A stretch of 64,000 nt of DNA, taken from Roseiflexus sp. RS-1 (lineage in GTDB: Bacteria > Chloroflexota > Chloroflexia > Chloroflexales > Roseiflexaceae). The notes under the pieces were generated by a model. That model worked only from the letters and a program-made list of their open reading frames with translations. It had not been told where the DNA came from and searched no databases. Shown piece after piece: positions 1-64,000 of this stretch. Both the position numbers and the translations under genes were made by a program. Numbering within the stretch: position 1 is the first letter of the stretch; the number at the start of each line of letters is the position of its first letter. The stretch spans positions 4,215,501 to 4,279,500 of the forward strand of contig NC_009523.1 in the NCBI RefSeq assembly GCF_000016665.1, written 5' to 3'.

Positions 1-402
1 ACCACGATCTATGCGTTGTTGTGGCGACCGCAGGGTCCGGTTGATCGCGGAGTGGCAGCGACGGCTGGTGTGATGGCAATGACGTGGGGTGACGCGCTGG
101 CAGCGCTTGTGGGTCAGCGCATCGGTCGGCACAGGTACACTATCGGTCAGAGTAGCCGGACGCTGGAAGGGTCTGCGGTTATGTTTGCGGTCAGCGCGAT
201 AGCGATGCTGCTCACGGTGCTGTTTCTTCCAGGCTCAGCGCTGGCGCCATTTGCCCCGACCGTCGCGCCAGCGCGCGCCGTTCTGGCTGCTCTGCTCGGC
301 GCTATCGTCGCTACCGTGGTCGAGGCGGTATCGCCGCATGGAACCGACAATCTGAGCGTTCCTGTCGCCGCGGCAGCCGTTGCGTTTCTGGCGGGAATCT
401 GA
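1..402 (+). CDS. Phytol/dolichol kinase-like membrane protein (C-terminal part)
   Basis: The gene begins before the window; its frame is open from base 1. The visible 133 residues contain GDALAALVGQRIGRHRY, then a Gly-Arg-Thr-Leu-Glu-Gly stretch, and a later VEAVSPHGTDNLSVP motif. This pattern is typical of the CTP-dependent polyprenol/phytol kinase and CDP-diglyceride synthase-like superfamily (VTE5/SEC59 type), integral membrane enzymes that phosphorylate isoprenoid alcohols. At least three hydrophobic segments are visible (around residues 63-78, 90-107 and 122-132). It converges on msrA with a single base between the two stop codons. Phytol kinase would suit a phototroph recycling chlorophyll phytol, but substrate cannot be decided from this fragment. 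Confidence 0.7.
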   Translation, partial: TTIYALLWRPQGPVDRGVAATAGVMAMTWGDALAALVGQRIGRHRYTIGQSSRTLEGSAVMFAVSAIAMLLTVLFLPGSALAPFAPTVAPARAVLAALLGAIVATVVEAVSPHGTDNLSVPVAAAAVAFLAGI

Positions 403-403
403 T

Positions 404-964
404 TCAGCGCTTCGATTTGATGCGTTCGGAGAATTGTTTTCGCGCTTTCATCACCTTTGGCGCGACGACTGCCATACAGTACCCCTGGTACGGATTCTTT
501 GCAAAATATTCCTGGTGGTACTCTTCCGCCATCCAGAACTCTGTAAACGGCTTCACTTCGGTTACGATCGGCGCGCTCCAGATTTTTGCGGCGTTCAATG
601 CAGCGATGGTTTCTTCGGCAATCCGGCGCTGATCTTCGTTGTGATACAGAATGATCGAACGGTACTGCGGACCGACGTCGGCGCCCTGACGGTTGGGCGT
701 GGTCGGGTCGTGAATGCTGAAAAAGATGTCCAGCAGGTCGCGAAACGTGATGACCTGCGGATCGAACGTGATCTGCACAACTTCGGCGTGACCGGTTCTG
801 CCGGTGCAGACCTCCTCGTATGTCGGGTTGGGCTTGTGCCCGCCAGCATACCCCGATTCGACGCTGATGACCCCTTCGATCTCGTCGTACACGGCTTCGA
901 GACACCAGAAACACCCGCCGCCCAGCGTGGCGACGTCGCGTTTGGGAACGATTGTATCAGTCAT
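404..964 (-). CDS. msrA: Peptide methionine sulfoxide reductase MsrA
   Basis: A 186-residue MsrA, the usual family size. It reduces the S-epimer of methionine sulfoxide in proteins and free Met-O in the cytoplasm. The catalytic GGCFWCLE motif lies at about residues 14-21, followed by the conserved GYAGGHKPNPTYEEVCTGRTGH region and the HDPT segment. I chose the ATG at 962-964 because an AGGAG site sits five bases upstream; the frame stays open further upstream but that extension is not conserved-looking. No MsrB is fused or adjacent. Confidence 0.95.
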   Translation of the reverse strand: MTDTIVPKRDVATLGGGCFWCLEAVYDEIEGVISVESGYAGGHKPNPTYEEVCTGRTGHAEVVQITFDPQVITFRDLLDIFFSIHDPTTPNRQGADVGPQYRSIILYHNEDQRRIAEETIAALNAAKIWSAPIVTEVKPFTEFWMAEEYHQEYFAKNPYQGYCMAVVAPKVMKARKQFSERIKSKR

Positions 965-1095
965 AAGAGCTCCTGAGTGCCGGGATATCTGTTCGTACGC
1001 AATAGTATACGTCACCTGCAGCAGATGGATGTCGCCGCACGCAACGTGCGCCTTCAACTGTCAGGAGGGGCGCAACCCGCGCTTGCACCCTCGCT

Positions 1096-1373
1096 GGTAC
1101 CTGTTCACACCTGGGGTCATCCACAAACCTGGGAGCGCGGGCGTCCCGCCCGCACTGCGTCTCCAAGAGCAAGATGCCCAGGAGACATCATCGGGTACCT
1201 GTTCACACCTGGGGTCATCCACAAACCTGGGAGCGCGGGCGTCCCGCCCGCACCGCGTCTCCGAGGGCAAGATGCCCAGGAGACATCATCGGGTACCTGT
1301 TCACACCTGGGGTCATCCACAAACCTGGGAGCGCGGGCGTCCCGCCCGCACCGCGTCTCCAAGAGCAAGATGC
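1096..1373. repeat. Three direct repeats of 98 bp
   Basis: Three near-identical copies start at 1096, 1194 and 1292, giving an exact 98-bp period. Each contains an inverted repeat (GCGGGCGTCCCGCCCGC). The third copy runs into a second, shorter array. There are no unique spacers, so this is not a CRISPR. The translated ORFs through the block are repeat artefacts. Confidence 0.9.
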
Positions 1374-1472
1374 CCTCGCTCCAGGAGACATCATCTCTCC
1401 GAGGGCAAGATGCCCTCGCTCCAGGAGACATCATCTCTCCGAGGGCAAGATGCCCTCGCTCCAGGAGACATG
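1361..1472. repeat. Three direct repeats of 40 bp
   Basis: Units start at 1361, 1401 and 1441 (core AAGATGCCCTCGCTCCAGGA). They share the AAGATGCCC...CAGGAGACATCAT core with the preceding 98-bp units, from which they look like shortened derivatives. Confidence 0.85.
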
Positions 1473-1511
1473 GAACACGTACCCCCGCCGCTGCGTCTCC
1501 ACCTGGCAGTA

Positions 1512-1520
1512 TGCTATAAT
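1512..1520 (+). promoter_or_regulatory. Extended -10 promoter for the polysaccharide cluster
   Basis: TGCTATAAT is a perfect extended -10 element 43 bases before the deacetylase start. No convincing -35 box is seen, which extended -10 promoters tolerate. The same TGCTATAAT string precedes sucA and, on the minus strand, the rpsF operon in this window. Confidence 0.55.
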
Positions 1521-1562
1521 GCGCCGTCTGAACGAGTGCGAAGCCAGACACCGGAACGGGAT

Positions 1563-3422
1563 ATGAAACGAACGTGGCATGCGGGCATTGTTGGAGCAGT
1601 CGCGCTTGGACTTATTCTGATGAGCACCGTATTCGTCGCAGTGCAGGAGCGGATGGGGCGGTGTGCAGCAGTGCCATTGATCGCTGACGATCTGCTGGGC
1701 GCGCCTGATTTTTCCAACCTGGCGCCCGGTACGCCGACCGGCGTTCTGTTGCCGGTCGGCTGGAGCGCAGCCGCAAGCGGCGTACAGGTTGGCGACTTTA
1801 CCGTTTCCGGTTCAGGGCGCTCGTTCCAACTCCTCGGCATCGCCAACCACCTCCGCACCCCGTCGGTCGCCGTGCGACCTGGCGTGTCGTACTGCGCCAC
1901 TGCGCAGGCGCTCGCCGACTCGTCTTCGGCGACTCGGGTGCGCCTCGGATTTCACTGGCTCGACGCCAGCGGCGACATCCTGCGCGTCGACTGGAGCGGG
2001 TGGCAGGAGGTGCGGCGCTGGAACGGACCAACTGACACTCAACCCTGGTCGCTGATCGGTGGAGGGTTCACCGCCCCGCCTGAAGCCACCCATCTTGCGG
2101 TGACGTTCCATCCTGCATCTGATGATCGGGTCTACCTCGACCTGATCCGCATCCGACACGGGCGCTTCCCACACACCGGCGAGATGCCGCCAGCATCACC
2201 TGAGCAGACTGCCGGGGTTGAGGCGCTTCCCTGGCCCAACGGCGCGCGCGCAGCGCTCTCATTTTCGTTCGATTGGGAAACGACGATGGGCGGGTTGATC
2301 CATTCGCGTTCGGTCGATGACCCAAACGTCGATCAGGACCCGCTTATGCGAGGAATGCGGATGCGCGAAGGAATCACGACAACGCTGGACATCTTCCGAC
2401 CATACGGCATCCGCGCCACCTACTACGCAACCGGGTACAATTTCCTGACCGGCAACCGCGAGCAGCGGCGCTTCATGGGAGACCCGACGTTCACGTGGGC
2501 GAACCGTGCTAACCGCTGGCAAACCGACGCCTGGCAGCAGCAACCCTGGTTCTCACCCGATCCGTATGGCACGGTAGCGACTGACCCTGCCTGGTATTTT
2601 GGCGACCTGATCCCGCTGGTGCAGCGCGAGGGACATGATATTCAGAGCCATACGTTCAGCCACCTGTACGGCGGGCTTGCGAGCGCTGAGGAGTGGCGCA
2701 GCGATCTCTCCGAATGGCGGAGAGTCGCTGCAGAGCACAATGTCCCGCCAGCGCGGTCGCTGGCGTTTCCGTGGAGCAGCAGCGCCGGCATGAGTTACGC
2801 GAACTGGCAGGCGCTGGCAGAAGCCGGCATCACGTCGGTGACGCGCACGAACTGGAATCCGCGCCAACCGCAGTACCATCTGGTGAGCAGGGATGAACCG
2901 CACTGCCGACCGGTTCCGGGCCACGAAGCGATCCTCGCCTGCCCGGATTTCTACCTGACAGAGCAGAGCGCTGCGGAAGCGCCAGGCGTGATCGAGCGCG
3001 CCATCAACACCGGCGGCATGATCGACCTGTGGGCGCACACCGAAGAAGTCGTCACTCCGGCGCAGATCGCCGTGTGGCGCAACGTTGTGCGCTATGCCGT
3101 CGGGCGCCGCGATGCGGGCGATCTGTGGATTGCGCCGCTGGCGGAGATTGCCGACCGGCAACAGGCGGTGGCGCTGGTGCGCATCGAGCGACACGAATCA
3201 GAACCGGTTCACGACATGTCCTCAAACGCACCGTTGCATTTCCTGGTTACGAACCATAGCGTACACGACCTGCAAGGATTGACGCTCAACCTGCCGTCTG
3301 TCATCCAACAGGTAACGTTGGACGGCGAACAGAGCAACGCAACGCCTGTTGTTCGCGGTACGCTGCTGATCTTCGATCTGGCAGCCGGTGAGACCATCGA
3401 GGTGACGGCATGGTTGGGGTAA
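1563..3422 (+). CDS. Polysaccharide deacetylase family protein
   Basis: A 619-residue protein. Residues about 8-28 form one hydrophobic segment after a short basic start, a signal anchor or signal peptide. A carbohydrate-binding-like beta-rich stretch follows (about 40-200), then a NodB-type deacetylase domain (about 225-530) with FSFSFDWE near its start (catalytic/metal Asp), GHDIQSHTFSHLYGG (the HxxxH metal pair) and LAFPWSS. The family removes N- or O-acetyl groups from extracellular polysaccharides or peptidoglycan. The start at 1563 was chosen over the far-upstream in-frame start at 804 because the upstream part reads through msrA antisense and the repeat block. It is the first gene of the surface-polysaccharide run and overlaps the next gene by 13 bases. 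Confidence 0.85.
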   Translation: MKRTWHAGIVGAVALGLILMSTVFVAVQERMGRCAAVPLIADDLLGAPDFSNLAPGTPTGVLLPVGWSAAASGVQVGDFTVSGSGRSFQLLGIANHLRTPSVAVRPGVSYCATAQALADSSSATRVRLGFHWLDASGDILRVDWSGWQEVRRWNGPTDTQPWSLIGGGFTAPPEATHLAVTFHPASDDRVYLDLIRIRHGRFPHTGEMPPASPEQTAGVEALPWPNGARAALSFSFDWETTMGGLIHSRSVDDPNVDQDPLMRGMRMREGITTTLDIFRPYGIRATYYATGYNFLTGNREQRRFMGDPTFTWANRANRWQTDAWQQQPWFSPDPYGTVATDPAWYFGDLIPLVQREGHDIQSHTFSHLYGGLASAEEWRSDLSEWRRVAAEHNVPPARSLAFPWSSSAGMSYANWQALAEAGITSVTRTNWNPRQPQYHLVSRDEPHCRPVPGHEAILACPDFYLTEQSAAEAPGVIERAINTGGMIDLWAHTEEVVTPAQIAVWRNVVRYAVGRRDAGDLWIAPLAEIADRQQAVALVRIERHESEPVHDMSSNAPLHFLVTNHSVHDLQGLTLNLPSVIQQVTLDGEQSNATPVVRGTLLIFDLAAGETIEVTAWLG

Positions 3423-5141
3423 GGAATGCGCAGGCGCGGACGCACACTACCTGGCAATTCCATCCAGGCGATTATCTGGTTGTTGCAATCTTTATCTGCA
3501 CAACCGTAGTTATGATGTATGCAGTGCTTGAGTCGCCGACATCCTTGCTGCTCGGTTGGGCGGGCGACAACATTCAGTACGTTTATGCCGCCGGATGGAT
3601 TGCTGAAGCGCTGCGCACCGGCGCTTCACCGTTTGTCGACCCGCGCATCAATCCCCCGGAAGGATTGGCGCTGACCGCCACCGATGTGCCATACCTGGGA
3701 TATATGGTAGTTGCACCACTGACGTGGATATTCGGACCCGTGTTCGGATATAATGCGCACCTGGCGCTCGCTCACTTCCTTTCGGGTCTGTGCGCATACC
3801 TGTGGGTGCATCGTCTGACCGGCAGTCGCACTGGCGGGTTAGTTGCTGGCCTGGCATTCATGCTGGCGCCGTTTCGCCACGCTCATAGCTACGGTCATCC
3901 GCAGATTGTGAGCACATATCCACTCCCGTTATTCTTTTGGGCGCTCGATGCCTCGCTCCGATCACAACCGGATCGTAAGGCGCTGGCAGGTCTGGCAGGG
4001 GCAACCTTCCTGCTCGGCGCAGCATCGCAGTATTACCTTGTTATTGGTTTACTCTGCGGTCTTGTGTATGCGCTATTGACGTTCGTGACCCGACGGTTGA
4101 ATCCACTGCGTGGCGCGTGGCTCGCAGCGCCAGCAGTACTGATCGGTGCATTATTTGCGGCAACCCCTTATCTGATGATAGCACAGGAAGGAACCTACAA
4201 TACTTATACTACTGAAAAAACACGAATGTGGTCAGCCAGCCCGATGAACTTCATCGTGCCATACCATCTGCATCCACTCTGGGGAACGCTTGTCGAGCAG
4301 TTGCGGCCTGAAACGTTGTGGGTTGAAAAAACGCTCTATGTTGGACTCGTCCCCGGAGTGCTGGCGCTGGTAGCATTGCGTACCTTTGAACGCCGGTTTG
4401 TCTGGGTCGGAACCGGTTTATTTGCGTTTATCCTGGCACTCGGCACCGATCTGCACACCGGCAATATACCGCTGCAACCGGATCGTCCGATCTGGTTGCC
4501 GGCATATTATCTGCATCAACTGCCGATCATCGGTCTTATGCGTGTTTGGGCGCGCTTTGGGGTTGTAACCATTCTTTTTGTTGCTTTGCTGGCAGGTGTA
4601 GGAGCGGCACAATTGACACATCGCAGTAAAGAGGCGTCACGATTCGGGGATCATACTCTCAAACATCGACGTTCGCTCCTTCTCGCCCCATTGATCATTT
4701 TGCTTGTAGCGCTCGATCTGAGCCCGATCTACAGAACCACTGATCGCATAACGCTGGCGCCTCGTCCGATTGACATCTGGCTTGCACAACAACCAGGCGA
4801 TTTCATTATCGGGTTTGAACCGGTTATTGATGACAAAATCAACTATTATATATATTCTGTTCGGCGCCCTGATTCATGGGAAGCAAACGTTCGCATTCAT
4901 GCATCAGGCGCATATGCCATCCGTCTTTCAGGATTTCAACGAGCGCTCACGCGGCTTTCCCGACAGTGCTTCCGCTCAACGATTGCGCGACCTGGGGATA
5001 CGCTATCTGCTGCTGGAAAAACATATGTTTGATGGGAAACGCGCCTTTCGCTGGGATGTCGTTGAACAACGACTCGCAGAGACCCCAGAGTTGTATGTTG
5101 TGACGGAAGTTGACGGTGTTGTTGTCGTAGGATTTCGCTAG
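3410..5141 (+). pseudogene. Polytopic membrane protein (GT-C/YfhO-like), frameshifted
   Basis: The main frame starts at 3410 and encodes about 480 residues with roughly ten hydrophobic segments and a short acidic loop near the start (GWAGDNIQYVYAAGWI), the plan of GT-C type sugar transferases and YfhO-like proteins that use lipid-linked sugars. After INYYIY (about 4850) that frame turns into low-quality sequence and stops at 5032. The natural C-terminus (LFGALIHGKQTF... through RYLLLEKHMFDGKRAF) continues in the next frame to the stop at 5139-5141. The break falls in a TA run (about 4845-4855), so loss of one TA unit would explain it. It may be a recent inactivation, a phase-variable tract or a sequencing error. 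The substrate is unknown. Confidence 0.6.
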
Positions 5142-5150
5142 ACTGCACAT

Positions 5151-6965
5151 ATGGCACACCTTGCGACGCCAGCAACCTGGATCGTGGCGTTGAGCCGCCA
5201 GCGCGGACCACTGCGGTTGTACCAGTGGCTCTGGCTGCTGATCTGCACACTTGGCGCGCTGGCGATAGCAGCGCCGCGCATCCTCTCCCAACCGATCCGC
5301 TATGAAACGCTGGCAACGGTGCAGATCGATGCCGTCGAACGCTATCACGAGTTGTATACCGACGGTCAGCCCGACGACGATTACCGCGCTGTCGAGGCGC
5401 AGGCGCTCGAACTGTTGAAAGCGCGCCGTCCCGACCTTGGCGGTCCGACCTATGCGGTGCGCTTTGCGCCACACTCCGATGGGCGCATCGACATCATCGC
5501 CACCGGTCGGACACCGCTCGAAGCGCAGATGCTGGCGGACGAAGCGGCAGAGATGCTGGCGCGCACAGTGCGCGCAGCCGGCGGACGCGAGATTCTGCGC
5601 AATCTCATGGGATGGGAACTGACCGAAGCGCTCCAGGGGCGTCAGCCAGAAACGACCTTCCAGCATCTGCTGCGCGAAATCATCCGGACGCAGGCGTTTC
5701 CGCTCAACCGGGCGGTCGAGCCGGTCTCGGCGTACATCACTGTTGATCAACTGCCACGCGAAGAACTGAGCGACCTGGCGCGCGCGCTGGAAGTTCGTGA
5801 GGAACAGTTGCGGCGTATCGATATTCCCGCGCTGGAGATGAATCGCACGGCTGCAACCGGCGCTGCGCTCCAGCGGATCGATGCCGACCTGGTGCGCCTG
5901 ACGGCGGGAAAACAGGCGATCCGTGATGCGCTCGCATACCTGTATCGCAACCTCAGCGCCGCCTTCGCCCCCGATGCACCCAGCGACGCCTACCGCGCGA
6001 TCCGGGCGCCGCTGCCGGAACGCGCCGTTGATCGCCGCATCCCGCTGCTCCTCTCGGTGGCAACGCTGGTCGGGCTGGTCTTCGGCGCAGCCGGTGTGGC
6101 AGTGGATCGCAGCGCTGGCGTCATGCGCAAAATCCTGGAACTCTGGGCATACCGCGAATTGATCCGCAACCTTGTGATCCGCGATTTGCAGGTTCGGTAT
6201 AAAGGCAGCGCGCTTGGCTATCTCTGGACGCAACTGGCGCCTCTGCTGCTCATGCTCGTCTTCTGGTTCGTCTTCAGCGCCTTCTTCCAGGCGGACATCG
6301 CCATGTTCCCAGTGTTCCTTCTGGTCGGTCTGTTGCCGTGGAACTTCGCCAGCGAAGCGGTGAGCGGCGGCACACGCAGTGTGATCGACAATGCGGCGCT
6401 GGTCAAGAAGGTGTTCTTCCCGCGTGAGGTACTGCCGCTCGTCTCCGTCCTTTCCAGCCTGGTCAACTTTGTGCTGTCGCTGCCGATGCTTCTGCTGGTC
6501 ATGGCGGCAGTTCAGGCAATGTACGCACCTTTGCGCGCAACGGGCAACTGGACGAACTTTTCGTGGACGTTCGTCTATCTGCCGGTGTTGATTGGCATTC
6601 AGACGCTCTTTCTGGCGGGGGTGGCGTTGTTTCTCAGTGCGCTGGCGGTGCGCTACCGCGATACCGTTCACCTGATCGGCATCTTCATTCAGTTCTGGTT
6701 CTTCCTCACACCGGTCATCTATGCGCTTGATCGGGTTGCCGGTCCGCTGGTGCAACTGGTGCGCTGGCTCAACCCGATGGCGTCGCTGGTTGAGTTTTAC
6801 CGCGAGATTCTGTATGGAAACGCTGTCGCCTTTGGTCAGATTCCGACCCCGAACCTCCCTGCCCTCGATAGTGTGCTGCGTGTTCTGTTGACCGCCCTGG
6901 CGACTCTGGCGATTGGCTACTGGTATTTCCAGCGTCGCAGCGGTGAGTTTGGCGAGCGGTTGTAG
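5151..6965 (+). CDS. Wzz-like domain fused to ABC-2 polysaccharide export permease
   Basis: A 604-residue fusion. Residues about 1-320 look like a chain-length-determinant (Wzz) protein: an N-terminal TM helix (about 25-45), a periplasmic-type helical region with heptad character, and a closing TM helix (about 300-320). Residues about 328-604 are an ABC-2 permease of the Wzm/TagG type: the N-terminal LWAYRELIRNLVIRDLQVRY signature, GYLWTQLAPLL, and six hydrophobic segments. Wzm permeases form the membrane channel that exports lipid-linked glycans together with a Wzt ATPase. No ATPase gene lies next to it, which is unusual for the family. Fusion of the length regulator to the channel is also unusual. 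It sits between the membrane protein above and the glycosyltransferases, supporting a role in glycan export. Confidence 0.8.
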   Translation: MAHLATPATWIVALSRQRGPLRLYQWLWLLICTLGALAIAAPRILSQPIRYETLATVQIDAVERYHELYTDGQPDDDYRAVEAQALELLKARRPDLGGPTYAVRFAPHSDGRIDIIATGRTPLEAQMLADEAAEMLARTVRAAGGREILRNLMGWELTEALQGRQPETTFQHLLREIIRTQAFPLNRAVEPVSAYITVDQLPREELSDLARALEVREEQLRRIDIPALEMNRTAATGAALQRIDADLVRLTAGKQAIRDALAYLYRNLSAAFAPDAPSDAYRAIRAPLPERAVDRRIPLLLSVATLVGLVFGAAGVAVDRSAGVMRKILELWAYRELIRNLVIRDLQVRYKGSALGYLWTQLAPLLLMLVFWFVFSAFFQADIAMFPVFLLVGLLPWNFASEAVSGGTRSVIDNAALVKKVFFPREVLPLVSVLSSLVNFVLSLPMLLLVMAAVQAMYAPLRATGNWTNFSWTFVYLPVLIGIQTLFLAGVALFLSALAVRYRDTVHLIGIFIQFWFFLTPVIYALDRVAGPLVQLVRWLNPMASLVEFYREILYGNAVAFGQIPTPNLPALDSVLRVLLTALATLAIGYWYFQRRSGEFGERL

Positions 6966-7194
6966 AGAACCGGGAACCGAGAACCAAGAACCGAGAACCA
7001 AGAACCGAGAACCAAGAACCAAGAACTGAGAACCGAGAACTGAGAACCGAGAACTGAGAACCAGGAACTGAGAACCGAGAACTGAGAACCAGGAACTGAG
7101 AACCGAGAACTGAGAACCAGGAACTGAGAACCAGGAACTGAGAACTGAGAACCAGGAACTGAGAACTGAGCATTGAGCATTGAGAACTGAGAAC
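6964..7194. repeat. Tandem 7-bp repeat array (GAGAACY type)
   Basis: About 32 degenerate units of seven bases (GAGAACC, AAGAACC, GAGAACT, CAGGAACT variants) fill the whole space between the permease and the next glycosyltransferase. A shorter array of the same unit lies at 13618-13683. There are no spacers. Heptameric arrays of this kind resemble the STRR sequences known from heterocystous cyanobacteria in form; I do not claim homology. Confidence 0.9.
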
Positions 7195-7195
7195 C

Positions 7196-9235
7196 ATGAA
7201 AACGCTCAACTCTGTCGCTCCCACCATCGTGTTGCCCGCGTGGCAGGCGCTTCGCGCGGAACAGGCTGTCACGTCACACTCGCCGCACGCGCTCATGGCA
7301 GAAGTTCAACCTTCAACCTTCAACCCCCAACCTTCAACCTTCAACCTTCAACCTTCAATCTTCAACCTTCAGCCTTCAACCTTCAACCTTCAACCTTCAA
7401 CTCCCGACCCCCAACGCCCACCCATCACGATCATCATCCTCACATGGAATGGTCTCGAATATACCCGCCGTTGCATTGAGAGCATCCGCGCCCACACCCA
7501 CGATATAGCGTATCATCTGCTGGTGGTGGACAACGGAAGTAGCGATGGAACGCTGGAGTGGTTGCGCTCACAACCAGAGATCAGGGTGATTGCCAATGAG
7601 CGCAACCTGGGATTTGCGCGGGGCAACAATCAGGGCATGGCAGCCACTCCACCGGACCACGACGTGCTGCTGCTCAATAACGATACCCTGATCATTCAGG
7701 ATCACTGGCTTGCGCATTTGAGCGATGTGGCGCATAGCCATCCTGCATATGGCATTGTCGGGTGCACGCTGCTGCATGCCAATGGATCGCTCCAGCACGC
7801 CGGAACCTATATGCCGACGGATAGTTTTTGGGGGTGCCAGATCGGTGGCGGCGAAGCATACATCGGGCAATATCCCGGCGTGCGCGAGGTCGAGGGGATC
7901 ACAGGCGCGTGCATGTACATCCGCCACGACGTGCGCGCGCTGTTGGGCGGTTTCGATGAAGCGTACACCTCGTACTTCGAGGATACCGACTACTGTCTGC
8001 GGGCGCGTCAGGCGGGGTTCAGGATCGTCTGCACCGGCGGCGTTCAGGTGGTGCATTTCGAGAATACCAGCGCCAGGATCAATAATGCATCCTGGCAGGC
8101 GATGTGGGACAGGGGGCGTGAGGTGTTCGTTCGCAAATGGAAATCTTTCTACGACCAGAAGTACCACCGTGCCATCGTCTGGCACTCACTGGTGGCGTCG
8201 CCGTCCGGGTATGCGACGTCGTCGCGTGAACTTGTGCTCGAACTCGACCGTTGCGGCATCGATGTGCGCCTGGCGTGCATCTGGGGGAATGATTTCACCG
8301 AACCGCTGACGGGCGATCCGCGCATCGATCAGTTGCGCGCCCGTCTCAAAGACTCCAGTCTGCCGCAGGTCGTCTACCATCAGGGCGACTCGTTCATCAA
8401 GAATAGCGGACGCTACCGCATCGGTTATACCATGATCGAGACCGACCGGTTGCCGGATGAGTGGGTCTATCAGGCGAACCAGATGGACGAGGTCTGGACG
8501 CCAACCCACTGGGGGGCTGAGGTCTTCCGCGCCAGCGGCGTGAAACGTCCGATCTTCGTTATTCCGCTGGGGATCAATCCAAACTATTTTCATCCTGGCA
8601 TCCAGGGGCGTAAGCCCGGCAATCGATTCGTCTTCCTGTCAATCTTCGAGTGGATCGAGCGTAAAGCGCCGGAAGTGTTGATCCGCGCCTACCAGCAAAC
8701 GTTTCGCCGCAGTGATGATGTGCTGCTGCTGCTCAAGATTTTCAATTACGATCCCGGTCTCGATGTGGCGCGACGCCTGGGAGAACTGATCCAGCGCGAC
8801 GGTCCGCCGGTGGTGGTGCTGCCCAATCAGCAGATCGCTGCATACCAGCTCGGCTGTCTCTACCGGAGCGCCGACTGCTTCGTGCTGCCAACGCGCGGCG
8901 AGGGATGGGGCATGCCGGCGCTGGAAGCAATGGCGTGTGGACTGCCGGTTATTTCCACCAATTGGGGTGGGCAGACGGCGTTTCTCAACGCAGATGTCGC
9001 CTATCCGCTGCAGGTGCGCGGTCTCGTCCCGGCGGAAGCGCGCGCCCCATACTACCGCGGGTTACGCTGGGCAGACCCCGACATTGACCACCTTTGTGCA
9101 CTGATGCGCCACGTGTATGAACATCCTGACGAAGCGCGCGCGGTAGGAGCGCGGGCAGCCGTCGAAGTCGCTGCACGCTGGACATGGGCGCATGCGGCTG
9201 CGGCGATCATCGAGCGTCTGGAAGCGATTGAATAA
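7196..9235 (+). CDS. Bifunctional glycosyltransferase, GT2 + GT4 domains
   Basis: A 679-residue protein. The GT2 domain spans about 77-330: the start PITIIILTWNGLEYTRRCI, then VVDNGSSDGT for nucleotide-sugar binding, LLLNNDT (DxD-like) and the FDEAYTSYFEDTDYCLRA acceptor/catalytic region as in rhamnosyltransferases. A GT4 domain follows (about 345-679), with the EX7E-like segment PTRGEGWGMPALEAMACGLPV. Residues 1-76 are atypical and include an in-frame 7-bp repeat tract that encodes STFNLQP heptapeptides, so the true start may be downstream. It probably adds successive sugars to an exported polysaccharide. Its stop overlaps the next ATG by one base, so translation is likely coupled. Confidence 0.88.
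   Translation: MKTLNSVAPTIVLPAWQALRAEQAVTSHSPHALMAEVQPSTFNPQPSTFNLQPSIFNLQPSTFNLQPSTPDPQRPPITIIILTWNGLEYTRRCIESIRAHTHDIAYHLLVVDNGSSDGTLEWLRSQPEIRVIANERNLGFARGNNQGMAATPPDHDVLLLNNDTLIIQDHWLAHLSDVAHSHPAYGIVGCTLLHANGSLQHAGTYMPTDSFWGCQIGGGEAYIGQYPGVREVEGITGACMYIRHDVRALLGGFDEAYTSYFEDTDYCLRARQAGFRIVCTGGVQVVHFENTSARINNASWQAMWDRGREVFVRKWKSFYDQKYHRAIVWHSLVASPSGYATSSRELVLELDRCGIDVRLACIWGNDFTEPLTGDPRIDQLRARLKDSSLPQVVYHQGDSFIKNSGRYRIGYTMIETDRLPDEWVYQANQMDEVWTPTHWGAEVFRASGVKRPIFVIPLGINPNYFHPGIQGRKPGNRFVFLSIFEWIERKAPEVLIRAYQQTFRRSDDVLLLLKIFNYDPGLDVARRLGELIQRDGPPVVVLPNQQIAAYQLGCLYRSADCFVLPTRGEGWGMPALEAMACGLPVISTNWGGQTAFLNADVAYPLQVRGLVPAEARAPYYRGLRWADPDIDHLCALMRHVYEHPDEARAVGARAAVEVAARWTWAHAAAAIIERLEAIE
7305..7401 (+). 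repeat. In-frame 7-bp repeats (TTCAACC) inside the glycosyltransferase start
   Basis: About 14 units of TTCAACC with a few variants. Three units equal seven codons, so the translation repeats STFNLQP without breaking frame. The unit differs from the intergenic GAGAACY array 110 bases upstream and is not its reverse complement. Confidence 0.9.
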
Positions 9236-10488
9236 TGCACATCGGTATCGATATTTCGCTGTTGCGAATTGCTCAGGCGGGCGTTCTCACCTATCACCGG
9301 GCGCTGCTCAACCACCTGGTGCGCGTGGGACGCGACTGTCATTTTACGCTGATCGACGTTCTGCCGCTCAACCCTGGTCGCCCAATGGCGCCGCTGGCAG
9401 CGCTCGATGCACCGAACGTGCGGGTGGTGCGTTGCCCGGGCATCCGGCGCGGCTACCTCAGCGCACGTCCTGCGTTCCACCACGGACCTGCGCATACCAT
9501 CACCGCATGGATCGACCGTCTGCTCGACCCGATCTGGGCGCAGGCGGCAGTCATCGAGATGGGAGTGGAACTCCGCGCTGCCACACGCCGTGTCGAGGTG
9601 TTCCATGCCTCCGATCAACTCCCCTTTGCTCCGCCCGGCGCTGCGGTTGTGCTGACCATTCACGATCTGACCACGCGCCGCTTCCCCGACATGCATATGC
9701 CGGACAATACCGCACTCCACGCCATCAAAGAGCGCTTCGCCCGCACCCGCGCCGACCGTATCATCGCCGATTCTGAAGCGACCCGACGCGACATCGTGCG
9801 TGAACTGAACATCCCGCCAGAAAAAATCAGTGTAGTGTACGCAGCAGCAGATACGCGCTTCCGTCCCCATACTCCCGAAGAAACACAAACGACCCTGGAG
9901 CGCTACAGTCTGACGCACAACCGGTACATCCTGAGCGTTGGCACCCTCGAACCGCGAAAAAACCACGTCCGCCTGATCGAAGCGTATGCGATGCTCCGCG
10001 CCAGATATACGCCAGCCGGACATCTGCCGCCGCTGATCATCGCTGGCGGCAATGGATGGAAGTACGACGCAATCCTGGCAGCGCCGGAACAGACCGGCGT
10101 CGCCGGGTTCGTCCGGTTTCTTGGGCGCGTCCCCGATGATGACCTGCCCGCGCTGATTGCTGGATCGCGCGTGTTTGTGTATCCTTCGTTGTATGAAGGA
10201 TTCGGGTTGCCGCCGCTGGAAGCGCTCGCCTGCGGTGTACCAGTGGTTGTGTCGCACGCAGCGTCGCTGCCCGAAGTGGTTGGCGACGCCGGGCTATACT
10301 GCGACCCGTATGACCCGCACGATATTGCACGCCAGATAGCGGCGCTGCTGGAAGATAACGACCTGTCGCTGCGATTGCGGTGTGCTGGCGTTGAACGTGC
10401 GAGGCAGTTCTCGTGGGAGCGCGCCGCCCGTGAGACGCTCGCCGTCTACGCACAGGCGCGTGATGAACGAAAGGCGAGACGACGATGA
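9235..10488 (+). CDS. GT4 family glycosyltransferase
   Basis: A 417-residue retaining glycosyltransferase of the GT-B fold. Visible signatures are the N-terminal [11 protein letters not shown] start, the linker [12 protein letters not shown] (donor-binding start of domain 2, about residues 240-251), and [22 protein letters not shown] with the two conserved glutamates (about 318-340). The family includes mannosyltransferases that build exopolysaccharide or O-antigen chains. It overlaps both neighbours by one and four bases, forming a tight operon with the GT2-GT4 gene. The precise donor is not predictable. Confidence 0.9.
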
Positions 10489-11093
10489 CGATCTACTGGG
10501 TTAATGTTGATACTCAGGATGCGCTGACCCTCATGGCAGCGGTCGAACGCGCCCTGGAAACCGGTGACACGGGCGCGCCGCCGGCGCCCGGTGTAGCCGG
10601 TTCACCCGCTTCCCCCGCCAATCCGACGGACGCATATCTGCACGACAATATGGCAATCGCGCGCGCCGTCTGGTCGGTTGACCCCCACCGTATTGTTCTG
10701 TCGAGCCGACCGGGATTGGCGGCGGCGATCAACGCCTTTCAGCGCCTGGTGCGCAGGGCGACGTGGTGGTACGCCCTGCCGCAGTGGTTGCAGATCAGCG
10801 AGTTTCATGGCGCCGTCGTGCGCGCGCTCGATGCACTGATCGAGAAGGAACGAAGGCTGGACATGCGGGTGCGTGACATCGAACAAATGCGATTACAGGC
10901 GCATTTGTTCGCCCTGCAACAGCAGATCGCCGTACTGCGCGCCAGGAACGCCGAACTGGAGAGCCGCGTCGCCGCGCTGGAAGCGCAACGCGCACCCTCT
11001 CAGCACGCCGGACAAACCGGCTCGTCGTTCTTCAACAGACACGATCCGCATAAGAACCCTGGTGGTGATATAATATCCGATGGTGCATCGTAA
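10485..11093 (+). CDS. Hypothetical coiled-coil protein in the polysaccharide operon
   Basis: A 202-residue protein starting in an ATGA overlap with the upstream glycosyltransferase. I do not recognise a family. Residues 28-45 are Gly/Pro/Ala-rich; residues about 125-170 have a clear heptad pattern with LFALQQQIAVLRARNAELES, predicting a coiled coil. No signal peptide or membrane helix is seen. Position suggests a scaffold or accessory role in glycan assembly. A TGATATAAT string near its 3' end (11066-11074) could be a promoter for the downstream sensor gene. Confidence 0.65.
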   Translation: MTIYWVNVDTQDALTLMAAVERALETGDTGAPPAPGVAGSPASPANPTDAYLHDNMAIARAVWSVDPHRIVLSSRPGLAAAINAFQRLVRRATWWYALPQWLQISEFHGAVVRALDALIEKERRLDMRVRDIEQMRLQAHLFALQQQIAVLRARNAELESRVAALEAQRAPSQHAGQTGSSFFNRHDPHKNPGGDIISDGAS

Positions 11094-11247
11094 TACCATT
11101 GATGCGGTTGTTCTTGCGCATGGCAAGGTCGGGGGGCGCCAGTTTGATGATGAATAATGAATGGGTCGTTCGCGCTCAGGCGCCTGACTGCCGCACAGCG
11201 ATCACGCACAGCACCGGCTATCTCGTGCGTCAGGAAGGACGATTCAG

Positions 11248-13197
11248 ATGCCGCCGAACAAACCCGAACGATCATCGCGGCGAAAGGTTACCCTGCGCGA
11301 ACTGTCCGACCTTTACGACCGCCTTCTCAAGCGCGAGGCGCAACTGCGTGCCGCACTCTACAGTATCGGCGACGCACTGATGATCACGGATACCGACGGG
11401 TCTATCACGTTGATGAACCCTGCCGCTGAACGTTTGACCGGATGGACTGAATCCGAGGCGCTGGCGCTCCCAATCGAACAGGTTTTCCGTATTGTCGATG
11501 AAGACACCCGTGCGGCAATTGAAAATCCGGTCACGCGCACGCTCCGCACGGGCACGGTTGTCCGGTTACACCATCGCACACTGCTGATCAGCCGCGACGG
11601 GCGCGAAATTCCGATCGCCGACGCTGGTGCACCAATCCGGGACGAGTCCGGCGATATGACAGGAGTGATTTTGACGTTCTACGACCAGACGCTGGCGCGC
11701 GCCGCCCTGCAAGCGGCGCAGATGGCGCGCGAGTTTGCTGAGAATATCATCGCAACCGTGCGTGAGCCGCTGCTTGTCCTCGACAGCAATCTGCGCGTTG
11801 TGTCGGTGAACCATGCGTTCTACCGCCTGTTCCGCACGACCCCTGAAGAGACGCTCGACCGCCAGATTTACGAACTGGGCAACCAGCAGTGGAACATCCC
11901 CGATCTGCGGCGTCTGCTGGAAGAGATTCTGACCCGCGATAGCCACTTCGACGGGTACGCCGTCACCCACGAGTTCGAGCACATCGGTCAACGCACGATG
12001 CTGCTGAATGCCCGTCGCATTCGCCGTTCCAGTGAGTTGATCCTGCTGGCAATCGAAGATATTACCGAACGCATCCAGGCGGAGCAGAAGGTGCAGTCTC
12101 ACCTGCGACGGTTGCGCGCGCTGCGCACGATCGATCAGGCGATTATCTCCGCCTTCGATATGCGCGTGACGCTCGACATTCTGCTTGAGCAGATCAGAAC
12201 CCATTTGCACGTCGATGCCGCTGCCCTTCACCTGCTCGATCCCCATACACAAACGCTCACCTGTGCCGCTGCTCACGGCTTCCAATCACGCGCCATCCAG
12301 CAGATTACACTGCGTACCGGGGAAGGGTACGCCGGGCAGGTCGCACTTGGACGACGAACGATGTTTCTTGCCGATCTGCGCACGTTCGAGCAGAATCAGT
12401 TCCATCTGTCCTGGATGCATCCTGACACCTTTGTGTCATACTGCGGCGTGCCGTTGATCGCCAGAGGTCAGATCAAAGGAGTGCTCGAAATCTTCCACCG
12501 CACCCGCCTCGATCCTGAACAGGACTGGTTCGACTTTCTGGAAGCATTGTCCATGCAGGCGGCGATTGCAATCGACAGCGTCGAGTCCTTTGAAACCCTG
12601 CAACGCTCGAACGCTCAGCTGGTGCTGGCATATGAGGCGACGATCCGGGGATGGGCGCACGCACTGGATCTGCGTGACAGGGAGACGGAAGGGCACTCGC
12701 AACGAGTCACAGAGTTGACAGTGCAACTGGCGCGCGCAGCCGGTCTGAGTGATGAACAGATCGCCCACATCCGACGCGGCGCTCTCCTGCACGATATCGG
12801 GAAACTCGGTATACCCGACTCGATCCTGCTCAAACCCGGCAGTCTGACTCCGGAAGAATGGGTCATTATGCGGCGGCATCCGGAGTATGCTTTTGGCATG
12901 CTCTCCCCGATAGAATACCTGCGCCCGGCACTCGACATCCCATACTGCCATCACGAGCGATGGGATGGCACAGGATACCCGCGCGGTCTGAAGGGAGATC
13001 AGATACCGCTGGCAGCGCGTCTCTTTGCTGTTGCCGATGTGTGGGACGCGCTTCAGTCAGACCGTCCGTACCGCGCGCGCTGGCCCCGTGAGCAGGCGTT
13101 GGAGTACATCCGGTCACAGGCGGGGAAGCACTTTGATCCCGAGGTGGTGGAACTCTTCCTGAAGGTTATTGGCGCGGAAGCGGACATTGCCGACTGA
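11248..13197 (+). CDS. PAS-PAS-GAF-HD-GYP cyclic-di-GMP phosphodiesterase
   Basis: A 649-residue cytoplasmic sensor enzyme. The first PAS domain spans about 30-140 (SIGDALMITDTDGSITLMNP), a second PAS about 160-280 (EPLLVLDSNLRVVSVNHAF), a GAF domain about 295-450 and an HD-GYP domain about 455-645. Catalytic-site residues are intact: GALLHDIGKLG (HD) and HHERWDGTGYPRGL (HHE and GYP). HD-GYP enzymes hydrolyse c-di-GMP to pGpG or GMP, so this protein probably links a sensed signal to biofilm or glycan output, fitting the adjacent polysaccharide genes. The start at 11248 has a GGAAGGA site ten bases upstream. No transmembrane segment is seen. Confidence 0.93.
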   Translation: MPPNKPERSSRRKVTLRELSDLYDRLLKREAQLRAALYSIGDALMITDTDGSITLMNPAAERLTGWTESEALALPIEQVFRIVDEDTRAAIENPVTRTLRTGTVVRLHHRTLLISRDGREIPIADAGAPIRDESGDMTGVILTFYDQTLARAALQAAQMAREFAENIIATVREPLLVLDSNLRVVSVNHAFYRLFRTTPEETLDRQIYELGNQQWNIPDLRRLLEEILTRDSHFDGYAVTHEFEHIGQRTMLLNARRIRRSSELILLAIEDITERIQAEQKVQSHLRRLRALRTIDQAIISAFDMRVTLDILLEQIRTHLHVDAAALHLLDPHTQTLTCAAAHGFQSRAIQQITLRTGEGYAGQVALGRRTMFLADLRTFEQNQFHLSWMHPDTFVSYCGVPLIARGQIKGVLEIFHRTRLDPEQDWFDFLEALSMQAAIAIDSVESFETLQRSNAQLVLAYEATIRGWAHALDLRDRETEGHSQRVTELTVQLARAAGLSDEQIAHIRRGALLHDIGKLGIPDSILLKPGSLTPEEWVIMRRHPEYAFGMLSPIEYLRPALDIPYCHHERWDGTGYPRGLKGDQIPLAARLFAVADVWDALQSDRPYRARWPREQALEYIRSQAGKHFDPEVVELFLKVIGAEADIAD

Positions 13198-13213
13198 TTC
13201 TCTGTGCTTCGCT

Positions 13214-13576
13214 CTACTCGCGCGGGATCGGCGCCCCCGGCGGGGCGTTGACAATCTCCGCCTCGATCGGTTCTGCTGGTGCTGCAGCAGGTGTATCAGG
13301 CGCTGCAGCTTCAGATGTCAGCGGCTCGATGTCAAGATGCTCAACCGACGCTTCATGCTTCTCCGATGCTGCCTCCACCTGTTGTGCGTGCTGTTCGCCG
13401 ACCGATGAACCGGGGGGCAGGTTGAGGATTGCCACCTCGTGATCGTCGTGTGCCTCTTCGTGATCGTGGTGATGCGACACACCGTATTCGGTGATCAGGC
13501 TGGCGCGTTTGATGCGCCGATCATATTCGCGGTAGACGGTATCGGCAATGCGCTGGAGTAGACCTGACATACGCAC
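13214..13576 (-). CDS. Hypothetical His/Ala/Pro-rich small protein
   Basis: A 120-residue protein, or 118 if translation starts at the second Met. The N-terminus MSGLLQRIADTVYREYDRRI is amphipathic. A histidine/acid cluster (SHHHDHEEAHDDHE, about residues 34-47) could bind metal. The remainder is Ala/Pro/Glu-rich and probably disordered. It is convergent with the HD-GYP gene. I recognise no family. Confidence 0.55.
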   Translation of the reverse strand: MRMSGLLQRIADTVYREYDRRIKRASLITEYGVSHHHDHEEAHDDHEVAILNLPPGSSVGEQHAQQVEAASEKHEASVEHLDIEPLTSEAAAPDTPAAAPAEPIEAEIVNAPPGAPIPRE

Positions 13577-13617
13577 GTGCCCCTGCTGAAGCGGTTGATG
13601 CTACGTGGGTATTATAC

Positions 13618-13683
13618 CAGAACCGAGAACTGAGAACCGAGAACCGAGAACCGAGAACCAGGAACTGAGAACCGAGAACCGGG
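13618..13683. repeat. Second 7-bp GAGAACC array
   Basis: Nine to ten units of GAGAACY, the same unit as at 6964-7194, in the 338-base gap between the small His-rich gene and the desaturase gene. I see nothing else in that gap. Confidence 0.88.
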
Positions 13684-13914
13684 AGTCGAAAGTGAAAGAA
13701 CCAGAGGTGAGGATGCCGGAGAGCGTGAGAGCGATAAAGCGCCCGGAGCGACTGTCGTCCTGAATTTCGGCGTGCTTCTATTGCCAACCGCAGTGGATTG
13801 CAGTCATCCAGTGTCAGATCTGGCGGAGGATCATCGGGGAGTGTGCTCAGAATCGAAGCGCCGCCGGGTCAAACCCGACGGCTTCGACGCGATTCTCTCC
13901 ATCCCCGATTTGAT

Positions 13915-14955
13915 TTACGCACCCGGTGTTGACGATGACGCCGAAACAGCCTTCGACGCGCGCAGCGGCGCGCTGATTTCGTGGAGGTAGCCGAGAATCT
14001 CACGGTACGACTGGATCATGGACGTTTCGTGGTAGGAAATGCCGTGCTTTGCGCAGAACTCTTTGACGATCACGCTCGCCTCGCGCAGGCGATGCATCGG
14101 CAGCGACGGGAACAGATGATGCTCAATCTGATAGTTCAGACCGCCATACCAGAAGTCGGTGATCGGATGACCGCTGACATTACGCGCCGTCAGCACCTGT
14201 AAGCGCAAAAAGTCGATCTGCGTGTTGTCATCGACGATCAGCATTCCCTTGTGATTGGGCGCGAAGACCGATCCCAGATAGACGCCAAAGAATGCCTGGC
14301 TGATCAGAATGAACCCGATCCCCGCCCACGGTCCCAGCGCGATGATAGGCAACGTGAGATACCAGACCAGGTTAAGCGCCATCATCACGATCTCGATCCC
14401 GCGCCGCCGCGACTCAGGACTCAGCACAAAGCGGTAACTGACCTCACGCAGAGCATATCCCTGCAATGTGAGCAGCGGAAAGAACAGAAACGCCTGATTC
14501 TTCGTCATCCAGCGCCAGATGCCGTGCCGCGATTCCGCCTGTTCCGGGGTGAATGCCACCACCGGCACGTCGAGATCGGGATCCATGCCGTCGTGATTCG
14601 GATGCGCATGGTGCGCATTGTGCTTGCCCGTCCACCACTCAGCGCTCAACCCCAGCAGCAAGTTGCCCAGAAAGATGCCGACGGCATCGTTCCAGCCCAC
14701 CTTGTGGAAAATCTGCCGGTGGCAGGCGCTGTGCGATGTGAAACCAATCTGCGCCAGAACGAATCCCATGAAAATGGCGTTCAACGCCTGAATCCAGAGG
14801 TTGTCGACCAGAAACAGGATGGCGATGCTGGCGATCAGCATACCGACCTTGAGCGCGATGACGCCGATGAAAAACCAGGGTTGTTTGTCGAGCAGACCGC
14901 GTTCCTTGATGATTTTCTTGAGTGCGATGTACTCTGCGTTGCTGACTGAAGACAC
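13915..14955 (-). CDS. Acyl-lipid fatty acid desaturase
   Basis: A 346-residue membrane di-iron desaturase. The three histidine boxes are HSACH (about residue 75), HNAHH (about 111) and QIEHHLF (about 280). The Q replacing the first His of the third box is typical of front-end desaturases (delta-6-like acyl-lipid type). Four hydrophobic stretches flank the boxes as expected. It introduces a double bond into membrane lipid acyl chains, using ferredoxin or a fused/separate cytochrome b5; no b5 domain is fused here. It is monocistronic, with a plausible promoter upstream. Confidence 0.92.
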   Translation of the reverse strand: MSSVSNAEYIALKKIIKERGLLDKQPWFFIGVIALKVGMLIASIAILFLVDNLWIQALNAIFMGFVLAQIGFTSHSACHRQIFHKVGWNDAVGIFLGNLLLGLSAEWWTGKHNAHHAHPNHDGMDPDLDVPVVAFTPEQAESRHGIWRWMTKNQAFLFFPLLTLQGYALREVSYRFVLSPESRRRGIEIVMMALNLVWYLTLPIIALGPWAGIGFILISQAFFGVYLGSVFAPNHKGMLIVDDNTQIDFLRLQVLTARNVSGHPITDFWYGGLNYQIEHHLFPSLPMHRLREASVIVKEFCAKHGISYHETSMIQSYREILGYLHEISAPLRASKAVSASSSTPGA

Positions 14956-15759
14956 GATATCGATCCTCTACATAGACTACGCTCTCTGCTCTGATCTCTC
15001 CGTCGAGACGAATCATCACAGCCAGAGAGCACCTTACTGCTTCTACTCACTATAGTGCACAGGAGCGGACGAACTCAAGTGATCTGAACACATGTTGTTA
15101 AGAGACGCGGCGATTCGTCAGGAGAGAGGCCTGGAGAGAGACGCGCGATTGAGATACCCACAATGATGCGCCGACCGTGACGCAGACGCGAACTGGCGCC
15201 AGCGGCGTCGCTGGATCGTCCAAGGGCAGCGGTTGCGGTCTGACAGCCTATCTCCAGAGCGCTATCGACGGCAGATCCGAGCGGAGTAAACCGACAGGGT
15301 GAATAAGGATAACGAATGAACACCAGTATATCATCAAACCTTGATGGTTTCTCATCCTTATAAAGCCTTAAGCGTCGCCACAGAGTCTTAACCTTTACCA
15401 TTTCGTAATTTAGGGAGGATAGTTGTGTAATCGAAAGTTACGATGTGTTTACTACGTTATGAGGTGCTTTTAGCTATTGACTCTCACAAATCTATTTGAT
15501 AGAATTGTTCCAGGTTTTCTTTACGAATGACGTGCTCCGTAAATTGTCCGTATTTTCACAGATAATCAGAGGCGTTTATCCTTGAAAAGAGATCTGGTAA
15601 GCTCCGTGTGTTTGTTTACTTTAGAAACAACAAAGTTAACTAACGACCCATCTCAAACAACATGATCTACCTATATTGAGACGAAAAATCGATATATACT
15701 TGGCTGGAATCCGAAGGAAGATGCAGCTGGAATATCAGAGAGATTGAAGGGAGTATTCC
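14956..15759. other. Gene-free stretch at the left edge of the island
   Basis: About 800 bases without a convincing gene. The first half is GC-rich like the backbone; from about 15300 to 15740 the sequence becomes clearly AT-rich, with runs such as TTTTAGCTATTGACTC. No tRNA, integrase or obvious attachment site is seen. The promoter of the island genes is expected here but I could not assign convincing -35/-10 boxes. Confidence 0.6.
15049..15078 (-). promoter_or_regulatory. Candidate sigma-70 promoter for the desaturase
   Basis: On the minus strand TTGAGT (15078-15073) is followed after 18 bases by TATAGT (15054-15049), leaving a leader of about 87 bases before the desaturase ATG. Confidence 0.4.
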
Positions 15760-18120
15760 ATGTTCACTTCTCCGGGCGTATCTCTCATACTTGTATTGGC
15801 CGTCGCCGAAGCCCAGTTGACGGAATCATCCCATCTGGAACCTGAGCACATTTTCCTGGCTCTGTTGAAATCAGAAGATATTTCAACTGAAACAGTTCCA
15901 GGAATGCCGCAAGTCTCGCTGGCAGCAGCAACAGGAGAAATTCAAAGGATAGCCGCCTTCTGGCAACAGGAAGGGATTTCAGCAAAGCGATTACGCAGGC
16001 GATTGAGAGCCATCGTTCGAGAAATGTCAAAAAGTAGGGGGGAATTCAGCGGGCATCGTAGTCAGCGGGGAAGAGAATTATTCAACAAAGCAGAGACCCT
16101 GGCCTGGCAAAACCAGAGAGACAACGTAACGCCGTTTGACCTCCTGGTCTGCTCTCTTGAAATAGAGAGCAAGGCTATTGACATGCTTTTCCAGGAGATG
16201 AACCTGGAGCGGCAGAAATTGCTCGAGCGCGCCAGAGAACTGCTGGCGTGGACACCCGAAACGCAAAGGAAAGAAATTAGCCAGGAGCACCGTCTGGCAA
16301 AATATGGCCGTGACCTGACGGCGCTGGCACGTGCCGGGCGATTGGGACCAGTCATCGGGCGTGCCGAGGAAATCAAACAAATTGCTCGTATTCTTGTCCA
16401 ACGGAGTAAGAATAACCCCCTGCTGCTTGGTGATCCGGGAGTCGGTAAAACGGCTATCGCAGAAGGGCTGGCATCGTATGCCGCAAGCGAAAACGCTGTG
16501 ACGCCTCTCCGCGATTTTTATTTCGTGGAAATCTCCGTTGCTGCGTTGCTCTCTGGCGCGATGTATCGCGGTCAATTTGAAGAGCGCGTTCAGGAAGTGA
16601 TTGAGACGGCTCGGCAGGATAAAAATCTGGTCTTGTTTCTGGATGAAATCCATACTTTGATGGGCAGTGGGGCGGGTGGCTCGAGTACGCTTGATGCTGC
16701 CAATATGCTCAAGCCTGCCCTCGCGCGCGGTGACATTCGTTGCATTGGCGCTACCACCATTGATGAATATCGCAAGCACATTGAACCCGATGGCGCCCTG
16801 GCGCGACGATTCCAGATCGTCTGGATTGATGAACCCAGCCCGACAGAAACTTTGCACATTCTCCGTGGTCTGCGCTCCAAAATGCAAGAGCATCACCAGA
16901 TCGAAATCCCCGATGAGGCGTTGCAAAAAGCGGTCTCGCTTTCAGGTCGCTACATTACCGACGGCTACCAACCCGACAAAGCCATCACCGTTTTGGATGA
17001 AGCCTGTGCCCGGCGACGGTTGTTGACGATCCATGTCCAATCATCACCAACGCAAACCTCCCACCTGGAAGTCGAAGATATAGGTCAGGTGGTGGCGCGG
17101 CGCACCCAGATTCCGCTGGAGGTCATTCTGCAAAGCGACGAAGAGCGCCTGCTACATCTCGAAGAGGAACTGGGCAAGCGTGTCCTCGGTCAAGATGAAG
17201 CGGTGCGAACAGTGGCAGAGGCAGTGCGCATCTCCCGCGTGGGCTTGCGCGCCCCTGGCAAGCCCATTGTGTTGATGTTTGCAGGTCCCACAGGCACGGG
17301 CAAAACGGAACTCGCCAAAGCATTGAGTGAAACCCTGTTCTTTGATCCCAACCGTCTGATCACGCTCGATATGAGCGAATATCAGGAAAGCCATTCGGTC
17401 GCCAAACTCATCGGTTCGCCTCCTGGTTACATCGGCTTTGGCGAGGAGCCATATCTCGTCCGCGAATTGCGTCTGCATCCCTATTCGGTAGTCCTGCTGG
17501 ACGAAATCGAAAAGGCGCATCCGAGCGTGTTGACAGTTTTCCTGCAAGTTTTTGACGAAGGCCGTTTGACCGACGCGCGCGGTCGCCGCATCAATTGCGG
17601 CGAAGCCATCTTCATCCTGACTTCCAACCTGGGTGCGAGCATTGAAGTAAAACGCCCGATTGGGTTTCAGGGTATGGAAGCAGAGCAACATATCGCGGCG
17701 CTAGTTGAAGCAAATGTTAAACAGATTATCGCCGCCCGTCTCTCCCCGGAACTGGTCAATCGCCTTCAGGCTGTAGTTGTGTTCAGATCACTCGACGAGA
17801 AGACACTTGACGCCATCCTTGACCTCTACGTGCAGGGCTTGAACCGCCAGCTGGCAGAACGTCAAATCAGCATTGCAATGGATGCCAGCGCCAAAGCATT
17901 TCTAATCGAACAGGGCTATAGCGCGGAATTTGGAGCGCGGCATCTGAAACGGGCTTTCGAACGGCTCATTGCCGAGCCACTCTCGCGGGAAATACTTTCT
18001 GGCAAGCTAAAAGCCGGTCAACAGATTATCTTCTTTATGGAAGCCGGTCAATTGCAGTGCTCCACCCGCTCTACCACCGGGATTACCGGGATTCCCACCC
18101 AACTTTACCGCCCTTCGTGA
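15760..18120 (+). CDS. Clp-type double AAA+ unfoldase (ClpA/ClpC-like)
   Basis: A 786-residue HSP100 protein. An N-terminal Clp-N repeat domain (about 1-145) is followed by AAA-1 with Walker A GDPGVGKT (about 225-232) and Walker [10 protein letters not shown], a short junction without the long ClpB middle coiled coil, then AAA-2 with [10 protein letters not shown] (about 509) and [12 protein letters not shown], and the C-terminal ClpB-D2 small domain ([14 protein letters not shown]). After LTSNLGA there is RPIGF (IGF at 634-636), in the position of the ClpP-docking tripeptide of ClpA (IGL) and ClpC (VGF). This argues for a protease-coupled unfoldase rather than a disaggregase. It is the first island gene, preceding the signalling genes. 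No clpP lies in the window. Confidence 0.9.
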
Positions 18121-18170
18121 AAGAGTGCTGTCAACCAGAACACTGACAGACACAGATGAAGGAGGGAATC

Positions 18171-21023
18171 ATGAATAAGACAGCAGAAAATGTGGCGAAA
18201 ATGTTTGGATGGATCTTTATAGGTCTTTTGTTTTTGCTGCTCTGGCAGATTGGTCAAGCAAGTCAGAGCGCCTGGATTGGAGTGATTGTCGGGGTCGGAA
18301 TAATACTTGCTTACAGCGGAACAGCCTTTTACACCGCAAAAGAAACTCTGGGTGGTTACCTGACCTTATCGCTTTTGAGTTTTATCGCACTGAGTGTTGC
18401 CGTCTGGTTATCAGGACTGGCAGGGGGTTGGTGGTGGACTGGCGTGTGGCTCATGGTCGCCCTGGCTCATTTCGTTGTAGCCATTGACGCCTGGCAGGAA
18501 GACGATGACCATATGCGGGTAGCGCTGATCCTGGGCATCCTGCATACGCTGCTTGCCTTTCTTGCACCGACCGTTGTTCTGCCATCGCTGCAAGCAAGTC
18601 CATCAGACCTGACAGGTTCTATTTGGCCGGGATTCCTTGTCGGTGGATTGATGACTCTCATCCTTGCCTGGCATCAAGGACGCCATAAAACGGAAGGCGG
18701 TCCCTTTATCTTTTGGGCATTGATTAGTCTTGGCTTGCTGACAGGCGCAACCTGGTTCTCAAAATTACAGGGCGGTTGGTTATGGAGCGTGCCGTGGTTG
18801 CTGGCGGGGCTCGTACTTTTACACGCTGCCCAAGAACTGCGCGACTATTCATTCGGACGCATGGCGGGAAATTGGGGATTGTTAATGGTAGCGCTGTGTC
18901 TGATCGTTGCGTTTGCCGGTCCGGCTCTACTACCTGACTATCTGAAAGGCGCATCCTCCACCCTAACGCAGGCTTCTCCCACTGAAGCCCCCGCTCCAAC
19001 GGCGACCGTCACAACCAGAGCACAATCGACGCCTGTGCTGACCCCCGTGCCCCAGCCTGCACCTGCTTTTGCTGATTGGGACAGATTTACCAAAAATGGA
19101 GAAACCGCTTTGCAGAACTTTTTTCTTGCGGCTTTCCGCTCCATCTGGGGAATCTTTCACCTCTTGATGTTGTTTGTGCTCGGATATTTGTGGTTTGGCA
19201 CCTGGCGGAAGGGCGCCTTGCCCTCAATAACCTTGGTGCTTGCCGTCTGGCTCCTGGGCGCCTATCAATCCCCCTACGCCCAACTGCTCATCCATCTTTT
19301 TTCCTCCAGTCCAGCCGGATGGATGCACGATATGCTCATGGCTTCTATCGAGCACTGGGGCACGATGGGTTGGGGAGTCTTGTTGACCGGTGCAGCAACA
19401 GTCCTGCTCCTTTTGCCTGCATTCCGCATTACCAGCAAAGTCAATTACGTGCTGGCGCTGAACGCCGCCTCCGTCTCGCGCCTGCGCGATAGTTCGGTGA
19501 TGCGCCAATTCACGCGCGATCTAAATCGCCTGGGCGTGCACCCGGTGGACAACATGATTGCTTTCGTGATGATCTCGGTTGTTTCCATCGGTTTGTTTAT
19601 TGCCCTCTGGATGGGATTGCGCCAAGTTGGCGAGAGAGGAAACCTTCCACTCGGTTTTATCTTTCTCCCTGACTTGACCGTTCCTCATTGGGCGCCGGTT
19701 TGGGACTGGGCCTACTTTTTGCTGGCTTTTTTGATGTTGCTGGCAACGAATATCCTCATGCAGGTTCAGAAGAAATTAGAACCTGTGCCGCAAGAGTATG
19801 GTTATCTCAGCAATGTTGTGGTTCTCCCGGCGACTGCCATTGCCGCCGCCCTGTTCCCCGCAGGAGTGCTGTTGTTCTCGCTGAGTGCTGTCCTGACGCA
19901 TACGCTGTTCCTCCCGCTACGGGTACAGGGGATTAGCCGGAGAGACTATGAGCAAGAACTTGAAAGACGCCAGCTGGAAAAAGAACCAGGCCAGCTGAAA
20001 GAAGAACGAGATCGGCTAAAAGAAGAACGACGCCGACTGGAAGAAGAACGAGACCGATTGAAAGAAGAACTACGCCAGCTGAAAGAAAAACCAGGTCAGC
20101 GTGGCATACCGCTCCAGCCGAAAGACGACATGTCAAAGGCACAAGAAGCAAAGATAGTCTGGACCTCTCAGCTACCGCTCATTAGCATGCTGCCCCTAGA
20201 GGATAGCAAATGGTTCCTTTCAGAAAGCGGTGTTCTTTTCGTTCAGGCCCAAGCCCTTGAGCAAGTCAAAGTGCCCATTCAAAACGCGAATGCCTTGTTC
20301 GCTCTCAAAGAAAGCACGGCTGAGCGTGAAGGGGAGGTCTTGGTCATCGGAGATGGACAAAAAGTTCTCCGGTTGGGACGCGGCTCGCGCAAGATACTGC
20401 AAACGTTTACTCTCTCGCAAAAGGGCGATGCTTTTACGCTCAACCCATACAAGACAATGGTCGCCTGGTTGAACGTCTCTGAGGGCATCGTTGGTGGCAT
20501 GTTTCTGGAAGCAGGGCACGAAGTGACCTTTGCGAGTGGGCTTGCCGTGACGCCTGCCCTGGCCTTTTCGGCAGATGGACGCCACCTCGCCGCAGGTGCG
20601 CCCGATGGTCGCATTCATCTCATAAACGTTGCCACTCGCCAGGTCGAGACATCTCTACAACTCCCCGAATCCTCTGTTTCTTTTGGTAAATCAGTCCGTT
20701 ACCTGGCAGGACGCAAGGGAGGCGGCTGGCTGGCGGTGTACGAAAACAGACGCACCGTATTGTGGGACAGCAACTATCAGGTCGAGCAGGAACTACCGGC
20801 TCGGAAGTGGCGTTTGGACACGATTGCCTTCCACGCCGCGAGCGGACGACTGGCGTTTGGTATGAACGAAGGGCATCTGCAGGTCTTTGATGCCAGTTTG
20901 AAGCAAATTTTTGCATGTCAGATGGAGGAAAAGCAACTTTCCTGGATGGATTTCTCGTCAGATGGGAAAACGCTCTTTGTCATTGGAAATAAAACTATCG
21001 TGCGAAAGGTGGAACTGCCATGA
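18171..21023 (+). CDS. Polytopic membrane protein with coiled coil and C-terminal beta-propeller
   Basis: A 950-residue protein. The start at 18171 is preferred over the in-frame ATG at 18156 because GGAGGG lies just upstream of it. The N-terminal half has some twelve or more hydrophobic helices with a Pro/Thr-rich loop (about 265-300). A charged coiled coil of repeating EERDRLKEERRRLEEE type occupies about 592-642. The last 300 residues have WD40/YVTN-like blades, for example AFSADGRHLAAGAPDGRIHLINV. The C-terminal stop overlaps the phosphatase start by four bases (ATGA). I infer a membrane sensor or scaffold that presents its propeller to the cytoplasmic kinase/phosphatase machinery. No known named family is recognised. 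Confidence 0.75.
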   Translation: MNKTAENVAKMFGWIFIGLLFLLLWQIGQASQSAWIGVIVGVGIILAYSGTAFYTAKETLGGYLTLSLLSFIALSVAVWLSGLAGGWWWTGVWLMVALAHFVVAIDAWQEDDDHMRVALILGILHTLLAFLAPTVVLPSLQASPSDLTGSIWPGFLVGGLMTLILAWHQGRHKTEGGPFIFWALISLGLLTGATWFSKLQGGWLWSVPWLLAGLVLLHAAQELRDYSFGRMAGNWGLLMVALCLIVAFAGPALLPDYLKGASSTLTQASPTEAPAPTATVTTRAQSTPVLTPVPQPAPAFADWDRFTKNGETALQNFFLAAFRSIWGIFHLLMLFVLGYLWFGTWRKGALPSITLVLAVWLLGAYQSPYAQLLIHLFSSSPAGWMHDMLMASIEHWGTMGWGVLLTGAATVLLLLPAFRITSKVNYVLALNAASVSRLRDSSVMRQFTRDLNRLGVHPVDNMIAFVMISVVSIGLFIALWMGLRQVGERGNLPLGFIFLPDLTVPHWAPVWDWAYFLLAFLMLLATNILMQVQKKLEPVPQEYGYLSNVVVLPATAIAAALFPAGVLLFSLSAVLTHTLFLPLRVQGISRRDYEQELERRQLEKEPGQLKEERDRLKEERRRLEEERDRLKEELRQLKEKPGQRGIPLQPKDDMSKAQEAKIVWTSQLPLISMLPLEDSKWFLSESGVLFVQAQALEQVKVPIQNANALFALKESTAEREGEVLVIGDGQKVLRLGRGSRKILQTFTLSQKGDAFTLNPYKTMVAWLNVSEGIVGGMFLEAGHEVTFASGLAVTPALAFSADGRHLAAGAPDGRIHLINVATRQVETSLQLPESSVSFGKSVRYLAGRKGGGWLAVYENRRTVLWDSNYQVEQELPARKWRLDTIAFHAASGRLAFGMNEGHLQVFDASLKQIFACQMEEKQLSWMDFSSDGKTLFVIGNKTIVRKVELP

Positions 21024-21829
21024 TTGATACACAACCTTTGCAATTTCCAGCCCGCCTGACCGTGAGCGTGATAAGCGAAAAAGGCTGTTCGCACGAACAG
21101 AATGAGGATTGTTATCGTTTGGACATCGAGCGCGGTCTCTTCCTTCTGGCTGATGGCATGGGCGGTCATCGCGCTGGCGAGGTGGCCAGCCGTATGGCCA
21201 TAGAAATCATCTATCAAGTCTTAAGTTCAAGACCGTCAGGGGATTGGCAGCAAACATTCGGAAATGCGCTGCTGGCAGCACACCATGCTCTTCGCAAGGC
21301 TGCCGATGAAAATGAACAGTATCGCGGCATGGGGACCACCGCCTTGATTGGATGGATTCGTCTTCCTGAATTGCATCTTTGGACCGCTCACGTTGGCAAC
21401 AGCCGCGCCTATCTCTGGCACAGGGGGAGATTGCAACAACTCACCGAAGACCACACCATGCTCAACGAACTGCGCAAAGCCAATCGCCTGCCAGCCAACC
21501 GCCGCAACTGGCCCTCACCGAGTGTACTCAGTCAAGCGCTCGGCTCGCGTCAACCTTTTCTTTCCCCTGGCTTTGGAGACTGGCGACTTGAAGTCGGCGA
21601 CCGTCTGCTGTTCTGTTCCGATGGCATATCCGATGTTCTCTCTGCACAGGAAATTCAACAGGCATTCGACGCTTTTCAAGAACCACAAACGATTTGCGAT
21701 CATCTTGCCGAAGCCGTGCATTCCAAGGATACACCGGATGACCTGACGGCTATCGTGGTAGCCATCGAACCTGCCGTAGCATCAGAAGTGGGCATTCAAA
21801 CCGTTCAGAGGCAAGAACTGGAGGTGTAA
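21020..21829 (+). CDS. PP2C-type Ser/Thr protein phosphatase
   Basis: A 269-residue PPM/PP2C phosphatase, a metal-dependent enzyme that removes phosphate from Ser/Thr. Metal-site motifs are intact: N28-E29-D30, D45-GMGGH-50, GTTALIGWI, HVGNSRAYLW, CSDGISDVL and the closing DDLTAIVV. It lies one base before the FHA-kinase gene, the usual kinase/phosphatase pairing, and probably reverses phosphorylation by the kinases in this island. Confidence 0.95.
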   Translation: MIDTQPLQFPARLTVSVISEKGCSHEQNEDCYRLDIERGLFLLADGMGGHRAGEVASRMAIEIIYQVLSSRPSGDWQQTFGNALLAAHHALRKAADENEQYRGMGTTALIGWIRLPELHLWTAHVGNSRAYLWHRGRLQQLTEDHTMLNELRKANRLPANRRNWPSPSVLSQALGSRQPFLSPGFGDWRLEVGDRLLFCSDGISDVLSAQEIQQAFDAFQEPQTICDHLAEAVHSKDTPDDLTAIVVAIEPAVASEVGIQTVQRQELEV

Positions 21830-21830
21830 G

Positions 21831-23465
21831 ATGAAAATCGTCATGCGCGTTGTCGAAGGCCCGGGCGATAGAAGGGAGTTCGTCTTTCCAGCCGAGGGCG
21901 AATCTGAAGACGAAGCGACCGACATTCTGGTCGGCAGAGATGATGTGGATTGCCATGCTCACTGGAGGCTGAGTAAAGAGGATCCAACTGTTTCACGCGC
22001 CCATTTGCTGCTGGAAATCCGCCCACCGAATTGTCAGGTTCAGGACAATGGCAGTTTGAATGGCGTTTACTTACGGCGCGGGGACGAACCGGAACGGAGG
22101 GTAGTCAAAGAACTGCTTCAGAACGGCGATCGCCTGCGGCTGGGCAAGACAGTGGTCGAATTTGAGATCCACGTGCCTTTGCGACCGGTCGAGACGGTTT
22201 ATGTCGAAGAGCAGCCCCCTGCGCCTGAGCCAAAGCCTGCAACGACACCACCGCTCTCTGAACCGGTACCTGCCTCCACCCCTGTATCCCCATCCCCTCC
22301 GCCCGAAAAAGAACCCGAATGGTTCTGCGTGCGTTGCGGAGAACGCCTGGACAAACTGCCTGACCTTGAGATGCTGGCGCGCAGCCTGGACTTTATGTGC
22401 CCCCGCTGCCGAAAGGAGGTGGAAGCAGAACTGCGCCAGGCAGAAGAACGTTCACGTGAGCGTTATGTTTGCTCAGAATGTGGGCAAGACGTTACCGAGA
22501 TGGCCAAGAGCGATGGCCGCGCGGCAGAGCTCAAAGACGTAGCCCTTTACCTGTGCTCACAATGTGCAAACAAGGCAAAAAAGAGATACACCGAATCGCC
22601 TAAACAAATCGTCGGCTATTGGGTTCTCAAAAGCATGGGCGCAGGAGGTGTGGGAGAAGTCCTCAAGGGCTGGCATCCGCAAACTGGCCGCATCGTGGCG
22701 ATCAAGAGAATGCTCTCAAAAGTTAGCACAGAAGAGCGTATGGTTCGTCGCTTCCGGCGCGAAATCGCTATCATGGAAACCCTCTCGCATCCCAACGTAG
22801 TTCGATTGTATGAGAGCGGCGTCCTGGACGGCGTCCCGGTGTTTGTTTCGGAATTCGTACCGGGCGGCGACATGACGCAATTCATCCGCGAGGATGGACG
22901 CTCTTCACTTCCACCCCATGAAATTGTCTCGCTGATTGCCAAGAGCCTGGTTGGACTCGAATATTTCCATCGGCAGGGCTATGTCCACCGCGACTTGAAA
23001 CCGGAGAACATCCTGCTGGCAAAGAAAGACGGTCAACGCATTCCCAAAGTTGCCGATTTCGGTTTTGCGCGCAGTTTCGAAAAACACGGTGGAACCATTA
23101 CGCGCACCGACGAGTTCGCCGGCACCTGGATGTATATGCCGCCAGAACAAATCACTGACTTTAAACATGCCAGGCCGCCGTTGGATGTGTATGCGATGGG
23201 CGCCACCATCTATGTGCTGCTGAGCGGCTGGTGGCCCCTGCCGGATTTCCCGTCTTTCTCGGCAGTAAAGCAGGGCCGGGTGGGTATTCTCAAACGCAGC
23301 ATTCCACAAATGATTCTGCACGACCGGCGTATGCCGCTGGAAGAGCGCCGCCCGGATCTGCCGCGTGCCTTGTGCCGCGTGGTGGATAAAGCCATCGCTA
23401 TGGAAGCACGCAATCGTTACCAATCCGCCGAGGAGTTTCGCCAGGCATTGCTAAAAGCGCTGTGA
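21831..23465 (+). CDS. FHA domain - zinc ribbon - Ser/Thr protein kinase
   Basis: A 544-residue protein. An FHA domain (about 1-112: ILVGRDD, SRAHLLLE, NGSLNGVYLRRG) would bind phosphothreonine. A Pro-rich linker follows, then a Cys-rich region (about 164-253) with four CxxC pairs: FCVRCGE, MCPRCRK, VCSECGQ and LCSQCAN, probably two zinc ribbons. A complete Hanks-type kinase domain runs from about 262 to the end: glycine loop GAGGVGEV, VAIKRM lysine, VHRDLKPEN, ADFGFAR and MPPEQ in the APE position. No transmembrane helix is seen, unlike PknB-type receptors. It is a strong candidate for the active kinase of the island, recruited by its FHA domain. Confidence 0.93.
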   Translation: MKIVMRVVEGPGDRREFVFPAEGESEDEATDILVGRDDVDCHAHWRLSKEDPTVSRAHLLLEIRPPNCQVQDNGSLNGVYLRRGDEPERRVVKELLQNGDRLRLGKTVVEFEIHVPLRPVETVYVEEQPPAPEPKPATTPPLSEPVPASTPVSPSPPPEKEPEWFCVRCGERLDKLPDLEMLARSLDFMCPRCRKEVEAELRQAEERSRERYVCSECGQDVTEMAKSDGRAAELKDVALYLCSQCANKAKKRYTESPKQIVGYWVLKSMGAGGVGEVLKGWHPQTGRIVAIKRMLSKVSTEERMVRRFRREIAIMETLSHPNVVRLYESGVLDGVPVFVSEFVPGGDMTQFIREDGRSSLPPHEIVSLIAKSLVGLEYFHRQGYVHRDLKPENILLAKKDGQRIPKVADFGFARSFEKHGGTITRTDEFAGTWMYMPPEQITDFKHARPPLDVYAMGATIYVLLSGWWPLPDFPSFSAVKQGRVGILKRSIPQMILHDRRMPLEERRPDLPRALCRVVDKAIAMEARNRYQSAEEFRQALLKAL

Positions 23466-23483
23466 ACCTATCAGGAGGCTGTT

Positions 23484-26400
23484 ATGACCGTCTCAACTTC
23501 CACCCTCTTTTGCATCATCTGCGGCCGCGAGTTCCGCCCGCGTGACGCGGACACAGTCATCTGTCCCGACTGCGGCGGCCCGCCCGAAGCCCCTGCTCCC
23601 AGCCAGCCGCAAGGAACGGCGCTGGCCGACCAACCGCGCGGCACGGTGCTGATGAGCCAACCCGCTTACCAGCGGATGTGCATCCTCTGTGGCCAGGACT
23701 TCACCACCCCCGACCCGCAGGCCGACCGTTGCCCCCAATGCCGCGGCGAAGCGCCGCACCCCCAACCCGAAATCCGCTCCCGACCCGAAAGCCGCCAACG
23801 AACACCCGCCATGCCTGCCCCAGCCCAGGGAACGGTTGCCATGCCCGAAAGCGGCATGTCGCCTGCCCCCTCATCCGCCGATGTGCCGCTGACATGGAAC
23901 GCGGGCGATGTCATCCTGGACCTGTACGAAGTCAAGGGCGAACTGGGAAAGGGCGGCATGGGCGTCGTCTATCGTGTCCATCACCGCCAGTGGAACATTG
24001 ACCTGGCCGTCAAAACGCCGCTGCCTGAGGCGCTGCAAAAGGCTGGCAGCCTGGAGAACTTTCTCCGCGAAGCGCAAGCCTGGGTGGACCTGGGCCTGCA
24101 CCCGCACATCGTCACCTGCTACTACGTCCGCCGCCTGGGAGAAATGCCGCGCGTCTTTGCTGAGTGCATGGAAGGCGGGAGTCTGAAGAACTGGATGGAG
24201 GACGGGCGGCTGTATGCTGGCGGCGAGCAAGAAGCACTGAAACGCATCCTGGACTGTGCCATTCAGTTTGCCTGGGGGCTGGGATACGCCCACGAGAAAG
24301 GCCTGGTGCATCAGGACGTCAAGCCAGCCAACGCCTTGATGACGCCCGACGGGATGCTCAAGGTGACCGACTTTGGGCTGGTGGGGGCGAAAGGGTACAC
24401 GCCCGCCTATGCCGCGCCGGAGCAGGAACTGGGGCAGGCGGTCAGCCCGCGCACCGACATCTGGGGCTGGGGCGTGAGCGTGCTGGAGATGTTCACGGGA
24501 GGGGTACACTGGCAATTCGGTTCCGTTGCGGCGAGTGTGCTGGAGAACTACCTGCAGGAGGCGCCGCCGGAGGGCATCCCGCCGATGCCTGCGGCGCTGG
24601 CAGAGTTGTTGCGCCAGTGCTTCCAGGACGACCCCGAGCAGCGCCCGGCGAGCATGGACGAGGTAGCGGAGCGGTTGATGCGCCTTTACGAGCAGGAGAC
24701 GGGCGCGCCCTACCCGCGCCCGAAGCCCCAGGCGCTGGACATGCGGGCGGACAGTTTGAACAACAAGGCGGTCAGTTTGCTCGACCTGGGACTGGAAGAG
24801 GAAGCGGTGCGCTGCTGGCAGGAGGCGCTGCAGGCCGACCCCGCCCACCTGGAGGCGAATTTCAACTACGGGTATTACCGCTGGCAGAGGGCCGAGGTGT
24901 TGGGCAGCGAGTTTCTCAAGCAGTTGCAAGGACTGGAAGCCACACACGGCAGCAATCCCGAATACTGGCGGCTGCTGGCATGGGTGTATCTGGAGCAGGG
25001 GTATGTGGAGGAAGTGGAGGAGATTTTGGAGAAGCGCGGGGTGAAGGACGAAGCGCTCCGCCGCGCCCACACCGCGCCTGACCGCCCGGTGGGACGGGAG
25101 GTGCACTGCTTCAAGGGGCACACTGGTGTTGTGAACTCTGTCGCCTTTTCGCCCGATGGGCGCTACGCCCTGTCGGGAAGTTCCGATGGAACCGTGCGGC
25201 TATGGGATGTGGCAAGCGGGAAGGAAGTGCGCAAGGTTCAAGGATATGATGAGCTGGTGAGCGAGGTTGCTTTTTTAGCAAATGGTCAAATCATTATGGC
25301 AAGGAGTAAAGATGGGGCTATATTATGGGATACAAGAACGGACGAAGTGCATAGATACAAGGGAGGTAACCTTGAATTTTTTGATGAAAGTGAACGTTAC
25401 GCACTAGCGACGTGTGAGGATGGTAGCGTGCGGTTGTGGGATGTGACAACTAAACAAGAAGTGCGTCGCTTCGGGAGACACGATGGAACAGTGTACTCTG
25501 CTACCTTTTCGCCTGATAAAAATCATGTGCTATCGGGAGGTGGAGATAATATTTTGCGGTTGTGGGAAGTAGAAACAGGAAAAGAAGTACGCCACTTCGT
25601 CGGACACTCTCATTGGGTATTCTCTGTCACCTTTTCACCAGATGGAGAATATGTGTTGTCAGGAAGTGGAGATCAGACTGTACGAATATGGGAGGTGAAG
25701 ACTGGAAGAGAATTACGTTGCTTTAGACATGAAGGAGCAGTGTTTTCTGTTGCCTTTTCACCAAATGGCCGCTATGCACTGTCGAGCAGTCATGACAGAA
25801 CAATAAGAGTATGGGAAGTATATTATCCCTCGTTCCAGCTGACCAGTATCAAGATGCATCCTTTTCCTGTAATTGCGCAATTTCGCGCTATAAATCAACT
25901 CCAACAAGAAGATGTGTTGTTTGCCGAGCTATTAAGAATGGGACAACAACATGTCAAAGAAAAGTCCTTTCTTAGAGCGCATGATATCCTACGTCAAGCA
26001 CAAGATGTGCCTGGTTACGAAAGAAATAAAGACGTGCTCCAGTTTTTGACATTATGTAGGGTACAAGGCGGTGGTTATTGTCGTAACATCCGGAATGGAT
26101 GGTGTGTGTATTGTTTAGATGAGCATACTGATAGTATTGCATCTGTTGCTTTTTCACCGGATGGACGCTACGCTCTGTCAGGAGGAGGCGATCGCGTTAT
26201 AAGATTATGGGAGATAGAAAACGGACGTGTAATCTGTAAACTTGAGGGACACACCTTAGCTGTCTATTCAGTTGTCTTTTCACCTGATGGACACTACGCC
26301 TTGTCAGGAAGTTGGGATAAGACCATTCGTTTGTGGGAAGTTGCAACAGGACGGGAAGTGAATCGTTTTGATAGACATGTCAACTTTGTGAACTCCGTTG

Positions 26401-27212
26401 CTTTCTCACCGGATGGACGCTACATTATTTCAGCAGGCTGGGATGAAACCATTCGCCTATGGGATACAACAACGGGACATGAGATGTATTGCTTGAAAGA
26501 CACTGATGTTATATGGTCTGTCTGCTTCTCACCAGATGGACTCTATATCCTTTCGGGAAGTGAAGATGGTAGTGTGAAACTGTGGGATATCAAGACAAGG
26601 GAAGTAATACACCGCTTCACAGGCCTTAGTGACAGAATACATTGTGTAGCTTTTTCACCAGACGGACGCTATGCCCTATCAGGAAGTTCAGGTGGCATGG
26701 TGATGATTTGGGATGTGGGTACGAGGAGGGTTGTACATCAACTCAGTGTGAACAATCGGTGGGTAACCCCAACAACTTTCTCTCCAGATGGGCGCTATAT
26801 CCTGATAGGAAGTGATGACGGAACCCTGCAATTAGTGAATACGCAAGAGGGAAATGCTGCTCGTGTTTTCAAAGGACATACTGATTGGGTGTTCTCCATA
26901 GCCATTTCCATTGATGGGCAATATGCTTTGTCGGGGAGCAAAGACCAAACTATCCGTGTCTGGGCCCTTGACTGGGACTACGACTTCCCCGATCCCGCCG
27001 ACTGGGACGAGGGCGCGCGGCCGTATCTGGACATCTTCCTCACCCTGCACACCCCCTACGGTCGCGATGGCCTCAGCCGCGTCGGCAAGCCGCAGTGGAC
27101 AGAGAAGGATTTCCAAAAGTTGTTGCAGGAACTCGGCTATCGCGGCTACGGCTGGCTGCGACCCGAAGGCGTGCGCCGCGAACTGGAAAAGATGGCGAAA
27201 GAAAGGAGTTGA
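23484..27212 (+). CDS. Zinc-ribbon Ser/Thr kinase with TPR and double WD40 propeller (copy 1)
   Basis: A 1242-residue protein. Two zinc ribbons are present (C10/C13/C27/C30 and C66/C69/C83/C86). The kinase domain covers about 146-410, with [18 protein letters not shown] at 276-278 and DFG at 296-298, so the catalytic residues are present with HQD in place of HRD. A TPR-like helical segment (about 425-535) is followed by thirteen WD repeats: six, then a helical insert containing PGYER, then seven. The C-terminal 85 residues ([20 protein letters not shown] onward) are shared with the second copy. GC content drops visibly across the WD40 part (about 25240-26960). A GGAGG site precedes the ATG. 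Probably a cytosolic kinase whose propellers select ligands or partners. Confidence 0.92.
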   Translation: MTVSTSTLFCIICGREFRPRDADTVICPDCGGPPEAPAPSQPQGTALADQPRGTVLMSQPAYQRMCILCGQDFTTPDPQADRCPQCRGEAPHPQPEIRSRPESRQRTPAMPAPAQGTVAMPESGMSPAPSSADVPLTWNAGDVILDLYEVKGELGKGGMGVVYRVHHRQWNIDLAVKTPLPEALQKAGSLENFLREAQAWVDLGLHPHIVTCYYVRRLGEMPRVFAECMEGGSLKNWMEDGRLYAGGEQEALKRILDCAIQFAWGLGYAHEKGLVHQDVKPANALMTPDGMLKVTDFGLVGAKGYTPAYAAPEQELGQAVSPRTDIWGWGVSVLEMFTGGVHWQFGSVAASVLENYLQEAPPEGIPPMPAALAELLRQCFQDDPEQRPASMDEVAERLMRLYEQETGAPYPRPKPQALDMRADSLNNKAVSLLDLGLEEEAVRCWQEALQADPAHLEANFNYGYYRWQRAEVLGSEFLKQLQGLEATHGSNPEYWRLLAWVYLEQGYVEEVEEILEKRGVKDEALRRAHTAPDRPVGREVHCFKGHTGVVNSVAFSPDGRYALSGSSDGTVRLWDVASGKEVRKVQGYDELVSEVAFLANGQIIMARSKDGAILWDTRTDEVHRYKGGNLEFFDESERYALATCEDGSVRLWDVTTKQEVRRFGRHDGTVYSATFSPDKNHVLSGGGDNILRLWEVETGKEVRHFVGHSHWVFSVTFSPDGEYVLSGSGDQTVRIWEVKTGRELRCFRHEGAVFSVAFSPNGRYALSSSHDRTIRVWEVYYPSFQLTSIKMHPFPVIAQFRAINQLQQEDVLFAELLRMGQQHVKEKSFLRAHDILRQAQDVPGYERNKDVLQFLTLCRVQGGGYCRNIRNGWCVYCLDEHTDSIASVAFSPDGRYALSGGGDRVIRLWEIENGRVICKLEGHTLAVYSVVFSPDGHYALSGSWDKTIRLWEVATGREVNRFDRHVNFVNSVAFSPDGRYIISAGWDETIRLWDTTTGHEMYCLKDTDVIWSVCFSPDGLYILSGSEDGSVKLWDIKTREVIHRFTGLSDRIHCVAFSPDGRYALSGSSGGMVMIWDVGTRRVVHQLSVNNRWVTPTTFSPDGRYILIGSDDGTLQLVNTQEGNAARVFKGHTDWVFSIAISIDGQYALSGSKDQTIRVWALDWDYDFPDPADWDEGARPYLDIFLTLHTPYGRDGLSRVGKPQWTEKDFQKLLQELGYRGYGWLRPEGVRRELEKMAKERS

Positions 27213-27215
27213 ACT

Positions 27216-28595
27216 ATGGCTCGTTTGATGCGTTGTTTGTACTGTGGTGCATTGCAGGATGAACCTGTCGGGGTCAAGTCCTGCGTCCGCTGCGGCGGCG
27301 AACTCAAGTACGAGGACGCCGCCCGCACAGCCAGCGGCGGTTCCTACCTCACCGCTCAACTGGAACTGGACCAGGTCTATGCCCCGCCCGGTCAGAACGT
27401 GGATCGCTACCTGCTGCTCACCCTCTGCTCCCCGGCCAAAGTGCCGCCCGAACATGCGCTGCCCCGCGAACAGCACCGCCCGCCGCTGCACCTTGTCGCC
27501 GTCCTGGATGTGTCTGGCTCAATGAGTGGCACAAAACTGGCTTCCGCCAAAGAAGCCCTGCGTCAGGCGTTGCACTTTTTGCAGGACGGAGACGTCTTCT
27601 CGCTGGTTACCTTTTCCGATCAAGTGCAAACCCACCTCAAAGCCGAGTCCTACGCCCAACGAAAGCGCGACAAGATGGAAAACCTGCTGGACGAAATCAG
27701 GGCGAGCGGCATGACCGCCCTGGATGGTGGGCTGGCACAGGGGATTGACCTGGGCCAAAAGAAACGGCAGGCCACCACCCTGGTCCTGCTGCTCAGCGAT
27801 GGGCAGGCGAATGTCGGCGAGACCGACCTGGAGAAAATCGGCTTGCGGGCGCAAAAGGCGCGGCAATCCGGTCTCATCGTCTCCACGCTGGGGGTTGGCC
27901 TGGATTACAACGAGGCGCTGATGGTGGAAATTGCCAACCAGGGCGGTGGGCGTTTCTACCACATTCAAGAGGGCAGTCAGATCCCGGCGGCTCTGATGCA
28001 GGAACTGGGCAGCGCCGCCATGCTCGCCGCGCGTCAGGTGGAAGTGGAGTTCGATCTCCCGTCCGGCGCGGCGCTGGTCTCGCTCACCGCGCTCTACCCG
28101 CTGGAAATGGTCAACAGCCGCCCACTTCTGAAAGTGGGGGACTTGCTGCCGGATGTGCGGGTGGAGATTCCGCTGCGCCTGACCCTTTACCCCCATGCCG
28201 CTGGTGAGCGTTTCAGCGTCAGTGGAGGAGTGCATCATCAAACGCCGCGCGGCCAGACCCTGGGATTGGCGCTGAACGCCGTCAGCGTGCGCTTTGTGGA
28301 ACAGCGTCAATTCGAGGAGAGACCAGGTTACGTTGCCCCGGTGATGGAGCGCGTGCTGGAATTTCGCCGCGCTGCCCACCTGTTGGAGTTTGCCCGCCTG
28401 CAGGAACGGGATAGCACGCTGGCCAGGCAGCAAGCCGAGCGGGAACGCCAGGCCCTGCGGGATTACGCTCGCATGTTCAATCCAGACAAGGCGATGGAAC
28501 TGGAGGTAGAAAAGATAGATGCGCTCTTTGCCACGCCCAATGTGGCCAAACAAGCCATGCATCGCGCCGCCCGAATGATCCGCGGGCTGGATTAG
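27216..28595 (+). CDS. Zinc-ribbon von Willebrand A (vWA) domain protein
   Basis: A 459-residue protein starting three bases after the kinase stop. A zinc ribbon (RCLYCGAL...SCVRCGGEL) opens it, followed by a vWA domain (about 90-275). The MIDAS motif is complete: DVSGSMS, then GMTALDGGL (Thr), then LLSDGQAN (Asp). The C-terminal part is beta-rich, then helical. Cytosolic bacterial vWA proteins act as metal-dependent scaffolds with AAA+ ATPases, kinases and phosphatases, as in TerY-type systems. The neighbourhood here fits such a role. No signal peptide is seen. Confidence 0.9.
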   Translation: MARLMRCLYCGALQDEPVGVKSCVRCGGELKYEDAARTASGGSYLTAQLELDQVYAPPGQNVDRYLLLTLCSPAKVPPEHALPREQHRPPLHLVAVLDVSGSMSGTKLASAKEALRQALHFLQDGDVFSLVTFSDQVQTHLKAESYAQRKRDKMENLLDEIRASGMTALDGGLAQGIDLGQKKRQATTLVLLLSDGQANVGETDLEKIGLRAQKARQSGLIVSTLGVGLDYNEALMVEIANQGGGRFYHIQEGSQIPAALMQELGSAAMLAARQVEVEFDLPSGAALVSLTALYPLEMVNSRPLLKVGDLLPDVRVEIPLRLTLYPHAAGERFSVSGGVHHQTPRGQTLGLALNAVSVRFVEQRQFEERPGYVAPVMERVLEFRRAAHLLEFARLQERDSTLARQQAERERQALRDYARMFNPDKAMELEVEKIDALFATPNVAKQAMHRAARMIRGLD

Positions 28596-30448
28596 CGCTT
28601 TGGGCGTTCAGGTCATATGGGAGGGCAAATGGACCAGGACACCACCCTGCATGTGTGTAGCATTTGCGGCCGCGAGTTTCGCCCGCGTGACGCGGACACG
28701 GTCATCTGCCCCGATTGCGGCGGCCCGCCCGAAGCCCCTGCCCCCAGCCAGCCGCAAGAAACGGTGTCGAGCAACGGCTCGCAGGGGATGGCGCAGGCAA
28801 ACAGACAGGTGAGCACGTCACCGCAAGAATGGCAGGAGGGTGATGTCATCCTGGATCTGTACGAGGTCAAGGGGGAAGTGGGGCGCGGGGGGGCTGGCAG
28901 CAGTCTACCGTGTCCATCACCGCCAGTGGAACATGGACCTGGCCGTCAAAACGCCGCTGCCTGAAGCGCTGCAAAAGGCTGGCAGCCTGGAGAACTTTCT
29001 CCGCGAGGCGCAAGCCTGGGTGGACCTGGGTCTGCACCCGCACATCGTCACCTGCTACTATGTTCGCCGCGTGGGGGATGTCCCCTGCATGTTCACTGAG
29101 TACATCGAGGGCGGCAGTTTGAAAGACTGGATTGAAGACGGACGGTTGTACGCTGGCGATGAGCGAGAAGCCCTGAAGCGTATTCTGGATGTGGCGATAC
29201 AGTTTGCCTGGGGGCTGGGGCACGTCCATCAGAGAGGATTCGTCCATCAAAATGCCGGGCCAGGCAGCGCCCTGATGACGTCCGACGGTAGGCTCAAACT
29301 GGCTGGCTTTGGACTTTTGGGAGGTAAGGGCTACCCTACCGCCCAGGCCGCGCCGGAGCAGGAACTGGGGCAGGCGGTCAGCCCGCGCACCGACCTGTGG
29401 GGCTGGGGCGTGAGCGTGCTGGAGATGTTCACCGGGGAAGTGCACTGGGGAGCAGGTTCCACTGCCGCAGCCGTGCTGGAGAACTACCTGCACGAAGCGC
29501 CGCCGGAGGGCATCCCGCCCATGCCTGGGGCGCTGGCAGAGTTGTTGCGCCAGTGCTTCCAGAACGACCCCGACCAGCGCCCGGCGAGCATGGACGAGGT
29601 GGCCGAGCGGTTGATGCGCCTTTACGAGCAGGAGACGGGCACGCCCTACCCGCGTCCGAAGCCCCAGGCGCTGGAGTTGCGGGCGGACAGTTTGAACAAC
29701 AAGGCGGTCAGTTTGCTCGACCTGGGGCTGGAAGAGGAAGCGGTGCGCTGCTGGCAGGAGGCGCTGCAGGCCGACCCCGCCCATCTGGAGGCGAATTTCA
29801 ACTACGGGTATTACCGCTGGCAGAGGGCCGAGGTGTTGGGGAGCGAGTTTCTCAAGCAGTTGCAACGGCTGGAAGCCACACACGGCAGCGATCCCGAATA
29901 CTGGCGGCTGCTGGCATGGGTGTATCTGGAGCAGGGGTATGTGGAGGAAGTAGAGGAGATTTTGGAGAAACGTGGGTTGGAGGACGAAGCCCTGCGCCGC
30001 GCCCACCGTGACCCGAACCGCCCGGTGGGGCGGGAGGTGCGCCGATTTGAGGGTCACACCGATAGGGTGACGTCGGTCGCTTTTTCACCCGACGGCCGTT
30101 ATGTTTTATCCGGCAGTGACGATGCCACTGTTCGCTTATGGACTTTGAAAACCGGCAAGCAAAGACGGCGCTTCAAGAGCACCGCCCGGGAAATTTCGGC
30201 TGTGGCTTTTTCACCAACAGGACACTATATTGCCTCAGCAGAGGGAAAAGACAAAACAGTTCGTTTATGGAGAATGTTTCCGGATTACAGCCTGGTTTAT
30301 GTCATTGAAGCCCATCACTGGCTGGTCAGTTCCGTGACTTTTTCACCCGATGGCAATTACTTGCTTTCCGGCGGTGCGGATAACACAGCCAGGTTATGGA
30401 GACTCAAAACCGGTGAGGGCGTCCGCTCGTTTGTTGGGCATAAAGATT

Positions 30449-31574
30449 AGACATCATCAAGATTTAGTGATATACTATTTTTGTACAATCTGAAAATGGA
30501 GAAAAACGATGTGTAAGTATCGATCCATTATCGAAAATCCGGAGAAATTACGCTCTATGACCGGACTGACCGTTGAAGAGTTCCACGCGCTGGTTCCGAT
30601 CTTCCACGCCGCATTTGAAGCGTATATGAAACGTCGCACGATTGATGGCCGCGTCCGATATTGTCGTCGCTACGTCTCGTATGCAAACTCGCCGCTTCCG
30701 ACAACAGAAGATAAATTGCTCTTTATTTTGACCTACTTAAAACAAAACCCAACGCAAGTGATGCACGGACACCTCTTTCAAATGAGCCAATCAAACGTAA
30801 GCAAATGGGTGCATCTTTTGCACGGAGCGCTGAACTATGCGCTTTCACAGCAAAGTCTCCTGCCTGCGCGCACTGCCGACGACCTGGCGAGGCGATTGCA
30901 GGAAGAACCGTCGTGTGAAGAACCGTCGTGTGAAGAACCGTCGTGTGAAGAACCGTCGTGTGAAGAACCGTCGTGTGAAGAACCGTCGTGTGAAGAACCG
31001 TCGTGTGAAGAACCGTCGCATGCGACAAAAGCGCCCCCCTTTTTATCCATGACGGCGTAGAACGTCCCATTCGCCGTCCAAGCGACAAAGTCGACCGGGA
31101 GTTGTATTACAGCGGTAAGAAGAAACGACATACGCTTAAGAACGTTCTCATCATTGATGAGTTTGGCTCTATTCACTTTTTGAGTGACACCTACGAAGGA
31201 AGGGTCCACGATAAATGTATTGCGGATGAAGCGGGATACACCCTTCCAAACGCGAGCATTCTCTATCAAGACGCCGGATTTCAAGGATTTACCCTGCCTG
31301 GCGTCCAGATTATGCAGCCAAAGAAGAAGCCGCGCAATGGAACCCTCACGCCGCAGGAAAAGGAGGAAAACCGGCGTATCTCATCCGTTCGCGTTCGTAT
31401 TGAACATGTTATCGGCGATATCAAGCGGTATCGAATCATTCACGACATTATCCGCTTCAGTTGTTCCGAATTTCGGGATATGGTCATGGAAACATGTTGC
31501 GGGCTGCATAACTTCCGAATTTGGCTGAAACGCAAAAAGCAGTCCAAAAATCAAAACGAATCTTGATGAAGTCT
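30449..31574 (+). mobile_element. IS5-like insertion sequence, copy 1 (1126 bp)
   Basis: The ends are inverted repeats AGAC[A/T]TCATCAAGATT. A 3-bp target duplication ATT flanks it (30446-30448 and 31575-31577). It carries one transposase split over two frames. It is identical to the element at 40369-41494 except for one base (30855 G versus 40775 A), which changes Ser to Asn. The DDE domain with YYSGKKKRHT is of the DDE_Tnp_4 type found in IS5-family groups. Confidence 0.93.
30509..31566 (+). CDS. IS transposase, probable -1 frameshift product (copy 1)
   Basis: The first frame (30509-31060) gives a helix-turn-helix type N-terminal region (SIIENPEKLRSMTGLTVEEF, then HLFQMSQSNVSKWVHLLH) and seven EEPSC pentapeptides plus EEPSH from a 15-bp repeat. 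The catalytic part continues in the -1 frame: LFIHDGVERPI (first Asp), YYSGKKKRHT, DAGFQG (second Asp) and RVRIEHVIGDIK (Glu), ending at 31566. The frames join best at GCGCCCCCCTTTTTA (31031-31045), giving KAPP-LFIHDG. Both copies share the arrangement, which favours programmed slippage over decay. The ribosomal or transcriptional mechanism is not decided. Confidence 0.8.
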
Positions 31575-32131
31575 ATTGGGTCAGTTCCGCGACTTTTTCA
31601 CCCGACGGTCGCTATGTTGCTACCGGCAGTTGGGATGGAACGGTGCGTTTATGGAATACTGCTACCGGATTAGAACTGAAAAAGTTCGACCTGAATACCT
31701 GGCGAGTGTATTCTGTCGCCTTTTCGCCCAATGGTCGTTACATTCTGGTAGGAAGCGATAATCCTTACTATAACGACCCTAAGCCTTTACGCCTGTGGGA
31801 TCTTGAAGACGACCGAAAGATAATTTTCAGAGGACTGCAATTTGGGGTCAACGCGGTAGCATTCTCTCCCGATAGCCGCCATGCCCTTTCTGGTGGGGAG
31901 GATGGAATTCGGATGTGGGAGATTCCCATCGGGAAAGAAATTCGCCACCTGGGAGGGCATTTGCGGCCGGTGAATGCGGTCGCCTTTTCGCCAGACGGAC
32001 GTTATGCCCTGTCAGCCAGTGATGACAAGACCGTGCGGCTGTGGGAGGTGCACTACCCGCCTTTCCATCCCCCAGGACATCCCTATCCTGCGCTGAATCG
32101 AACAGCGCTGTGAACCTATCAGGAGGCTGTT

Positions 32132-35100
32132 ATGACTGTCTCAACTTCCACCCTCTTTTGTATCGTCTGCGGCCGCGAGTTTCGCCCGCGTGACGCGGAC
32201 ACGGTCATCTGTCCCGACTGCGGCGGCCCGCCCGAAGCCCCTGCTCCCAGCCAGCCGCAAGAAACGGTGCTGGCCGACCAACCGCGCGGCACGGTACTGA
32301 TGAGCCAACCCGCTTACCAGCGGATGTGCATCCTCTGTGGCCAGGACTTTACCACCCCCGACCCGCAGGCCGACCGCTGCCCGCAATGCCGCGGCGAAGC
32401 GCCGCAACCCCAACCCGAAATCCGCTCCCGACCCGAAAGCCGCCAATCAACACCCGCCATGCCTGCCCGCCCCCAGGGAACGGTTGCCGTGCCCGAAAGC
32501 AGCCTGTCGCCTGCCCCCTCATCCGCCGATGTGCCGCTGACATGGAACGCGGGCGATGTCATCCTGGACCTGTACGAAGTCAAGGGCGAACTGGGAAAGG
32601 GCGGCATGGGCGTCGTCTATCGTGTCCATCACCGCCAGTGGAACATTGACCTGGCCGTCAAAACGCCGCTGCCTGAAGCGCTGCAAAAGGCTGGCAGCCT
32701 GGAGAACTTTCTCCGCGAGGCGCAAGCCTGGGTGGACCTGGGCCTGCACCCGCACATCGTCACCTGCTACTACGTCCGCCGCCTGGGAGAAATGCCGCGC
32801 GTCTTTGCCGAGTGCATGGAGGGCGGGAGTCTGAAGAACTGGATGGAGGACGGGCGGCTGTATGCTGGCGGCGAACAGGATGCACTGAAGCGCATCCTGG
32901 ACTGTGCCATTCAGTTTGCCTGGGGGCTGGGATACGCCCATGAGAAAGGCCTGGTGCATCAAGACGTCAAGCCAGCCAACGCCTTGATGACGCCCGACGG
33001 GATGCTCAAGGTGACCGACTTTGGGCTGGTGGGGGCGAAAGGGTACACGCCCGCCTACGCTGCGCCGGAGCAGGAACTGGGGCAGGCGGTCAGCCCGCGC
33101 ACCGACCTGTGGGGCTGGGGCGTGAGCGTGCTGGAGATGTTCACGGGAGGGGTACACTGGCAATTCGGTTCCGTTGCGGCGAGTGTGCTGGAGAACTACC
33201 TGCAGGAGGCGCCGCCGGAGGGCATCCCGCCGATGCCTGCGGCGCTGGTGGAGTTGCTGCGCCAGTGCTTCCAGAACGACCCCGACCTGCGCCCGGCGAG
33301 TATGGACGAAGTGGCGGAGCGGCTGGCGCGCCTTTACGAACAGGAGACGGGCGCGCCCTACCCGCGCCAGAAACCCAACGCCCTGGAGTTGCGGGCGGAC
33401 AGTTTGAACAACAAGGCAGTGAGTTTGCTGGACCTGGGGCAGGAAGAGGAAGCGGTACGCTGCTGGCAGGAGGCGCTGCAAGCCGACCCTCTCCATCCCG
33501 GGGCAACATACAACTTGTTCCTAATACAATGGGATCGGGGAGATGTTATTGCTTCGGAGGTTGTTAAACGATTGGAAGAACAACTTAAGTTGTCTTCAAA
33601 TTATTGGCCAGTAGCATATTTGCTAGGACTTGTGTACTTTAAAGTGGGAGATTCTCTTAAGGCAATTGAAACAATTGCAAAGTTGTATCTACCAGAAGTT
33701 CGCGATGAACAACCATTTGCTTGGGTAATTGCTATTGACCGACATGATACAAAGAGCGCGTTAGAAATCTTGTTAGATTTTTCAAAAGATGGGAAATATC
33801 CAGATGTACGACGGACTTTGGAACTGGCTATGCTTAATTTGCCAGATGTACGATCCCTGCGGAATATTAAAGGGCATGCTGAAAAAATAACTTGTGTTTC
33901 TTTTAGTCCCGATGGAAATTTCTTACTTTCGGGTAGCGAAGATAACACCTTGAGATTGTGGGATTGGCTAGGAACTTGTAAACGCATCTTAAAAGGTCAT
34001 ACTGGAGCAATAACATGTGCGGCCTTTAGTCAAGATGGGCGCTATATACTATCAGGAAGTCACGATTGTACAGTGCGATTGTGGGATGTGGCAACAGGAG
34101 AATGCTTACGTGTTTTTAAAGGACATACCGAAAAGGTGACTTCCGTCGCGTTTGATATTGGTAGACAGTATATTGCATCAGGAAGCACTGATCACACTCT
34201 TAAGATATGGGATATTCACGACGGATCTTCCATTCATACAATAGAACACGAAGGGGAGGTATCCTGCGTGGGATTTAGCCCAAATGGTGGATACCTTGTT
34301 TCAGGAATGGACGGTTTGTTAACAAAGTCTCCAATCTTCTTTTGGGACGCGAAAAGTGGCCGCCATTTGTACGCTCTTGAAAGGCATGAGGGGGGAATAA
34401 CTTCTATGGCTTTTACCGCAAGCGGTCATTTCCTTCTTTTGGGCACTAACGTTGGAACGATAGAGTTGTGGGACCTGACAACGAAAAATTGTCAACGTAC
34501 TTTGCAATCGTTTGAGAGCTGGCCTGTGGTTTCTGTGTCAGTGCATCCGAAAGGAGATAGAGCTTTGTCATGTCAAGGCGATTCTATCTACTATTGGAAC
34601 CTCCAAACTGGAGCATGCATTCTAAAAAAAGACTCTGAATGGTTTGTTGCTTCTATTGCAATTAGCCCGGACGGAAGATTCATTCTTCTAGGCTGCCTCA
34701 AATCTATGAAAATGTGGAAATTAGAAGGAATTGGTGATTTTAATCTCGATTTTTTCTTGTCTAAACCACGATTGAGCGAACATGAAACCAATATAGAAAC
34801 AACGTTTACCAACCTAATAAAACATGCAAAGAACATGATGCAGGAAGGTAAATACTCTCGATGCCTAGAGTTGGTACAGCAAGCGCGCTCAATGCCAGGG
34901 TATGAGCGCTCTAACATGGCCTTGGAATTATGGTTCGATTTGCATTCTCATTGCCGTACTATTGGGTTAAAAGCCTACTGGGAAAGCCAAACTCTTATCG
35001 GACACAATTTTTGGGTATGGTCTGTCGCTGCAAGTCCGTGCGGACGCTATATTCTTTCTGCTAGTTTTGATAAAACTATGAGACTTTGGGATGTTAAAAG

Positions 35101-36124
35101 GGGAATTTGCTTGCACACTCTTAATATCCCAGATAAAACTATAAACTCTGTTGCCTTTAGCCCAAGTGGAGAGTATATTGTCTTCGGTGGATACGAAACT
35201 ATGCAAATGTGGGATGTTCGTAAATGGAAGTGCATCCGTGTGTTTCGATATGAGAAGAGAGTAGATGCCGTCGCTTTTAGTCCAGATGGGCGGTATGTTG
35301 TTTCTGGCGGATGGGATGATGCAACTATACGCCTGTGGGAAGTTCAAACTGGAAGGTGTGTGTGTATACTCGAAGGACACGAAGGAGCGATTACGTCTGT
35401 TGCAGTTAGACCAGATGGATACTATATTTTATCGTGCAGTTACGATCACACTGTGCGACTTTGGGATGTATGCAAGGGAGTATGTGTTTATGTAGATGAA
35501 ACGCACATGAAGTCTTTGCCGCACCCTTTGGGTGGAGAAATTGATGTGCCGGTGAATTCCGTTTCTTTCAGTCCAGATGGCAAGCACGCTGTTTCGGCTG
35601 GTACGGATGGTATGATGCGGATATGGAATATTGAGAATGGAAAGACTTTATCTCAATTAAGGTGTAAAGATTCAATAACGTCTGTGGTTTTTCACCCAAA
35701 TGGGCGTTTCATACTCTCGGGTAGTGTTGATGGAACTGTCAGAATATGGGACCTCGAGACAAGCAGATGCGTACATGTATTCTCTGGTCACAGAGACATT
35801 GTGCAATCCGTTGCTTTTAGTCAAGATGGATGCTATGCGGTATCAGGAAGTTGGGATAAAACCGTACGGTTATGGGTATTGGATTGGGATTTGGAATGCC
35901 CCGCCCCCGCCGACTGGGACGAAGGTGCGCGCCCCTACCTGGATATCTTCCTCACCCTGCACACCCCCTACGCTCCCGATGGCCTCAGCCGAGTCGGGAA
36001 GCCGCAGTGGACGGAGGAGGATTTCCAAAAGTTATTGCAGGAACTCGGCTATCGCGGCTACGGCTGGCTGCGTCCGGAAGGCGTGCGCCGCGAACTGGAA
36101 AAGATGGCAAAAGAGAGAAAATAG
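32132..36124 (+). CDS. Zinc-ribbon Ser/Thr kinase with double WD40 propeller (copy 3)
   Basis: A 1330-residue paralogue of the gene at 23484. The first 430 residues are nearly identical to it: two zinc ribbons at the same positions, the glycine loop, HQD and DFG at the same residue numbers. The 20-odd bases before the ATG, including the AGGAGG site, are also identical. At about 33500 homology breaks and GC falls sharply. A different helical segment and fourteen WD repeats follow, arranged as seven, a helical linker with MPGYERS, and seven. At about 35890 the high-GC conserved C-terminal module resumes ([13 protein letters not shown]...[13 protein letters not shown]). It looks like a conserved kinase chassis carrying an exchanged sensor cassette. 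Catalytic residues suggest an active kinase. Confidence 0.92.
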
Positions 36125-36133
36125 GAGGTCTCT

Positions 36134-36517
36134 ATGGGTCTGGATAACTACGCCGCCCGTCATCCCGAGGGCGGGCTGACCGAAGAGGATAAGCAGGCGT
36201 TTCGTGACGCCGGCATTGACCTGTGCGGTGGCATGCACAGCGACGGTGTGATTTCTTTTCGCGGCAAGTGGTATGACCCGCTGGTCGCGCACGTGACCGG
36301 CGTCAGCCTGTACCAGGAATGGATTCCCCCGGAAACGGTGCGGGAGATGGCCGCCGCGCTCAACCGCTACAGCGCCCGGCGCCTGGCGCGCATCTGGGAC
36401 AAGGTGTGGCCTATGCCCTGGGAGGATTCGCATCACAGCGAACGCGAGGTCGCTGACCTGCAGCGTTTCTTCGCTATCTGCGCTGAGCGCGGGCTGGGGT
36501 TGAAAGGATGGTGGTGA
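36134..36517 (+). CDS. Hypothetical MGLDNYA-type protein
   Basis: A 127-residue soluble protein nine bases after the kinase stop, with a GGAGG site. Visible features are MGLDNYAARHPEGG, LCGGMHSDGVISFRGKWYD, VTGVSLYQEWIPPETVREM and a C-terminal helical part. I believe similar uncharacterised proteins exist in other bacteria but I cannot give a function. It begins with the same MGLD residues as the next gene, though the remainder differs. Confidence 0.75.
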   Translation: MGLDNYAARHPEGGLTEEDKQAFRDAGIDLCGGMHSDGVISFRGKWYDPLVAHVTGVSLYQEWIPPETVREMAAALNRYSARRLARIWDKVWPMPWEDSHHSEREVADLQRFFAICAERGLGLKGWW

Positions 36518-36518
36518 T

Positions 36519-37151
36519 ATGGGACTGGATTACACCTACCGTCTCTTCTTTCCGCGGGAGCGCGTCCCCGAAGCGCTGGAGGGCCTGGCGGCACGGTGCG
36601 CTCCGCCCCCGCGCGGGACGGCGCGCATCTGCCTGCCGCAGGGCATCCGCGAGTTTCCTTTTGAACCGTTCCGTGAGGATGCGCTGCCCAACTGGGATGA
36701 CGAATCCTACAGTTTCGACATCATCCTGCGCCTGGAAGCAGACGAGGCGCTGGAGAAATTCACCCGTATCGCGCCACAACAACTGGAGGCGCAGGGTGGG
36801 GAAACCGCTCTCGGATATGTCTATTTCCGGGTGGACAATCCACCCGATGAGGCAGTCAGTTGCTTCGTCTTCATCGCCGGCGGGAATCGCATGAGTTGGG
36901 CGTTCCTGGATTCGCGCTCGCTGCAAAGCGCCTTCAGCGACCTGCTGGCGGCGCACGGCGGCTTGTGTGGCCTGCTGGATAGGGACGAAGATTGCATTGT
37001 CTTCTGGTGGCGCGGTCAGGCGACCTGGGAAACACTCCACGAAGCCTGGACGCTGGAGGAAATTGACGCCCAAATGCAACAAGCCCTGCACCAGCAAGAA
37101 AAGTCAACCCGATCTGCGCCGCGCCGCCGCTATCGCTGCCGTAAAAAGTGA
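36519..37151 (+). CDS. Hypothetical island protein
   Basis: A 210-residue acidic soluble protein starting one base after the previous stop. It opens MGLDYTYRLFFPRERVPEAL and ends with a basic tail (RRRYRCRKK). No signal peptide, membrane segment or catalytic motif is recognised. Tight packing between the kinase and FHA genes suggests it belongs to the same operon. Confidence 0.75.
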   Translation: MGLDYTYRLFFPRERVPEALEGLAARCAPPPRGTARICLPQGIREFPFEPFREDALPNWDDESYSFDIILRLEADEALEKFTRIAPQQLEAQGGETALGYVYFRVDNPPDEAVSCFVFIAGGNRMSWAFLDSRSLQSAFSDLLAAHGGLCGLLDRDEDCIVFWWRGQATWETLHEAWTLEEIDAQMQQALHQQEKSTRSAPRRRYRCRKK

Positions 37152-37163
37152 ACAGGATGCGAT

Positions 37164-37856
37164 ATGGAGAAACCCCATTTGACCGTAATCAGCGGTCCCC
37201 GACAGGGGATGCAGGTTTCCATGGATGTTTCGCCTTTCACCCTGGGGCGGGGAACAGACAACACGCTTTCTCTGCCCGACCCGACCATTTCCAGCCATCA
37301 TGCCCGTATCGTGGAACACATCGGCCTGTACTGGCTGGAAGATTTGGGCAGCACCAACGGCACATACTTTTTGCCACCACGCGGCGAAGAATTCCGCCTG
37401 GCGAAAGACAAGCCCGTCCTGCTGGTGGAGGGCGCTCGCATCCGCCTGGGTGGTCATACCACGTTGCAGGTAGAAGGGATGGTCGCTTCCCAACAGGATG
37501 CTACCGCCTGGTCGTTGCAACAGTTGCAGGCATTCATCGCTGGCTGTTACGAAGGGTTGACGGCGCTGGAGCCGGCGCAGCGGCAAGTGGTGCTGGATGA
37601 CCTGCACCGCTTTGAAGAGGCTATCCGCCAGACGAATAGCGAAGCCGAACTGGTGCACCTGGTCGCCGAAAAATTGAGCACGCTCAGCAAAACAGTCGTC
37701 GGGAAATATGAGCCAGATGAAAGCGGTTTGCCAGCCCTGCCGCAAGACCTGCCCGAGCCTGATTCACCGTGTCGCGTCCCCAGCCTGCACAACCTGTTTT
37801 TGAGCAACCTGCAGCGCATCCTGCAAGAACTGCCGGGTCAAGAGGAGGAACCGTGA
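37164..37856 (+). CDS. FHA domain protein
   Basis: A 230-residue protein. Residues about 1-105 form an FHA domain with the phosphothreonine-binding signature: FTLGRGTDN, SSHHARI and DLGSTNGTYF. The remaining 125 residues are helical and unrecognised. It would read out phosphorylation by the island kinases. Its stop overlaps the next start by one base. Confidence 0.92.
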   Translation: MEKPHLTVISGPRQGMQVSMDVSPFTLGRGTDNTLSLPDPTISSHHARIVEHIGLYWLEDLGSTNGTYFLPPRGEEFRLAKDKPVLLVEGARIRLGGHTTLQVEGMVASQQDATAWSLQQLQAFIAGCYEGLTALEPAQRQVVLDDLHRFEEAIRQTNSEAELVHLVAEKLSTLSKTVVGKYEPDESGLPALPQDLPEPDSPCRVPSLHNLFLSNLQRILQELPGQEEEP

Positions 37857-39196
37857 TGCAAGCGCTCCTTTCACCTTCCCTGACGGTATATCTCTTCTTT
37901 CTGGAACGCCATCTGACCGACCCGTCGGCTGAGCGCGGGCTGGTCAACGCGCTGCGCCTGACTCTCACGAAAGAATTCGAGGAGGGGCGTTGCTACGAAG
38001 GGCAGATGGGGGAGGACCTCGCGGCGCGGCTGCAGACGCGCCGGGCGCACGATACGCTGGTCATTCGCCTTGACCTGACGTTGAGCGGGGAACATCCCGT
38101 CTCGGACTGGGCACGGCTGTCTCAGGTCTGGGAAGAGACGTTCGCTCGTCAGGACGGGGAGGCAAGCGTGCCATCCCCGTGGGGGGTGACCTTGCTCTAC
38201 CACGCTCTTTTGCCCAGAGGAGTTACACCACAAACATTACCACCCCCGTTGGAATTGTCGTCGAATTGGGCAACTCACCTGGAAGCCACTCCCTACGGCT
38301 GGCTCTTCGTCCTGGGACGCGACAACCAGACCCTCCCGTCTGGCGCAAGCCGCCGTGTGAACCGCTATCTGTTGCTCATCCCTGCCGAACGTGCCGAAAA
38401 AGTTATGCAGGTCTTTCTGGAGCCATTGACACAAGGGCTAGTACGTATCGAACTTTATTACCAGAAAGCCATCTACCACGCGCTGCAACAATCGCTTGCC
38501 GGTCAGGCGCTGGGGTGTGCCACGCTCTCGTTGCGTCAGAGCATGAGCCAGGCCGTCAGCACACCGGATTTCTCCAACCTTTACCACGAGTTTCGCGAAC
38601 TGGAAGAGATTTCCAAACTGCTAATGACCGTCTTGAACCAAAAGGCGCACGCCGAAATGCTGCTGCAGTCGCTGCGCGTCAATCAGCGGAATTTCGAGGA
38701 AGCGCTCAAGGAGATGCAGTTCCATCCGGCGATCTACGAAAGCGAACGTTCCCGCCTGACGCGGCACGCCGAGCAACTGGCAAATGACCTGCACTACACC
38801 GAGACAATGCTGCAAAGCGCCTACGCCTTTCAGGAAATGCAGCGCGGCATTGAAAATAACCGCCTGCAGCGCGCCAGCGTGATGCTGGGCATCGCCGCGG
38901 CTTTGCCGGCTGGCATTACTATCTTCAACAGTTTTCTGGACATCTGGGCGCTGATTCTGGAGGGTAGCGGCTGGTCATTGCCGCCGATTGAGCTGCGTAT
39001 GGGCATTGGGGCGCTAGTGGGCGTCTCCTGGCCGCTGGCGACTTATTGGGCCATTGAGCGGCGGCGGGAGATGGTCCCTGTAGATTTGCCTGGGCGTGCT
39101 GAGTTTCGTCCTGGCGCTGGTCAGCACGTTGTGGGTCAACGGGTGAAAGTGCCTTCTCAGGAGGAAGAACGATGCGTGAAGTCTCTAACTGTTTGA
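37856..39196 (+). CDS. Hypothetical protein with coiled coil and C-terminal two-helix membrane anchor
   Basis: A 446-residue protein. The ATG at 37856 follows an AGGAGGA site and overlaps the FHA stop, so it is preferred to the in-frame start at 37769. The soluble part is about 1-250; a long helical, heptad-rich region spans about 255-340 (MLQSLRVNQRNFEEALKEM and on), and two hydrophobic helices (about 344-370 and 382-400) close it. The coil-then-two-helix plan resembles CorA-type topology, but the CorA GMN motif is absent. It may be a membrane anchor or channel-like effector. No family is assigned. Confidence 0.7.
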   Translation: MQALLSPSLTVYLFFLERHLTDPSAERGLVNALRLTLTKEFEEGRCYEGQMGEDLAARLQTRRAHDTLVIRLDLTLSGEHPVSDWARLSQVWEETFARQDGEASVPSPWGVTLLYHALLPRGVTPQTLPPPLELSSNWATHLEATPYGWLFVLGRDNQTLPSGASRRVNRYLLLIPAERAEKVMQVFLEPLTQGLVRIELYYQKAIYHALQQSLAGQALGCATLSLRQSMSQAVSTPDFSNLYHEFRELEEISKLLMTVLNQKAHAEMLLQSLRVNQRNFEEALKEMQFHPAIYESERSRLTRHAEQLANDLHYTETMLQSAYAFQEMQRGIENNRLQRASVMLGIAAALPAGITIFNSFLDIWALILEGSGWSLPPIELRMGIGALVGVSWPLATYWAIERRREMVPVDLPGRAEFRPGAGQHVVGQRVKVPSQEEERCVKSLTV

Positions 39197-39518
39197 ATGC
39201 CATCTTTGTCCTTTTGACCCTGCCGTTCTACCTGCTGGCACCTATTGTCGCAGTGGCGGGAGCCGTGATCGGTCAATTTGCCCCCACCTGGCTGCCCGAC
39301 TGGCTGCAGTTCATCACCACCAGGACGTTTCTGTTCGTCGCGGTTGGGCTGTTTGTCTGGTATCTCGTTGTTAGCTGAGCGCCAGCGGAAGAATGGGCAA
39401 CAGCATAGATTTCTGCGGCATCGAAAGCGCGTTTGCCTTCTTCGAGGACAGCGTATCGGGCTACCTGCTGCTGGCCGGCGTGCTGGTGGCTGGTGCTGTG
39501 TTCAAATGGCTGATATAG
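39172..39518 (+). pseudogene. Small three-helix membrane protein, frameshifted copy
   Basis: The 347-base segment matches the next gene (348 bases) along its length but lacks one base near 39376. The first part reads as 68 residues (MREVSNCLNAIFVLLTLPFY...) ending at 39378; the second continues from 39393 as MGNSIDFCGIESAFAFFEDS and ends with GYLLLAGVLVAGAVFKWLI, almost identical to the end of the paralogue. It could be a true frameshift or expressed as two small peptides. It overlaps the upstream gene by 25 bases. Confidence 0.7.
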
Positions 39519-39539
39519 CCATTGTTCGGCGGATGAAAA

Positions 39540-39887
39540 ATGCGCAATACTCTCAAATACTTGAATGACATCCTGGCTCTACTGACCCTGCCGATCTACC
39601 TGTTGATGCCCCTTACAGCGCTGGCAGGTCGAGCGCTTGAGTCTCGTGCGCCCGGCCATTTGCCACCATCATGGGCATTCATTGCCAGTGACACATTCCT
39701 GGTCATTGCTGTCGGTCTGTTTCTGTGGTGTCTGATAGTCTACGTGCTGGCCATCGGGAAACTTCAGAGTAGCGGCATGAATTCCTGCTGTCTGGAGGTC
39801 GTTTTTGCTATCTTTGTCGAGCCATGTGGCTATCTACTACTGGCGGGCGTACTGGTGGCTGGCGCTGTGTTCAAATGGCTGATGTAG
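39540..39887 (+). CDS. Small three-helix membrane protein, intact copy
   Basis: A 115-residue protein with hydrophobic segments at about 10-30, 52-75 and 90-114, a Cys pair (NSCCLE) and the C-terminal GYLLLAGVLVAGAVFKWLM. It is the intact duplicate of the gene just upstream. No known family is recognised. The size and hydrophobicity would suit a membrane-acting effector or an accessory subunit, which is inference only. Confidence 0.7.
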   Translation: MRNTLKYLNDILALLTLPIYLLMPLTALAGRALESRAPGHLPPSWAFIASDTFLVIAVGLFLWCLIVYVLAIGKLQSSGMNSCCLEVVFAIFVEPCGYLLLAGVLVAGAVFKWLM

Positions 39888-40368
39888 ACGTTGTTTGCGG
39901 GAGGCAGACATGCGCATTTACTCTTGTGGCAATTGCGGAGAGACGTTACCAGGTCCTGATGTCTATCGCTGCCCACATTGCGGCGTGTTGTTGCGCGGTA
40001 CGCGCGAAGGAACAGAAGAGGAACGGCTGCGCCGTCAGCGAGAATATCGCCGTAATCGCCCCGAAGCCATAGAGCGGCGGCGAAAAATTCGAGATACATT
40101 CGAGAATATCGGTTCTGTGTTCCTGTTCATTGTCGTCGCCTTGTTGATCTTGGCGCTTTTCATCGGCGGCGGAGCGGCGCTGGGACGGTTTGTTTTACCC
40201 CTCATTTTTGGATATGAGGCGAGAATCCCTCTTTTGGTAAGCGGGATAATTCTTTGGGGAGCATTGCTATATCCCATCATTCTAAAAGTGCAATGGAGCG
40301 TTGATCAGGGGACAAAGTTTGTAAGGGGGTATGGTATCTCGAGAAAACCAGAGTGGGTGGAAAGGATA

Positions 40369-41494
40369 AGACATCATCAAGATTTAGTGATATACTATTT
40401 TTGTACAATCTGAAAATGGAGAAAAACGATGTGTAAGTATCGATCCATTATCGAAAATCCGGAGAAATTACGCTCTATGACCGGACTGACCGTTGAAGAG
40501 TTCCACGCGCTGGTTCCGATCTTCCACGCCGCATTTGAAGCGTATATGAAACGTCGCACGATTGATGGCCGCGTCCGATATTGTCGTCGCTACGTCTCGT
40601 ATGCAAACTCGCCGCTTCCGACAACAGAAGATAAATTGCTCTTTATTTTGACCTACTTAAAACAAAACCCAACGCAAGTGATGCACGGACACCTCTTTCA
40701 AATGAGCCAATCAAACGTAAGCAAATGGGTGCATCTTTTGCACGGAGCGCTGAACTATGCGCTTTCACAGCAAAATCTCCTGCCTGCGCGCACTGCCGAC
40801 GACCTGGCGAGGCGATTGCAGGAAGAACCGTCGTGTGAAGAACCGTCGTGTGAAGAACCGTCGTGTGAAGAACCGTCGTGTGAAGAACCGTCGTGTGAAG
40901 AACCGTCGTGTGAAGAACCGTCGTGTGAAGAACCGTCGCATGCGACAAAAGCGCCCCCCTTTTTATCCATGACGGCGTAGAACGTCCCATTCGCCGTCCA
41001 AGCGACAAAGTCGACCGGGAGTTGTATTACAGCGGTAAGAAGAAACGACATACGCTTAAGAACGTTCTCATCATTGATGAGTTTGGCTCTATTCACTTTT
41101 TGAGTGACACCTACGAAGGAAGGGTCCACGATAAATGTATTGCGGATGAAGCGGGATACACCCTTCCAAACGCGAGCATTCTCTATCAAGACGCCGGATT
41201 TCAAGGATTTACCCTGCCTGGCGTCCAGATTATGCAGCCAAAGAAGAAGCCGCGCAATGGAACCCTCACGCCGCAGGAAAAGGAGGAAAACCGGCGTATC
41301 TCATCCGTTCGCGTTCGTATTGAACATGTTATCGGCGATATCAAGCGGTATCGAATCATTCACGACATTATCCGCTTCAGTTGTTCCGAATTTCGGGATA
41401 TGGTCATGGAAACATGTTGCGGGCTGCATAACTTCCGAATTTGGCTGAAACGCAAAAAGCAGTCCAAAAATCAAAACGAATCTTGATGAAGTCT
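40369..41494 (+). mobile_element. IS5-like insertion sequence, copy 2 (1126 bp)
   Basis: Same ends and length as copy 1, with one base difference. The target duplication is ATA (40366-40368 and 41495-41497). Near-identity of the two copies implies recent movement. Confidence 0.93.
40429..41486 (+). CDS. IS transposase, probable -1 frameshift product (copy 2)
   Basis: Same two-frame arrangement as copy 1: the first frame covers 40429-40980 and the catalytic frame ends at 41486. The only change is Asn for Ser in SQQNLLPAR. The seven EEPSC repeats and the C6T5 junction (40954-40964) are retained. Confidence 0.8.
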
Positions 41495-42117
41495 ATAGAA
41501 GAGGAGGCCGAGAAAAAAGTTTACTTACATCGCCTAAGATCTGCCTGGTTGCTGTTTTTCTTTCTTCTCATCTCTCTTCCTTTACTGGGCGTCATAGGGT
41601 GGAGATATGCGGAGTACATCTTTCTTGCGGTAATTTTTGGTGTTCTTCTGCTGCTCTATTTTTGGTTAAAGCGGCATAAGGTGGATGTGAGTTTTGAAAA
41701 TTTCTCTCTCGCCGCTGTTGCGTTCCTGTATGGCCTGTCTGTTCTGGTTAAGAAACTAGATTTGTCATCTCTTCCTCAACCTGTCTTTCAGCATAGCGGC
41801 GCTTTTGCAGGCATGTTAGGGGGAATAGTCCTGGCTTTTTATCTGGCCAAGCGATTTGCAGGGCCACCGCCCAACAAATGGGAACTTGAACATAATGCAA
41901 TACTGGCGGCTGTATTTGTCAATCCAGAGTTACTCCGTGACCTTCCAAGTGAAACACGCCAGGAAATTGCTGACGAACTGCGCACTTTGCTGGAGGCATC
42001 TCCCCAGGCTTGGGAAATGCTTTCCCCTGCTCTGCGGCGGGCATTTCCAGAACTTGAACCAAAACCATCTTCCCAAAAAGCAGAAGGTAAAACTTCCAAA
42101 AAATCAGGAGGCAAAAA

Positions 42118-42564
42118 ATGAACACACCAACCATATCCCCCCAGGAATGGGACGAAGACTCGGTAGACTTCTTTGAAGAACCCGAAGAAGGCATCATCAA
42201 GGTCGGTGACCGGCCGGTGATGGTCTATTGCCCAACCACCTATGGCGGCGGCGACATGGGGTTCTACAAAAACGAGTGGTCTATCAAAGCCATCTATGAC
42301 CGCAATGGAAAACGTCGAAAGCCGGTCTTCGATGATGACTGGAAAGAAATCGCCCCTGGTATCTTTACCGCCAGTCGAAGCAGAACCGAGAGCAGCCGCT
42401 ACGGGGACTGCAAACAAGCCATTCTCATCGAACGCCGCGCCTGCCCGGTCAGGGTCGTCTTCAGGTATGTCAGCGACTATAACGACTATGATGATTACGC
42501 AGGGAGTAGTGAGAGCCAGGAGACCATCGAGACCCTCTTTGAAGCCGCTGAGGAGGCAGAGTGA
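42118..42564 (+). CDS. Hypothetical acidic protein
   Basis: A 148-residue soluble acidic protein starting in an ATGA overlap with the previous stop. Recognisable stretches are QEWDEDSVDFFEEPEEGII, YCPTTYGGGDMGFYKNEW and SDYNDYDDYAG. No membrane helix, signal peptide or known domain is seen. Overlaps with both neighbours place it in the operon. Confidence 0.75.
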   Translation: MNTPTISPQEWDEDSVDFFEEPEEGIIKVGDRPVMVYCPTTYGGGDMGFYKNEWSIKAIYDRNGKRRKPVFDDDWKEIAPGIFTASRSRTESSRYGDCKQAILIERRACPVRVVFRYVSDYNDYDDYAGSSESQETIETLFEAAEEAE

Positions 42565-43223
42565 TAGAAGCCATATTTCAAGGGTTACAAACCATATGGG
42601 CAGTAGCCTTTATCGTGATAATAGTATTAGTCTTTGCGGTGATTCCTGCCTGTCTATGGCCAGATGACGCAAGTTTTTTGGTGCTTGGCGAGATTGTAAT
42701 CGTCATCGCTCTATGCCATCTCACTGGCCTGAATACAGGCGGAATGGTACTAGCCGCGCCTTTGTACGTCTTGCTGGTAGCCCTGCCGATTAATCACCTG
42801 CTCTCTGACCTGGTTAACCACTTTACTCCCTCCTCGCCTCACTCTGAGGAGAAAATGCAACAGGCGCGCGCGAAAATTCGCCAGGCCCTGGCTGATATTC
42901 GACGGCACGAAACCGAAGATGAGGGGTATTGGGGTGATTCCGACCTGCACTGGCTGGATATGGCATTGACCGAAGCAGAAGAAGCAGCCCCCGCTTCTAC
43001 GTTACGGTTGTATTTGCCCGGTGTAGTTCAACTTATCGCCAGCGTTTGTCTGGCCACGAGTTTGCTCGCGGCTGTAATCGAGGGTGCAGCAAGGTGGGCA
43101 GGTTCGGAGGCTCATTTGACCTGGTGGATCATCCTTCCCCTGGCTGTTGGGCTTTTACTTCTGATTGTACCGTTTACCATCTGGTATGTCTCCCGACCCA
43201 GAAACGAAGAGGAGGAAAAATGA
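42561..43223 (+). CDS. Hypothetical membrane protein
   Basis: A 220-residue protein with hydrophobic segments at about 10-30, 35-55, 58-75, 155-175 and 190-212, separated by a charged cytoplasmic-type loop (about 90-145). It overlaps the previous gene and the radical SAM gene by four bases each, so translation is probably coupled to the latter. No family is recognised. Confidence 0.75.
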   Translation: MIEAIFQGLQTIWAVAFIVIIVLVFAVIPACLWPDDASFLVLGEIVIVIALCHLTGLNTGGMVLAAPLYVLLVALPINHLLSDLVNHFTPSSPHSEEKMQQARAKIRQALADIRRHETEDEGYWGDSDLHWLDMALTEAEEAAPASTLRLYLPGVVQLIASVCLATSLLAAVIEGAARWAGSEAHLTWWIILPLAVGLLLLIVPFTIWYVSRPRNEEEEK

Positions 43224-45622
43224 CCTCCCTGACTTCTTCTCACCTTATGCTCCTACCCACACTGAACTGCCCGGCGCAATGCAGTTATTGCTTTGGACCG
43301 CATCAGGGCAGTCCGACCATGTCGCCTGCCACGCTGGAAGCCACGGCACGCTGGGCGCGCACGCTGGGGGATGGCGGGGAACTGCACATCACCTTCCACG
43401 GCGGTGAGCCGCTTCTGCCGGGGGTGCGCTTCTACCGCCAGGCGCTGCCGCTGCTGCGCGATGGACTCGCCCCGCGCCGCGTCCAGTTCGCCGTCCAGAG
43501 CAACCTGTGGTTCCTGACCGACGCCCTGTGCGAGGTCTTCGACGAGTACCGGGTGGACCTGGGCACCAGCCTGGACGGTCCCGAAGCCATCAATGACGCC
43601 CAGCGCGGGAGGGGCTACTTTGCACGCACGATGGAGAGCATCCGCCGCGCCCGTCAGCACGGCCTGAGCGTCGGCGCCATCTGCACCTTCACCCGTCGGT
43701 CGGCGGAGCGGGCTGATGAAATCTTTGACTTTTTCCTGCAGCAAGGACTGGGCTTCAGCATCCATGCTGCGGTTCCGCCACTGCGCCAGCCCGATGCGCC
43801 CTGGGCGCTCCCGCCCGATACCTTTGGCGATCTCTTGCTCCACCTGCTCGACCGTTACCTGAATCATCTCGACCGCATCCGCATCGGCACGCTGGACGCG
43901 ATGTGCCGCAGCGTCTCCGCCGGGCAGGGTGGCATCTGCACCTTTACCGATTGCATCGGCAGGCATCTGGCGGTGGACCCCGAGGGCTGGATCACCCCCT
44001 GCCAGCGTTGGGCGGGAATGCCCCGATTCCGTCTGGGCAACGTCCACGATAACCCGTCTCTCGACGACCTGGCGCAATCGCCGGTCTGGCGGATGTGGCA
44101 GGAGCGGCAGGAACGCGTCGCCGAGACCTGCGCCGGCTGCCCGCATTGGGCGTACTGCCGCGGCGGCTGCCCCTACGATGCCCTGGCTGCCAGCGGCGGT
44201 CGCTGGGACCCGGCGCGGCGCGATCCCTACTGCGCCGCCTACCGCCGTTTCTTCGACGTGGTCACCGACCGCGCCCTGGCGGAGGTCTTTTCCGAGGAGA
44301 ACCTGCAGGCGGTGGCCGAACGCGGCGTGGATCAGCGCTACGGGCTGCTGCAAAAGGGCAAACTGCTGACCTTGCTGCGCGGCGGGCCGCATCCCAGTCA
44401 GGTACTGCCGCAGGCGCGGCGGACGGTGGCGGCGGTCGCTCTGGCGATGAGCGCTTCGGCGGAAGAGGCCGTCGCCCGGCTGGACCGCCTGGGCCTGGTC
44501 ACCCGTCCCGAGGTCGCGCTGGCGAGCGTGCGCGCCCTGGAGCGCAGCCTGCACACCCCGCCCGACCGCCTGGTCAACGCCTACATTCACATCACCTACG
44601 CCTGCAACCTGACCTGCGCCCACTGCTACGCCGAAGCCGGTCCGCGACGACGCGAGGCGATGCCGGTGGGGGATGTCCTGCGCCTGGCTGAAGAGGCCGC
44701 CCGTCTGGGCTTTCAGAAAGTGGTCATCACCGGCGGCGAACCGTTGATGCATCCCCAGCGCGATGCCCTGCTGGAGGGACTGGCAGCGCTGCGCCCCTTA
44801 CTGCGTCCGACGCGCCTGGCGCTGCGCACCAATCTGGCTTACCCGCTCACTCCCAAACTGATTGCCGCGCTGGTCCACGCCGCCGATCAGGTCATCGTCA
44901 GCCTGGACGGGGACGAAGCCAGCCACGACGCCCGCCGCGGCGCGGGGACCTATGCCCGCACGCTCGCCAACCTGCGCCGCTTGCATGAGGCGGCGCCTGC
45001 CTTGCCGTTGATGCTCGCCGCTGTGCTGACTGCGGCGCAAGCCCAGGGTCGAGAGGGAAAAGCAGTGCGCGCCCTGGGGGAGGAACTGGGAGTGCCCGTG
45101 CGCATCCGCCCGCCGCTGCCGCTGGGACGCGCTGCCGCTCATCCGCCCGCGCTGGAATCGCACACCTCTCTGGAGGAGGACGGCGCCGAAACGATGGCTC
45201 AGCGCACCGAAATTCACGTCACCTGTGGACTTGGGATGAACGTGTACATTGCCCCCGACGGCGCCTGCTACCCGTGCTATGCCCTGCACGGCCGCGCCTT
45301 TTGCCTGGGCAACGCCATAGAGCAGGGATTGAAGGAGGTGATAGTGAGCGAACGATTTCAAGCCTTGCGCGCCAAGACGGTGGACACCACCCCGCATTGC
45401 CGCGCCTGTCCCTGGCGCTACCTGTGCGGCGGCTACTGCCGCGCCTGGCGGCAGGGCGCATCCATAGACGCCCCGCCGGGCGACTGCTCCGCTCTGCAGA
45501 AACAGGCGCAGGCGAAATTGTACGCCGCGCTGGAAGCGTTGGGCATCCCGCCCGAACGCTGGGAGGCAGCCTGCAACGACTGCCGAATATTTGACCATCA
45601 GACTGTCCGACTATCTGACTAA
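43220..45622 (+). CDS. Tandem radical SAM/SPASM protein
   Basis: An 800-residue protein with two complete radical SAM modules. The first has the iron-sulfur motif C17-x3-C21-x2-C24, FHGGEPLL and a SPASM-type Cys region (about 235-325, including [14 protein letters not shown]). The second has C462-x3-C466-x2-C469, [10 protein letters not shown] and another SPASM region (about 675-760, with CYPCYALHG and [14 protein letters not shown]). SPASM enzymes bind auxiliary clusters and modify peptides or proteins. The ATG at 43220 has a GGAGGA site. The next gene's HEAT protein carries a conserved C-terminal tail that is a candidate substrate. Two radical SAM domains in one chain are uncommon. Confidence 0.93.
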
Positions 45623-45638
45623 TCAAAAGGAGGCAACC

Positions 45639-47171
45639 ATGTTTCTCTTTGGACCGCCAAATGTGGAAAAGATGAAAGCCCGCCGCAATGTGAACGGCCT
45701 GATCAAAGCGCTGGGGTATAAGAAGGATTGGGAAGTGCGTTGGGACGCCGCCCGCGCGCTGGGAGAAATCAAAGACCCCCGCGCCGTGGAGCCACTCAGC
45801 GCCGCACTCAAGGATGAGAGATTCAGTGTGCGCCAGGCCGCCGCCGAAGCGCTGGGAAAAATCGGCAATGCCCGCGCCGTGGAGCCGCTCATCGCTGCAC
45901 TCGGTGATGAAAGAAGCGATATGCGCCAGGCCGCCGCCAAAGCGCTGGGCGCGATCGGCGATGCCCGCGCCATGGAGCCGCTCATCGCCGCGCTCAAGGA
46001 CAAGGATAGCGCTGTGCGCAAAGCCGCCGCCGAAGCGCTGGACCATCTGGGCTGGAAACCAGCACAAGATGAGAGCGCAGGCTGGTATTGGATGGCAAAA
46101 CATGATTGGGACAAATGCGTGGCTCTCGGCGCACTGGCCGTGGAGCCGCTCATCGCTGCACTCAAGGATGAGAATAGCGATGTGCGCCAGGCCGCCGCCA
46201 AAGCGTTGGGGAAGATTGGCGACCCCCGCGCCGTGGAGCCGCTCATCGCCGCACTCAAGGATGAGAGATTCAGTGTGCGCCAGGCCGCCGCCGAAGCGCT
46301 GGGAAAAATCGGCAATGCCCGCGCCGTGAAGCCGCTCATCGCCGCGCTCAAGGACAAGGATAGCGCTGTGCGCAAAGCCGCCGCCAAAGCGCTGGGCGCG
46401 ATCGGCGATGCCCGCGCCATGGAGCCGCTCATCGCCGCGCTCAAGGACAAGGATAGCGCTGTGCGCAAAGCCGCCGCCAAAGCGCTGGACCATCTGGGCT
46501 GGAAACCAGCACAAGATGAGAGCGCAGGCTGGTATTGGATGGCAAAACGTGATTGGGACAAATGCGTGGCTCTCGGCGCACTGGCCGTGGAGCCGCTCAT
46601 CGCTGCACTCAAGGATGAGAATAGCGATGTGCGCCAGGCCGCCGCCAAAGCGTTGGGGAAGATTGGCGACCCCCGCGCCGTGGAGCCGCTCATCGCCGCG
46701 CTCAAGGACAAGGATAGCGATGTGCGCCGGGCCGCCGCCGAAGCGTTGGGGAAGATTGGCGACCCCCGCGCCGTGGAGCCGCTCATCGCCGCACATCAGA
46801 ATTGGTGGGTGGGCGCAGCCGCCGCCTGTGCGTTGGGAGAAATCAAAGACCCCCGCGCCGTGGAGCCGCTCATCGCCGCGCTCAAGGACGAGGACGTGAA
46901 TGTGCGCTGGCCCGCCGCCCGTGCGTTGGGAGAAATCAAAGACCCCCGCGCCGTGGAGCCGCTCATCGCCGCGCTCAAGGACGAGGAATTGCATGTGCGC
47001 TGGGCCGCCGCTGAAGCACTGGTTTCCCTCTATCGTAATGCATCCTTATCGGAGACAGCGAAGCAGACAATACTGGCATATCGCAGTAAGATAACTTCAC
47101 CACACAGTGATGGGTCATCTTGTGGCGGTCATGATGACAATGGTGGCATCGGCGTGGATTTTCCCTTATGA
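45639..47171 (+). CDS. HEAT-repeat protein with conserved C-terminal tail (copy 1)
   Basis: A 510-residue protein made of about fourteen HEAT/PBS-lyase type repeats (consensus [28 protein letters not shown]), forming a solenoid. Two units carry the insert [17 protein letters not shown]. The start at 45639 follows AAAGGAGG. The last 16 residues, from C495 ([16 protein letters not shown]), match the end of copy 2 in the Cys position and in GV[D/E]FPL, whereas the residues between are variable. I infer a binding scaffold that presents the tail to the adjacent radical SAM enzyme. The repeats show internal duplication. The stop overlaps the NTPase start by four bases. Confidence 0.92.
45783..46676 (+). 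repeat. Internal 447-bp duplication in the HEAT gene
   Basis: Matching positions such as AGGATGAGAG (45811 and 46258) and GACCATCTGG (46041 and 46488) are exactly 447 bases apart, 149 codons, so frame is kept. The two halves are nearly identical over much of their length, indicating recent duplication or conversion. Confidence 0.85.
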
Positions 47172-47767
47172 GCCTGCGCTTCATCGTTCTCACGGGCGGG
47201 CCAGGCGGCGGCAAAACCACGTTGGTCGAGGAACTGCTCCGCGACCCTGTCTGGCGCAGTCGGGTCGTCGCCCTGCCGGAGGCCATTTCGCTCACGCGGG
47301 GGCTGGGTGTCTCGCCCGCCGAGCCGCGCTTTCAGCGGCTGATGGTTGCCCTGCAAATGGCGCTGGAGAACGCCCTGCGCCGCGCCCTGGGCGATGGTCC
47401 GCCGCGCCTGGTACTGTGTCATCGCGGCAGTCTGGATCCGCTGGCCTACTGGCTGGCGCGCGGCTGGGCAGAAGAGGAGTTCTTTGTCTATACTGCCACC
47501 ACCCGCCAGGAACACTACGCCCGCTACGATGCCGTCATCCATCTGGTCACCGCAGCGGAGGGCGCGCTGCACGCCTATCGGCGCTATCCCGCAGCGCATC
47601 GTCCCGAAACGCCCGAGGAGGCGGTGCATCTGGACGGTCTCCTGCGGCGCGTCTGGGGCGGGCATCCGCGCGATGTGTTGATTGACAATGCCGGGCGGGA
47701 CTGGCCTGCCAAGTCCGCGGCGGCGCGGCAGGCGCTGGAGCAGTGCTGGCAGGAGGCGTTCGAGTGA
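47168..47767 (+). CDS. P-loop NTPase (AAA_28-like), copy 1
   Basis: A 199-residue protein. The Walker A motif is GGPGGGKTT (about residues 10-18); [12 protein letters not shown] resembles the DRG..D..AYW motif of AAA_28/NadR-like nucleotide kinases. The C-terminal part has DVLIDN, consistent with that fold. It starts within the HEAT stop (ATGA) and its own stop overlaps the start of the second HEAT gene. The HEAT-NTPase pair is duplicated here, so the two products probably work together. The substrate is not predictable. Confidence 0.85.
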
Positions 47768-49359
47768 AAAAAAAAGTGGAAGAAATGAAAAGTCAACGAG
47801 ATGTGCAAGCGCTAATCGAAGTACTGGGACATGCAAAAGATGAGCAAGTGCGCCAGGCTGCGCTTGAAGCGCTGATCGAGATTGCGCTCTCCCTGGCTGC
47901 CGAAAAGGAAGCCAGAGAAATCGAAGATTTTTTTCAGCGATTGCTTCAGGCAGGCACGCCAGGCGAGGCATCCCCCCAAACGCCGCCTGAGGACGAAAAC
48001 GCGGCGCGATACCAGGCCGCCATCCAGGCGCTGGGAGAAATCGGGGCAACTGCCATTGCGCAACTCCTCAGCGCACTGAAGAATCCACAAAAGCGTCGTT
48101 ACGCCGCCCAAATCCTGGAGCAAATCGGCTGGCAGCCTGGGCTGGATGAAAACGGCGCTCTGTATTGGATCGCAAAAGGCGAATGGGATAGATGCGCCGC
48201 GCTCGGTGGGATTGCCATAGCGCCGCTGTTACTCGTCCTTCAGGAACAGGACAACGAAACGCGCCGGGCTGCTGCCCATGTCTTGGGACAAATCGGCGAT
48301 GCCCGCGCCGTAGAGCCGCTCCTTGATTTACTCGTGGATCAGGACCCAAAGGTGCGCCGGGCAGCCATCGAAGCCATTGGCCGGATTGGCGATCCCCACA
48401 CCGTTGAGGCGCTTGAACTGGCGCTCCAGGACAGGGAGGGGAGCGTACGCCTGGCGGCGACGAGAGCCTTGGGGCAAATTGGCAGCCCGCGCGCGGTGGA
48501 AGCGCTGATCGCTACCTTGCAGGGCAGGTTCGCGCATAGACTTCTTCTGGAAGAACTGGACAAGATGAAATCGGAAGATGCTCACCAGATTGCGGCGCTT
48601 CTCAGCTCTTGGGATGAAAACAGCGCGCCTGTGCATCTTCTTCTCCAACAAGCGCTGAAAGCAGCCAGCCATCCGTTTGTCGTCTATTTGCTTACCACAA
48701 TCCTGACCGAATGGAAGAACGAGCGTGCTTCTGCTATAGAGGCGCTGGGGCGAATTGGCGATTCCCGCGCCGTGGAACCGCTCATCGCTGCGCTCAAGGA
48801 CGAGGACGTGAATGTGCGCTGGCCCGCCGCCCGTGCGTTGGGAGAAATCAAAGACACCCGCGCCATCAAGCCGCTCATCGCCGCGCTCAAGGATTGGCAT
48901 AGCAATGTGCGCAAAGCCGCCGCCAAAGCGCTGGTCAAAATCGGCACACCAGCCGTGGAGCTGCTCATCGCCGCGCTCAGGGACGAGGACGAGAGGGTGC
49001 GCCAGGCCGCCGCCGAAGCGCTGGATCATCTGGGCTGGAAACCTGCCCGAGACGAAAATGCAGCGTGGTATTGGGCAACCAAGGGTAAGTGGAACGCGTG
49101 CGTGGATATCGGCGCACCTGCTGTGCAGCCACTTATTACAAGCCTGCGCACAAATGACCCCTACATGCGTAGAGACGTGGCGCAGGCATTGGTAAGACTG
49201 TATCAAAAGGCCGGTATTTCTCAAGAGGACCGAGAGCAAATTTTGGCAGTTCGTGACCGCTTGATACGTATTCATGATGACCAACCCCATATAGATCGAT
49301 CTAGGGATTGCTCTAGACCACATACTGATACAGAGCTGGGCGTGGAATTCCCCTTATGA
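47764..49359 (+). CDS. HEAT-repeat protein with conserved C-terminal tail (copy 2)
   Basis: A 531-residue protein, GTG start at 47764 in a GTGA overlap, preceded by AGGAGG seven bases upstream. The opening [18 protein letters not shown] aligns with [18 protein letters not shown] of copy 1, supporting the start. HEAT repeats fill most of it, with two LGW...DENA..YW inserts. The tail (from C516: [16 protein letters not shown]) matches that of copy 1 in length, Cys position and final GVEFPL. A stretch near 48793-48855 is almost identical at DNA level to one near 46880-46940 of copy 1, suggesting gene conversion. Role as in copy 1, inferred. Confidence 0.92.
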
Positions 49360-50031
49360 CCCTGCGCTTCGTCGTTCTCACGGGCGGGCCGGGCGGCGGC
49401 AAGACCGCGCTGGTTGAAGAACTGCTTCACGAGCCTGTCTGGCGCCGTCGAGCCGCCGCTCTGCCAGAGGCTATCTCGCCCACGCGGGGGCTGGGCGTCT
49501 CGCCTGCTGAAGGGGCGTATTGGCGATGCGCCCTTACTCCAGCGCCTGATGGTTGCCCTGCAAATGGCTCTGGAGGACGCCCTGCGCCGCGCCCTGTGCG
49601 ATGGCCCGCCACGGCTGGCGCTGTGTCAGCGCGGCAGTCTGGATCCGCTGGCGTACTGGCTGGCGCGCGGCTGGGCAGAGGAGTTCTTTGCCTGCACCGC
49701 CACCACCCGCCAGGAATACTACGCCCGCTACGCTGTCGTTATCCATCTGGTCACCGCGGCGGAGGGCGCGTTGCGTGCTTATCGGCGCTACCCCGCAGCG
49801 CACCGCGGCGAAACGCCCGAGGAGGCAGTGCATCTGAATCATCTCCTGCGGCGCGTTTGGGGCGGGCATCCGCTGCACCCGTCAGCACAGCCCGAGCGTC
49901 AACATCATCCGCACCTTACCTGCCAGTCGATGAAGCAGTCATTGGAGTTTACCTTTTTCGTCGGTGTAGGAATTTTCTACAATACTATCGTCATTGTAGC
50001 GTATGGCTCATTTCCTGGGTGCGTAAGGTGA
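49356..50031 (+). pseudogene. P-loop NTPase, copy 2, frameshifted and truncated
   Basis: It begins [20 protein letters not shown] like copy 1. After VSPAE a 28-base stretch replaces nine bases of copy 1, shifting the frame by one. The protein resumes in the other frame with [11 protein letters not shown] and [15 protein letters not shown], up to RRVWGGHP. Homology stops at about 49873, before the DVLIDN part. The frame then runs through unrelated sequence to 50031. It is probably non-functional and marks the right end of the island. Confidence 0.85.
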
Positions 50032-50213
50032 GTTAAGAATTACAGCAGTTTCAGATACGTTGACCATGGTTCCTATCCGTCGTGTCGTGCGAGGTGCCCG
50101 CTTCCGGCGAAGTGTAGACCGAAATTCATTTCGGTCGCCGCGTGGGGCGCGCGACTCCGGGAATGTTCAACCCCGTCCATTGGGTTCAACCTTTGTGAGA
50201 ACTGCTATAAATT

Positions 50214-50261
50214 CTCAATCTTCATCAGCCCTCGCTGAGGTCGTGGAAGCCCCTGCGGGGC
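50214..50261 (+). repeat. 48-bp direct repeat, left copy
   Basis: Matches 52535-52582 with two mismatches; it ends in TCGTGGAAGCCCCTGCGGGG-C. The pair brackets about 2.3 kb holding the low-complexity gene. Confidence 0.85.
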
Positions 50262-50484
50262 GAAATAGTATGGCCCGCGGTCGAGCACCACGGGTTGTGA
50301 CGCGCCGAGTCGCCCCGGTCTTGCGCCGCGCAAGCAGGTCGGCCGTAGCACGATGTTGGGTCACCCCGTCTGGCACGGCTTTCCAGGTCTCAACAACGTG
50401 ACCCGCGTTTCGCGAGCGCAGGTGAAGGATGTCTAGATTGAGAACGGTAAGCGAGACCTGCCCGACAACTTGAACGGGTGTTCT

Positions 50485-50823
50485 TCATTGACGCGGGTTG
50501 CACACGAACTTCACGCAAGCACAATCGTAATAAACTCCGTTGTTATTGTTATTATGGTTACTATTATTGTTATACTGTTTGCTATCTATATAAGGAGCCT
50601 TGACATTACTAATGCTGGCGGATATAATTAGAGACTTCTTCTTCACCACAAATGAACACTTATCTGCCTTGAACAGGCAGGTAGGTTGCGTTTGTTGGTA
50701 GATTAGATTTCCTTTTGTTAAGTAATAGAATATTTGCATAGCCTCCGCAACAAGTTTCACGCTGTCTGCCGTGTTACAGACTTCGTGAAAGCTCTGGATT
50801 GAGGCTTTGACACCGGATATCAC
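50485..50823 (-). CDS. Doubtful low-GC orphan ORF
   Basis: A possible 112-residue protein with a GTG start, containing Asn-rich NNNSNHNNNNN and a C-terminal Cys-containing segment (DCACVKFVC). Its AT-rich composition contrasts with all neighbours. No ribosome site or family is recognised; it may not be a gene. Confidence 0.25.
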   Translation of the reverse strand: MISGVKASIQSFHEVCNTADSVKLVAEAMQIFYYLTKGNLIYQQTQPTCLFKADKCSFVVKKKSLIISASISNVKAPYIDSKQYNNNSNHNNNNNGVYYDCACVKFVCNPRQ

Positions 50824-50946
50824 TGCATCGCCAGGGTTATTCTGCCAGCCTTGCGTTTTGGTGTGTCAGCACGCGGGCGGAGGATGCCATGGCGTGCGTG
50901 GTAGCGTTTGGTCGTTTTAGTTATCGTTTTGAAAGGAGTGCAGGCT

Positions 50947-51813
50947 GTGAGCGAGGAGCAGCGGAACGAGGAAGTGGCGGAAGGCGCAGTCGAAGCGGCA
51001 GCCGAGGCGACGGGCGAGCCGGTGGCGGCAATGGCGACGGAGGGCGAAGTCGAGGCGGCGACTGAGCCAGCAGTGGGCGAAGCGGCAGCCGTGGCTGAGG
51101 CGGGCGAAGCGGCAGCCGAGGCGACGGGCGAGCCGATGGCGGCAATGGCGACGGAGGGCGAGGTCGAAGCGGCGACTGAGCCAGCGGCGGGCGAAGCGGC
51201 AGCCGAGGCGACGGGCGAGCCGATGGCGGCAATGGCGACGGAGGGCGAGGTCGAAGCGGCGACTGAGCCAGCGGCGGGCGAAGCGGCAGCCGAGGCGACG
51301 GGCGAGCCGGTGGCGGCAATGGCGACGGGCGAGCCGGTGGCGGCAATGGCGACGGAGGGCGAGGTCGAAGCGGCGACTGAGCCAGCGGCGGAAGAAGCAG
51401 TGGCCGTGGCTGAGGCGGGCGAAGCGGCAGCCGAGGCGACGGGCGAGCCGGTGGCGGCAATGGCGACGGAGGGCGAGGTCGAAGCGGCGACTGAGCCAGC
51501 GGCGGGCGAAGCGGCAGCCGAGGCGACGGGCGAGCCGGTGGCGGCAATGGCGACGGAAGGCGAGGTCGAGGCGGCGACCGAGCCAGCGGCGGGCGAAGCG
51601 GCAGCCGAGGCGACGGGCGAGCCGGTGGCGGCAATGGCGACGGAAGGCGAGGTCGAGGCGGCGACCGAGCCAGCGGCGGGCGAAGCGGCAGCCGAGGCGA
51701 CGGGCGAGCCGGTGGCGGCAATGGCGACGGAGGGCGAGGTCGAAGCGGCGACTGAGCCAGCGGCGGAGGAAGCGGCGGCCGTGGCTGAGGCGGGCGAAGC
51801 GGCAGCCGAGTAG
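50947..51813 (+). CDS. Ala/Glu-rich tandem-repeat protein
   Basis: A 288-residue protein with a GTG start preceded by AAAGGAG. After VSEEQRNEEVAEGAVEAAA it consists of eight copies of a 29-residue unit (EATGEPVAAMATEGEVEAAT, then EPAAGEAAA), some with an added VAEAG block. The DNA unit is 87 bases. The chain is very acidic, without Cys or aromatic residues and without a signal peptide, and should be disordered. The opposite strand is also open (50820-51863), but the ribosome site supports this direction. Function unknown. Confidence 0.6.
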   Translation: MSEEQRNEEVAEGAVEAAAEATGEPVAAMATEGEVEAATEPAVGEAAAVAEAGEAAAEATGEPMAAMATEGEVEAATEPAAGEAAAEATGEPMAAMATEGEVEAATEPAAGEAAAEATGEPVAAMATGEPVAAMATEGEVEAATEPAAEEAVAVAEAGEAAAEATGEPVAAMATEGEVEAATEPAAGEAAAEATGEPVAAMATEGEVEAATEPAAGEAAAEATGEPVAAMATEGEVEAATEPAAGEAAAEATGEPVAAMATEGEVEAATEPAAEEAAAVAEAGEAAAE

Positions 51814-52415
51814 CGGGGCGCTGGCGATATAACTGACCGGTTAGCTGAGTTGCAGCAAGGCATCTCCTTCTAGCATGCCTCGAGAACCACCTTGCTGCGA
51901 CTCAGCACGGAGTCACAACAGCATTCCAGGAAAATCTCTGCCAGGGTGAAACTGAGGATCAGGAGAGCAGTCCAACAGTTTGCACCTGCAGCGAGCCTGG
52001 CACAGCGCGGCAAAGCCGTCGGGTGCAGGCGTGTGTTGGACATACTGACAGAACAGCAGGCTTGCCAAACAGTAGTACAGCATACCGTCCTGCCTGGCAA
52101 CGAACATCGCGGCTCGTGGGCGGGAAGCCTGCCTGCGTGGGCTTTGCAGCAATGAAAGAATGGCAACACGTACCCAAAGCGTTGAAAGATGCGTGAAAAT
52201 CCCGATAATGTCTTTTTGGGGTAACAAGCATTAGCACCCTCAATATCTCACAGGAACCAAATCCGAATTCATTGTTCGGACAGGCTCTCAGCCCCCTGTC
52301 AGCAGTTTCGTTCGGGATAAATCCCTTATCATTCCGCATCGGGCTTATGGTTGTTGAGTAATTACTCCGCTCTCGCCCGCGCAGGCGGGCTTTGCCTTGC
52401 ATAGCCGAGGGCTTT

Positions 52416-52554
52416 AGCCCCACGGCTAGTTCGGTATAGCGGATTTAATTCTCAATCTTCATGAGCCCCACAGCCAGTTCGGCATACCGGATTTAATGAT
52501 CAATATGAGCCCCACGGTCAGTCCGGCATCAATGCTCAATCTTCATCAGCCCTT
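52416..52554. repeat. Three imperfect tandem repeats of 44-48 bp
   Basis: Units start at 52416, 52464 and 52508 (each AGCCCCACRG..AGTYCGG), ending in variants of CTCAATCTTCAT. The last overlaps the right copy of the 48-bp direct repeat. Confidence 0.75.
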
Positions 52555-52582
52555 GCCGAGGTCGTGGAAGCCCCTGCGGGGC
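52535..52582 (+). repeat. 48-bp direct repeat, right copy
   Basis: Partner of 50214-50261; only two mismatches. Confidence 0.85.
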
Positions 52583-52648
52583 TGGATAACGTGGCGCGAG
52601 CTTCCATGCCGCGCGGCAGAGCTTTTGCCCACCGTACCGACTCACGAG

Positions 52649-52657
52649 TGCTATAAT
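52649..52657 (+). promoter_or_regulatory. Extended -10 promoter for sucAB
   Basis: TGCTATAAT ends 32 bases before the sucA ATG. No good -35 box at 17 bases. Same extended -10 string as at 1512. Confidence 0.55.
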
Positions 52658-52689
52658 GGGTGCGAAAAAGAACAAAGAACAGGTGCTGC

Positions 52690-55545
52690 ATGCCTTCAGA
52701 TACACGTTTTCACGGCCCGAACGCCGGGTATGTGATCGAACTCTACGAACGGTATCGCACCGATCCCGCATCGGTCGATCCGGAAACGCGCGCCTTCTTT
52801 GCGCAGTGGTCGCCGGAAGAGGCGTTGCCGACAGCGACGCCTGCCCCCGCAATCCCTGTGACCATCGACCTTTCGACGACGCCGGACATTGACATGTCCA
52901 AAGCGCACATTGGACCAACATCGCCAATCGATGTCACCCATACCGTCGCTGCCGCCCGTCTCATTCGCTATATCCGCGAACTGGGGCATCTGGCGGCGCG
53001 GATCGATCCGCTTGGCCGCGATCCTCCCGGCGATCCAGGTCTCGATGCCGCGATCCACGATGTCAACGATGCTGACCTGGCGCTCCTGCCCGCCCATATT
53101 GTGCGTGGACCGCTGGCGGCAGAGTCGCGCAATGCGCTCGAAGGGGTTCAGAAACTGCGCTCCGTCTACTGCGGCACAATCGGCTACGAAACGGATCACG
53201 TGCAGGTTTTCGAGGAGCGCGCCTGGATTCGTGAAGCGGTCGAGAGTCGCCGGTTTTTCTACGGCTTCGATGCCGTGCGCAAACGTGAATTACTCGAGCG
53301 TCTGACCGAAGCCGAAACCTTCGAGCGGTATCTGCACCAGACCTTCGTCGGGCAGAAACGGTTTTCGATCGAAGGATGCGACATGCTGATCCCAATGCTC
53401 GACTCGATCATTCGCAATGCGGCGACCGGCGGGGTGCACGAGGTGGTGATCGGCATGGCGCACCGCGGGCGATTGAACGTCCTGGCGCACATTCTCGGCA
53501 AACCATACAGCGCCATTCTCAGCGAGTTTTTGCTGGCGGGGCGTGATGCAGCGCTTTCGCCGGAAGGACGCGGCGCGCCTGGCTGGGTTGGCGATGTGAA
53601 ATACCACCTCGGCGCCCGCCGTGCATTCCGCGAAGCAGGGATCGAGCAGATGCCGATCACTCTGGCGCCCAACCCCAGCCATCTGGAGTTCGTCAATCCG
53701 GTTGTCGCCGGGCGCGCGCGCGCCGCCCAGGAAACATGCGATCAGGCTGGCGCGCCGCTTCAGAACAGGCACGCCTCGCTTCCGATCCTCATCCACGGCG
53801 ATGCTGCGTTTCCGGGGCAGGGGATCGTCGCCGAGACGCTCAACCTCTCCAACCTCGCCGGATACAGCACCGGCGGAACCATTCACATTATCGTCAATAA
53901 TCAGATCGGGTTCACCACATCGCCGCACGAGGGACGCTCGACCCTGTACGCCAGCGACCTGGCGAAGGGGTTTGAAATCCCAATTGTGCACGTCAACGCC
54001 GATGATGTCGAAGGGTGTATTGCGGTTGCGCGCATGGCATACGCCTATCGCGAACGGTTCGGCAAAGACTTTCTGATCGACCTGGTCGGCTATCGCCGCT
54101 GGGGGCATAACGAGGGCGATGAACCGGCATTTACGCAACCACGCATGTATGCCATCATTGCCCGCCATCCGACCGTCCGCGAGCAATGGGCGTCGAAACT
54201 GATCGCCGAAGGAGTGGTGTCTGCTACCGAAGCGGAGGAGATGGTCAGGAAGGTGTGGGACAGGTTGCAACAGGCGCGCAGCGACGCCGAAGCCCACCCG
54301 CACTTTGAGGAGCCGCCGCCGTTGCCGCCGCCCGGTATTGCGCGTCGTACCCACACCGCCGTGTCAGCAGAACGGTTGACGGCGCTCAATGAGGCGTTGC
54401 TCCAGTGGCCCCCCGGCTTCCGTGTCCATCCGCGCCTGGAACGGATGCTGGAACGACGGCGCACTGCGCTCCATATGCCAGGCGCTATCGATTGGGCGCA
54501 CGCCGAGGCGCTGGCGTTTGCATCACTGCTGGAAGAGGGAATTCCGATCCGCCTGACCGGGCAGGATGTCGAGCGTGGCACGTTCAGCCAGCGCCACCTG
54601 GTGCTGCACGATGTGCAAACCGATGAACGCTGGTGTGCGCTTCAGGCGCTGCCACAGGCGCACGCCTCATTTGCAGTCTACAACAGTCCGCTCTCCGAGG
54701 CTGCCGCGCTGGGGTTCGAGTTTGGCTATTCGGCGCATAATCCGCGTGCGCTCGTCATCTGGGAGGCGCAGTTTGGCGACTTTGCCAATGGGGCGCAGGT
54801 TATTATCGACCAGTTTATCGTGTCGGCGCGCAAGAAGTGGGGACAAACGCCAGCGCTGGTTATGCTGTTGCCCCACGGCTACGAAGGGCAGGGCCCGGAA
54901 CATTCCAGCGCGCGTCTCGAACGCTTTTTGCAACTCGCTGCCGAAGACAACATTCGCGTGGCGAACTGTACGACGGCAGCGCAGTATTTCCACCTGCTGC
55001 GACGTCAGGCGCTGCTGCTGAATACTGACCCGCGCCCGCTGATCATCATGACGCCCAAGAGTCTGCTGCGCCACCCGCGTGCTGGCTCGTCGCTGCACGA
55101 CCTCAGTGAGGGGCGTTTCCAGCGTGTGATCGACGATCCGCAGGCGCGCGAACGTCCTGCCGATGTGGCGCGCCTGGTGCTCTGCTCCGGCAAAATCTAC
55201 GTCGATCTGCTCAGCGCCAACGATACGCCGCTGACAAACGGCGTCGCCGTGGTGCGTCTCGAAGAGTTGTACTCCTTCCCCGTGGACGAATTGCGTGCAG
55301 TGCTGCAAGGCTATCCTCACCTTCAGGAAGTCGTCTGGTTGCAGGAGGAACCGGAAAACATGGGAGCGTGGCGCTACGTCGCGCCACGCCTGCGCGAACT
55401 GATCGGTCCCGATATGACTCTCAGTTATGTCGGGCGTGCTGAGTCGGCGAGCCCATCGGAAGGGTCGCTGGCATTGCACCTGATCGAACAGCAACGGTTA
55501 ATCGCCGAAGCGCTGCGCGCGCCAGCTGTCGAAAAGTATCGATAA
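52690..55545 (+). CDS. sucA: 2-oxoglutarate dehydrogenase E1 component
   Basis: A 951-residue thiamine-diphosphate enzyme that decarboxylates 2-oxoglutarate in the TCA cycle and passes the succinyl group to the E2 lipoyl arm. The N-terminal region has GPNAGYVIELYERYRTDP, followed by the E1 core with GMAHRGRLNVLAHILGKPY, HGDAAFPGQG (ThDP/Mg binding) and GHNEGDEP, and the transketolase-like C-terminal half with EAQFGDFANGAQVIIDQF. Length is normal for the family. The ATG at 52690 is chosen over 52660 because the extension (MRKRTKNRCC) overlaps the promoter leader. sucB follows after 12 bases. Confidence 0.96.
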   Translation: MPSDTRFHGPNAGYVIELYERYRTDPASVDPETRAFFAQWSPEEALPTATPAPAIPVTIDLSTTPDIDMSKAHIGPTSPIDVTHTVAAARLIRYIRELGHLAARIDPLGRDPPGDPGLDAAIHDVNDADLALLPAHIVRGPLAAESRNALEGVQKLRSVYCGTIGYETDHVQVFEERAWIREAVESRRFFYGFDAVRKRELLERLTEAETFERYLHQTFVGQKRFSIEGCDMLIPMLDSIIRNAATGGVHEVVIGMAHRGRLNVLAHILGKPYSAILSEFLLAGRDAALSPEGRGAPGWVGDVKYHLGARRAFREAGIEQMPITLAPNPSHLEFVNPVVAGRARAAQETCDQAGAPLQNRHASLPILIHGDAAFPGQGIVAETLNLSNLAGYSTGGTIHIIVNNQIGFTTSPHEGRSTLYASDLAKGFEIPIVHVNADDVEGCIAVARMAYAYRERFGKDFLIDLVGYRRWGHNEGDEPAFTQPRMYAIIARHPTVREQWASKLIAEGVVSATEAEEMVRKVWDRLQQARSDAEAHPHFEEPPPLPPPGIARRTHTAVSAERLTALNEALLQWPPGFRVHPRLERMLERRRTALHMPGAIDWAHAEALAFASLLEEGIPIRLTGQDVERGTFSQRHLVLHDVQTDERWCALQALPQAHASFAVYNSPLSEAAALGFEFGYSAHNPRALVIWEAQFGDFANGAQVIIDQFIVSARKKWGQTPALVMLLPHGYEGQGPEHSSARLERFLQLAAEDNIRVANCTTAAQYFHLLRRQALLLNTDPRPLIIMTPKSLLRHPRAGSSLHDLSEGRFQRVIDDPQARERPADVARLVLCSGKIYVDLLSANDTPLTNGVAVVRLEELYSFPVDELRAVLQGYPHLQEVVWLQEEPENMGAWRYVAPRLRELIGPDMTLSYVGRAESASPSEGSLALHLIEQQRLIAEALRAPAVEKYR

Positions 55546-55557
55546 CACGAGGAGTCT

Positions 55558-56760
55558 ATGGCTGTCGAAATCAAGGTCCCGACCCTGGGCGAGTCGATTG
55601 TCGAGGCGACGGTCGGGGCATGGCACAAACACGAGGGCGATCCAGTTACTGCGGGTGAGGTGCTGGTCGAACTTGAAACCGACAAGGTGACGGTCGAAGT
55701 GACCGCATCCGGCTCTGGTATTCTGAGTCGTATCCTCAAGCCGGATGGCGCCACGGTGACCATCGGCGAACTGTTGGGGGTGATCGCGGAGAAGGTGGAA
55801 GAACCGGCTATGCCGCTCCACGACGGTGCTGGCGCCAGAGTGACGGCGACGCCGGTCGCCCGTCGCCTCGCCGAAACGCACGGCGTCGATATTGCCGCAA
55901 TTCCCGGCAGTGGTCCCGGCGGTCGGGTGACGAAAGATGATGTGATCCGCCACGGCGCTGGCTCGCCAGCGCCGCTTCCGACGGAGGCAGTTCCGGCGGT
56001 CACACCCCACACGCCCGCGCTCACGCCCGCTACGCAACCGGCGCCGGTTCCCGACGACGGACGACGCGAAGAGCGCATCCGCATGACCCGCCGCCGCCAG
56101 ACGATTGCCGCCCGACTCGTCGAGGCGCAGCGCACCGCGGCGATGCTCACAACGTTCAACGAGATCGATATGAGCGCCGTGATCGATCTGCGCAAACGGC
56201 ATCGCGAATCGTTCCGTGAGCGCCACGGCGTCGGTCTCGGTTTCATGTCGTTCTTCACGAAAGCGGTGATCGGCGCGTTGAAAGCCTTCCCGCTTCTCAA
56301 CGCCGAGATTCGCGGTGACGAGATTATCGTCAAGCATTACTACGACATCGGCATCGCCGTCAGCACCGACGAAGGGCTGGTTGTGCCGGTGCTGCGCAAC
56401 GCAGACCGCCTCAGTTTCGCAGAAATCGAGCGCAGCATCGAAGAACTGGCGCACCGCGCCCGCGAGTCGAAACTCACGATTGCCGACCTGCAAGGCGGCA
56501 CGTTCACCATCACCAATGGCGGCATCTTCGGCTCACTGATGTCCACACCGATTCTCAACGCGCCGCAGGTTGGCATTCTCGGCATGCACAAGATTCAGGA
56601 ACGTCCGGTGGCGCTCAACGGGCAGGTCGTCATCCGTCCAATGATGTATGTCGCCCTCTCCTACGATCATCGCATCATCGACGGACGTGAGGCGGTATCG
56701 TTCCTGGTGCGGGTCAAGGAACTGGTGGAAGACCCGGAGCGATTGTTGCTGGAGGGATGA
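55558..56760 (+). CDS. sucB: Dihydrolipoamide succinyltransferase (E2 of 2-oxoglutarate dehydrogenase)
   Basis: A 400-residue E2 protein. One lipoyl domain (1-80) carries the lipoylated Lys K43 in [10 protein letters not shown] peripheral subunit-binding domain lies at about 97-132 ([27 protein letters not shown]), then an Ala/Pro linker and the acyltransferase domain with [12 protein letters not shown] (H371, D375). An AGGAG site precedes the ATG. It works with the SucA product; the E3 (lpd) gene is not in the window. Confidence 0.96.
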
Positions 56761-56776
56761 GGGGGCGCCGTCGCGC

Positions 56777-57688
56777 TCACCACAGGATCTGCGCGATTGC
56801 GACCAGGAACAGGAGTTGCACAATCACCGAGGCGCCCTGGAGCAGGCGGGCGCCCGGCGGCAGATTCCGATACAATCTCATCCCAACCGCAGTGTTGAAC
56901 AGGCTGAGACCGAGCGCCGCCAGCGGCAGAAACAGCACCTGATGACGCGGACGCAACTCAGCGACCTCGCCGGTTGCATCGAAGCGCATCTCGACGGCAG
57001 GAGCGAGTGATGGGTAGGCGGCAGCGATCATCGCCAGCGCCAGCAGGTTGATCACCAGCGCTGCCACAATCAGTCCCAACACTGTTCCGTCGCGCCAGAA
57101 TGCGTAGTGGAACACCCGACTGTACTCGATCGCCGGTTGGAGCGCTTTGGTTGCCCCCAGACTCCGGCGCTGCTCAAGGTCCTGGACAAACGCCTCTGGA
57201 TCTTCAGGCGACACGGCATAGGCGGCATCGGCGGTATAGATAATCAGGCATGCATCGGGCGGTTGTGTCGCATACAGATGCAGCGGCTTGTCACCCGCGA
57301 ATGCACTTCCCCAGTAAGTTCCAACCCGCTGGAAGATGCCAAACGGCAAAAAGACCGGACCGGCGCCCACATCGATCGTCACCACCTGATCGAGCGGAAC
57401 GATCGCCTGATTGCCCGCCCAGCGGATGTACAGCCCATTGCGGTCGATGGCGTAGGTCAGCGTCAGCGCGGCGATGAGGCGGTAGGCGAACCACGCTGCC
57501 GCCAACAGGCTGATGATCAGCAGCAGCAGCAAGCCAAAAGCGCCAATATCGATCTGCCACTGATCAGGAGCGCCGGAGAGACGACGAATCAGCCCGACAA
57601 CAGCCAGAGTGACGCCGCCAAGGGCGAGGATCAACAGACCGAGCGCAACCCATCGCCCCTGAGTGGACTGTGGTTTCCAACGTCTCAT
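56777..57688 (-). CDS. Conserved membrane protein with PH-like domain
   Basis: A 303-residue protein with two N-terminal hydrophobic helices (about 13-33, 48-72), a beta-rich middle (about 75-170: RNGLYIRWAGNQAIVPLDQV) resembling bacterial PH domains, and three C-terminal helices (about 203-225, 250-268, 283-302). The C-terminal FDATGEVAELRPRHQ motif resembles DUF1648-type proteins. Function unknown. It is convergent with sucB, 16 bases away. Confidence 0.75.
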   Translation of the reverse strand: MRRWKPQSTQGRWVALGLLILALGGVTLAVVGLIRRLSGAPDQWQIDIGAFGLLLLLIISLLAAAWFAYRLIAALTLTYAIDRNGLYIRWAGNQAIVPLDQVVTIDVGAGPVFLPFGIFQRVGTYWGSAFAGDKPLHLYATQPPDACLIIYTADAAYAVSPEDPEAFVQDLEQRRSLGATKALQPAIEYSRVFHYAFWRDGTVLGLIVAALVINLLALAMIAAAYPSLAPAVEMRFDATGEVAELRPRHQVLFLPLAALGLSLFNTAVGMRLYRNLPPGARLLQGASVIVQLLFLVAIAQILW

Positions 57689-57757
57689 GGTTGTCTATGC
57701 CACGCCTGCGGCACAGCGTCGGCGCCCTGCACACCGGCGCAGGACGCGACACACTCC

Positions 57758-59320
57758 TTACGGCGTCGGGGCAGGCGTTCTCTCGACTGGAACGGCTGTT
57801 CCGGTCGGCGTTGGCGTTGTGACCGGCGTTCCCCCAACCGGCACTCCGGTTTCGGTCGGCAGTGGCGTCGGCGTCGGTTCGCCGCCCAAATCCACCGTCG
57901 GCAACGGTGGAGGCGTACCGGTCGGTAACGGCGAAGGGGTTGGCACGAGGGTTGGGAAGCGCTGCACACTGACAGCGGCGCGCTGCTCCTCAAGCCAGCG
58001 CTCAAACGCCTCAGCACGCGCCCGGTTGAGTTGCGTCTCGCGCGAATCGACCGTGCGCCGCACCAACTGCACGATATGCCAGCCAAATGACGTGCGTACC
58101 GGACCGACGATCTCATTCTCAGACGCATTCGCGATAGCCGCGACCAGCGCCGGATCGATCTGTGTACCATCCGGCGTCTTTCCGTCCTTATCAAACGATG
58201 GCAGCGCCCCGCCCGCCGCTCTTGTATTGTAATCCTCGGAACGTTCACGTGCCAGTTCGCCGAAATCGGCAGCGGCGCGCGCCTCGGCGAGCAGCGCCTC
58301 CGCTTCCGCACGACGCGCAGCAAACGCCTGCTCACGTTCCTCTTCTGTCGCAGTGATCGGAACGGTCACCTTCAGCAGAATGTGGCGCGTCTCGATAGCG
58401 GACGGGTCGGCGCTGGGCGTAAAGGTCGAATCCGGAACCAATTGCTCCTGTACCCGGCGCGTCAACGCCTGACGCAAAAACTGGTTGGACAACCCGCGGC
58501 GGAAGTCATCAAGCGTCAGATGGATGCGCCGTTGGGGATCGACCCGCCGCATCTCATTGACATACTCATCGTAGAGCCGTTGCAGCGCCGTCTGTTGCCT
58601 GGCAAGCGCCTCATCCGCCAGCGGCGTTGGCGACGGCGTCACCGTCGGCTCTGGCGTTGGTGACGGCGTTGGCGTTGCGGTTGGACCGGAGGGGGTTGGC
58701 GACGGCGTTCCCGGACCCACCGTCGGCTCAGGCGGCGCGGTTGGCGGCGACGTTGGCAGCAGCACCGCAGTTGGCGTCACTGCATCGGCAGGCGGGGCAA
58801 AATTGGGACCGAACAGATCGATAAACTCCTGCGCGATCTCACCATCGGTCACCTGGATGCCGAACCTGGACTGTGCTCCCTGCCGGATCAGTTGCAGTTC
58901 GACCCATTGATTCACCAGTGCATCATCGACCGGCTCATTGCGCGCCGCTGCCGCCTGAGCGTCGATCTGTGGAATCTGATCGAGAAACTGCTGGGCAAAT
59001 TGCGGACCAAAGGTCGCCAGATAGAGACTCTGGGCAATCAGGCGCGCTGCCTCCCCACGTCGTTCCGCGACATAGTCGCCGCGCGTCAGCACGACGCTCC
59101 CGACCTGCGCCACCGGTCGTCCCGGCAACCAGACCTGCTCATAGACCAGACCGGCAGCCAGCGCCAGCACCGCGATCGCCACCACCACTGCCGTGCCGAT
59201 GATAATTGCGCGCTGACGGCGACGCTCGATCTCACTCCGACGCAAATGGCGACGAGCAGGCGTTGCAGAGCGCGTTTCCTGCGGGCGCGGCGGTTGCGGT
59301 TTACGTTGATTAAACGTCAT
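57758..59320 (-). CDS. Membrane-anchored parvulin-type peptidyl-prolyl isomerase (SurA/PrsA-like)
   Basis: A 520-residue foldase. A basic N-terminus precedes one TM helix (about 38-60), a SurA-N-like region follows (about 68-170), then a Thr/Pro-rich linker (about 180-240), a second helical part, and a PpiC domain (about 320-420) with ETRHILLKV, GGALPSFDKDG and VGPVRTSFGWHIVQL. The C-terminus is again Pro/Thr-rich. Such enzymes isomerise X-Pro bonds in exported proteins outside the membrane. The ATG at 59320 is preferred to the GTG at 59338. Confidence 0.9.
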   Translation of the reverse strand: MTFNQRKPQPPRPQETRSATPARRHLRRSEIERRRQRAIIIGTAVVVAIAVLALAAGLVYEQVWLPGRPVAQVGSVVLTRGDYVAERRGEAARLIAQSLYLATFGPQFAQQFLDQIPQIDAQAAAARNEPVDDALVNQWVELQLIRQGAQSRFGIQVTDGEIAQEFIDLFGPNFAPPADAVTPTAVLLPTSPPTAPPEPTVGPGTPSPTPSGPTATPTPSPTPEPTVTPSPTPLADEALARQQTALQRLYDEYVNEMRRVDPQRRIHLTLDDFRRGLSNQFLRQALTRRVQEQLVPDSTFTPSADPSAIETRHILLKVTVPITATEEEREQAFAARRAEAEALLAEARAAADFGELARERSEDYNTRAAGGALPSFDKDGKTPDGTQIDPALVAAIANASENEIVGPVRTSFGWHIVQLVRRTVDSRETQLNRARAEAFERWLEEQRAAVSVQRFPTLVPTPSPLPTGTPPPLPTVDLGGEPTPTPLPTETGVPVGGTPVTTPTPTGTAVPVERTPAPTP

Positions 59321-59426
59321 AACAGACAGACCCCACACATAAGAGCCGCCACGATTCGCTCACATTGCTGCATCGTACAGCAGACGCGGGCAAACCGGGC
59401 GGTCCTTCGGGGAACACCACAGCCAT

Positions 59427-59699
59427 CTACGAGCGGATATGCGCTGCAACGAACGGCAGCAACGCCATGTGGCGCGCACGCTTGATCGCCACCGTCAGCG
59501 AACGCTGATGGCGCGCGCAGACACCAGTGCGGCGGCGCGGCAGGATTTTGCCACGCTCAGACATGCAGCGTTGCAAACGCTTGACATCTTTATAGTCTAC
59601 GACGCGAATCTGATCTGCGCAGAACATGCAGACCTTGCGTCGAGCGCCAAAGCGACGGCGCCCCACGCCGCCACTGCGACGAGCCTGATCCTCAGTCAC
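59427..59699 (-). CDS. rpsR: 30S ribosomal protein S18
   Basis: A 90-residue S18, GTG start with a GAGG site. It has the zinc-type CMFC pair and the family core [20 protein letters not shown] and [20 protein letters not shown]. It is last in the S6-SSB-S18 operon. Confidence 0.96.
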
Positions 59700-59719
59700 G
59701 ATAAACCTCGTCTGTTGTA

Positions 59720-60175
59720 CTAAAACGGAATATCCTCATCACCAATGGCAAAATCGTCCTTCGACTGCTGCCCGCGCTGAGGGCGATGATCGGGGTGATG
59801 ATACGGCGGCTCATCGCCATACTGCGACGACTCACGAGGACCGCGACTGTCGAGCATGATCATATCGCTCGCCACAACCTCAGTGCGGTAATGCGTCACC
59901 CCGTTCTGATCCTCCCAATGGCGAGTCTGGAGGCGCCCTTCGATATAGACGCGACTGGATTTGCGCAGGTGCTCGTGGCAGATCTCGGCCAGTTTATTCC
60001 AGGTCACTACATTGAACCATTCCGTCTCCTCGTGCAATTCGCCGCTGCCGTCTTTCCACTGCCGTCCTGTCGCGACGCTGAACGTCGTTACAGGGCTTCC
60101 ACCAGGCGTATAGCGCATCTCAGGGTCTTTACCGAGACGCCCGATGATCATCACCTTGTTGAGATCCTTCGCCAT
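59720..60175 (-). CDS. ssb: Single-stranded DNA-binding protein
   Basis: A 151-residue SSB. The OB fold occupies 1-110 ([35 protein letters not shown]). The disordered tail ends in the acidic DEDIPF tip that recruits replication and repair partners. It lies between rpsF and rpsR, the standard arrangement in many bacteria. Confidence 0.97.
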
Positions 60176-60212
60176 TGTTCGTTCCTCTCCCCTTTATAAC
60201 GAACAGCGCCCA

Positions 60213-60692
60213 TTAGTCTTCGTCGACGTCCACGTCCTCTTCGATTTCCTCGACGTCGTCAACCTCCTCATCCTCCTCAAGATCCTCCTCGTCTTCGGGT
60301 TCTTCGCCATCAAGAGCGCCGACCGTTGCGACAACCGCTGGCGCCGCGCCGCGCATTTCCACCAGTGTCAGCAGATAACGCAGCACCGAGTCGTTGAGTT
60401 TGAGCAGGCGTTCGAGTTCGGCAACGCGATCCGCAGCCATCTGAAAGTGCATCAAAACGTAGTACCCTTCGGTGAACACGCGACGACTCGCCTCACCTTC
60501 GACGTAGGCGCGGATCGGATAGGCAAATTTTCGACGGCCCCAGGGTGGTGCATGATTGGTTGAGGTAATAACCCCGCCGAGATTGGTGATCGTCTGGGAG
60601 ACGCGCTCGATGGCGTTGCGTATCTCCTCGTCGCTCATTCGTATTGGGGGAATGATGAATAACAATTCGTAGTCACGACGACGCTCGCGCAT
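60213..60692 (-). CDS. rpsF: 30S ribosomal protein S6
   Basis: A 159-residue S6. The family core covers residues 1-100 (RDYELLFIIPP, YPIRAYVEGEASRRVFTEGYY). An unusually long acidic tail of Glu/Asp (about 118-159) follows; long acidic S6 extensions are known in some bacteria. The start at 60692 has a GGAGGA site; the in-frame ATG/GTG upstream at 60710 has none. Partner of S18 in the ribosome. Confidence 0.95.
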   Translation of the reverse strand: MRERRRDYELLFIIPPIRMSDEEIRNAIERVSQTITNLGGVITSTNHAPPWGRRKFAYPIRAYVEGEASRRVFTEGYYVLMHFQMAADRVAELERLLKLNDSVLRYLLTLVEMRGAAPAVVATVGALDGEEPEDEEDLEEDEEVDDVEEIEEDVDVDED

Positions 60693-60791
60693 TGATCCTC
60701 CTCTGGTCACAGGCCCTCTTTGTCAGACCCCGCACCATGCGCGGTGGCGCGGGCGCAAGAGAGCAGAAGCATTCTTCAGTTGCAGACGGCG

Positions 60792-60820
60792 ATTATAGCA
60801 CAGAGTGAGCCGAAGCGCAA
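60792..60820 (-). promoter_or_regulatory. Sigma-70 type promoter of the rpsF-ssb-rpsR operon
   Basis: On the minus strand TTGCGC (60820-60815), a 17-base spacer, and TGC-TATAAT with the -10 at 60797-60792. This is the best promoter in the window and lies 100 bases before rpsF. Confidence 0.75.
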
Positions 60821-60925
60821 CGTGATCCGCAAATGCAAATCCTGCACCATCGTGCTCGACAACCTCCCCGAATCGCGGTACACTGCATGGCACTCCCATC
60901 ACACGGTTCAGATAGAGAAAGGGCT

Positions 60926-61663
60926 ATGAGCAACGCATTATCTTCTTCTACCCTGCGCATTCTGGGCATCTTTGCCCACCCCGACGATCCAGAGTTCAGC
61001 ATGGGCGGCAGCGCCGCACTCTGGGCCGATCAAGGGCACGAGGTCTACTACTGCATTGTGACCGATGGTTCTGCTGGCAGCAACGACCCGAACCAGGATT
61101 TGCGCGAACTGGTTCGTATTCGTGAAGAAGAACAACGCGCCGCTGCCAGGGTGCTCGGCGTCAGAGAGGTCTTTTTTCTGGGGTACCCAGATGGCGTCCT
61201 CGAACCGACCCTCGCGTTGCGCCGCGAATTGACGCGCCTGATCCGGCATCTCAAGCCGGATCGCGTGGTATGCGGCGATCCGACGGCTTTCTTCTACGGC
61301 GATGAGTATATCAACCACGCCGATCACCGTGCAGCCGCCGAAGCGGCGGTCGCCGCCGTCTTCCCCAGCGCCCCGACGCGCCCGATTTTCCCGGAGTTGC
61401 TTGCTGAAGGTCTGGAGCCGCACCAGGTCAAAGAGTTGTACATTACTGCCGATCACGGCGGACCGTATACGGTCTTCGTGGATATTTCCTCCACGATTGA
61501 ACGCAAGATCGAAGCCTTGCGCCGCCACGCCAGTCAGGTGCAGGTCGGCGACGGGGAGTGGGTGCGCAATTGGGCAGCGGAAACCGGCAAGACCGCCGGT
61601 CTGGCATACGCCGAGTCTTTCCGCGTGATGCGTCTGGTGCGTGAGCATCAGGATGGATCGTAA
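60926..61663 (+). CDS. PIG-L family deacetylase (LmbE-like)
   Basis: A 245-residue zinc-dependent N-deacetylase. The metal motif AHPDDPEF (about residues 17-24) is followed by GSAGSNDPNQDLRELVRIREEE, and the third ligand is in HADHRAAAEA (about 134-143). Family members deacetylate GlcNAc conjugates such as mycothiol or bacillithiol precursors and other glycans. The start is at 60926 after AAAGGG; the frame upstream to 60833 is not conserved-looking. Substrate not predictable. Confidence 0.92.
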   Translation: MSNALSSSTLRILGIFAHPDDPEFSMGGSAALWADQGHEVYYCIVTDGSAGSNDPNQDLRELVRIREEEQRAAARVLGVREVFFLGYPDGVLEPTLALRRELTRLIRHLKPDRVVCGDPTAFFYGDEYINHADHRAAAEAAVAAVFPSAPTRPIFPELLAEGLEPHQVKELYITADHGGPYTVFVDISSTIERKIEALRRHASQVQVGDGEWVRNWAAETGKTAGLAYAESFRVMRLVREHQDGS

Positions 61664-61889
61664 GCGCAATGAGCACTGCCCGCCATCCGTCCAGCCGCAT
61701 ATCAACGCGGAGAATGACAGCAAAAAGTCAGCGAAGGCAGTGTCGTCGTCAATCTCAGGGAAGTCGCGAGTCGGCAAAAGGTTTCGCGCATATTGAGAAT
61801 TGCTGGAAGGATGATTCGCTTGCGTCAGCGCGGACAACAACATTGCTGGATGCACTGCTGACGCCCCTACGCACAACAGGAGGACGCTC

Positions 61890-62528
61890 ATGCTTGTCGG
61901 TGAACGTATGTCTGCTCCGGTCATCACGGTGGAACCCAAAACCCCCATTTCCGACGCGCTGATGCTCTTCCGGCAGAAGCGCATCCGACGCGCGCCAGTC
62001 ATTGCGCATCATCGACTGGTCGGCATTGTGTCGGAGCGCGATCTGCTGTACGCCTCGCCTTCGCCGGTCACTTCATTGAGCGTGTGGGAAATGAACTACC
62101 TGTTGAGTAAACTGACGGTCGATGAGGTGATGACACGCCAGGTGGTGACCGTGACCGAAGACACGCCGATCGAGGAAGCGGCGCGCATTATGGCGGATAA
62201 GCGCATTGGCGGTTTGCCGGTGATGCGTGGGCACGAGGTCGTCGGCATTATTACCGAAACCGACCTCTTCAAAATCTTGCTGGAATTGATGAGCGTGCGC
62301 GAGCATGGCGTGCGGGTGACGGCGTTGCTCGATGATCGCCCTGGTATGCTTGCACGATTGAGCACGGCGATCTTCGAAGCCAGCGGGAACTTTATCTCGT
62401 TCGGTCAGTTCGACAAAGAAGACGGCGCGCGGTTGATCACCTTCAAGGTCAGCGGGTTGAGCCTCGACCGGGTGCGGGAAGTCATCGCGCCGGTTGTCAA
62501 AAGCGTCTTTGACATTCGCGAGGTGTGA
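61890..62528 (+). CDS. CBS-pair and ACT domain protein (AcuB-like)
   Basis: A 212-residue protein. Two CBS motifs span about 7-135 (PVITVEPKTPISDALMLF and VVTVTEDTPIEEAARIMADK), which usually bind adenine nucleotides. An ACT-type domain follows (about 140-212: VRVTALLDDRPGMLARLS). An AGGAGGA site precedes the ATG. The fusion resembles AcuB-type regulators of acetoin or acyl-CoA metabolism; partner unknown. The 226 bases upstream hold nothing I recognise. Confidence 0.9.
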   Translation: MLVGERMSAPVITVEPKTPISDALMLFRQKRIRRAPVIAHHRLVGIVSERDLLYASPSPVTSLSVWEMNYLLSKLTVDEVMTRQVVTVTEDTPIEEAARIMADKRIGGLPVMRGHEVVGIITETDLFKILLELMSVREHGVRVTALLDDRPGMLARLSTAIFEASGNFISFGQFDKEDGARLITFKVSGLSLDRVREVIAPVVKSVFDIREV

Positions 62529-62529
62529 T

Positions 62530-62877
62530 TCACGCTTTTCCGGTCGCCGAAAAGAGCGATTTCAAGCGGATCAACAGCCAGACGTTGCCTTCAACCCGAT
62601 AACGCCCTGTCAGGTACGCCAGTGTGCCGTCCAGTTCGCCGTGGGCAATCGCAAGCCATACCTCTGAACGGGCATGAATGCTGACGTCTGGTTTGTCGAA
62701 GACGCCTTCGTGGAAGAAACATTCACCCCCGGCGATGCGCAGGTAGTAATCTCCCGGTTCGGCGCCGGTGATACGGAACTGAATGACCGCGCGCAATCCA
62801 GCAGCGGCATGCGCGTTGAACGCCAGCGGCATGCCGCGGATGGCATCACGACAGGTCAGACCTGGCGGCGGTTCCAT
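62530..62877 (-). CDS. SCP2-like sterol/lipid-binding domain protein
   Basis: A 115-residue single-domain protein matching the SCP2 fold: AVIQFRITGAEPGDYYLRI, then DVSIHARSEVWLAIAHGELD and AYLTGRYRVEGNVWLLIRL. It binds hydrophobic ligands such as lipids or acyl-CoA. It overlaps the stop of the upstream membrane gene by 22 bases and ends one base from the CBS gene's stop. Confidence 0.85.
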   Translation of the reverse strand: MEPPPGLTCRDAIRGMPLAFNAHAAAGLRAVIQFRITGAEPGDYYLRIAGGECFFHEGVFDKPDVSIHARSEVWLAIAHGELDGTLAYLTGRYRVEGNVWLLIRLKSLFSATGKA

Positions 62878-63491
62878 ACGTTCTCCTTAGAGGCGGTCTC
62901 TTCCTCAGCCGACCGGCATTCCGGCGAAGGTACATCTGGCAGGTGCGCAGACGTCCGCGCTTCGCGCACTGCACGGGCGCATGCAGTGCACCAGAGAGCA
63001 TAGTTGTGCGCCGACCAGCGTCTGCCGCCGTATCGCGGATGGACGAGCGCGTGAACTTCGAGCGGCACGCCAGCGATACCGCACCGCTCGCACCTGCCAC
63101 GCGCCCGACGACGGATGCGCCAGTCGTAGTGCGGCAGGTGCAGATCGAGCGCCAGATGCACCGTCAACCCGACGGCAACCGGGCGCAAAGGAGACCAGAG
63201 GAGCGCCGCGAGCCATACCAGCGGCAATGTGATCTGCGGTTCATGCGCCACCGAGCGGAGCGATCCATAACGGGGGCGGGTATCGCCGCGCCGGGGCGGG
63301 TGGTGACGCCAGCGGTCGTAGCGCAATGCGCCGACCGGGTTCCAGTCGCCGCTGCGGAGCGCGTAGAGCAGAAAATGATCGGTGTCGAGCGCCACGCCGC
63401 TCAGGATTGTGAGCGCAGCGCGCCATGGCGCACGTGGGTAGAGCGCCAGTCCGACTGCCGCTGCTGCCAGCAGATGGGAACGAAACCGCAT
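62856..63491 (-). CDS. YdjM-like membrane protein with C-terminal HNH-like zinc segment
   Basis: A 211-residue protein. The N-terminus has hydrophobic segments and GVALDTDHFLLYALRSGDW, as in membrane-bound metal-dependent hydrolases (YdjM/DUF457). The C-terminal part has CERCGIAGVPLEVHALVHPRYGGRR and LWCTACARAVRE, an HNH-nuclease-like zinc arrangement: two CxxC pairs and a central His. The fusion of the two is unusual. The alternative start at 63506 overlaps the upstream gene's stop. Confidence 0.65.
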   Translation of the reverse strand: MRFRSHLLAAAAVGLALYPRAPWRAALTILSGVALDTDHFLLYALRSGDWNPVGALRYDRWRHHPPRRGDTRPRYGSLRSVAHEPQITLPLVWLAALLWSPLRPVAVGLTVHLALDLHLPHYDWRIRRRARGRCERCGIAGVPLEVHALVHPRYGGRRWSAHNYALWCTACARAVREARTSAHLPDVPSPECRSAEEETASKENVWNRRQV

Positions 63492-63496
63492 ACCGC

Positions 63497-63925
63497 TTAC
63501 GCCCATCCGAGATCGTCGGCGGGTTTGGGTTTTGCAGACGTAGAAGCGTCAGTTTCCGTCTCATCGCCCTCACCATCTTCGCCTTCCTGTTTGCCAGCAC
63601 CGCGCCGCAACTCCTCTTCCAGCATCTCGTCCACCATCTCGTCCCAATCGTCGCCCGCTTCTTCGCCGAGTTCCTTCCCCAGTTTCTTCGCCCAGCGCGC
63701 GATGGAGCGCGGATCGTTCTCATCAAGACCGGCGAGCATTGAGGGATCGGCAAGCGCCTCGATGCGCGACTCCTCCGATTTGAGCACTGCCACCCGCGAG
63801 ATTGCGCGCCGCACATCGGTCGAACCGCAACGCGGGCACGCCAGCCCCTCCGGATCGCGGAACCCATAGACCAGTTTCTGGAAGCGCCCGTTGCACTGCG
63901 GGCAGAGATATTCGTAGATTGGCAT
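63497..63925 (-). CDS. FmdB-type zinc ribbon protein
   Basis: A 142-residue protein. It opens with the FmdB signature MPIYEYLCPQCNGRFQKLV and CPRCGSTDVRR, a zinc ribbon with two CxxC pairs. The acidic remainder (about 60-142) is helical then disordered. FmdB proteins are putative regulators of unknown target. The gene starts two bases after the upstream gene's stop. Confidence 0.88.
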   Translation of the reverse strand: MPIYEYLCPQCNGRFQKLVYGFRDPEGLACPRCGSTDVRRAISRVAVLKSEESRIEALADPSMLAGLDENDPRSIARWAKKLGKELGEEAGDDWDEMVDEMLEEELRRGAGKQEGEDGEGDETETDASTSAKPKPADDLGWA

Positions 63926-63927
63926 GG

Positions 63928-64000
63928 CTACGCTTCCTCCGATGACGATGATTCTAATGCCGCCTGCGCACCGGCAAGCCGCGCGAGTTCCGCGCGCAAA
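63928..64000 (-). CDS. C-terminal end of a further gene (partial)
   Basis: The minus strand is open from the window edge to TAG at 63930-63928, giving LRAELARLAGAQAALESSSS followed by EEA. Its stop is two bases before the FmdB start, suggesting an operon. Identity cannot be told from 23 residues. Confidence 0.5.
   Translation of the reverse strand, partial: LRAELARLAGAQAALESSSSEEA

Follow-up and report, generated by a model that had tools for sequence, protein, structure and literature searches.

A predicted PCP module fused to a Wzm-type ABC permease in Roseiflexus sp. RS-1 and other Chloroflexales

Introduction

What drives a polysaccharide export channel that has a Wzz-like domain built into it and no ATPase encoded beside it, and what is the added domain for? 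The question is raised by one open reading frame of Roseiflexus sp. RS-1, lying in a 64,000-nucleotide stretch of contig NC_009523.1 (positions 4,215,501 to 4,279,500), called here the window. The first-pass annotation, made from the letters of the window alone, had proposed that the fusion of length control and channel directly couples chain length to export. We ask here whether the fusion is genuine, whether its N-terminal part (the N-domain) is a polysaccharide co-polymerase (PCP), where the ATPase is, and whether length is what such a fusion would control.

Results

Two modules in one reading frame

The gene (5151..6965, + strand) starts with ATG and encodes 604 residues in an intact frame, and it has full-length homologs. 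A PCP module arranged as TM1-periplasmic-TM2 (residues ~23-321) is followed immediately by a Wzm-type permease (~325-604). TM1 (residues 23-45, 5217..5285, +) is a helix in both models that were built, with a hydropathy peak at 27-45. The extracytoplasmic domain (residues 46-296, 5286..6038, +) was recognised from the N-domain model, Foldseek and hhalign alignment to Wzz, and TM2 (residues about 297-321, 6039..6113, +) is a helix of the model, with a hydropathy peak at 300-318, that continues into the permease. The Wzm-type ABC-2 permease half itself (residues 325-604, 6123..6965, +) contains PF01061, ABC2_membrane, at residues 338-555 (6162-6815, +; E 2.9e-17), with 63.3 bits on the 604-residue protein for a cut-off of 26.9. 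A profile of eight relatives matched this half to the solved Wzm 6oih (E 1.1e-19) and TarG 6jbh (E 3.2e-12), and further to Wzm 6m96 and to 9qfx; the PDB sequence matches of the fusion profile were confined to the permease half. The nearest NCBIfam model, the galactan exporter Wzm NF050109, scored 78.7 bits, below its equivalog cut-off of 380.

A search of genome contigs returned seven full-length fused relatives (57-96% identity in the best segment), those with a name being Chloroflexota (Roseiflexus MAGs), together with three permease-only matches in other phyla. When the N-domain profile was run on 400 Chloroflexota genomes, 41 were matched, 39 of them strongly (E 2.4e-27 or better) and two weakly. 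The weak match of genome G299 is an MgtE-type protein, and for that of G137 no ORF match was found. All 39 strong genomes belong to the order of the window, the filamentous Chloroflexales, and in each the single match is the fusion itself, N-domain and permease in one frame. As this holds in 39/39 with N-domain identity down to 26%, the gene is neither the product of a frameshift nor a chance join. The same join was seen in G403, in G400, and in G446, which lies outside the order, and the idea that an assembly error or a read-through had stitched two genes together can practically be dismissed. An internal start yielding a free permease was also considered, and dropped since residue 325 is a methionine in only 14 of the 39 and is thus unconserved. 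The presence of a Wzz-like part and an ABC-2 permease in one ORF, the starting point of the first-pass annotation, therefore stands.

In a second survey, a 39-row N-domain profile was run on 158 genomes of the class. The N-domain was found in 72 of the 82 genomes of the order, and in 58 of the 60 that were at least 90% complete. Eight of the ten misses are less than 90% complete; the other two, G206 and G410, are both more than 90% complete and have no N-domain. G206, which has no fusion, carries an ordinary unfused Wzm-Wzt pair, the Wzt match there being only partial. Outside the order the fusion was encountered once, in G446, with an adjacent Wzt. Beyond the first 39 genomes it was confirmed in G400, G403 and G446, and called in the others by open-frame length, several frames being cut by a contig end. 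G400 holds two fused PCP-Wzm genes (L175 and L176), and neither stretch has an adjacent Wzt profile match. The search for the same fusion in other Chloroflexota, suggested by the first-pass annotation, thus gave 39 strong cases out of 400, all in Chloroflexales, plus G446. No published description of such a PCP-Wzm fusion was found by a literature search beyond which most subscription journals lay.

The N-domain is very probably a PCP

The relationship of the N-domain to Wzz is invisible to Pfam. With the N-terminal 326 residues, no family was found at cut-off in any of eight relatives; PF02706 (Wzz) stayed below its cut-off, at best E 0.42 in one of the eight, and a profile of the same segment gave zero matches to PDB sequences at E 10. 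The call was nevertheless borne out by profile-profile comparison, by profile searches and by structure comparison.

Alignment by hhalign of the 39 fused N-domains with 13 stand-alone Wzz proteins of Chloroflexales gave a probability of 96, E 4.3e-9 and a score of 70.4 over 118 columns, spanning residues 23-143, from TM1 to the long helix. As controls, reversed alignments scored 31.5 and 30.5, the best of 50 column shuffles 20.4, and the fusion's own permease half 14.7. By subset, the distant fused domains alone scored 71.5 and the core group alone 58.5. The fused-domain profile matched stand-alone Wzz proteins from other families within the class, at loci L171 (6.6e-8), L172 (8.8e-7) and L174 (1.1e-5), as well as at L180, L181, L182, L184 and L185. 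In the reverse search, the Wzz profile matched the fused proteins of L170, L177 and L106; the window protein itself was unmatched at 1e-4.

An AlphaFold model of the N-domain, built on eight sequences (mean pLDDT 81.7), shows in order TM1 (23-45), beta, alpha, beta, beta, a long alpha, a hairpin (203-268), beta and TM2 (about 297-323). This is the layout of a PCP: TM1, an extracytoplasmic alpha/beta dome with a helical hairpin, TM2, with low TM-scores. Structure prediction could have revealed an N-terminal part unrelated to Wzz; instead, PCP entries made up 49 of the 50 PDB rows listed by Foldseek, among them WzzE 6rbg (E 4.9e-5), KpsE 8tsh (E 1.5e-4), WzzB, Wzc and FepE, at TM-scores of 0.47 or less and with large rmsd. 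By VIA-align, PCPs and unrelated alpha/beta proteins tie (Z 7-8.7). The alignments extend over 150-224 residues for PCPs versus 76-123 for the unrelated proteins, which do not cover the whole 20-324 with both TM helices. Taken as a whole, we regard a PCP fold of the Wzz/KpsE/Wzc kind as very probable for the N-domain.

Seven extracytoplasmic residues (Y51, A142, A143, G145, R175, R211 and E214) are invariant in the 39 N-domains, and G308 is likewise invariant in all 39 fusions. Outside the Roseiflexus group and L080, the N-domain is 26-48% identical to that of the window versus 46-76% for the permease; it evolves faster, and its size differs between relatives through insertions. Such traits would fit an N-domain that takes no part in the glycan path and persists passively, as a remnant or to anchor assembly. 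The seven invariant residues, and the retention of the N-domain in 58/60 near-complete genomes of the order, make that reading improbable. Pairwise distances (465 pairs) were correlated between N-domain and permease (0.955), N-domain and Wzt (0.787) and permease and Wzt (0.864); these values carry little weight because shared ancestry was uncontrolled.

Five PF02706 places in the window's genome raise another possibility, in which the fused domains assemble with free-standing Wzz-like subunits from other loci into a normal PCP ring, PCPs being octameric in the solved complexes (PMC11041684). We consider this improbable, given that the N-domain profile matches only the fusion in each of the 39 genomes and that, among the loci listed, none has a stand-alone Wzz next to the fusion. 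A possible unfused ancestor, with separate PCP, Wzm and Wzt genes, was not found in other Chloroflexota: the weak matches in the class are the stand-alone Wzz proteins cited above (L171, L172, L174, L180-L182, L184 and L185), and these stretches gave no permease or Wzt match. Two of them are shorter than 4 kb, so this negative result is a weak one.

The Wzt partner is encoded elsewhere in the window's genome

The first-pass annotation had seen no Wzt-type ATPase between 1 and 11093, and correctly so: the first 16 kb of the window gave no match to a Wzt profile, and the 100 PF00005 places listed for the genome (150 of 199 candidates scored) all fall outside the 64 kb. The absence is local. In 30 of the 39 genomes a Wzt gene starts at most 700 bases past the end of the fusion, on the same strand. 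The two genes are adjacent, for instance, in the Chloroflexus loci L093 and L101. The nine genomes without an adjacent Wzt comprise six from the window's genus plus its neighbour G323, together with G353, G238 and G370, in the last of which the contig ends. Eight of these nine hold a displaced full-length Wzt ortholog (E 1.7e-160 or better). In G335 the fusion is present and no Wzt match was obtained at E 1e-40. Since 30 of 39 genomes have an adjacent Wzt and eight of the other nine an ortholog elsewhere, the system as such does not lack an ATPase.

The partner ATPase, which the first-pass annotation had suggested looking for elsewhere in the genome, was located at C1:1070675-1071898 (minus strand). 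It is the best match to the fusion-adjacent Wzt of L024 (C1:1070690-1071892, 60% over 2-408, E 2e-154), the runner-up in the same genome giving 46% over 3-278 (E 4.6e-69). This Wzt gene is separated from the fusion by 3.15 Mb, or by 2.65 Mb in the opposite direction on a contig that is circular. Among the PF01061 places listed, none was given within 480 kb of it, the nearest being 1589943 and 934256. In a tree containing many duplicate rows from overlapping loci, the eight displaced Wzts group with the fusion-adjacent ones and separately from nine paralogs, at a fork with support 82/96 that the tree tool did not star. The main clade excludes Wzts of the L103 and L105 type and three rows of the G380/G142 type. 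PF00005 is present in 31 of 31 Wzts and PF14524 (Wzt_C) in 29 of 31; the Wzt of the window's genome matches Wzt_C with E 1.6e-27. By adjacency in relatives and by orthology, it is the predicted cognate ATPase of the fused Wzm.

The one other Wzt_C protein that the genome has (883 aa, L029:6352-9000) was rejected as partner; it is a paralog and not the best match. It belongs to a second, unfused Wzm/Wzt system near C1:5.13 Mb (L029:6352-9000 and L029:15053-15901), where it lies ~6 kb from its own permease, whose identity to the fusion's permease half is 39%. Along with Wzt_C it has two methyltransferase stretches, and so may unite motor, cap reader and possibly cap maker in a single chain.

The two components of the exporter, we conclude, are encoded in trans in the window's genome, and their genes were neighbours ancestrally. 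The observation that no ATPase lies nearby is thus accurate for this locus and does not extend to the system, the gene having been relocated in the window's lineage.

Neighbouring genes

Upstream lies a gene for a NodB-like (PF01522), predicted secreted or anchored protein of 619 aa (1563..3422, +), its start being set by relatives (804 in the ORF list). A NodB-like gene precedes the fusion in 36 of the 39 loci, within ~320 bases in 32 and one gene further in four, the window included; of the three loci lacking it, one (L077) starts at the end of a contig. One D, one E and three H are invariant in 36/36 proteins, which we take to be a D-W-E variant of the NodB motif. The proteins of the window and of L093 pass the PF01522 cut-off, that of L109 narrowly misses it, and that of L024 has no match.

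Between this gene and the fusion, a membrane protein gene (3410..5138, +) has a broken frame in the window: the frame changes around 4839-4852 by comparison with Roseiflexus-group relatives of 576-580 aa, that of 578 aa being the one compared. It is outside the conserved core, for it is absent from this spot in L075 and in the clustered loci outside the Roseiflexus group.

Downstream are a GT2-GT4 glycosyltransferase gene (7196..9235, +), a GT4 glycosyltransferase gene recognised by family match (9235..10488, +) and a gene for a small protein with a predicted coiled coil and no family above cut-off (10485..11093, +). Two minisatellites lie here, of 14-bp units at 6965-7194 (16.4 copies) and of 7-bp units at 7305-7400 (13.7 copies). 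The annotated N-terminus of the GT2-GT4 protein is translated from the second one, so the true start is probably later. Further tandem arrays are intergenic (1096-1471; 98-bp units, 2.9 copies, and 40-bp units, 2.9 copies) and create long spurious ORFs. G323 has an enlarged glycosyltransferase cluster downstream of its fusion, with members at L079:10791-13775 (995 aa) and L079:13920-15455 (512 aa).

An outer-membrane partner family is missing from nearly all genomes examined in the order

Of 40 Chloroflexales genomes, one matched the OPX family (PF02563), and that of the window did not; the sole match is L159 (G052:C114:4796-5083, E 2.6e-19), which may be contamination or a real gain. According to a cryo-ET study, Chloroflexales have neither LPS nor bamA genes, and Roseiflexus castenholzii has no outer layer of that kind (PMC7332563). 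With OPX absent in 39/40, bridging, at least to known OPX, cannot be the role of the PCP module in most of these species.

Discussion

Relation to known exporters

The closest parallel is KpsMT-KpsE, another ABC polysaccharide permease that works with a PCP, and KpsE chains are among the Foldseek matches. In the solved capsule exporter, TM2 of KpsE contacts the interface helix of KpsM (PMC11041684), and this is the joining point of the fusion. In our full-length model, helices 297-321 and 325-345 are consecutive; the mean pLDDT is 62.8, with most of 318-530 under 50, and since the permease half is poor the junction geometry was taken from helix order. If TM2 indeed runs straight into the interface helix, the fusion would fix a contact that other systems make by assembly. 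The differences are as clear. KpsE, a class-3 PCP, is a separate protein with eight copies per transporter, compared to one chain here and, as we infer, two per dimer; it bridges to KpsD of the outer membrane, whereas no OPX match exists in 39/40 genomes of the fusion's order; and the ATPase of the fusion, unlike that of KpsMT, carries Wzt_C. The link of class-3 PCPs to an ABC polysaccharide exporter is present in covalent form in 39/39, and their OPX partner is missing (PF02563 in 1/40).

The Wzm/Wzt O-antigen exporter of Aquifex aeolicus (6oih, 6m96, 7k2t) has a comparable ABC-2 permease and a Wzt with Wzt_C, side by side as in 30 of our 39 genomes, but known Wzm chains listed are of 254-307 aa and lack a PCP module. 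Co-polymerases of class 1 (Wzz/WzzE) and class 2 (Wzc) share TM1, the alpha/beta dome with its helical hairpin, and TM2, but they function in Wzy pathways with no permease attached, and Wzc ends in a kinase. Members of the PCP family form rings of 4 to 12 subunits in solved cases. The wall teichoic acid exporter TarG/TarH resembles the fusion in its related permease half (6jbh) and probably in its task, export of a wall polymer by cells that lack a classical outer membrane; it has no PCP module.

A proposed mechanism

We propose the following explanation, to which, as a whole, we would give an even chance. The gene is predicted to provide the membrane half of an ABC exporter of the Wzm/Wzt type, whose substrate would be a lipid-linked polysaccharide, probably one of the wall or surface. 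Each permease subunit would carry its own PCP module, with TM2 running straight into the first (interface) helix of the permease. The Wzt encoded at C1:1070675-1071898, with its cap-binding-type domain at the C-terminus, would act in trans as the motor. A permease dimer would bear two PCP domains, not eight, which may form an open, partial cage over the exit. As the OPX family is lacking, the most likely task of the module would be to guide the emerging glycan towards extracytoplasmic processing, putatively by the NodB-like enzyme, and towards wall attachment, not towards an outer-membrane pore.

In this proposal the main determinant of chain length would be Wzt_C, through recognition of the completed end of the chain. 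Wzt_C-type domains of O-antigen exporters recognise a terminal cap (PMC9445017), and the presence of Wzt_C in 29/31 Wzts suggests that length may be set there instead of in the PCP module. The direct coupling of length to export advanced in the first-pass annotation would require the module to be a true chain-length regulator, the fusion tying the length decision to export. The sequence kinship of the N-domain is most visible to Wzz-type PCPs of the same organisms, and these regulate length in Wzy pathways (PMC12220298). ABC-dependent chains, though, are made in the cytoplasm before export, and Wzt_C offers another length device. Moreover, KpsE is described as a cage bridging to the outer-membrane exit, KpsD, and as dispensable for inner-membrane translocation (PMC11041684), and a 2025 review terms length control in ABC-dependent pathways presumed (PMC12220298). 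We consider a length-regulating module unlikely on these grounds. What holds of the coupling is its physical side, a PCP-type module covalently joined to a Wzm-type permease; the length role does not follow from it.

Significance

A contact between PCP and ABC exporter known so far from assembly appears here fixed by evolution as one chain, at the place where the KpsMT-KpsE structure predicts it, in bacteria without the outer-membrane partner family. The fusion separates the bridge from other PCP roles and offers a system of fixed stoichiometry. It also designates a candidate exporter, together with its motor and an enzyme encoded upstream, for a core surface polymer in Chloroflexales, an order with a poorly understood envelope. 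More tentatively, the fused module may be a fourth kind of PCP, built into its exporter and working as a pair without ring or outer-membrane partner on the wall or surface polysaccharide of Chloroflexales. Were this true, the minimal PCP unit would be two domains over one export channel, the effect of a PCP on an emerging chain could be tested where OPX bridging is impossible, and Chloroflexales would have a near-universal, single-system exporter.

Follow-up and report, generated by a model that had tools for sequence, protein, structure and literature searches.

C-terminal tails of HEAT-repeat proteins beside a tandem radical SAM enzyme suggest a new arrangement of a known sort of peptide-modifying system

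TIGR04083 is a family of peptide-modifying radical SAM (rSAM) enzymes of methanogens, while StsB and SkfB are makers of Cys thioethers. The His-Xaa-Ser system (HxsA/HxsB/HxsC) combines a repeated His-x-residue motif with two rSAM maturases. In systems of the triceptide type, His is crosslinked at i/i+2 to a beta-carbon by HaaB and YhhB, an aromatic residue is joined to Asp by YxdB and OscB, with YxdB using the Asp beta-carbon, and dynobactin, the product of DynA, carries a His-Tyr i/i+2 crosslink (PMC11002830). The His-Xaa-Ser motif and its maturases are also mentioned in PMC9062424. The open-access literature yielded no account of rSAM enzymes with HEAT-repeat substrates, nor of the tail–enzyme pairing described here.

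The window, that is, the whole stretch of 64,000 nucleotides analysed, contains the following genes and tails:
41441..43223, + strand: three small genes (226, 148 and 220 aa) upstream of the rSAM gene
43220..45622, + strand: tandem radical SAM/SPASM enzyme, 800 aa (Pfam Radical_SAM twice, SPASM twice)
45639..47171, + strand: HEAT-repeat protein 1 (HEAT1), 510 aa (Pfam HEAT_2, E=3.8e-113)
47091..47168, + strand: tail 1, the HEAT1 C-terminus, with two H-x-D, one Cys and GVDFP (tail profile A3, E=1.2e-20)
47168..47767, + strand: AAA_28 P-loop ATPase 1, intact (Pfam AAA_28, E=1.6e-17)
47764..49359, + strand: HEAT-repeat protein 2 (HEAT2), 531 aa (Pfam HEAT_2, E=1.7e-60; AlphaFold2 solenoid)
49261..49356, + strand: tail 2, the HEAT2 C-terminus, with three H-x-D, one Cys and GVEFP (tail profile A3, E=6.6e-24)
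49356..50031, + strand: ATPase copy 2, a probable pseudogene with a frameshift near codon 52

The three small genes, two of which encode hydrophobic stretches, are chained to one another and to the rSAM gene via overlapping start and stop codons; the 148 and 220 aa genes recur at locus L044 together with an rSAM 98% identical to this one. The original prediction described the ends of both HEAT proteins and the rSAM gene directly upstream correctly, the gap between the rSAM stop (45622) and the HEAT1 ATG being 16 bases. For HEAT2, an alternative GTG start at 47743 is also possible. At both copies the HEAT stop overlaps the ATG of the ATPase gene (ATGA, within TTATGA). No dedicated protease or exporter was found in the window locus. 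Upstream of these genes, two halves of a transposase-like gene map to 40429-40980 and 41022-41486 (+), the former closing with a run of direct repeats, about eight units of 15 bases each, which read as PSCEE/HDGSS in other frames. Downstream, a long ORF of near-identical repeats (EATGEPVAAMATEGEVEAATEPAAG) at 50908-51813 (+) is likely a minisatellite-like array.

The N-terminal half of the enzyme scored 425.5 bits against TIGR04083 (470 for the whole protein), above the NCBIfam cut-off of 300, and by score it is a member of that family; DynA, anSME and AmcB follow in this order, with DynA, the second-best NCBIfam model, at 160 bits against a cut-off of 450. A helical linker (about 371-446) leads to the C-terminal half, a second rSAM/SPASM domain whose nearest models are the sactipeptide maturase StsB and SkfB; StsB is the best match, with 103 bits (E=1.3e-29), below its cut-off of 625. 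OscB/GrrM (98 bits, cut-off 310) and YhhB (86 bits, cut-off 445) also stay below, and the enzyme scores under the threshold of every family whose chemistry is known. In the AlphaFold2 model of the tandem enzyme (pLDDT 80), the nearest solved fold is that of the anaerobic sulfatase maturase (4k36-4k39), and 9gm3 (ChlA/ChlB) is among the structural matches.

With the triceptide (3-CyFE) enzymes HaaB, YhhB, OscB and FxsB, the locus shares the rSAM/SPASM maturase architecture, present here in both halves, and a repeated aromatic-x-residue i/i+2 motif, here H-x-D. It differs in joining two rSAM domains in one chain, in missing the OscB/GrrM, YhhB and FxsB cut-offs, and in its putative substrate, which is the tail of a HEAT protein of 260-1037 aa instead of a short precursor. 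Judged from sequence, the system resembles triceptides in motif logic but is not classed as one. The His-Xaa-Ser system likewise pairs a repeated His-x-residue motif with two rSAM maturases; here, however, H-x-D takes the place of H-x-S, the enzymes are fused, the scaffold is a HEAT protein and the HxsB score is 98 bits against 370. The likeness to DynA lies in the N-half model ranking, whereas the score is below cut-off and the substrate unrelated. The anaerobic sulfatase maturase acts on a large protein, but the tails lack the sulfatase C/S-x-P/A-x-R motif and the anSME score is 155 bits against a cut-off of 349. The proposed kinship with FxsA/FxsB was not supported, since the FxsB model gives 78 bits where 370 would be needed and the tails end in G-[VL]-[DE]-F-P-x, not in FxSxx-COOH. 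By these comparisons, and with the C-half well short of the StsB cut-off, the whole system misses one or more of the features checked as defining for each of the Fxs, Hxs, triceptide and sactipeptide families. The methanogen TIGR04083 members examined are single-domain enzymes with a CxYCW motif, whereas the enzyme described here is tandem and carries CxYCFGPH; neither a HEAT gene nor an H-x-D-rich ORF was found within 1.5 kb on each side of 30 methanogen loci. The methanogen enzymes (L105-L134) have a conserved C-terminus of their own (KPGIMxLM) and no constant neighbour.

The HEAT1 and HEAT2 tails comprise 26-32 residues; H-x-D recurs in each of them, a single Cys is present, and G-[VL]-[DE]-F-P stands at the end. 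The original proposal that they are not HEAT sequence agrees with the AlphaFold2 prediction for HEAT2, which models most repeats at pLDDT >90 and places the tail (residues ~501-531) outside the solenoid, as coil with pLDDT ~50-57. Scanning the genome collection for relatives of two tandem enzymes, together with a phylum search, gave about 20 loci, and homologous tails were found beside the same rSAM family in Chloroflexota, Acidobacteria and Armatimonadetes. For example, HEAT proteins encoded beside the enzyme end in SHEDSGIGVDFPD (L051), SHEDSGIGVDFPI (L055), DCSYLHDDRYAKWGGVDFPL and DCGNFPTHTDRYVVRDGLDFPL (L053) and GCTRPSGHADLGVAFDH (L042), and a related tail end is present in L054; in the acidobacterial L048, where three consecutive proteins carry tails, the HEAT protein ends in KRHTDSGIGLDFPV. 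In three Anaerolinea-type genomes the tailed HEAT gene, with the tail form HADHQSHVDNVRSSDCHRDEMYHLDTGIGLPFPTE, is not adjacent to the rSAM gene. In these genomes it lies directly before an MsbA-like ABC exporter gene (L135 6225-9850, L136 6459-9983, L137 5591-9201), which is a possible functional partner of the tailed HEAT protein. At L038 and L059, HIRAN-like and SET-like proteins, recognised by eye, are encoded downstream of the tandem rSAM, with no adjacent HEAT gene.

The relatives' tails share H-x-D repeats and a G-rich [DE]-F-P end, and none has more than one Cys. A set of 23 tails contains 65 H-x-D motifs, where 10.4 are expected from shuffles (maximum 22 in 5000); the enrichment is confined to spacing +2, the middle residue is free, and 65 of the 80 tail His residues lie within the motif. 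In a six-frame scan of the loci collected by then, frames with at least three H-x-D per 45 residues were mostly these tails. H-x-D is the most constant feature of the tail, although its number ranges from 1-2 to 6 per tail and its spacing varies. The Cys is dispensable: in L053 it is found at distances of 19 and 21 residues from the C-terminus, and it is missing from HEAT tails of fen Chloroflexota, which rules it out as a fixed feature at -16. The placement at exactly 16 residues from the end, which the original prediction had pointed out, is therefore due to chance; that prediction caught just the last part of the motif, and C-x9-GVDFPL as the motif is not supported, given that the H-x-D repeats are more constant and the Cys tracks the second rSAM half. 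Taken across these relatives, the tail is, on sequence grounds, a genuine protein motif.

A protein query with a single tail returned no match outside its own genome at E<0.01 among 100 relatives. The strict DNA pattern H-x-D-x-G-[ILV]-G-[ILV]-[DE]-F-P had zero matches in 400 genomes, as the tails of the four genomes with the enzyme in that set are less strict in form, and it was replaced by a tail profile. This profile, A3, built from 14 tails, matches 17 of the 20 known rSAM-bearing genomes, including three Anaerolinea-type genomes that lay outside its input. In the 400-genome Chloroflexota sample, drawn with the same settings for both searches, the rSAM and the tail profile identified the identical four genomes (G000, G337, G369 and G375), a coincidence with a chance of ~1e-9 if genomes are taken as independent. 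The tail is thus conserved in homologues encoded beside rSAM genes, as the original prediction demanded, and it co-occurs with the enzyme even when unlinked. Among the rSAM genomes, the profile found no tail in G519 (Methanosarcina, from the methanogen branch), in G520, where the HEAT gene is broken (L058), or in G522, where the contig is cut (L060). In plasmids, IMG/VR and PADLOC, the matches were limited to distant rSAM enzymes and generic HEAT or viperin proteins. Since both enzyme and tail are absent from the other genomes of the window's genus, mobility or frequent loss of the cassette is probable.

A Cys-bearing tail is present in 10 of 10 genomes with the C-half and in one of seven with the N-half only (Fisher 5.7e-4), a correlation behind which stand few independent events, since the genomes with a single rSAM are MAGs that are related to one another and incomplete. 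The exception, G375, keeps the tail Cys without a C-half, and a genome-wide search of the seven N-half-only genomes detected no C-half elsewhere at E<=1e-20. In L056 the N-half is joined directly to the tail (GKCQVHTDEGIGVEFPT), while the single rSAM of L054 ends in PSVSD, much as the tandem enzyme of L046 does; these unlike junctions indicate that at least two C-half truncation events are likely. The L056 protein (7740-9425), a single-domain rSAM carrying the tail at its own end, is probably a deletion fusion. In addition, the nearest models follow the same split, the N-half being close to DynA and other peptide-crosslinking maturases and the C-half to StsB and SkfB. We infer a division of labour in which the N-half would act on H-x-D and the C-half on the Cys.

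Part of the close match between the two window copies has another origin. In ungapped comparison, their DNA identity is 3-7/21 bases upstream of the tail, 19/21 over the last seven HEAT codons and 16-20/21 in the ATPase. This jump at the tail, continuing into the ATPase, makes the match largely an effect of duplication, and the two copies by themselves would do little to establish a protein motif. In L053 (Chloroflexota, groundwater) the order is rSAM, HEAT, HEAT, ATPase, with a decayed ATPase start (MNQRPGIVLAGSRIGDGKN) directly behind the first HEAT gene, an arrangement that makes a duplicated HEAT-ATPase cassette the apparent ancestral unit. The shared tail could then be a mere by-product of tandem duplication, the overlap with the duplicated ATPase keeping the last HEAT codons alike; the onset of identity exactly at the tail, the last Leu-stop fixed by the ATGA overlap and the L053 remnant all speak for it. 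We nevertheless regard this as very improbable, given that the same tail occurs without an ATPase behind it in L046, L048, L051, L054-L056 and the Anaerolinea genomes, that the final residue differs (D, I, V, T) where no ATPase trails the HEAT gene, and that the upstream H-x-D part differs in DNA and yet is kept as a pattern. Duplication is ruled out as the sole cause of the tail and is part of the reason for the close match. The shared tail of the original prediction stands as real and recurs in other phyla, while the identity of the copies comes partly from the duplicated ATPase start, an overlap that had been missed.

Co-occurrence alone fails to separate a substrate from a docking or recruitment signal, with the rSAM modifying another protein or the HEAT body, and the short, end-anchored G-[VL]-[DE]-F-P is indeed like a recognition motif. 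However, H-x-D motifs that recur with an unconstrained central residue resemble a series of modification sites more than one binding site, and the Cys tends to disappear together with the second catalytic half, so that we consider a docking role unlikely. H-x-D plus Cys in a tail predicted to be flexible could also bind a metal, with the rSAM acting elsewhere in the same pathway; the varying number and spacing of motifs and the dispensable Cys are unlike a fixed site, and such a role would leave the connection with the rSAM halves unexplained, which makes metal binding rather improbable.

We favour, with reasonable confidence drawn from sequence comparison, the reading that the tandem radical SAM enzyme has the HEAT C-terminal tail as its substrate. 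As a substrate, the tail would be flexible and presented by the repeat solenoid, which would replace a leader peptide. The N-terminal rSAM/SPASM half would modify the H-x-D motifs, the C-terminal half would act on the single Cys, and G-[VL]-[DE]-F-P would perhaps be the recognition end. H-x-D fits the known i/i+2 joining pattern, and by this analogy His-Asp crosslinks would be the most likely product; the most plausible bond would join the His side chain to the beta-carbon of the Asp two residues on, as in triceptides, though His or Asp might be modified in some other way. The window locus being without a dedicated protease or exporter, the putatively modified tail probably remains on the scaffold. 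The complete scheme, in which an rSAM with two active sites both crosslinks His to Asp at i/i+2 and modifies the Cys in retained HEAT-scaffold tails, we put forward tentatively.

In conclusion, the data suggest that HEAT tail and tandem rSAM form a new arrangement of a known sort of peptide-modifying system, and they name a likely substrate for the TIGR04083-like tandem radical SAM family. If this is true, RiPP-style crosslinking would extend to the tails of large repeat scaffolds, and comparing enzyme domain loss with substrate motif loss could assign each active site. RiPP-type chemistry would then mature structural scaffolds instead of making a released peptide.
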